Part shown: one piece after another, positions 1 through 35,237 of the stretch
How the letters are laid out: each line of letters starts with the position of its first letter
Position numbering within the stretch: the stretch's first letter is position 1
Assembly: GCA_020851775.1 (NCBI GenBank)
Contig: JADZCB010000023.1
Coordinates: 1-35,237 of the forward strand
From: Gammaproteobacteria bacterium
Lineage (GTDB): Bacteria; Pseudomonadota; Gammaproteobacteria; Ga0077536
Reading direction: 5' to 3'
DNA length: 35,237 nucleotides
Made by a program: the position numbers and the translations under genes
Notes under the pieces: model-generated
Database searches by the model: none
Told to the model about the DNA's origin: nothing
The model's input: the letters and a program-made list of their open reading frames with translations, nothing else

Positions 1-36
1 GAGATGGCCCGTATCTGGGACTCGTTGCAGGATTGA
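1..36 (+). CDS. possible C-terminal end of an upstream CDS (truncated at window edge)
   Basis: Frame 1 reads EMARIWDSLQD followed by TGA at 34-36; too short to identify. Confidence 0.25.
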   Translation, partial: EMARIWDSLQD

Positions 37-43
37 CGGGCGG

Positions 44-179
44 TTTTTGCCACCGAGAACACCGAGGCGGGTGAATTGCGCTTCACGCGCCAATTCATCC
101 GCGCTCCAAGAACCCACACCGGTGAGCGCGGCACGGCCAACTCATATTCCCTCCGTGTTCCCGGTGTTCTCTGTGGCAA
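44..179. repeat. Intergenic inverted-arm repeat element, copy A
   Basis: Left arm TTTTTGCCACCGAGAACACCGAG (44-66); right arm CTCCGTGTTCCCGGTGTTCTCTGTGGCAA (151-179), whose reverse complement begins TTGCCACAGAGAACACCG. Internal hairpin TGAATTGCGC/GCGCCAATTCA (about 72-97). Shares 23 identical bp with copy B. Confidence 0.75.
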
Positions 180-190
180 GTCCAGTGCCT

Positions 191-655
191 TCAGGAGGCA
201 CGATGTACCTTCGCCAGTGCCTCGACCGCCATCTGGCGGATTTGCTGGATCATGGCCGACAGGCCGTTGCTGCGGGTCGGTGACAGATGGGATTCGAGTT
301 CGATGCGGCGGATGAAATCGGGTGGCGTGGCGATGATGTCAGCGGGGCGGCGGTCGCTGTAGACGCGCAGCAGCAGTGCGATGAGGCCGGCGACGATTGC
401 CGAGTCGCTCGTGGCCCGGATATGCAGCAGACCGTCGACGAGCTCGGTCTTGATCCACACCTGCGACTGGCAGCCTTTCAGGCGGTAGCCTTCGGTCTTG
501 TATTCCTCGGGAAACGGCGGCAACCGTTTGCCGAGATCGATGATGTACTGGTAGCGATCGGTCCAGTCCTCGAGCAGCGAGAACGTCTCGACGATCTCTT
601 CCTGCGCGGCGACGAGCTCGGCGGTGGAGTCGAGTCCGGCGGACGAAGCGTGCAT
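191..655 (-). CDS. sufE: SufE family Fe-S cluster assembly (sulfur acceptor) protein
   Basis: 154 aa; contains the SufE-type signature RLKGCQSQVWI; SD-like GAGGAGG upstream of ATG. Confidence 0.9.
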   Translation of the reverse strand: MHASSAGLDSTAELVAAQEEIVETFSLLEDWTDRYQYIIDLGKRLPPFPEEYKTEGYRLKGCQSQVWIKTELVDGLLHIRATSDSAIVAGLIALLLRVYSDRRPADIIATPPDFIRRIELESHLSPTRSNGLSAMIQQIRQMAVEALAKVHRAS

Positions 656-685
656 GTGATCCTCCTCTGAAATCGTCCGACCGGC

Positions 686-2062
686 TCAGGCGGTGCGCCA
701 GGTCGTGCCCTGCGCGCCGTCTTCGATCACGACGCCGAGCGCCGTCAGTTCGGCGCGAAGACGATCGGCCTCCGCCCATTGCTTCGCGGCCCGCGCCGCC
801 GTTCGCGCCGCAATCAGCGCCTCGACCTTCTCGACATCGATCGCGCCGGTCGCTGCGTAGGAGAACCACGCGTCCGGATCCTGCTGCAGGATGCCGAGTT
901 CGGCACCGCCGCCGAGCAGCGCCGCTTTGAGCCGGCCGAGTTCGGCCTCCTCCGTTGCGACGTTCGCCCGCGTGACGAGTTCCATCAGCACCGCCAGCGC
1001 CTGCGGACTGTTGAGATCGTCGTCCATCGCGGCGGTGAACGCCGCATTCGGCACGCAAGGGACGGTGGGCACGACCTCGCGCAGCCGGCGCAGCGCGCCG
1101 TAGAGACGATCGAGCTGCGACTTGGCATCGCCGATCAGGCCCTCGCTCCAGCTTATCGGTTCGCGGTAACGCCCTTTGAGCAAGGCCAGGCGTATCGCCT
1201 CGCCCGGGAAGCGCTGCAGGAGATTCTGCACGAGCAGCACGTTGCCGAGCGACTTCGACATCTTCTCGTTCTCGATCTCGACGAAGCCGTTGTGCACCCA
1301 GTAGCGGCAGAACAGCGTGCCGCCGTGCGCACAGGTACTCTGCGCGATTTCGTTTTCGTGATGCGGGAATTTCAGATCATTGCCACCGCCGTGGATGTCG
1401 ATCGTGTCGCCGAGGTGCTGCTCGATCATCGCCGAGCATTCGATGTGCCAGCCCGGCCGGCCGCGTCCCCACGGGCTGTCCCAGCCCGGGAGTTCGTCCG
1501 GCGAGGGCTTCCACATCACGAAATCGGCCGGATCGCGCTTGAACGGCGCGACGTCGACGCGCGCGCCGGCGATCATCTCGTCGCGGGTACGACCGGCGAG
1601 GCGGCCGTACTCGGCATAAGACGGCACATGAAACAGCACGTGGCCTGCGGCGACATACGCATGACCGCTCGCGAGCAGCGTCTCCATCATCGCGATCATG
1701 CGCGGAATGTGGGCGGTGGCCCGCGGCTCGATCACGGGATCGAGCGCGCCGAGTGCCGCCATGTCGCGATGATAGACCGCAGCGAAACGTTCGCTGATCG
1801 CCGAGATCGGTACGTCCGACTCCTTCGCCGCCAGGTTGATCTTGTCGTCGACGTCGGTGATGTTGCGGGCGTAGATGACGTTCGGATAATGCCGTTGCAA
1901 CACGCGGTAGAGCACGTCGTAGACGACTGCCGCGCGTGCGTTGCCGATGTGCGGTGGGTTGTACACCGTAGGCCCGCAGGCGTACATCGTGATCCGGGCC
2001 GGATCGCCGGGCACGAAAACTTCCTTGCGACGGCTGAGCGAATTGTGAAGTTGAAGCGCCAT
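686..2062 (-). CDS. cysS: cysteinyl-tRNA synthetase
   Basis: 458 aa; [42 protein letters not shown] class I aaRS motifs. Confidence 0.97.
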
Positions 2063-2112
2063 GGTGATGCGAGCAGATGAAGAGAACGGCAGCGGCGCCG
2101 GGGCTGGCGCCC

Positions 2113-2655
2113 TCAGCGCCAGATCATGCGGGCGAGAACGCCATCACGGTCGACGAATTGATGCTTGAGTGCCGCCGCCGCGTGCACCGCTGCGAGCAGA
2201 CCGGTGCCGTACGCGCAATAGTAATGGACGGCGATGATGAGATCGCGGGTCTGCTCGCCGACCTGCACCAGCACCGGCACCTCGAAGAGCCCATACACTG
2301 GAATGGCCTGGCCCGCGGACGTGGAAATCAGGTAACCCGTGACCGGCAGCAGCAGCATCATCAGAAACAGCAGGCGATGCACCGCGTGGGCCGCCGCCTG
2401 CTGGACGCGTGAAATGGAGCCCGGCAGCGGCGGCGGCCTGGAGACCCGCTGCCACACCAGCATGCACACGGCGAGACCCAGCACCACGAGCCCGAGCACG
2501 CGATGCAGACTCAGCGACTTGTGATACCAGGGATCGTAGTAGGTCAGGTCGACCATCTCCCAGCCGAGCCAGATCAGACCGAGGATCGAGAACGCGATGA
2601 TCCAGTGCAGCAGCTTCGTGACGAGCCCGTAGCGTTCAGGCGTGTTCTTCAGCAT
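2113..2655 (-). CDS. cytochrome b561 family protein
   Basis: 180 aa membrane protein; [62 protein letters not shown] typical of YodB/CybB-type b561. Confidence 0.9.
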
Positions 2656-2721
2656 GGTCGCGACCCCCGATGCCGCTGCAGACGGCGGAGACGGCAGCGC
2701 GCCGTTCCCCGCCGTATGCGC

Positions 2722-4179
2722 TCAGTAGCGGTAATGTTCGGACTTGTACGGTCCGCTGACGGGTATGCCGAGGTACTTTGCCTGATCTTTCGTCAGCACG
2801 TCGAGTTCGACACCAATCTTCGTCAGATGCAGGCGTGCGACCTTCTCATCGAGTGACTTCGGCAGCGTGTACACGCCGGTGCGGTAACTGTCCGCATTCT
2901 GGTAGAACTCGATCTGCGCAATCGTCTGGTTGGTAAACGAGTTCGACATCACGAAGCTCGGATGGCCCGTCGCGCAACCGAGGTTCACGAGCCGGCCTTC
3001 GGCGAGCAGGATGATGCTCTTGCGATTGCCGGTCTCGATGCGATGGACTTGCGGCTTGACTTCATGCCACTTGTACTTGCGCAGCTTCTCGATCTGGATT
3101 TCGCTGTCGAAGTGGCCGATGTTGCAGACGATCGCGAGGTCCTTCATCTGTTTGATGTGGCGCTCGGTGATCACGTCGCAGCAGCCCGTCGTCGTCACGA
3201 AGACGTCGCCGATCCGGCACGCGTCGTCCATCTTCATCACCTGGTAGCCTTCCATCGCGGCCTGCAGCGCGCAGATCGGATCGATCTCGGTGACGATCAC
3301 GCGCGCGCCCTGCCCGCGCAGCGACTGGCAGGAACCCTTGCCGACGTCGCCATAGCCGGCGACGACCGCGACCTTGCCGGACAGCATGACGTCGGTCGCG
3401 CGGTTGATCGCATCGACCAGCGAGTGGCGGCAGCCGTACAGGTTGTCGAACTTCGATTTCGTCACCGAGTCGTTGACGTTCATCGCCGGGAACAGCAGTT
3501 CGCCGCGCTCATGCATCTGGTACAGCCGGTGTACGCCGGTCGTCGTTTCTTCGGTGACGCCGCGAATGCCCGGTGCGATGCGCCGGAAACGATCCGGATC
3601 GCGCTTCAGCGACTTGCGCAACTGGTTGTACAGCGCGACTTCCTCGGGATTGCTGCCGGCCGGCAGCGCAGCCCTGGACTGCTCGTACTTGTAGCCGAGG
3701 TGAACGAACAGCGTGGCGTCGCCACCGTCGTCGAGAATCATGTTCGGCCCGAGCCCGTCACCCCAGTCGAGAATGCGATCGGTGAAGTCCCAATACTCCT
3801 CGAGCGATTCGCCCTTGTACGCGAAGACCGGCGTGCCGGCCCTCGCGATCGCCGCCGCGGCGTGATCCTGCGTCGAAAAGATGTTGCAGCTCGCCCAGCG
3901 TACCTGCGCCCCGAGATGCTGCAGCGTTTCGATCAGCACCGCGGTCTGCACCGTCATGTGCAGCGAGCCGCTGATCCGCGCGCCCTTCAACGGTTTGCTC
4001 TTCCCGTATTCCTCCCGCATCGCCATCAGGCCGGGCATCTCCTGCTCGGCGAGTTCGATCTCGGTGCGGCCGAACGCCGCGAGTCCGATGTCCTTGACGA
4101 CGTAGTCCGGGGATGCCGCCTTCTTTGCGCCGCGCGTCGCGCGGCCGTTGCCCCGGGAGCCCGGGTTGCCTCTGCTCAT
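2722..4179 (-). CDS. ahcY: adenosylhomocysteinase
   Basis: ORF extends to 4299 but start [10 protein letters not shown] at 4179 is more plausible; [75 protein letters not shown]-terminal YKSEHYRY. Confidence 0.96.
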
Positions 4180-4237
4180 GTAGGGTGCCTTTTCCAACAT
4201 ATCGGGATTGCATTCGCTGCCGTGCGTTGCCGGCGCG

Positions 4238-5428
4238 TCAACCGAGTGCGCGCTGCAGGGTGTCGACCAGATCGGTCTTCTCCCACGCAAAGCCGCCATC
4301 GGCTTCCGCCGGGCGCCCGAAATGGCCGTAGGCCGCAGTGCGGGCGTAGATCGGACGGTTCAGCTTCAGATGAGTGCGGATCCCGCGCGGCGTCAGATCC
4401 ATTACCTCGGCAAGCGCCTGCTCGAGCTTCGCCTCGTCGACTTTCCCCGTGCCGTGCACATCGACGTACAGCGACAGCGGCTTCGCCACGCCAATCGCAT
4501 AGGACAACTGGATCGTGCAGCGCTCGGCGAGGCCGGCCGCGACGACGTTCTTCGCGAGATAGCGCGACGCATACGCCGCGGAGCGGTCGACCTTCGACGG
4601 ATCCTTGCCGGAGAACGCGCCACCGCCGTGCGGGGCCGCCCCGCCGTAGGTGTCGACGATGATCTTGCGGCCGGTGAGCCCGCAGTCGCCGTCCGGTCCG
4701 CCGATCACGAAGGCGCCGGTCGGGTTGACGTGCCACACGGTCTTGCCGGTGATCCAGCCATCGGGCAGCGCCTCGCGCACATGGGGTTCGACGATCGCGC
4801 GGACGTCGTTCGACTTCAGACTCGCATCGAGATGCTGCGTCGAGACGACGATCTGTGTCGCCTCGACCGGCTTGCCGTCGGCGTAACGCACCGTGACCTG
4901 GCTCTTCGCATCCGGCCCGAGCATCTTCGCCGCCCCACTCTTACGCGCCTGCGCCATCAGATGCAGGATGCGGTGCGAGTAGTACAGCGGCGCCGGCATC
5001 AGATCCGGCGTCTCGGTGCACGCATAGCCGAACATGATGCCCTGATCGCCGGCACCTTCGTCCTTGTTTGCGGCAGCGTCGACGCCTTGCGCGATGTCGG
5101 CGGACTGGGCATGCAGCAGGACTTCGATGCGCGCGCGCTCCCAGTGGAAGCCGTCCTGTTCGTAGCCGATGTCGCGGATCGCGAGGCGCGCGAGATGGGC
5201 GACGAGCTCCGGCGTCACAGTCTTCGGTCCGCGCGTCTCGCCGGCGATGACGACGCGGTTGGTCGTCGCGAGCGTTTCGCAGGCGACGCGCACCTGCGAG
5301 GTATCAAGCCCGCCGGCCGCGGCTTCACGGAAGAAACAGTCGACGACTTCGTCGGAGATGCGATCGCAGACTTTGTCCGGATGGCCTTCGGACACGGATT
5401 CACTGGTGAACAGATAGGCAGAACGCAC
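4238..5428 (-). CDS. metK: S-adenosylmethionine synthetase
   Basis: [68 protein letters not shown] start ([11 protein letters not shown]) at 5428 preferred over the ORF-track start at 5554. Confidence 0.95.
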
Positions 5429-5527
5429 GCCGCGCCTCCTCGGGGGTTGTTTGACGAGAACCGGCCTTCGTGTGCGCGCAGACGATGACGGCAACGCGTC
5501 GCGCGGCTGGTCGCAGGACCGGGATGA

Positions 5528-8331
<2,804 letters not shown>

Positions 8332-8344
8332 CGCCGGCAGATCC

Positions 8345-9226
8345 TCACTCGGGCTGAATCGCGAAATTCTCGCCCTGCGCGCGCACCCGCACGCCGTGCG
8401 GCGGCGGGAAATGCGCCGGCATCAACAGCGCGTTCTTGTCGACGCAGTATTCGATCAGCTTGCGCCGCGTCTGCGCCGACTGCACCGGATCGGCGCAGAA
8501 GCCGCTGCTCCACTGCGGGCGCATCGCTTGCACCGGCGAATGCAGCGTATCGCCGGCGAATATCGCGTGCTGGCCCTTCGACTGCACTTTCATCACCATG
8601 CTGCCGCGCGTGTGACCCGGCGCGAGTTCGAGGCGCATGATCTCGTTGAGATCCTTGTCGCCCTCGACGAGATCGACCTGCCCGGCCTCGACGACCGGCA
8701 GCACGCTGTCGTCGAACACGTTCAGGTTGATGTCCCCTTCGACCGGCGGGTTCCTGCGCGGATCCCACTGCTCCATTTCGGCACGTGAGAAGACGTAGCG
8801 TGCGTTCGGGAAGGTAGGCACCCATTTGCCGTTCTTCAGCCGCGTATTCCAGCCGCAGTGATCGACGTGCAGGTGGGTGCACATCACCATCGTGACGTCC
8901 TCGGGCTTCACGCCCAGCGCCGCGAGCTTCTCGAGATACGGCAGGTTCAGCTTGTGCGCGAGTTCGAAGTTCGGGCGTTCCTTGTCGTTGCCGTTGCAGG
9001 TGTCGATCAGAATGACTTCCTTGCCGACGCGCATCACCCAGGTATGGATGCTGAGCTTCAAGCCGCCGGTCGCCGGATTGAAGCAGAACGGGACCAGCAG
9101 GTCGTGGTTCTGTTCGATGATGCTCTGCTCGAACGACGGCACCAGCATGTTCGCCGGAAAGCCATCGTCGATCGCCATCTCGACTGCGACATCGATCGAG
9201 ATGTCGCCGATTTTCTTCGTCTTCAT
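8345..9226 (-). CDS. MBL-fold metallo-hydrolase
   Basis: 293 aa; VMCTHLHVDHCGWN (HXHXDH), LELAPGHTRGSMVM, IFAGDTLHSPVQ. Confidence 0.88.
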   Translation of the reverse strand: MKTKKIGDISIDVAVEMAIDDGFPANMLVPSFEQSIIEQNHDLLVPFCFNPATGGLKLSIHTWVMRVGKEVILIDTCNGNDKERPNFELAHKLNLPYLEKLAALGVKPEDVTMVMCTHLHVDHCGWNTRLKNGKWVPTFPNARYVFSRAEMEQWDPRRNPPVEGDINLNVFDDSVLPVVEAGQVDLVEGDKDLNEIMRLELAPGHTRGSMVMKVQSKGQHAIFAGDTLHSPVQAMRPQWSSGFCADPVQSAQTRRKLIEYCVDKNALLMPAHFPPPHGVRVRAQGENFAIQPE

Positions 9227-9312
9227 CGCGTCCCCTCTGGTTTGGTGTGCGGCGCGACCGGTCTGCGCCGGCGCCGTGGGAATCTACCCGGCCCGGCGGA
9301 CGTGCGCCAGTC

Positions 9313-11247
9313 TCAGGGCGGAGGACATTCGGCGTCGAAGAATGCCTCGACGTCGGCGCGCGATGCGGACTGGCGCATCGGCGGCAGCGAGCGCAGAAAG
9401 ACGCGCCCATAGGCGCGCGTTCGCAGCCGGGGGTCACACAGCACCAGCACGCCGCGATCGGTCGAGTCGCGGATCAGGCGCCCGGCGCCCTGCTTCAACG
9501 CCAGCACCGCCGCGGGTAGCTGGAGTTCCTGGAAGGCGCTGCGTCCTTCGGCGGCGAGCCGCTCGGCGCGCGCCTTTGCGATCGGATCGTCGGGCGGCGC
9601 GAACGGCAGCTTGTCGATGACGACGAGCGACAGCGCTTCGCCGCGTACGTCGACCCCTTCCCAGAACGTCGAAGTCCCGAACAGCACGGCGTTGCCGAGG
9701 CGTTTGAATTCTTCGAGCAGACGCGCGCGCGGCGCCTCGCCCTGGACCAGCGTCGGGAACGGCCAGCGCGTGCGCAACGCGTTCGCGCTGTACTCGAGCG
9801 CGCGATAACTCGTGAAAAGCACGAACGCGCGCCCGCGACTCGCCGCGACCAGCGCCGCCACCTCCTCGACGAACGCCGGTAGATAGCGGGGATCGCCTGG
9901 ATTGCTGTCGATCTTCGGCAGATACAGCAACGATTGCCGTGGATAGTCGAAGGGACTCGGCCATACCGCCTCGCGCGCCTCTTCGATGCCGAGTTCGCGC
10001 CTGAAGTGCGCGAGCTGGCCGTCGATCGCGAGAGTGCCGGAACAGTAGATCCAGGCTGCCGGGTAATGGGCGACCTGGTCCTGATAACGTGCGGCGATCG
10101 ACAGCGGCGTCGCATGCAGCACGAACCCGCGCGCACTGCTTTCGAACCAGCTCACCCGGTCCTCGTCGCCGGCGTCGAGGCATTCCGCGAAGCGGATGTC
10201 GAAGTCGGCCGCACGGCGGGCACAGGCATCGAGTTCGGCACCGCGTTCGGCGACGACATCGAGTCGCGTGGCGAGTGCCGCGAGCGCGCCGCGTGTCGCG
10301 TCCAGCACGGCGCCGAGCACCGGCTCGCGTGCGAGCGCCCCACCCGGCTGGCGGCCGGGTGTGCGCGACAAGGCCTGCACGGCATCGGCGACCCGTTCCT
10401 CGAGACCGCGCGCGGCGTCGCGCAGCTCGGGCATGTCGGACGCCTCGGCAAGCACGGCCTTCGACGCGTCGCGCGCGAGGTCGCGCAACTGGCGGGCCGA
10501 CAGTGCCTGGCCGAAAGCCGCGGACGCGAGTTCGGGGAGCTGATGCGCCTCGTCGATGACGACGCACTGTGCCGTCGGCAGGATCTCGCCGAAGCCCTCG
10601 CCGCGCAACGCCATGTCGGCGAACAGCAGGTGATGATTGATGACGACGAGATCGGCCGCGGCCGCCCGGCGCCGTGCTTCCTTGACGTGGCAGTCATCGA
10701 AGCGTGGACAGCGATGGCCGAGACAGTTGTCGACGGTCGAGGTCACGAACGGCCAGACCGGTGAATCTTCGGGAACGTCCGCGAGCATCGACACATCGCC
10801 ATCGTCGGTGGTGCGCGACCACGCATCGATGACCGGCAGATGGCGCTGCTCGCGCGGGCCGAGCAACGGGTCACCCGCCGCCTGAGCCAGGCGCTGCAGG
10901 CAGAGATAGTTCGAACGTCCCTTCAGCAGCGCGACTGTCGTCTTCAACTGCAGCGCGCGGCGGATGCGCGGCAGATCGACGTGGAACAACTGGTCCTGCA
11001 GCGTGCGCGTCGCGGTCGACACGAGCGTGCGCGCACCGGACAGCAAGGCCGGCACGAGATAGGCGAACGTCTTGCCGGTGCCGGTCCCGGCCTCGCAGAC
11101 GAGAATGCCGCGCTCGGCGATCGTGGCCTCGACCTGCGTCGCCATCTCGATCTGCGCGGTGCGCACTTCGAAGCGCTGCACGGCCGTTGCGAGCGGGCCG
11201 TCCGCCGCGAGCGCTGCCGCCGCCGTCAGCACCGGCGGCCGGTTCAA
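9313..11247 (-). CDS. DinG/YoaA-family ATP-dependent DNA helicase (XPD-like, Fe-S)
   Basis: 644 aa; ETGTGKTFAYLVPAL region (ERGILVCEAGTGTGKTFAYLVPALLSGA), Cys-rich VDNCLGHRCPRFDDCHVKEAR, VIDEAHQLPEL, C-terminal QGAGRLIRDSTDRGVLVLCDPRL; apparent TTG start overlapping upstream TGA (TTGA). Confidence 0.93.
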   Translation of the reverse strand: MNRPPVLTAAAALAADGPLATAVQRFEVRTAQIEMATQVEATIAERGILVCEAGTGTGKTFAYLVPALLSGARTLVSTATRTLQDQLFHVDLPRIRRALQLKTTVALLKGRSNYLCLQRLAQAAGDPLLGPREQRHLPVIDAWSRTTDDGDVSMLADVPEDSPVWPFVTSTVDNCLGHRCPRFDDCHVKEARRRAAAADLVVINHHLLFADMALRGEGFGEILPTAQCVVIDEAHQLPELASAAFGQALSARQLRDLARDASKAVLAEASDMPELRDAARGLEERVADAVQALSRTPGRQPGGALAREPVLGAVLDATRGALAALATRLDVVAERGAELDACARRAADFDIRFAECLDAGDEDRVSWFESSARGFVLHATPLSIAARYQDQVAHYPAAWIYCSGTLAIDGQLAHFRRELGIEEAREAVWPSPFDYPRQSLLYLPKIDSNPGDPRYLPAFVEEVAALVAASRGRAFVLFTSYRALEYSANALRTRWPFPTLVQGEAPRARLLEEFKRLGNAVLFGTSTFWEGVDVRGEALSLVVIDKLPFAPPDDPIAKARAERLAAEGRSAFQELQLPAAVLALKQGAGRLIRDSTDRGVLVLCDPRLRTRAYGRVFLRSLPPMRQSASRADVEAFFDAECPPP

Positions 11248-11732
11248 GCGACGATCGCGCCGCTCGCCGCGGCGTCGGTCTGGTCGCGCGACCAGACCAG
11301 CGCGCCGATGCGCTGGAAACGGGGCACGGTCAGCGTGCCGCGCTTGTTCGGACGCGCTTCCTCGAGCGCTTCCTCGATCGCCGGCCGCTGCGCCTCGTAG
11401 ATCGCGAACGGCTCATAGTCCTGATCGAGCAGGACGAGCAGCACTGCATCCCACGGCCGGTCGAGTTTCAGTTCGCCGATGCGATGCGCGCTCTTGATTT
11501 CCTCGAAGACGACGCGGGCCTTGATCTGGAGTTTCTGTCCGCCGTCTGCGCTACCGCGCGTCGCGTCGTAGCCGAGGCCGGGCTCATCGGCCGCCGCCAG
11601 ACCGAGCAGTCGGATCGCGTCGTTGACGGCGATTTCTCCGCTGATCGGCAAGGTCTTGCCGGTCGTGCGCCGGTATTCGGCTGCGAGGCGGCGCGCTTCA
11701 GCCATCAGCTTGTCGACGGAATAGACGCTCAT
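11244..11732 (-). CDS. uncharacterised protein, possible PD-(D/E)XK-like fold (GYDA...QIK)
   Basis: ORF to 11774, but MSVYSVDKLMAEARRLA at 11732 is preceded by GAGGA; sequence GLGYDATRG...GQKLQIKARVVFEEIKSAHRIGELKLDRPWDAVLLVLLDQDYEPFAIYEAQRPAIEEAL. Confidence 0.7.
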   Translation of the reverse strand: MSVYSVDKLMAEARRLAAEYRRTTGKTLPISGEIAVNDAIRLLGLAAADEPGLGYDATRGSADGGQKLQIKARVVFEEIKSAHRIGELKLDRPWDAVLLVLLDQDYEPFAIYEAQRPAIEEALEEARPNKRGTLTVPRFQRIGALVWSRDQTDAAASGAIVA

Positions 11733-11783
11733 CCGATCCTCGTCCGCGGCGGGCCGCGACCTTAGGAAATCCATGGATTAAAG

Positions 11784-11811
11784 ATTATAAATAAATGATT
11801 TTTCTGCACAA
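11784..11811 (-). promoter_or_regulatory. candidate sigma70 promoter for the 11732 CDS/dinG unit
   Basis: Minus strand TTGTGC-N16-TATAAT (perfect -10 at 11789-11784) within an AT-rich island. Confidence 0.5.
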
Positions 11812-11835
11812 CCGCGTCGATATTCGAGCGTTTTC

Positions 11836-12783
11836 TCAAGTCCAGTCCCGGCCGAACGCTACGACCGCGTCGAGATCCCTGGCAGCGACGACGAGCATCG
11901 CGAGCCGATCCAACCCCAACGCGACGCCGGCGCATGCCGGCAGCCCGTGGTCCAGCGCCGCGAGCAGGCGCGGGTCCGGTGCACATACCGGCAGTCCACG
12001 GGCCCGGCGCAACGCATCTTCCGTGGCATGCCGCGCGCGCTGGGTCGCACCGTCCTCGATCTCGTGCCACCCGTTCGCGAGTTCGACCCCGTCGATGATC
12101 AGTTCGAAGCGTGAGGCGACCGGCGGCGGGCCCGGCCGCACTTGCGCGTAGGCGGCCTGCTCGACGGGGAAATCATAGACAAATCCGCCCTGCCCTCGCG
12201 GCCAGGCGCGACGCACGACTTCACTGAGCAGGAAATCGAGCAGCAGCACGCGATCGGCGGCGTCACGCGGGCCGGCCTCGAAACCGGCGGCAGCGGCCCA
12301 GGCCACGAGTTCGTCGGTGCGCGCCAGCCGCGGATCCGGTGCACCACAGCGCTGCGCGAGCGCGGCGAACGTCGCCCGCTCGAGGCGTAGCGCGGGGAGG
12401 ATGCGCTCGACCAGCGTGGCGACGTCGTCCATCAGCGCATGGTGATCGAAGCCGACCCGGTACCATTCGACGAGCGTGAATTCAGGGCGGTGGAGCGGGC
12501 TGTCCTCGTCGTCGCGGAACGCCTTGCAGATCTGGTAGATGTCGCCACTGCCTGCCGCGAGCAGGCGCTTCATCGCAGATTCGGGCGAGGTCTGCAGAAA
12601 GCGTCGGCTGCCATGCAGATCGATCGGAAAGGAGGCGAGTGCGGGATCGCCGGCGGCGCCGAGACCGAGCAGCGGCGTGTCGACTTCGAGCACCCCGGCC
12701 GCAGCAAAGTGCGCACGGACGGCGGCGAGTATCTCGGCGCGGCGCGCGAGACCGGCGCGCGTCGCGGTCGGTCGCCACGCCAC
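11836..12783 (-). CDS. epmA: EF-P lysine lysyltransferase (class II LysRS-like, EpmA/PoxA/GenX)
   Basis: 315 aa; RAEILAAVRAHFAAAGVLEVDTPLLG, FLQTSPESAMKRLLAAGSGDIYQICKAFRDDEDSPLHRPEFTLVEWYRVGFDH, GVALGLDRLAML. Confidence 0.94.
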   Translation of the reverse strand: MAWRPTATRAGLARRAEILAAVRAHFAAAGVLEVDTPLLGLGAAGDPALASFPIDLHGSRRFLQTSPESAMKRLLAAGSGDIYQICKAFRDDEDSPLHRPEFTLVEWYRVGFDHHALMDDVATLVERILPALRLERATFAALAQRCGAPDPRLARTDELVAWAAAAGFEAGPRDAADRVLLLDFLLSEVVRRAWPRGQGGFVYDFPVEQAAYAQVRPGPPPVASRFELIIDGVELANGWHEIEDGATQRARHATEDALRRARGLPVCAPDPRLLAALDHGLPACAGVALGLDRLAMLVVAARDLDAVVAFGRDWT

Positions 12784-12797
12784 GGGGCGGCGCCGGC

Positions 12798-13370
12798 CTA
12801 TTCTTCCTTCGCGCGCGACACGTATTCACCGGTCCGCGTGTCGATCTTCAGCAGCGAACCTTCTTCGATGAACAACGGCACACGCACGACGGCGCCGGTC
12901 TCCATCGTGGCCGGCTTGGTGCCGCCGGTCGCGGTGTCACCGCGCACGCCGGGATCGGTCTGCGTGATCCGCAGCACGACGAAGTTCGGCGGCGTGACGG
13001 CGATCGGCGCACCATTGAACAGCGTCAGGCTGCACATCTCCTGGCCCTTCAACCATTGTGCCGCGTCGCCCATCACCTGCGCATTCGTCTGCAATTGCTC
13101 GAACGTCGTCGGGTTCATGAAATGCCATTCGCTGCCGTCGCTGTAGAGATACTGCATTTCCACGTCGACGATGTCGGCCCCTTCGACGCTGTCGCCGGAC
13201 TTGAACGTGCGTTCGATCGTACGGCCGGTCAGCAGGTTGCGCACCTTGACCCGATTGAAGGCCTGTCCCTTGCCGGGCTTGACCATCTCGTTCTCGACGA
13301 TGTTGCAGGGATCGCCGTCGAGCATGATTTTCAGGCCGGGCTTGAACTGGTTGGTACTGTACGAGGCCAT
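12798..13370 (-). CDS. efp: translation elongation factor P
   Basis: 190 aa; [49 protein letters not shown] with Lys34 in KPGKGQ; C-terminal [16 protein letters not shown]. Confidence 0.97.
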
Positions 13371-13405
13371 TAGAATGTCGTCTCTGGATGGGTCGAAGGG
13401 TGCGC

Positions 13406-14413
13406 ATGATAGCGCGAAGTCAGCCGGAAAATGAGCCTGCCGACTGGCAGCACGCGCAACGTGACGCGTTCACGCGGCCGACGGATCTGCTCGCGATGCT
13501 CGGTCTTCCGGCGGCGGCCGTCGGCCTGTCCGACGCCGCCGCGGCGGCATTCGCGTTCCGCGTACCGCGTCCGTGGGCCGCGCGCATCCGTCGCGGCGAT
13601 CCCGACGATCCCCTGCTCCGGCAGGTCCTGCCGGTTGCCCCCGAAGGCCGTGCGCGCGCCGGTTTCGTCACCGATCCGGTCGGCGATCGCGCCGCCGAGC
13701 GGGCGCCGGGCCTGCTGTACAAATACCGTGGGCGCGCGCTGCTGCTGGTGACGGGCGCGTGCGCGATCCACTGCCGCTACTGTTTCCGCCGCGAGTTTCC
13801 GTACGGTGAGTCGGTCGGCCATGCGCGACTCGACGCCGCGCTCGCGCTGCTCGCCGCGGCGCCCGACGTCGACGAAGTCATTCTCAGTGGCGGCGATCCG
13901 CTGAGCCTGCGCGACGAGCGCCTCGCCGAACTCGTCACACGCCTGGCGGCGATCCCGCATCTGCGGCGCCTGCGGGTCCATACCCGCGTGCCGGTGACGA
14001 TCCCCACCCGCGTGACGCCTGCGCTCGTCGACTGGCTGTGCGGGACACGGCTGTCGAGCGTCATGGTGCTGCACACGAATCACGCCCAGGAGATCGATGA
14101 CGAGGTCGCGGCCGCACTCGCCCCGCTGCGCGCCGCCGGCGTGCCGCTGCTGAACCAGGCCGTCCTGCTGAAAGGCATCAACGACGATGCGCAGACGCTG
14201 CGCGAACTCTCGACACGGCTGTTCGAAGCCGGTGTTCTCCCCTACTACCTGCATCTCCTCGATCGGGTGCGCGGCACGACACACTTCGCCGTGCCGCTAC
14301 GCCGCGCGCGCCAGCTCGGGCGCGAGTTGCGCGACACGCTACCGGGCTATCTCGTGCCGAAGCTCGTGCGCGAACAGGCCGGCCGGCCCTCGAAGACGCC
14401 GCTCGTGCCGTAG
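13406..14413 (+). CDS. epmB: EF-P beta-lysylation protein (radical SAM lysine 2,3-aminomutase-like, EpmB)
   Basis: Alternative ATG at 13388; [16 protein letters not shown]-like N-terminus, [18 protein letters not shown] radical SAM CX3CX2[34 protein letters not shown]. Confidence 0.94.
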
Positions 14414-14432
14414 CACGCCGGCGAGGGACGGT

Positions 14433-15650
14433 TCAGGTCGCGGGATTCGCGTGCAGCACGCCGGTCGCCTGCAACGCCGCGATACGCTCGGACGACAGCC
14501 CGAGCAGCGTGCCCAGCACTTCTTCGTTGTGCTGACCGAGATAGGCCGCGGCCAGTGGCGCGTCGCGTTCGAAGCCCGAGAAACGCAGCGGCATGCCCGG
14601 GACGGTGAATTCGCCGAGCTTCGGATCGGAGATCCGGCGCACGGTGCCGCGTTCGATCATGTGCGGCGCATTGCACACCTCGGCGATGTTCATCACCGGC
14701 GCGCAGGGCACATGGTGTCCGGCGAGGTGCGCGATGATCGCCTCGACCGAGGGCTGCCGATCGACCCACGCCTGCACCAGGGCGATGACTTCCTCGGCGC
14801 GTTCGACACGTTTCGCATTCGAGTTGTAACGCTCGTCGCTCGCGAGCCCGGCGTCGCCCATCGCGTTGCACAGGCTCGGCCACTGCGGATCGAGGGCGAT
14901 GATGCACACGTGACGATCGCCGTGCCGGAACAGCCCCAGCGGACACACGGCGTAGTGATGATGGCCGGCGCGCGTCGGAATGCGGCCGGTCAGGCCGTAC
15001 AGCGCGACGTTGATTTCGTGACAGTGGAAGTAGGCGTCGAGCAGGGAGATATCGAGATACTGACCTTCGCCGCCGCGCTCCCGGTGCAGCAGCGCGTAGC
15101 CGATCGCCGCCATCGCATGCACGCCGGTGTTGACGTCGCCGAGGCCGAGCATCGGCAGGCTCGGCGCACTGTCGGGCTCGCCGATCATGCCGGTGACGCC
15201 GGCATAAGCCTGCGCGATGTAGTCGAAGCCCGGCAGACCCGACAGCGGTCCCTGCTGCCCGAAGGCCGAGATCGAGCACATCACGGCGCGCGGGTTCAAG
15301 GCGTGGACCTTGTCCCAGCCGATGCCGAGCCGCGCGGCGACGCCGGGCGCGAAATTCTCGATCACGACGTCGACCTGGCGGATCAGATCGTAGACGAGTG
15401 CCTTGCCTTCCTCGGTCTTGAGGTTGATGCACAGGCTCTTCTTGCCGCGATTCTGCTGCACGTAGTACGCGCTGCGCCCGTCGATGATCGTCGGCAGTGC
15501 ACGCGACATGTCACCGAGCGGTGGAAACTCGACCTTGATCACGTCCGCACCCATCTCGGCCATCAGCCGCGTCGCGGCCGGTCCCGCGAGCACGTGCGTG
15601 AAATCGAGAACCTTGAAGCCCGTGAGGATGTGGTTCAGCGCCATCAGCAC
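14433..15650 (-). CDS. family III CoA-transferase (CaiB/BaiF)
   Basis: 405 aa; LTGFKVLDFTHVLAGPAATRLMAEMGADVIKVEFPPLGD...YYVQQNRGKKSLCINLKTEEGKALVYDLIRQVDVVIENFAPGV. Confidence 0.93.
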   Translation of the reverse strand: MLMALNHILTGFKVLDFTHVLAGPAATRLMAEMGADVIKVEFPPLGDMSRALPTIIDGRSAYYVQQNRGKKSLCINLKTEEGKALVYDLIRQVDVVIENFAPGVAARLGIGWDKVHALNPRAVMCSISAFGQQGPLSGLPGFDYIAQAYAGVTGMIGEPDSAPSLPMLGLGDVNTGVHAMAAIGYALLHRERGGEGQYLDISLLDAYFHCHEINVALYGLTGRIPTRAGHHHYAVCPLGLFRHGDRHVCIIALDPQWPSLCNAMGDAGLASDERYNSNAKRVERAEEVIALVQAWVDRQPSVEAIIAHLAGHHVPCAPVMNIAEVCNAPHMIERGTVRRISDPKLGEFTVPGMPLRFSGFERDAPLAAAYLGQHNEEVLGTLLGLSSERIAALQATGVLHANPAT

Positions 15651-15709
15651 TCTCCCGATTATCTGCGTCTGTGCCTCGGTTGCCGGCAGGCGCCGTCATC
15701 GATCCCGCG

Positions 15710-18157
15710 TCAGCTCGCGCGCGAGCGCAGCAGTTCACGCCGCGCCGCGCGCACCGGACGCCGCGGCGGCGTGTTGACGATATCGGTGAGTTCCGCCGCA
15801 TTCAGCCCCGCCTCGATGCGTTCGGCCGAGACCGCTTCGTAAGTCGTCGTGCGTTGGCGCGGCACGCGGCCGGCGGCATCGATCATCGCCATCATTTCGC
15901 GCGGCCCCGTCTCCTGGCCATGTTCGGCACCGGCGGCGCGCGTGATGCTCTCGTTCATCAATGTGCCGCCGAGATCATTGACACCCGCCTTCAGGCACGC
16001 CGCGACGCCCAGATGTCCCATCTTGACCCACGACGCCTGGATGTTCGGGATCACCGGATGCAGCGCGAGCCGGGCGACGGCGTGCATCAGCACCGCTTCG
16101 CGGAAGGTCGGGCCGCGCCGCGCGCGTCCCTTCAGATACAGCGGTGCCTCCATGTGCACGAACGGCAGCGGCACGAACTCGGTGAAACCGCCGCTACGCT
16201 GCTGCAGCGTGCGGATGCGCAGCAGGTGCCGCGCCCAGTGCTCGTACCGATCGACGTGGCCGTACATGATCGTCGCCGTCGTGCGGAAACCGACCGCGTG
16301 CGCCGTCTCCATCACTTCGAACCATTGCGCGGTGTTGATCTTGTCGGGACACAGGATGCGCCGCACCTCGTCGTCGAGGACTTCGGCAGCGGTGCCGGGC
16401 AGCGTGCCGAGACCGGCGGCCTTCAGGCGTTCGAGAAACTCGCGCAGCGGCATGCCGAGTGTCGCGGCGCCCTGCCACACTTCGAGCGGCGAGAACGCGT
16501 GCACGTGCATGTCGGGCACGGCGTCCTTCACCATGCGCAGGATGTCGAGGTAAGTCTGCCCGGTGTACTGGGGGTGGATGCCACCCTGCATGCAGACTTC
16601 GGTTGCGCCGCGTGCCCAGGCTTCACGTACGCGGCGTCTGATTTCACTTTCCTCGAGATCATAGGGCTTGCCGCGCAGATCCTCCGACAGCTTGCCTTTC
16701 GAAAACGCGCAGAACTGGCACTTGAAGTAACAGACGTTCGTGTAGTTGATGTTGCGATTGACGACGAAGCTGACGGTGTCGCCGGCGACGGCGGCGCGCA
16801 GTGCATCGGCCGTCTGACACACGTGACTGAAGTCGTCGCCGCGGGCTGCGAAGAGCCGCACGACCTCGCCTTCGTCGAGCGTCTCGCCGCTGGCCGCGCG
16901 GGCGCAGATCGCGACGATGTCGGCACTGACGCGGGTCGGCTGCCGCTCGATCAGATCCAGATCATGCGCCGCCGGCGGCAGGGCCTCGCCCGGCGACCAG
17001 GTGTCGGTGCGCGGCAGTCCGCTGCCGTCGACGCAATCGAGCACCGGCGTGCGGAAGGGTTCGGCGAGCCAGCGGTTGACGTCCTGCGCGTAGCGCGGAT
17101 AGAGCGTCAGGCGTTCGTGCAGCAGCTTGCCGGCCTCGGCACTGGCACGGGCGAGTTCGTCGAGATGCGGCCACGGCGCTTCCGGGTTCACGAAATCCGG
17201 CGTCAGCGGTGATACGCCGCCCCAGTCGTCGATGCCGGCGGCGACGAGTTGCGGCAGCACGCCGGGGCTGAGGTTCGGGGGCGCCTGCACCGACATGCCG
17301 GTGCCGAAGACGATGCGCGTCAACGCGAGCGTCCACAGCATCTCGTCGAGATCGGGTTCCGGCGCCTGCGCCATTTTCGTGTCGGGCTTCGCGCGGAAGT
17401 TCTGGACGATGATTTCCTGGATGTGGCCATACTCGGCGTGCAGCGCGCGGATCGCGAGCAGCGCCTCGACGCGCTCGCGTCGCGTCTCGCCGATGCCGAT
17501 CAGGATGCCGGTCGTGAACGGCACCTGCGCGCGACCCGCCTCGCGCAACGTCGCCAGACGCACGGCCGGCCGTTTGTCCGGCGAGCCGTGATGCGGCTGG
17601 CCCTTGCCGCACAACCGCTCGCTGACGGCTTCGAGCATGATGCCCATGCTCGCCGACACCTCGCGCAGACGCGCGACTTCCGCGGCGTCCAGCGTGCCGG
17701 GATTGAGATGCGGCAGCAGACCCGTGTCGCGGAACACCGCGTCGGCACAGGCGTACAGGTACGCGTGCGTCGACGCATAGCCGTGCCGCGTGAGCCAGTC
17801 GCGCGCCGTCTTGTAGCGGGCTTCCGGCCGCTCGCCGAGCGTGAACAGCGCCTCCTTGCATCCCATCCGTGCGCCGGCGCGCGCCACGTCGAGCACTTCG
17901 TCGAGGCTCATGTACGGTTGCGCGATGCGCTTCGGCGCCTTCGCGAACGTGCAGTAGTGACAGACATCGCGGCACAACTGCGTCAGCGGGATGAAGACTT
18001 TTTTCGAGTAGGTGACGAGATTGCCGAAGCCGGCGTCCCGGATCGTGCCGGCGCTGGCGAGCAGCGCAGTCAGATCGGTGCAGTCGGCGAGGGCGAGGGC
18101 TTCGTCGTCGGTGGGGCATTGCCCGGCGCGGGCACGGGCCAGGATTGCTGCGTTCAT
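15710..18157 (-). CDS. fbiC: bifunctional FO synthase (fused CofG-CofH radical SAM; 7,8-didemethyl-8-hydroxy-5-deazariboflavin synthase)
   Basis: Two radical SAM motifs: N-terminal CofG-like VFIPLTQLCRDVCHYCTFAKAP and C-terminal CofH-like NRNINYTNVCYFKCQFCAFSKGK; about 815 aa. ORF can be extended to a TTG at 18193 immediately after the cofC stop. Confidence 0.95.
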   Translation of the reverse strand: MNAAILARARAGQCPTDDEALALADCTDLTALLASAGTIRDAGFGNLVTYSKKVFIPLTQLCRDVCHYCTFAKAPKRIAQPYMSLDEVLDVARAGARMGCKEALFTLGERPEARYKTARDWLTRHGYASTHAYLYACADAVFRDTGLLPHLNPGTLDAAEVARLREVSASMGIMLEAVSERLCGKGQPHHGSPDKRPAVRLATLREAGRAQVPFTTGILIGIGETRRERVEALLAIRALHAEYGHIQEIIVQNFRAKPDTKMAQAPEPDLDEMLWTLALTRIVFGTGMSVQAPPNLSPGVLPQLVAAGIDDWGGVSPLTPDFVNPEAPWPHLDELARASAEAGKLLHERLTLYPRYAQDVNRWLAEPFRTPVLDCVDGSGLPRTDTWSPGEALPPAAHDLDLIERQPTRVSADIVAICARAASGETLDEGEVVRLFAARGDDFSHVCQTADALRAAVAGDTVSFVVNRNINYTNVCYFKCQFCAFSKGKLSEDLRGKPYDLEESEIRRRVREAWARGATEVCMQGGIHPQYTGQTYLDILRMVKDAVPDMHVHAFSPLEVWQGAATLGMPLREFLERLKAAGLGTLPGTAAEVLDDEVRRILCPDKINTAQWFEVMETAHAVGFRTTATIMYGHVDRYEHWARHLLRIRTLQQRSGGFTEFVPLPFVHMEAPLYLKGRARRGPTFREAVLMHAVARLALHPVIPNIQASWVKMGHLGVAACLKAGVNDLGGTLMNESITRAAGAEHGQETGPREMMAMIDAAGRVPRQRTTTYEAVSAERIEAGLNAAELTDIVNTPPRRPVRAARRELLRSRAS

Positions 18158-18193
18158 GCGCGTGGCGTCACTCGGTGTTGGGAGAACGGACAA

Positions 18194-18877
18194 TCAAAGA
18201 TTCCACTGGCCGCCGCTGCTGACGATCGGTCGTGGCTGGAGTCGGGCGGCGACGTCGCGCTCGCACAGGAGCGCACTCGTCGCCGTCGCGCGATCGCAGG
18301 TCAGCAGGCGACGGATGTCTTCGGGGGTATCGACGTCGAGTGCGAGGCCGGGCACCTTCAGCGTCTGCACGCGTGCGCCGAGGGCGAGCGCCGCGTCGCG
18401 GTGCGCGACGAAGCTGTGACGTCCGAAACGGAACGGCATCAGATCCGGCGGCGACACGGCAAGTGCATTGGTGCCATAGCCGTCTTCGTCGGACACCAGC
18501 GTCACGGCCGGCGCCCAACCGTGCTTCGCAATCACGAAGTCCACTTCGGCGCTGGTCGCGAGCGGAACGTCGGTCGGCAGTACGAGCATGGCGCCCTGCT
18601 CGCGGGCGACGAGTACGCGTGCCGCCTGTGCCACCGAGTTCGACAGGCCCGGCTGTGCCTCATCGAGTACCTCGGCACCACAGATCGCGGCGAGGTTCGC
18701 CACGCCTGCTTCGCGCGTGACACACAGGACACCGCTGACGCGCGTACAGTGCGCGAGCAGCGTGAACAGATCGTGCAGCATCGCCTGCGCGAGTGCCGCC
18801 CGCTCGCCGTCGCTCAGCAGGCCGGCAAGGCGGCGCTTGGCGTATGCGAACGGCTTGACGGGAACCACTACCCACAC
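18194..18877 (-). CDS. cofC: CofC/FbiD: phospholactate/phosphoenolpyruvate/phosphoglycerate guanylyltransferase
   Basis: 227 aa; MWVVVPVKPFAYAKRRLAGLLSDGERAALAQAMLHDLF, MLVLPTDVPLATSAEVDFVI, GTNALAVSPPDLMPFRFGRHSFVAH. Confidence 0.93.
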   Translation of the reverse strand: MWVVVPVKPFAYAKRRLAGLLSDGERAALAQAMLHDLFTLLAHCTRVSGVLCVTREAGVANLAAICGAEVLDEAQPGLSNSVAQAARVLVAREQGAMLVLPTDVPLATSAEVDFVIAKHGWAPAVTLVSDEDGYGTNALAVSPPDLMPFRFGRHSFVAHRDAALALGARVQTLKVPGLALDVDTPEDIRRLLTCDRATATSALLCERDVAARLQPRPIVSSGGQWNL

Positions 18878-18914
18878 GGTCGGGTGCCTCTGCGAAGAAC
18901 AGTGATCGACGTCA

Positions 18915-19886
18915 TCATCGCCGCTTCACGCTTGCGCGCAGTTCGCGCACGAATTCGATGACGATGGTGGCCAGCCGCAACTTGTCGTCGAACGTTAGCA
19001 TGACGGTGGGGGCCGCGATAGCCGCCGGACCGGCGTCGCCGAACGTCTCGAGCAGCGATGCATCCTGCAGATCGATCACGAAACCGTCGAGCAGATCGCC
19101 ATAGTGTGCCGCGACGGCGGGCGCGGTCGACGGCACCTTCAATTCCGCCATCATTTTCGCCGTCGGTCCCTTCAGCGCGAGACCGGCGACGATCGGCGAC
19201 ACCGCGACGACGGGGGCGACACTCGCGCGCAACGCCGCGCGAATTTCCGGCACGGCGAGGATCGGATCGATGCTGACGTAGGGATTCGACGGACACAGGA
19301 TGATCCCGGTCAGATCCGGTGCGGCGAGCAGATCCAACACGGCGACCGGGGCTTTTGCCGTGCCGGCGCCGGCGAATTCGAACCCGGTGACGTCCGGCAC
19401 GCAGCGCTCGCGGACGAAGTAATGCTGGAACGCGAGCGGACCGTGCGTCGTATGCACGATCGTCGCGACCGGATCGTCGCTCATCGGCCAGATCGCGTGA
19501 CGCGTGCCGAGCGCCGCGTTCAGCTCGCGCGTCACGCACGACAACGAAGCACCCGCCCGCAGTCGCACCGTGCGCTGGACGTGCACGGCGAGATCGCGAT
19601 CGCCGAGCGCGAACCAGCCTTCACCGCCGAGTTCGCGCAAGGTCTCGATGAACTGCCAGGTCTCACCGCGCCGCCCCCAGCCGGTATCGGGGTTCGACAC
19701 GTCGGCGAGCGCGTACATCAGCGAATCGAGATCGGGCGCGACGTGCAGCCCGAGATGTTCGAAGTCGTCACCGGTGTTGACGAGGAACGACAGCTCGTCC
19801 GGGCCGAGCACCGCGGCGAGACCGACGGCCAGCTTTGCGCCGCCGACGCCGCCGGTGAGCGCAAGAAAACGATCGCCGCGGCTCAT
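18915..19886 (-). CDS. cofD: CofD/FbiA: 2-phospho-L-lactate (or analogue) transferase
   Basis: 323 aa; LALTGGVGGAKLAVGLAAVL, LVNTGDDFEHLGLHVAPDLDSLMYALADVSNPDTGWGRRGETW, CPSNPYVSIDPILAVPEIR, ATPTV/FDD-type C-terminus. Confidence 0.96.
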   Translation of the reverse strand: MSRGDRFLALTGGVGGAKLAVGLAAVLGPDELSFLVNTGDDFEHLGLHVAPDLDSLMYALADVSNPDTGWGRRGETWQFIETLRELGGEGWFALGDRDLAVHVQRTVRLRAGASLSCVTRELNAALGTRHAIWPMSDDPVATIVHTTHGPLAFQHYFVRERCVPDVTGFEFAGAGTAKAPVAVLDLLAAPDLTGIILCPSNPYVSIDPILAVPEIRAALRASVAPVVAVSPIVAGLALKGPTAKMMAELKVPSTAPAVAAHYGDLLDGFVIDLQDASLLETFGDAGPAAIAAPTVMLTFDDKLRLATIVIEFVRELRASVKRR

Positions 19887-20653
19887 CGGAACATGTCTTC
19901 CGCGAGCGGGCGGATGATGTCGCGCGCCGTCTGCGCGGTGGGCTGCCAGGGCAGGCCCCGGATCAGCACCGCCGGCGTGCGCTGGACGCTTTCCCCCATC
20001 AGCAGCGTCGCCGCCGCGGCGAGTGAATCGGCGCGGTTGATCACCGTCACCTTCAACTCGCGACCATAGGCGTCACCGGTGCCGCGCAGATCATCGAGCA
20101 CCTGGAGCCCATGACAACCGATGGCGCCGCCGACGGTGCCGAGCCGCCACGCGCGGTTCATGCTGTCGGCGATGATCACGGCGAGGCGCCGTCCGGTCAG
20201 CGCGAACAGCGCCTCGTGCAGACGCCGCGCGGACGCGTCCGGATCGACCGGCAACAGCAATGCGGCTTCACCGTCCGCGTGATCGACATTCGACTGATCG
20301 ATGCCCGCATGCGCGCCGACATTGCCGAGGCGGTGACGGACGAGCAGCATGCCGGGCCGCTTGCGCAGCAGTTCGCTCGACTCGTCGAGGATCAACTGCA
20401 CGAGCCGCGGATCCTTGTCGGTTTCGGCCGCGAGTTCGATTGCACGCGCCGACGGCGTCACATCCGCGAGCCGCACGAGGCGGCCTTCGGCTTTCGAGAC
20501 GATCTTCTGCGCGAGCACCAGGACGTCGCCGTCGACGGGTTCGAGCGCGAGCCGGCGCAGCGCGGCATCGAGCAGCGCGGCGAGATCGTCGCCCTGCTCG
20601 ATCATCGGGATCCCGGGCAATACGTGCAGGCTCAGATCGGCACGGGTGCTCAT
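19883..20653 (-). CDS. cofE: CofE: coenzyme F420-0:L-glutamate ligase
   Basis: MSTRADLSLHVLPGIPMIEQGDDLAALL, DGDVLVLAQKIVSKAEGRLV, DESSELLRKRPGMLLVRHRLGNVGAHAGIDQSNVD, VIIADSMNRAWRLGTVGGAIG; ORF-track start at 20857 rejected; ATGA overlap with cofD (19883-19886). Confidence 0.95.
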   Translation of the reverse strand: MSTRADLSLHVLPGIPMIEQGDDLAALLDAALRRLALEPVDGDVLVLAQKIVSKAEGRLVRLADVTPSARAIELAAETDKDPRLVQLILDESSELLRKRPGMLLVRHRLGNVGAHAGIDQSNVDHADGEAALLLPVDPDASARRLHEALFALTGRRLAVIIADSMNRAWRLGTVGGAIGCHGLQVLDDLRGTGDAYGRELKVTVINRADSLAAAATLLMGESVQRTPAVLIRGLPWQPTAQTARDIIRPLAEDMFR

Positions 20654-20742
20654 GCGCTTGTCCTGGTTCCTCGGGCGGGGCATCGGTCGCCCGCCCTTCG
20701 CTCGATGTCGTTGGCGATGTTCCCCGGTCGGGGGGTCGTGCA

Positions 20743-20790
20743 GTACCATCGCGCTAATTCTGAGGCGCCGCGCCTCGAAATTCATTGTAC
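20743..20790. promoter_or_regulatory. dyad-symmetric candidate operator and divergent promoter region (cofE / SDR)
   Basis: AATT-ct-GAGGCG-ccg-CGCCTC-ga-AATT (20756-20782) flanked by GTAC on both sides; TACAAT (-10 like) on the minus strand at 20789-20784. Confidence 0.5.
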
Positions 20791-20942
20791 CGGTAAGTTG
20801 CGACGAGAGGAGAGGTCGCCCGCCGCCCCTTCCACCCTGTCCGTCGGGTCGACGCACCCGGGGTTGCAGGTGGCCGGCCCGCGCCTCCGCCCGCTCACCG
20901 TGCGTCCGCCGTCAGACCCGCCATCAGGAGGAAGGACCATCC

Positions 20943-21854
20943 ATGGGCATGCTCGCAGACAAAGTCGTTCTCATCACCGGCGCCGGCCGGGGTATCGGCC
21001 GCGATTTTGCGCTGCACTGCGCCGCCGCCGGCGCGGCCGTCGTCGTCAATGATCTCGGTGTCACCGCCGATGGCAGCGCGGCCGAGGGCAGCCCGGCCGA
21101 ACAGGTCGTCGAGGAAATTCGCGCGGGCGGCGGGCGTGCGGTCGCGAATCACGGCAGCGTCGCCAGCCCGGGCGATGCCGAGGCGATGGTGCGGCAGGCG
21201 GTCGATGTCTTCGGCCAGCTCGACGGCGTGATCAACAACGCCGGCATCCTGCGCGATCGCATCTTCCACAAGATGTCGATCGAGGAATGGGACATCGTCA
21301 TCAACGTGCACTTGAACGGCTGCTTCTATGTCAGCCGCGCCGCCGCCGATCACTTCCGGGAGCGCGAAGGCGGCAGCTTCGTCCACATGACCTCGGCGTC
21401 CGGCCTCGTCGGCAACTTCGGGCAGGCGAACTATTCGGCGGCGAAGCTCGGCATCGTCGCCTTGTCGAAATCGATTGCGCTGGACATGGGGCGCTTCAAC
21501 GTGCGCTCGAACTGCATCGCGCCGTTCGCGTGGACGCGGATGACCAACACGATCCCGGCGCGCAACGAGGCCGAGATCGCACGCGTCCGCCGCCTGCAAC
21601 AAATGACACCGGACAAGATCGCGCCGATGGCGGTCTACCTGCTCGCGGACGCCGCCCACGACGTCAATGCGCAGGTGTTCGGGGTGCGCAACAATGAAAT
21701 CTTCCTGCTGAACCAGCCGCGTCCGGTACGCTCGATCCACCGCGGCGAAGGCTGGACGCCGGAGACTATCGCCGAGCACGCGATTCCGGCGCTGAAATCG
21801 AGTTTCATGGACCTCGCGCGTTCGCCCGACGTGTGGTCCTGGGATCCCGTCTGA
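20943..21854 (+). CDS. SDR family oxidoreductase (3-hydroxyacyl-CoA dehydrogenase-like)
   Basis: MGMLADKVVLITGAGRGIGRDFALHCAAAGAAVVVNDLG...NNAGILRDRIFHKMSIEEWDIVINVHLNGCFYVSRAA; AGGAGG SD 5' of ATG. Confidence 0.93.
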   Translation: MGMLADKVVLITGAGRGIGRDFALHCAAAGAAVVVNDLGVTADGSAAEGSPAEQVVEEIRAGGGRAVANHGSVASPGDAEAMVRQAVDVFGQLDGVINNAGILRDRIFHKMSIEEWDIVINVHLNGCFYVSRAAADHFREREGGSFVHMTSASGLVGNFGQANYSAAKLGIVALSKSIALDMGRFNVRSNCIAPFAWTRMTNTIPARNEAEIARVRRLQQMTPDKIAPMAVYLLADAAHDVNAQVFGVRNNEIFLLNQPRPVRSIHRGEGWTPETIAEHAIPALKSSFMDLARSPDVWSWDPV

Positions 21855-21885
21855 GCCCGCAACATCCCGCGGTGGAGACCCACGC

Positions 21886-23577
21886 ATGAGTCCATCCCCT
21901 GTCCCGGACGCGTCGCCGTCCGCCATTGCCGACGGCCTCGCGCTGCACGCACGGCTCGACACCTTCGTCACCACAGCGTGGGGTCGTCTGCGCGGCTGCA
22001 TCGAACACGATGCGACGCTCGTCGACGGCCTCGACGACGCGCAGGTCGTCAGTTACGAACTCGTGTTCGCGAGCGCCGAACTGCACGCGATGCGCGAGAT
22101 GCTCGGCTACGCACAGGCCTGCACGGCCACCGCTGCCGCCGAACTCGAGATCACGCTCGCGCTCGCATTCGCGGCAGATGCGACGGTCAAGATTCGCCAG
22201 CGCATCGACCGGGTGCGTCACGCGATCGGGATCGACAGCGCCGGCTACTGTGCCGTATTCGAGCAGGCGGATCTCCTCGACTTCTGCCGCCGCTGGCTCG
22301 CCCCGGCGCATCTCGCGGCGACCGGCGGCCGCCTGCTGGCGGCCGGCGCCTGCGGCCGCTCGCTGCTGCCCGAGGACAAGCAGATCATCGCCGCGAGCTT
22401 CGCGCGGGTCGCCGACGAAGTCGTCGCCCCGCTCGCCGAGAAGATCCATCGCGAAGATCTGACGATCCCCGACGAGATCCTGCGCGAGATCGCCGACATG
22501 GGCTGTTTCGCGCTGTCGATTCCGGAACGCTTCGGCGGTACCGCGCCGGATGGCGGCCACGACAATCTCGCGATGGTCGTCGTCACCGAGGAACTTTCGC
22601 GCGGTTCGCTCGCCGCGGCCGGCAGCCCGCTGACGCGGCCGGAGATCATGGCGCGCGCGCTGCTCGCCGGCGGCGATCACGATCAGTTGGCGAAGTGGCT
22701 GCCCGGCGTCGCCCAGGGGGCGCCGCTGTGCGCGATCGCGGTGACCGAACCCGACTGCGGCTCGGACGTCGCCGCGGTGCGCCTGAAGGCGACGCAGACC
22801 GCCGGCGGCTGGCTGCTGAACGGCGCCAAGACCTGGTGCACGTTCGCCGGCAAGGCCGGGCTGGTCCTCGTTCTCGCCCGCACGAACCCGGAGGCCGGGG
22901 CCGGCCACCGGGGACTTTCGCTGTTCCTGCTCGAAAAGCCGTCGACCGACGAACATGCGTTCGAATTCAGACAGCCTGGTGGCGGCACGCTGTCCGGCAA
23001 GGCCATCCCGACGCTCGGCTACCGCGGCATGCATTCGTACACGCTGTTCTTCGACAACGTGTTCGTCCCCGCCGACAACCTCGTCGGCGGGCCGGGTGCC
23101 GAAGGCAAGGGTTTCTACCTGACGATGGCGGGTTTCGCCGGCGGCCGGCTGCAGACCGCGGCGCGCGCCTGCGGACTGATGCGCGCGGCCTTCGACGCCG
23201 CGGCGCGCTATGCCCAGGAGCGCAAGGTCTTCGGCAAGCGACTCGCCGACTATCAGCTCACGCTCGCGAAACTCGCGCTGCTCGGCGCCAGTCTGCGCGC
23301 CTGCCGTGAGATGACCTATCACGTCGCGCGCCTGATGGACGAAGGCCAGGGCCAGATGGAAGCGAGCCTGGTCAAGCTTTATGCGTGCCGCGCGGCCGAG
23401 CAGCTCACGCGCGAGGCGCTGCAGATCCATGGCGGCATGGGTTATTCGGAGGAAACGGCGGTCAGTCGCTACTTCGTCGATGCGCGCGTGCTGTCGATCT
23501 TCGAAGGCGCGGAAGAGACGCTGGCCCTGAAGGTCGTCGCGCGCGAGAAGCTCGCGACGGTGCGCGGCATCGTCTGA
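21886..23577 (+). CDS. acyl-CoA dehydrogenase
   Basis: 563 aa; AIAVTEPDCGSDVAAVRLKATQTAGGWLLNGAKTWCTFAGKAGLVLVLART...QIHGGMGYSEETAVSRYFVDARVLSIFEGAEETLALKVVAR. Confidence 0.93.
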   Translation: MSPSPVPDASPSAIADGLALHARLDTFVTTAWGRLRGCIEHDATLVDGLDDAQVVSYELVFASAELHAMREMLGYAQACTATAAAELEITLALAFAADATVKIRQRIDRVRHAIGIDSAGYCAVFEQADLLDFCRRWLAPAHLAATGGRLLAAGACGRSLLPEDKQIIAASFARVADEVVAPLAEKIHREDLTIPDEILREIADMGCFALSIPERFGGTAPDGGHDNLAMVVVTEELSRGSLAAAGSPLTRPEIMARALLAGGDHDQLAKWLPGVAQGAPLCAIAVTEPDCGSDVAAVRLKATQTAGGWLLNGAKTWCTFAGKAGLVLVLARTNPEAGAGHRGLSLFLLEKPSTDEHAFEFRQPGGGTLSGKAIPTLGYRGMHSYTLFFDNVFVPADNLVGGPGAEGKGFYLTMAGFAGGRLQTAARACGLMRAAFDAAARYAQERKVFGKRLADYQLTLAKLALLGASLRACREMTYHVARLMDEGQGQMEASLVKLYACRAAEQLTREALQIHGGMGYSEETAVSRYFVDARVLSIFEGAEETLALKVVAREKLATVRGIV

Positions 23578-23698
23578 CACCGCGCCCGCGCGACCGCCGC
23601 CCGGGTACGGATCCCGTGGATGCGGATCCGGCGCGAGTGGCAGACAATCGCGTTCGGCGCCGGTTGCGGCGGACACGACATCACGGTATCGAGTGACG

Positions 23699-23718
23699 GC
23701 CGCGCATGCCTGCGCGGC
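23699..23718. promoter_or_regulatory. 8-bp perfect stem-loop immediately upstream of the CoA-transferase SD
   Basis: GCCGCGCA-TGCC-TGCGCGGC, 3 nt before AAGGAG-type SD (start codon 23737). Confidence 0.5.
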
Positions 23719-23736
23719 GCGAAGGAGAACTGAACC

Positions 23737-24966
23737 ATGCAGAATCTGCTGCAGGGGCTGCGCATCGTCGAGGCCTCGGCCTTCATCGCCGCGCCGATGT
23801 GCGGCATGACACTCGCCCAACTCGGCGCCGACGTGATCCGCTTCGATCAGATCGGCGGCGGCATCGACTATCGGCGCTGGCCCGTCACCCGCGACAACGA
23901 CAGCATCTACTGGGCCGATCTGAATAAGGGCAAACGTTCGTTGTGCGTCGATCTGCGCAGCGCTGAAGGTCGCAGCCTCGTCACGCGGCTGATCGCGCTG
24001 CCGGGCCCCGACGGCGGCATCATGTCGACGAACCTGCCGGCGAAAGGCTGGCTCGACTACGCGACGCTCTGCACGCATCGCGCCGATCTGATCCAGCTCG
24101 CGATCGTCGGCGATCGCCACGGCGGCACGGCGGTCGACTACACCGTCAATGCGAAAGTCGGCTATCCGTATCTGACGGGGCCGGAAGACGACGAGCGGCC
24201 CGTCAATCACGTGCTGCCGGCCTGGGACATCGCCGCCGCGCTGCTCGCCGCGACCAGTCTGCTGACGGCGCTGCGCTTTCGCGATCGCAGCGGACGCGGC
24301 CAGCGCATCGACATGTCGCTCGCCGATGTCGCGCTCGCGGCCGTCGGCCATCTCGGCTACGTCGGCGAGCGCAAGATCAACGGAGTCGAACGCACACGCG
24401 GCGGAAATTATCTCTACGGCGCCTTCGGTCGCGACTTCGTCGCCGGCGACGGCGCGCGCCTCATGGTGATGGCGATCAGCCCGAAGATGTGGAGCGGATT
24501 GCTCGCCGCGACGGGCCTGAAGGAGGCGATGGCGGTGCTCGGCGCCCGCCTCGGCCTCGATCTCGACCAGGAGGGCAACCGCTATCTCGCGCGTCGCGAG
24601 ATCGCCGATGTCCTCGCCGATCATCTCGCGACGCGCCCGCTCGCCGACATCGCCGCCGCGTTCGATGCCAACGGCGTGTGCTGGGGGCGTTACCAGTCGA
24701 TCGCCGATCTGATCGACACGGATCCCGACTGCTCGCCCGCCAACCCGATCTACCATCTCGTCGAACAGCCCGATATCGGCACCTATCCGGTACCCGGACA
24801 ACCGATGCACTTCGGTGCCGTCACGCGGGCGCCGGCACGCCGCGCGCCGCGGCTCGGCGAGCACACGGACGAAATCCTGGCCGATCTGCTCGGCATGAGC
24901 AGCGGCGAGATCGGCCGGCTGCACGACGCGGGCATCGTCGCCGGCCCGCGCGCAGCCCGCGCCTGA
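23737..24966 (+). CDS. family III CoA-transferase (CaiB/BaiF)
   Basis: 409 aa; LLQGLRIVEASAFIAAPMCGMTLAQLGADVIRFDQIGGGIDYRRWP...WADLNKGKRSLCVDLRSAEGRSL. Confidence 0.93.
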   Translation: MQNLLQGLRIVEASAFIAAPMCGMTLAQLGADVIRFDQIGGGIDYRRWPVTRDNDSIYWADLNKGKRSLCVDLRSAEGRSLVTRLIALPGPDGGIMSTNLPAKGWLDYATLCTHRADLIQLAIVGDRHGGTAVDYTVNAKVGYPYLTGPEDDERPVNHVLPAWDIAAALLAATSLLTALRFRDRSGRGQRIDMSLADVALAAVGHLGYVGERKINGVERTRGGNYLYGAFGRDFVAGDGARLMVMAISPKMWSGLLAATGLKEAMAVLGARLGLDLDQEGNRYLARREIADVLADHLATRPLADIAAAFDANGVCWGRYQSIADLIDTDPDCSPANPIYHLVEQPDIGTYPVPGQPMHFGAVTRAPARRAPRLGEHTDEILADLLGMSSGEIGRLHDAGIVAGPRAARA

Positions 24967-25011
24967 ACACGTTTTCCGCAACGCCCCGCGCCACTTCACG
25001 AGAGTTCACGC

Positions 25012-26091
25012 ATGAGTCATACACGCCAGGAAAAGTTCTCCGGGACCAAGCAGGTCGAACCGCATCTGCAACTCGATGCCGGCCGCCTCGAGGCCTATCT
25101 GAAGACCGTCGTCCCGGACTACGCAGGCCCGCTCGAACTGCGCCGCTTCAAGGGCGGCCAGTCGAATCCGACCTACCAGCTCGTCACCGGCAACCGCAAC
25201 TACGTCCTGCGGCGCAAGCCACCGGGGCCGCTGCTGCCATCGGCGCACGCCGTCGATCGCGAGTATCAGGTGATCAAGGCGCTGTCCGACGTCGGCTTCC
25301 CGGTGCCCCGGCCCTATGCGCTGTGCACCGACGAGTCGGTGATCGGCACGATGTTCTACGTGATGGAGATGATCGAAGGCCGCGTGCTGTGGGAAATGTC
25401 GTTGCCGGGCATGACGCCGGCCGAACGCGCGCAGATCTACGACGCCAAGGTCACCACGCTCGCCCAGTTGCAGAAGATCGACTACAGGGCCGTGGGACTC
25501 GAGAGTTTCGGCAAGCCGACGGACTACTTCGCGCGCCAGATCACACGCTGGACGAAGAACTACGTCGCCTCCGAAACCGTTAAGATCGATCTGATGGATA
25601 GACTCAATGCGTGGCTGCCCGCGAACATTCCGCACGACGACGCGGTGTCGATCGTCCATGGTGACTACCGCATGGACAACATGATCTTCCATCCGACCGA
25701 ACCGCGCGTCATCGCCGTGCTCGACTGGGAGTTGTCGACGATCGGCCATCCGCTCGGCGATTTCACCTATCACCTGCTGCCGTGGTTGCTGCCGCAGATG
25801 GGCGAGCGCATCAGCACCCTCGGCGGACTGGATCTGCCGGCGCTCGGCATTCCGAGCGAGGAGGAATACATCGCGCGCTATTGCGCGCTGGTCGGCCGCC
25901 GCAACATCCCTGGCATCGACTATTACCGGGCGTACACGCTGTGGCGGCTCGCCGCGATCTACCAGGGGATCATCAAGCGCGTAGAGGAAGGTACGGCGGC
26001 GAACGAACACGCCGAAACCAGCCCCGAACTGGTGAAGACCATCGCCGCGATCGCATGGGACTATGCCCGCAAGCACGGTGCGCCGGCCTGA
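25012..26091 (+). CDS. phosphotransferase family protein (APH-like; ACAD10/11 kinase-domain-like)
   Basis: 359 aa; RRFKGGQSNPTYQLVTGNRNYVLRRKPPGPLLPSAHAVDREYQV, HGDYRMDNMIFHPTEPRVIAVLDWELSTIGHPLGDFTYHLLPW. Confidence 0.93.
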   Translation: MSHTRQEKFSGTKQVEPHLQLDAGRLEAYLKTVVPDYAGPLELRRFKGGQSNPTYQLVTGNRNYVLRRKPPGPLLPSAHAVDREYQVIKALSDVGFPVPRPYALCTDESVIGTMFYVMEMIEGRVLWEMSLPGMTPAERAQIYDAKVTTLAQLQKIDYRAVGLESFGKPTDYFARQITRWTKNYVASETVKIDLMDRLNAWLPANIPHDDAVSIVHGDYRMDNMIFHPTEPRVIAVLDWELSTIGHPLGDFTYHLLPWLLPQMGERISTLGGLDLPALGIPSEEEYIARYCALVGRRNIPGIDYYRAYTLWRLAAIYQGIIKRVEEGTAANEHAETSPELVKTIAAIAWDYARKHGAPA

Positions 26092-26110
26092 AACGCACCT
26101 GGAGACTCCG

Positions 26111-27274
26111 ATGCTGAACCTCGACAGTCTGCGTTTTCCGCGCCACGCACTGCCGTCCGCGCTGGAAGACCTGCGCCGCGAGGTGCGGGCCTTTCTCGCG
26201 GACGCACTCGTGCCCTACTCCGCCGTCGTCCGCAGCAACACCTGGGACGGTTTCGATCCCGAATTCAGCCGCAAGCTCGGCGCGCGCGGCTGGCTCGGCA
26301 TGGCGCTGCCGAAGCAGTACGGCGGCCACGAACGTTCGGCGCTCGAGCGCTACGTCGTCGTCGAGGAGACGCTCGCCGCCGGCGCGCCGGTCGGTTTTCA
26401 CTGGATCGCCGATCGCCAGAGCGGCCCGGTGATCGCCCGTTACGGCACCGACGAGCAGAAACGGCGCATCATCCCGGGCATCGCGAACGGCGAAATCTGT
26501 TTCTGCATCGGCATGAGCGAGCCGAATTCCGGGTCCGATCTCGCCTCGGTACGCAGCCGCGCCGAGCGTGTCGCCGACGGCTGGTGCGTCAACGGCACCA
26601 AGATCTGGACCACGAATGCGCATCGTGCCGACTACATGATCGCGCTGTTGCGCACCGACAGCGGCGGCGAGAGCAAGCATCGCGGCCTGTCGCAGTTCCT
26701 GATCGATCTGAAGCACACCAAGGGCATCACGGCGCGGCCGATCCGCGATCTGACCGGGCGCGGTCACTTCAACGAGGTGGTGTTCCAGGATGCGCTGCTG
26801 CCGGCCGACGCGCTGCTCGGCACGGAAGGCGAAGGCTGGAAGCAGGCCACCGCCGAACTCGCCTTCGAGCGCAGCGGCCCCGAGCGCTATCTGTCGTGCT
26901 TCCTGCTGTTGAGCAGGCTCGTCGACGAAGTCAGGGATCATGCGAGTCCGGCGACCCTCGCCAAGATCGGCGCCGAAGTGGCGTGGGCGGCGACGCTGCG
27001 CAACATGTCGCTGGCGGTCGCCGGCATGCTGAACGAGGGCATCGATCCGGGACTGCAGGCGGCGATCGTCAAGGATCTCGGCTGCCAGTTCGAGCAGCGC
27101 CTGCCGGGTCTCGCACAGGAACTCGTCGCGCTCGAGCCGACGCTCGCCGGCAGCGGCAGCGATTATCAACAGGTGCTCGGCAATCTCACGCAGCTCGCAC
27201 CGTCGTTCTCGTTGCGCGGGGGCACGCTCGAAATTCTGCGCGGCATCATCGCGCGCGGCCTGGGGGTCCGATGA
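26111..27274 (+). CDS. acyl-CoA dehydrogenase
   Basis: MLNLDSLRFPRHALPSALEDLRREVRAFLADALVPYS...FCIGMSEPNSGSDLASVRSRAERVADGWCVNGTKIWTTNAHRADYMIALLRTD...GGTLEILRGIIARGLGVR; ATGA overlap with next gene. Confidence 0.94.
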   Translation: MLNLDSLRFPRHALPSALEDLRREVRAFLADALVPYSAVVRSNTWDGFDPEFSRKLGARGWLGMALPKQYGGHERSALERYVVVEETLAAGAPVGFHWIADRQSGPVIARYGTDEQKRRIIPGIANGEICFCIGMSEPNSGSDLASVRSRAERVADGWCVNGTKIWTTNAHRADYMIALLRTDSGGESKHRGLSQFLIDLKHTKGITARPIRDLTGRGHFNEVVFQDALLPADALLGTEGEGWKQATAELAFERSGPERYLSCFLLLSRLVDEVRDHASPATLAKIGAEVAWAATLRNMSLAVAGMLNEGIDPGLQAAIVKDLGCQFEQRLPGLAQELVALEPTLAGSGSDYQQVLGNLTQLAPSFSLRGGTLEILRGIIARGLGVR

Positions 27275-28311
27275 ACGAACTGCAACAGATACTCGACGAC
27301 AGCGTCACGCGGCTGTTCGCCGCGCGCGTCGATCGTGAATTCCTGACCGCGACCGAGGAAGCCGGGTTTTCCGCCGATCTGTGGTCGCTCGCGCGGGAAC
27401 AAGGCCTCACCCATGTGCTCGTCAGCGAACAGGGCGGCGGCATGAATGCCGGCTGGGCGGATGCCTACGTCGTCGTGCGCGCCTGCGGACGCTATGCCGT
27501 GCCGCTGCCGATCCCGGAGACGATGCTCGGCCTGTGGCTGCTCGAGCGTGCCGGCGCCCCACCCGTCGATGGCGTGATCGGTCTCCTGCCCGTCCCGATC
27601 GCACTCGCTGTCGACGGCACGTTCAGCGGCGACATGCCGCGCGTGCCGTGGGGACGCGACGCGACGGCCTTCGTCGGCACGACCGACGACGGGCGCCTGG
27701 TCTGTTTCGACACCTCCGCGATCGCGATCCGCGAGGATTCGAACCTCGCGCGCGAACCGCGCGACGACGTGCGCTTCGAGCGCGCGCGGCCGCTCGCGTT
27801 GCAGCCGCTCGATCTCCCGCTGGACGCCGTCCACTGGTTCGGCGCGCTGCTGCGCTCGGCACAGATCGCCGGCGCCGCCGCCGGCTGTCTCGAACTGTCG
27901 GTTCGCTACACCTCCGAGCGCGAGCAGTTCGGACGTCTCCTGTCGCAGTTCCAGGCAATTCAGCATCATCTCGCCGAACTCGCCGGCGGCATGGCGTCGG
28001 TCGACACCATCGCCCATGCCGCATTCACGGCGGTCGACGACGACGGCTTCCGAACCGGTGGCCGCGATGCACGCTTCGAAATCGCCGCGGCCAAATGCCG
28101 CGCGAGTGAAGCGGTCGAGATGCTGACGCGGATCAGCCACCAGGTGCACGGAGCGATCGGTTTCACGTACGAATACGCGCTGCAGTTCCTGACGCGCCGC
28201 CTGTGGTCGTGGCGCGCGGAATTCGGCGCCCATGGCCAATGGGGCGAAGTGCTCGGCCGCACCGCCATCGAGCAGGGCGGGGATCGCCTGTGGGCCTGCA
28301 TCACCAACTGA
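27271..28311 (+). CDS. acyl-CoA dehydrogenase family protein (short; probable partner subunit)
   Basis: 347 aa; C-terminal SVRYTSEREQFGRLLSQFQAIQHHLAELAG...ISHQVHGAIGFTYEYALQFLTRRLWSWRAEFG; N-terminal half divergent. Confidence 0.9.
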   Translation: MNELQQILDDSVTRLFAARVDREFLTATEEAGFSADLWSLAREQGLTHVLVSEQGGGMNAGWADAYVVVRACGRYAVPLPIPETMLGLWLLERAGAPPVDGVIGLLPVPIALAVDGTFSGDMPRVPWGRDATAFVGTTDDGRLVCFDTSAIAIREDSNLAREPRDDVRFERARPLALQPLDLPLDAVHWFGALLRSAQIAGAAAGCLELSVRYTSEREQFGRLLSQFQAIQHHLAELAGGMASVDTIAHAAFTAVDDDGFRTGGRDARFEIAAAKCRASEAVEMLTRISHQVHGAIGFTYEYALQFLTRRLWSWRAEFGAHGQWGEVLGRTAIEQGGDRLWACITN

Positions 28312-28366
28312 GCAACCTCTGCTTGTGCAGAGTTTCTCCAACCCTGAACGAACCCGGAAGACACTC

Positions 28367-29173
28367 ATGAGCAACGACGATCTGCTTCTATTCGAAAAGC
28401 GCGGTCATATCGGCTACCTGACGCTGAACCGACCCGACAGGCGCAACCCGCTCGGCCTCGCCGGTGATGGCGAACAGTTCAAGGCGATGGCGGCACGGAT
28501 CAATGGCGACTTCGAGTTGCGCTGCGTGATCATGACGGGCGCCGGCAGCGCGTTTTCCGCCGGCGGTGACCTGAAGGCGATGCGCGATCGCAGCGGCGAG
28601 TTCGGTGTCGACAACCTGCGCCTGCGCGATCACTACCGCGACAGCATCCATGGCATCATCAAGGCGATGTGGGGCATCGAGGTGCCGATGATCGGCGCGA
28701 TCAACGGCCCGGCGATCGGTCTCGGCGGCGACGTTGCCTCACTGTGCGACATCCGGCTGTCGGCTGCGAGCGCGAAGTTCGGCGCGACCTTCCTCAAGAT
28801 CGGGCTCATCCCCGGCGACGGCGGCGCGTGGCTGCTGCCGCGAATCGTCGGCTGGTCGCGCGCCGCGCAGCTCTATTTCACCGGCGACGTCGTCGATGCG
28901 CAGACCGCGCGCGACTGGGGCCTCGTGTCCGAGGTCTACCCGGACGATCGCCTGATGCCCGAAGCGGAGAAGCTGGCGGCGAAGATCTGCGCCCAGCCGC
29001 CGCAGTCGCTGCGCATGACCAAGCGCCTGATGCGCGAAGGTCTGACGGCGAGCTTCGATACGATCATGGAACTGTCGGCCTCGATGCAGGTGCTGGTCCA
29101 GCGCACCGACGATCACATCGAAGCGGTCAATGCCTTCTTCGAAAAGCGCGAGCCGAAATTCCAGGGCCGGTAA
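28367..29173 (+). CDS. enoyl-CoA hydratase/isomerase family protein
   Basis: MSNDDLLLFEKRGHIGYLTLNRPDRRNPLGLAG...GAGSAFSAGGDLKAM...GAINGPAIGLGGDVASLCDIRLSAASAKFGATFLKIGLIPGDGGAWLLPRIVG. Confidence 0.94.
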   Translation: MSNDDLLLFEKRGHIGYLTLNRPDRRNPLGLAGDGEQFKAMAARINGDFELRCVIMTGAGSAFSAGGDLKAMRDRSGEFGVDNLRLRDHYRDSIHGIIKAMWGIEVPMIGAINGPAIGLGGDVASLCDIRLSAASAKFGATFLKIGLIPGDGGAWLLPRIVGWSRAAQLYFTGDVVDAQTARDWGLVSEVYPDDRLMPEAEKLAAKICAQPPQSLRMTKRLMREGLTASFDTIMELSASMQVLVQRTDDHIEAVNAFFEKREPKFQGR

Positions 29174-29177
29174 ACCC

Positions 29178-29235
29178 GTATCGCCCGCGCACAGGACGTG
29201 CGCGCTCGAGCGATACAGGGATGTACTCGAGCGCG
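29178..29235. promoter_or_regulatory. alternative, overlapping stem-loops 3' of the enoyl-CoA hydratase (possible terminator or processing structure)
   Basis: GTATCGC(29178-29184)/GCGATAC(29210-29216) enclosing GCGCAC/GTGCGC; competing with perfect 10-bp CGCGCTCGAG(29201-29210)/CTCGAGCGCG(29226-29235). Confidence 0.55.
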
Positions 29236-29277
29236 TCGACGCAGGGTTGTCCGGCGCCGGCGCCCGGGAGTGGCACT

Positions 29278-29326
29278 CACCCAATACCCTTGTCGGGCTT
29301 CCTACGTCAGCCCAGCCTACGCACCC
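29278..29326. repeat. possible fragment of a dispersed GTAGG(C/T)TGGGCTGACG...GGAAGCCC type intergenic repeat
   Basis: Minus strand GTAGGCTGGGCTGACGTAGGAAGCCCGACAAGGGTATTGGG; resembles from memory a repeat common in proteobacterial genomes; only one copy in this window. Confidence 0.4.
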
Positions 29327-29330
29327 ATCG

Positions 29331-30098
29331 TCACGCCGCCGAGATCCCCCCGTCGATCGGGAACGTCGTGCCGGAACAGAAGCTGCTCTCGTCACTGGCG
29401 AGGAACAGCGCGAGACGCGCGACTTCTTCCGGCGTCCCGTAACGGCGCAGCGGGATCCCCGTTTCCAGGCGCGCCCTGATCTTTTCCGGCGCGCCCGGCC
29501 CCCACTGCCGTTCCAGCGACTGGACCATGCGGGTCTCGATCGGCGCCGGGTTTATCGTGTTGACGCGGATGTTGTACGCGGCGTTTTCGAGCGCCGCGGT
29601 CTTCATCAGGCCGACGACGGCGTGCTTCGACGCGATATACGGTGCGATCCGCGGCGTGGCGCGGAGTCCGCCGAGCGACGAGGTGATGACGATGCTGCCG
29701 CCGCGCTGCTGCTGCATCACCGGGAGCACGGTCTTGAGCGCAAGAAAAACGCCGCGCACGTTGACCGCCATCACCCGCTCGTAATCTTCGAGCGTGGCAT
29801 CCACGATCGGCGCGACCTTGCCCTCGATGCCGGCATTCGCGAACAGCACGTCGATGCGTCCCCACTGCCGGTGCGCGGCATCGACATAGGCACGCGTCTC
29901 GTCGGGATCGGTGACATCGGCGACGATCGCCATCGCCCTGCCCTCGCCCAGCTCGGCGACGGCGGCGTCGAGTTGCGCGCGCTGGACGTCGACGAGCAGC
30001 ACCTTGGCCCCTTCGTCGACGAAAAGCCGCGCCGCGGCGAGCCCGATGCCGGCCGCTGCGCCGGTGATGATTGCGACCTTGCCTGCGAGCCTGCCCAT
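29331..30098 (-). CDS. SDR family oxidoreductase
   Basis: MGRLAGKVAIITGAAAGIGLAAARLFVDEGAKVLLVDVQ...YIASKHAVVGLMKTAALENAAYNIRVNTINPAPIETRM...FCSGTTFPIDGGISA; start at 30098, not 30278. Confidence 0.94.
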   Translation of the reverse strand: MGRLAGKVAIITGAAAGIGLAAARLFVDEGAKVLLVDVQRAQLDAAVAELGEGRAMAIVADVTDPDETRAYVDAAHRQWGRIDVLFANAGIEGKVAPIVDATLEDYERVMAVNVRGVFLALKTVLPVMQQQRGGSIVITSSLGGLRATPRIAPYIASKHAVVGLMKTAALENAAYNIRVNTINPAPIETRMVQSLERQWGPGAPEKIRARLETGIPLRRYGTPEEVARLALFLASDESSFCSGTTFPIDGGISAA

Positions 30099-30135
30099 GC
30101 GCCGTTCTCCGATAAAAATTCGAGCCCGTCGAATC

Positions 30136-30166
30136 TTGCCATGTCGCGTCGCGACGACGCTACACT
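30136..30166 (+). promoter_or_regulatory. weak candidate promoter for GFA gene
   Basis: TTGCCA-N19-TACACT; spacer is longer than ideal. Confidence 0.25.
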
Positions 30167-30259
30167 GCACAGGCCGTCGCGAGCGCCGTCCGGGCGGCCG
30201 GTTTGTGGCCATGACATCCGCAACAATGGCGCGTACCCCGCGCCGAGGGGAGCATATAA

Positions 30260-30694
30260 ATGAATACCGGACAGACACATCAGGGAAGCTGCTTTTGCGG
30301 CGCGGTGAAACTCGAAGTCACGGGCGCGCCGGTCGCACAGGGTTACTGTCATTGCGAATCCTGCCGCCACTGGTCGGCGGGACCCGTCAATGCTTTTTCG
30401 CTGTGGGCGCCGGACACCGTCAAAGTCACGCAGGGCGCGGATCTCATCGGCACCTACAACAAGACACCGGGCAGTTCGCGCAAGTGGTGCACGAAGTGCG
30501 GCGGGCACGTGATGACCGATCATCCACAGATGGGTCTCGTCGATGTCTACGCCGCGGTCATCCCGAGCGTCGAGTTCAACCCCGGCCTGCACGTGTTCTA
30601 CGGTGAGACGCGGTTGCGCATCAAGGACGGCCTGCCGAAGATGCAGGACGTGCCGGCCGAAATGGGCGGTTCGGGCGTCACCTTGCCGGAATGA
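30260..30694 (+). CDS. GFA (CENP-V/GFA domain) family protein
   Basis: GSCFCGAVKLEVTGAPVAQGYCHCESCRHWSAGPVNAF and WCTKCGGHV zinc-binding cysteines. Confidence 0.92.
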   Translation: MNTGQTHQGSCFCGAVKLEVTGAPVAQGYCHCESCRHWSAGPVNAFSLWAPDTVKVTQGADLIGTYNKTPGSSRKWCTKCGGHVMTDHPQMGLVDVYAAVIPSVEFNPGLHVFYGETRLRIKDGLPKMQDVPAEMGGSGVTLPE

Positions 30695-30707
30695 GGATGG
30701 TCTGCCG

Positions 30708-31166
30708 ATGGCATTGTCGTTGGTGAACGAAGCCGGCAGCGTCCTGCAGGCACCGATCACGAGCATCGCCCACGCCATCGGCCTCGCGACGGCGCCGGTC
30801 TTCCTGCTGACCGGCGTCGGCGCGGTGTTGAACGTGCTGGCGAGCCGGCTCGGGCGCACGATCGATCGCTCCCGCGTCCTGCAGTCCCGGGATCCCGGCT
30901 TCCACGATCACCACACCCGGCGCGAGCTGCGACGGCTGCAGCGCCGCGCCCATCTGATCAATTGGGCCCTCGGTCTGTGCACGAGTTGCGCGCTGCTCGT
31001 CTGCAGCGTGATCGTCATGCTGTTCCTCGCGCTGTTCGTCGAGCTCGATCTGACGCGCATCGTCGCCGTCCTCTTCATCGCGTCGATGGCGTGCCTGATC
31101 GGCGCGCTGCTGTGCTTCTTCAGCGAAATCCTGCTCGCGACCCACAAGATGAGAATCGCGCCGTGA
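30708..31166 (+). CDS. DUF2721-like membrane protein
   Basis: APITSIAHAIGLATAPVFLLTGVGAVLNVLASRLGRTIDRSR...LRRLQRRAHLINWALGLCTSCALLVCSVIVMLFL...FFSEILLAT. Confidence 0.8.
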   Translation: MALSLVNEAGSVLQAPITSIAHAIGLATAPVFLLTGVGAVLNVLASRLGRTIDRSRVLQSRDPGFHDHHTRRELRRLQRRAHLINWALGLCTSCALLVCSVIVMLFLALFVELDLTRIVAVLFIASMACLIGALLCFFSEILLATHKMRIAP

Positions 31167-31208
31167 GCGCACGACGAGGCTGCGGCGGTACGTCGCCGCA
31201 CTGACGGT

Positions 31209-31670
31209 GTGCAGGCTTCCGTCGCGCGCGTCGATGTATTCCAGCGGCCGACCGCCGCGGACTTCGACGCGGTTCGCGCCCTGCTCGCGGCGAACGGTCT
31301 GCCGACGCTGGACCTCACGCCTTCCCTGCTCACCCATTTCAGGATCGGGCGTGACGACGGATCCCTCGTCGCCGTCGGCGGTATCGAAATTCATGGCCCC
31401 ATCGGCTTGCTGCGTTCACTCGCCGTCGCCGGGACGCACCGCGGCCAGGGTCTTGCACGCCGGCTCGTCGCCACGCTCGAAGCCGACGCGGCGCGCGTCG
31501 AACTCGACGCGCTTTATCTCCTGACCACCACTGCCGCATCGTTCTTCGCCGCTCGCGGCTACATGCATGTTGCGCGCGACGCTGTGCCCGCCGTATTGCG
31601 CCGTAGCGCGGAGTTCTCCAGTCTGTGTCCGGCCAGCGCGACGTGCATGACGAAGTCACTCGCGTGCTGA
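31209..31670 (+). CDS. GNAT acetyltransferase, ArsN2-like
   Basis: GTG start; GPIGLLRSLAVAGTHRGQGLARRLVATLEADA, LDALYLLTTTAASFFAARGY, SAEFSSLCPASATCMTK. Confidence 0.85.
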   Translation: MQASVARVDVFQRPTAADFDAVRALLAANGLPTLDLTPSLLTHFRIGRDDGSLVAVGGIEIHGPIGLLRSLAVAGTHRGQGLARRLVATLEADAARVELDALYLLTTTAASFFAARGYMHVARDAVPAVLRRSAEFSSLCPASATCMTKSLAC

Positions 31671-31814
31671 GCCCTCCCGCCGCGCCTGCGTTCCGCATCG
31701 ATCTTCGAGATTGCCGACGAGCGGCGTGCGATAAATCGGCTCATTCGAAGCACGATTTGCGGGTTACGGTACTGCGTGCGTGACCTGCGATCGTCATCCC
31801 CCGGAGGAAAACCC

Positions 31815-32426
31815 ATGAATTTCGACGACATCCTGAAGAAGCTGCTCGCGAGTCCAATGGCGGGCGGCGTGGCGGGTGGCCTGCTGTCCGGCGGCCTGCT
31901 CGGCGCGCTCGGCAACAAGCACGCGCGCAAGGCACTGGGCGGCGCCGCCAAATTCGGCGGTGCTGCGGCGATCGGCGCCGTCGCGCTCGCCGCGTTACAG
32001 CGCTACCAGGCCCAGCAGCAGGCCGGCGCGCAGGCAACGCCTGCCGCGCCGCGCGCACTGCCGCAGCTCGAGCGCGACGCATCGATCGTCGTGCAGGCGA
32101 TGATCTCCGCGGCGCGCGCCGACGGCATGCTCGACGACATCGAGCGCGCGCGGATAGGCGAGCGCCTGCGCGACGCCGGACTCGGCGCCACCGAATTCGA
32201 TTACGTGATGGCCGAGTTCAACGCCCCGGCTGATCCCCATCGCATCGCAGCCCTTGCGCAATCGGAAGCCGAAGCGGCCGAGATCTACGCCGCATCGCTG
32301 CTCGCTCTCGACGTCGATCACTGGGCGGAGCAGGCGTATCTGCAGGAACTGAAACGCGCGCTGAAGCTGCCCGACGCGCTCGCCGGGATGCTCGAAGCGG
32401 AAGTGAAGGCGCCGGCAACGGGCTGA
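31815..32426 (+). CDS. DUF533 / tellurite-resistance TerB-like protein
   Basis: MNFDDILKKLLASPMAGGVAGGLLSGGLLGALGNKHARKALGGAAKFGGAAAIGAVALAALQRYQ...ISAARADGMLDDIERARI. Confidence 0.88.
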   Translation: MNFDDILKKLLASPMAGGVAGGLLSGGLLGALGNKHARKALGGAAKFGGAAAIGAVALAALQRYQAQQQAGAQATPAAPRALPQLERDASIVVQAMISAARADGMLDDIERARIGERLRDAGLGATEFDYVMAEFNAPADPHRIAALAQSEAEAAEIYAASLLALDVDHWAEQAYLQELKRALKLPDALAGMLEAEVKAPATG

Positions 32427-32517
32427 GGCAGGAAGCCGGCGCGAACGAACGACTCCACGAGAGGGACCCGCTCGGGCCGCGTCACTGATTGCGCGCCGCC
32501 GCCTTCCCGGCGTCCGC

Positions 32518-33336
32518 TCAGCGCGGATGCCACAACCCGCGCTTGCGCTCGAGCCATGCAATCCGCTGTTCGAGCGGCGTGTCGACGTATTCCTGCATGA
32601 TTGCGACGGCTTCGTCGGTCAGCATCGTGTGGATGAAGGCGTCGCCTTCGATTTCCAGCCCCCCCTGCAGGTGTACTTCGGATCCTTCGTAGACCGCGCG
32701 CTTGGTTTCCGCGATCGCGACCGGCGACAGCGTGCAGAGTTCTTTCGCGATCTCGAGCGCCCGTGCCCGCGCGTCGTCGGCGAGTTCGTGCACGAGACCG
32801 AGCGCGAGGGCTTCCTCCGGCTTGCAGATCCGGCCGCGCAGGATGAAGTCGATCGCCTTGCCGGCGCCGAGCAGACGCGACAGCCTTTGCGTGCCGCAGC
32901 CGCCGGGTAGGATGCCGAGCGTGACTTCCGGCAGGCCGTAACGGAAATCGCCCCTCTGCGCGATCCGGATGTCGCAGGACAGCGAGGTCTCGAAGCCACC
33001 ACCCATCGTGCTGCCGCTCATCGCGGCGATCACCGGCTTCGGCAGATCGCGCAGGTTCGTCAGTGTCGCGTTGTGCTGATGCAGCCACGAGCGTCCGACG
33101 TTCATCATCAACGCACGGTCGCGCGCGCTCGTCACCAGTTCCTCGACGCTGTAATGCGTGATGAAGCGATCCTTCACGCCGCCGGTGAGGACGACGACCC
33201 GTACCGAGGTGTCGCGCCAGGCCTCGATGTGCCCGGCCAGTTCCCGCATGCCCTCCGCCGTCATGTAGTTCATCGGCGGATTGACCCATTCCGCGGTGAC
33301 GATGCCACCGTCCTGCTTCACCTGCCACTTGGCCAT
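32518..33336 (-). CDS. enoyl-CoA hydratase/isomerase family protein
   Basis: MAKWQVKQDGGIVTAEWVNPPMNYMTAEGMRELAGHIEAWRD...AAMSGSTMGGGFETSLSCDIRIAQRGDFRYGLPEVTLGILPGGCGTQRLSRLLG; N-terminal extension to 33561 is repeat-derived. Confidence 0.92.
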   Translation of the reverse strand: MAKWQVKQDGGIVTAEWVNPPMNYMTAEGMRELAGHIEAWRDTSVRVVVLTGGVKDRFITHYSVEELVTSARDRALMMNVGRSWLHQHNATLTNLRDLPKPVIAAMSGSTMGGGFETSLSCDIRIAQRGDFRYGLPEVTLGILPGGCGTQRLSRLLGAGKAIDFILRGRICKPEEALALGLVHELADDARARALEIAKELCTLSPVAIAETKRAVYEGSEVHLQGGLEIEGDAFIHTMLTDEAVAIMQEYVDTPLEQRIAWLERKRGLWHPR

Positions 33337-33392
33337 AGCTGCTGTCTCCGTTGTTTCAGCCTCATTACCGGATGTCGTGCCTCGTCGAGGTC

Positions 33393-33552
33393 TTTTTGCC
33401 ACCGAGAACACCGAGAACACCGAGGAAATTTTGCTTGAAGCGTCTCGCGAACGGAGGCGCGTCATCGACGCGACGCCGTAGGCCTCGCTTCGCTTATCGA
33501 TTCTCTTCTCGGTGTTCTCGGTGTTCTCGGTGTTCTCGGCGTTCTCGGTGGC
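33393..33552. repeat. Intergenic inverted-arm repeat element, copy B
   Basis: Left arm TTTTT-GCCACCGAG-AACACCGAG-AACACCGAG (33393-33424); right arm (CTCGGTGTT)x3-CTCGGCGTT-CTCGGTGGC (33508-33552); internal CGCGTC-atc-GACGCG stem-loop (33458-33472). Confidence 0.85.
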
Positions 33553-33584
33553 CCTTTTCAAACAGCGCCAAACGAAGTCACGGA

Positions 33585-35237
33585 TTATTGCCCGGTCATC
33601 GCCGCCGCCGTTGCCTTTTTCGCCTGCCGCCTGATGTAGTGGTGAATGGCATTCAGATCGGCGTCGGACATTTCCTTGAACTGCGGCATGCCCTGCAGGC
33701 GGCGGCTGCCGCCGATGACGATTTCCTTGAAGGCTTCCGGGTACAGCGGCGCCTGCGAGGCGCGGAGATCCGGCGCGTAGCCGCCGGCGACCGCGCCACC
33801 GCCGTGGCAGCTCGCGCAGTTGCGCGAGAACAGGAAGCTGCCCGTCTCGGCCTGCAGTTCATCGACCTTGAAATCCTCCTGCACCAGCGGCTCGGCGAAG
33901 CTCGGTGGCGGTGCTTTCGGCAGCTTCGTGTCCGCATCGAGGGCGAACACGACGAGCCGGCGCGGATGCAGGCCGTAGCGCCAGCCGTGCTGCGCCGTGA
34001 TCGCGCCGACCATCGACGCGGCCGCACCGCCCCAGCCGGCGAGCAGCGCGACGTACTGTCTGCCGTCGACTTCATAGGTGATCGGCGGTGCCGAGATGCC
34101 GACACCCATGTCGAACATCCACAGCGGCAGGCCGTCCGTCGCGCGATAGGCGACGAGCTTGCCGTCGGTACGACCCTGGAAGACGAGATTGCCGGCCGTC
34201 GTCAACGTGCCGCCATTCCATGTGCCCGGCAGCTTCTGCTCCCATACCTTCTGCTGCTTGACCGGATCCCAGGCGAGCAGGCTCGCCGCATCTATCTTGA
34301 TCGGCAGATCCTCGCGCAGCAGATCGACACCCGGATCGAACGCGAAGCTCGGTGACTTCCACTCCTCCGGCTGCTTGATCGTCTTGTCGGTGAAGTTCGC
34401 CGGCAGATCGTGCTTCGGGATGTAGACGAGCCCGGTGTTCGGATTGAACGACATCGCATGCCAGTTGTGCACGCCGAGCGGCCCGGGCCATACCAGCTCC
34501 TCACCGTCGCCATAGCGCGCGTCCGGATTCTCGACCGGCCGCCCCGTCGCGAGATCGACGTGCGTGGCCCAGCTCACCTTGCCGATCTTCTCGGCCGACA
34601 ACAGCTTGCCGGTCGCGCGATCGATCACGTAGAAGAACCCATTCTTCGGCGCGTGCAACATGGCCTTTACCGGCTTGCCGTCGATCTCGAGATCGGCGAG
34701 CACCATGTCCATGTTCGAGTTGTAGTCCCAGGTCTCGCCGGGCACGGTCTGGTAGTGCCAGGCATATTTCCCGGTATCGGCGTCGAGGGCGACGACCGCG
34801 CACAGGAACAGATTGTCACCGCCGCCGGGACTTCTGATCTTCTGATTCCATGGCGAGCCGTTGCCGGTGCCGATGTAGACGCGGTTGAATTCCGGATCGT
34901 AGGTGAGCCCGTTCCATACCGTGCCGCCGCCGCCGTGCTCCCACCACTTGCCATGCCAGGTCTTCGCGGCCATGGCCTGGGCCTCGTCCTCGAATCCGTC
35001 CGCCGGATTGCCCGGCACGGTGTAGAAGCGCCAGACCTGCTTGCCGGTCGCGGTATCGTAGGCCGTCACGTAGCCGCGCAGTCCACCCCACTCGGTGCCG
35101 CCGTTGCCGATGATCACCTTGTCGTTGAATACCCGCGGCGCCCCGTTGATGAAGTAGGCGAGCTTCGGATCGACCGTCATCACGCTCCAGACTTCCTGGC
35201 CGGTCGTCGCGTCGATCGCGTTCAGACGCCCGTCGCC
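33585..35237 (-). CDS. PQQ-dependent quinohemoprotein (alcohol) dehydrogenase, C-terminal part with cytochrome c domain; truncated at window edge
   Basis: Frame stays open to 35237 (GDGRLNAIDATTGQEVWSVMTVDPK...); AYDTATGKQVWRFYTVPGNP, WDYNSNMDMVLAD; C-terminal haem motif FSRNCASCHGGGAVAGGYAPDLR. Confidence 0.94.
   Translation of the reverse strand, partial: GDGRLNAIDATTGQEVWSVMTVDPKLAYFINGAPRVFNDKVIIGNGGTEWGGLRGYVTAYDTATGKQVWRFYTVPGNPADGFEDEAQAMAAKTWHGKWWEHGGGGTVWNGLTYDPEFNRVYIGTGNGSPWNQKIRSPGGGDNLFLCAVVALDADTGKYAWHYQTVPGETWDYNSNMDMVLADLEIDGKPVKAMLHAPKNGFFYVIDRATGKLLSAEKIGKVSWATHVDLATGRPVENPDARYGDGEELVWPGPLGVHNWHAMSFNPNTGLVYIPKHDLPANFTDKTIKQPEEWKSPSFAFDPGVDLLREDLPIKIDAASLLAWDPVKQQKVWEQKLPGTWNGGTLTTAGNLVFQGRTDGKLVAYRATDGLPLWMFDMGVGISAPPITYEVDGRQYVALLAGWGGAAASMVGAITAQHGWRYGLHPRRLVVFALDADTKLPKAPPPSFAEPLVQEDFKVDELQAETGSFLFSRNCASCHGGGAVAGGYAPDLRASQAPLYPEAFKEIVIGGSRRLQGMPQFKEMSDADLNAIHHYIRRQAKKATAAAMTGQ

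Follow-up and report, generated by a model that had tools for sequence, protein, structure and literature searches.

The window analyzed here, a stretch of 35,237 bp from a gammaproteobacterial genome (here named G000), carries two copies of a hairpin repeat, copy A and copy B (Table 1). Copy B is flanked by a long minus-strand ORF ending at 33585 and by the next minus-strand gene, which starts at 33336. The original prediction had placed it at 33393-33552, between a PQQ dehydrogenase stop and an enoyl-CoA hydratase start, with inverted arms built from a tandem 9-bp unit. The gene context was correct, and the exact arms, the core and the T-run were read in the sequence. The outermost arm pair of copy B is 27 nt long and 96% complementary. 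Spurious ORFs were expected to run through the arms, and a 347-aa ORF crossing them was found, read as ATENAENTENTENTEK. Throughout the genus, genomes carry several related copies of the adjoining PQQ-type dehydrogenase (window 33585-35183; loci L278-L287).

Table 1. Coordinates of the repeat copies in the window and of the gene in the longest copy of G000
Feature	Position	Strand	Basis or remark
T-run, just outside the copy B terminus	33393-33397	none	sequence read directly
Copy B left arm, 27 nt, 3 units: GCCACCGAG-(AACACCGAG)x2	33398-33424	+	direct reading
Copy B core, 83 nt, without own ORF, CGCGTC/GACGCG stem inside	33425-33507	none	direct reading, fold
Copy B right arm, 45 nt, 5 9-bp units: (CTCGGTGTT)x3-CTCGGCGTT-CTCGGTGGC	33508-33552	-	direct reading
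Copy A left arm, 2 units	49-66	+	
Copy A core	67-150	none	
Copy A right arm, 3 units, terminal CTCTGTGGC	151-177	-	
Broken GxxExxY gene, G000	L190 1384-1620 (G000:C198)	-	in-frame TGA

An 18-mer search allowing up to 3 mismatches gave 8 matches in the window against 0.04 expected from shuffles, an approximately 200-fold excess. Of the structured RNA that had been suggested for copy B, the strong hairpin stood (RNA fold -87.8 kcal/mol, z = -7.1; equally stable shuffles 0 of 200), while a known family did not, with 0 Rfam matches for the hairpin at the gathering threshold.

The repeat was predicted to be present throughout the genome. In the draft assembly of G000 (3.42 Mb, 90.6% complete) the 16-mer CACCGAGAACACCGAG was indeed matched 62 + 52 = 114 times with at most 1 mismatch, and the reversed-pattern control gave 0. 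A listing of 53 copies consisted mostly of inverted pairs of ~100-210 bp with GCCAC termini. In an exact 16-mer scan of genome contigs, most of the matches listed were single and unpaired, and only ~14 of 118 loci had inverted arm pairs. The arms comprised 2-5 tandem 9-bp units, each made up of a CRCNRAG core and a free dinucleotide, and the end consensus TTTTGCCACCGAG was found on both sides. Conservation ended within ~4 nt of the outer side of GCCAC; in these positions T was favoured on the left and A on the right. The T-run, with T preferred at about -1 to -4, was the sole flank signal common to the copies; a longer terminus with GCCTGACAGG outside the arms was rejected, as flank information was at noise beyond about -4. 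Left/right unit concordance inside copies was slight and largely reflected subfamily structure. A second arm subfamily, GCCACGGAGGGCACGGAG, was present in G000 (L170, L172, L173, L206), and some of its copies had palindromic outer flanks, e.g. TATATAGCC/GGCTATATA.

The position of the pairs relative to genes was analyzed with a crude GC3-based gene caller in ~388 kb of G002, a congener, together with the window sequence. Only 7 of 27 pair midpoints fell into predicted genes, compared with a gene coverage of 85% (p = 1e-11), and 20 of 27 lay outside genes. This estimate is conservative, since the gene caller miscounts copy B as genic. With dozens of intergenic copies and a GCCAC boundary, the predicted non-autonomous mobile family with its constant GCCACCGAG terminus and variable unit number was supported. 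Copy lengths in G000 and G002 were bimodal, with ~60-290 bp versus one copy at 502 or 530 bp, respectively.

In G002, CACCGAGAACACCGAG was matched 298 times, and in seven other congeners 0 times. This patchy presence fits a mobile family. The gap between purH and purD measured ~560 bp in G000 and G002, where it holds an element, and 22 bp (G001, G003), 79 bp (G005, G008) or 168-177 bp (G004, G006) in genomes without it. The comparison of occupied and empty sites that had been proposed thus yielded empty purH/purD sites in six congeners, and these, together with the patchy presence, agree with the mobile family of inverted arms and variable core described beforehand. In G002, ~8 + 8 host bases lie outside the palindrome at this slot, close to the 22-bp empty form; a target-site duplication was not visible at purH/purD, where the relatives are too diverged for exact junctions. 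An empty site was also sought for copy B, whose neighbours are not conserved in the congeners. In G002 an apparently empty site corresponds to the short copy L159, the neighbour of a probable tatC gene.

The slot of copy B is occupied in G002 by a hairpin whose arms are the same, whereas its core cannot be aligned and its flanks have diverged. Another slot common to both genomes likewise had similar arms, and dissimilar cores and intergenic flanks. Arms that are alike while cores differ at shared slots indicate that arms are held or re-supplied and cores drift. One further slot with different arm subfamilies (L173/L295) was dropped; its downstream sequence does not align.

The longest copy in G000 (502 bp, G000:C198:2378-2879) is the one between purH and purD, and it is the only gene-bearing copy found there. 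It contains a minus-strand gene of the GxxExxY family with one in-frame TGA, which matched TIGR04256 with E = 4e-36 (123.9 bits, cut-off 35). In the same slot G002 carried an uninterrupted GxxExxY gene (125.3 bits against PF13366, cut-off 22) and a different arm subfamily. A TIGR04256 search of 40 relatives identified 7 genes in 6 genomes. Among the nine congeners the gene was found in exactly the two repeat-bearing ones, G000 and G002. All 7 genes were enclosed by inverted arms of 8-9-bp tandem units, the sequences of which differed among the loci: CACGGAGGT, CACGAAGTA, CGCAGAGG and CGCAAAGA. The slots of these elements, identified by eye from sequence, were nuoE/nuoF, purH/purD and trpE/trpG. 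Start codons of GxxExxY genes often lay in or beside an arm (L343 2105-2129, many N-termini), and predicted N-termini therefore partly translate arm repeats (e.g. PQRTQGTQR, RRDAEDAEN).

The link between gene and arms was examined at loci from the relatives and from a phylum sample, with control windows taken from the same loci at a distance of 750-1000 bp. The median best inverted-arm alignment score was 20.75 at GxxExxY genes versus 9.0 in controls, and the score exceeded the 99th percentile of controls at 27 of 32 testable loci (Mann-Whitney p = 4e-18). Y1 transposase loci showed no excess arm score in the same test. Across 249 genomes, 25 had three-unit arms on both strands together with the gene, 6 arms only, 22 the gene only and 196 neither (Fisher 4e-16), a phylogenetically uncorrected value that relatedness inflates; one bacterial family dominates the sample. 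Within the best-sampled family the association held, with corresponding numbers of 24/2/15/22 (p = 2e-5). Some genomes carried a GxxExxY gene without the arm-unit pattern.

Arms also flanked GxxExxY in Bacteroides finegoldii, Bernardetia, Sphingomonas parapaucimobilis and Gemmatirosa, in a Chloroflexota bin (where the unit is CACCGAG itself) and in one viral contig. Gene-bearing copies with arms accordingly extend to Chloroflexota, Bacteroidota, Gemmatimonadota and the viral contig; arms in Treponema were doubtful. On a plasmid of Sphingomonas parapaucimobilis (L310 2495-2923) the element lies between fabD and fabG of a fatty-acid operon. Mobile replicons with the element amounted to the one viral contig and six plasmid records, and the element is hence essentially chromosomal. 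Open-licence PMC text contained no paper that we could find linking GxxExxY, PDDEXK_3 or TIGR02436 to such arms, and no description of the genomic setting of GxxExxY (TIGR04256 / PF13366). Provisionally, we regard the link between gene and hairpin as new.

By profile, GxxExxY (TIGR04256 / PF13366, PDDEXK_3) belongs to the PD-(D/E)XK nuclease superfamily. In 13 homologues the residues H18, G22, G24, E27, Y30, D67, E77, K79, Q91 and Y95 were invariant. D67, E77 and K79 form a D...ExK core that is followed by Q91xxxY95, an arrangement (D...ExK...QxxxY) that is the signature of RecB/Cas4 nucleases; Cas4 profiles were among the weak next-best matches over this region. Solved structures in the PDB gave no significant match, and an AlphaFold model built from two sequences had a pLDDT of 44 and was unusable. 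GxxExxY is therefore predicted from profiles and motifs to be a nuclease-like PD-(D/E)XK protein.

In-situ decay of gene-bearing copies was observed only in another genus, at the g80 locus. Here, an intact gene in arms was present in G063 and a damaged gene in the same intergenic slot in G055. Truncated genes with arms were found in G085, G220 and G196. In G077 the core of an ORF-less hairpin retained a gene relic (49 bp at 94% identity), with similar core relics, recognized by eye, in G160 and G168. G242 had a relic without clear arms, and the element was absent in G047, G059, G081 and G149. This series from intact genes to relics within hairpins indicates that hairpins can descend from gene-bearing copies. 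The short cores of G000, and those in the G002 stretches examined, yielded no gene relics. Together with the bimodal lengths, this suggests that the short form was amplified in trans in these two genomes.

Elements with a gene thus sit between genes at positions where congeners lack an insert, and the arms can persist after the gene has decayed. The reading we favour, and hold to be somewhat better than evenly probable, is that copies A and B belong, as short MITE-like members lacking an ORF, to a fold-back selfish element, the gene-bearing form of which encodes the GxxExxY protein that would mobilise the copies. We infer the mobilising role of the nuclease as follows. The protein would recognise the tandem arms or the cruciform or hairpin they form and would nick or cut there, which could drive copying of the arm-bounded DNA to new sites. 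Short copies would be mobilised in trans in the manner of MITEs. As RNA, the long hairpin may render an insert harmless in operons, probably via RNase III processing as in 23S rRNA intervening sequences (IVS). Since the G000 gene contains an in-frame stop, a further copy would be required for any activity at present.

The main live rival is that the arms themselves are the mobile part and are moved by another enzyme of the host or of an element, GxxExxY being a frequent passenger or accessory factor. We consider it unlikely, though hairpins in genomes without the gene speak for it. Paired arms without GxxExxY were present in G074, G043, G145 and G192; the 99% complete G074 has 14 + 8 = 22 three-unit arms, several of them in inverted pairs, and no GxxExxY match, so that hairpins can occur without the gene or persist after its loss. 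Additionally, genes of the TIGR02436 family of 23S rRNA intervening-sequence proteins, which are four-helix-bundle proteins, lay inside inverted arms in other genomes of the phylum (L246-L274). Their arms consist mostly of 7-bp tandem units (e.g. GTAGGCA; GTAGGCAGTAGGCA) and exceeded the 99th control percentile at 20 of 27 loci (second test 21 of 28, p = 4e-15). This architecture is consequently not tied to one protein. What speaks for a role of GxxExxY itself is the confinement of the repeats to the two gene-bearing genomes within the genus, the strong gene-arm association over the 249 genomes and the negative searches for two other candidate enzymes. The RAYT/IS200-type transposase or reverse transcriptase that had been proposed as mover was not encountered in G000, with 0 matches to Y1_Tnp, and RVT_1 (the criterion for retrons, DGRs and group II introns) was found in neither G000 nor G002.

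We regard it as improbable that the family as a whole is an RNA or DNA structure selected by the host at gene 3' ends, such as a terminator, an mRNA stabiliser or a nucleoid site, although for individual copies a host-selected RNA structure is possible. The very stable hairpin, the strongly intergenic location with mostly convergent or co-oriented neighbouring genes, and arms that stayed conserved in G000 and G002 at a shared slot whose cores and intergenic flanks diverged would all suit such a function. A structure maintained by the host is, however, at odds with its absence from seven congeners, with empty orthologous sites, with the missing Rfam match and with long copies that carry a nuclease-like gene. 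Furthermore, the sequence after the 3' arm is A-rich, not T-rich, which does not correspond to a classical intrinsic terminator.

It is very improbable that the copies are REP/BIME repeats whose mover is a RAYT tyrosine transposase, or that they are MITEs derived from a known IS, despite the short, dispersed, intergenic palindromes and their non-autonomous look. A REP carries a GTAG or CGTC tag at one palindrome end (PMC3733652). The end consensus of the present family has neither, and with no RAYT/Y1 transposase in G000 the REP-like nature proposed earlier was not supported. Y1 genes are as numerous in repeat-free congeners as in G002; 2 of the 3 Y1 loci of G002 are without nearby arms, and at the third the only hairpin is short, separate and over 1 kb distant. 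An expansion of low-complexity or microsatellite sequence with no identity as an element, for which only the variable number of 9-bp tandem units would speak, is refuted by the constant GCCAC terminus, the inverted pairing, the defined boundary, the dispersed copies and the reversed-pattern control of 0, as the original prediction had anticipated.

Compared with known systems, the window family resembles IVS and foldback elements in the way it works and belongs to neither group. IVS with an S23 ORF, as in the 23S rRNA of Coxiella burnetii (PMC4990558), consist of a terminal inverted stem around one small, decaying ORF, are excised by RNase III, spread sporadically and are viewed as selfish. 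Unlike these, the window family lies between genes in many copies, has arms of tandem 9-bp units and carries GxxExxY; a TIGR02436 gene was not found in the search of G000. REP sequences with their REPtrons (RAYT) and TIRtrons (PMC3733652) share the dispersed intergenic palindromes and a less frequent form in which the same repeat flanks a gene, but the window family has arms of tandem units and a PD-(D/E)XK-type protein in place of a Y1/HUH transposase. As in bacterial MITEs, terminal inverted repeats are common to short ORF-less copies and the gene-bearing element, and empty sites were found in relatives (purH/purD, the g80 locus and apparently L159); a known IS transposase and an identified target duplication are lacking. 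Eukaryotic foldback transposons, such as FB of Drosophila and the Tm1 family (PMC3169594), resemble the window family in long inverted ends with short tandem repeats, variable arm length and a variable core, whereas the latter is bacterial, only ~60-560 bp long and has an unrelated protein.

Tentatively, and with less confidence than for the window copies, a widespread and so far undescribed class of prokaryotic selfish elements may be envisaged. Its members would have inverted arms of 7-9-bp units, a single small gene (GxxExxY with 8-9-bp units or the four-helix-bundle protein with 7-bp units) and nuclease-based mobility, and the 23S IVS would be its rRNA-resident tip. Such elements would move themselves and swarms of ORF-less hairpins without a known transposase, recombinase or reverse transcriptase. 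Annotated genes for both proteins occur in genomes across the bacteria, and neither protein has a known role. Their occurrence as the sole gene of hairpin elements, of which ORF-less copies are scattered through the same genome, would give these orphan families a testable function in selfish mobility. For the widespread GxxExxY family the hairpin link probably provides such a role. The class would also account for many CACAGAG/CACGAAG-type hairpins that are dispersed in environmental genomes and would connect ribosomal intervening sequences to a wider group. Movement driven by the nuclease, if real, would amount to transposition that involves no known transposase.

A different arrangement was noticed on a Gemmatirosa plasmid (L311 ~2250-3050), where the GxxExxY gene lies between two complete short hairpins of ~85 bp each and not between simple arms.
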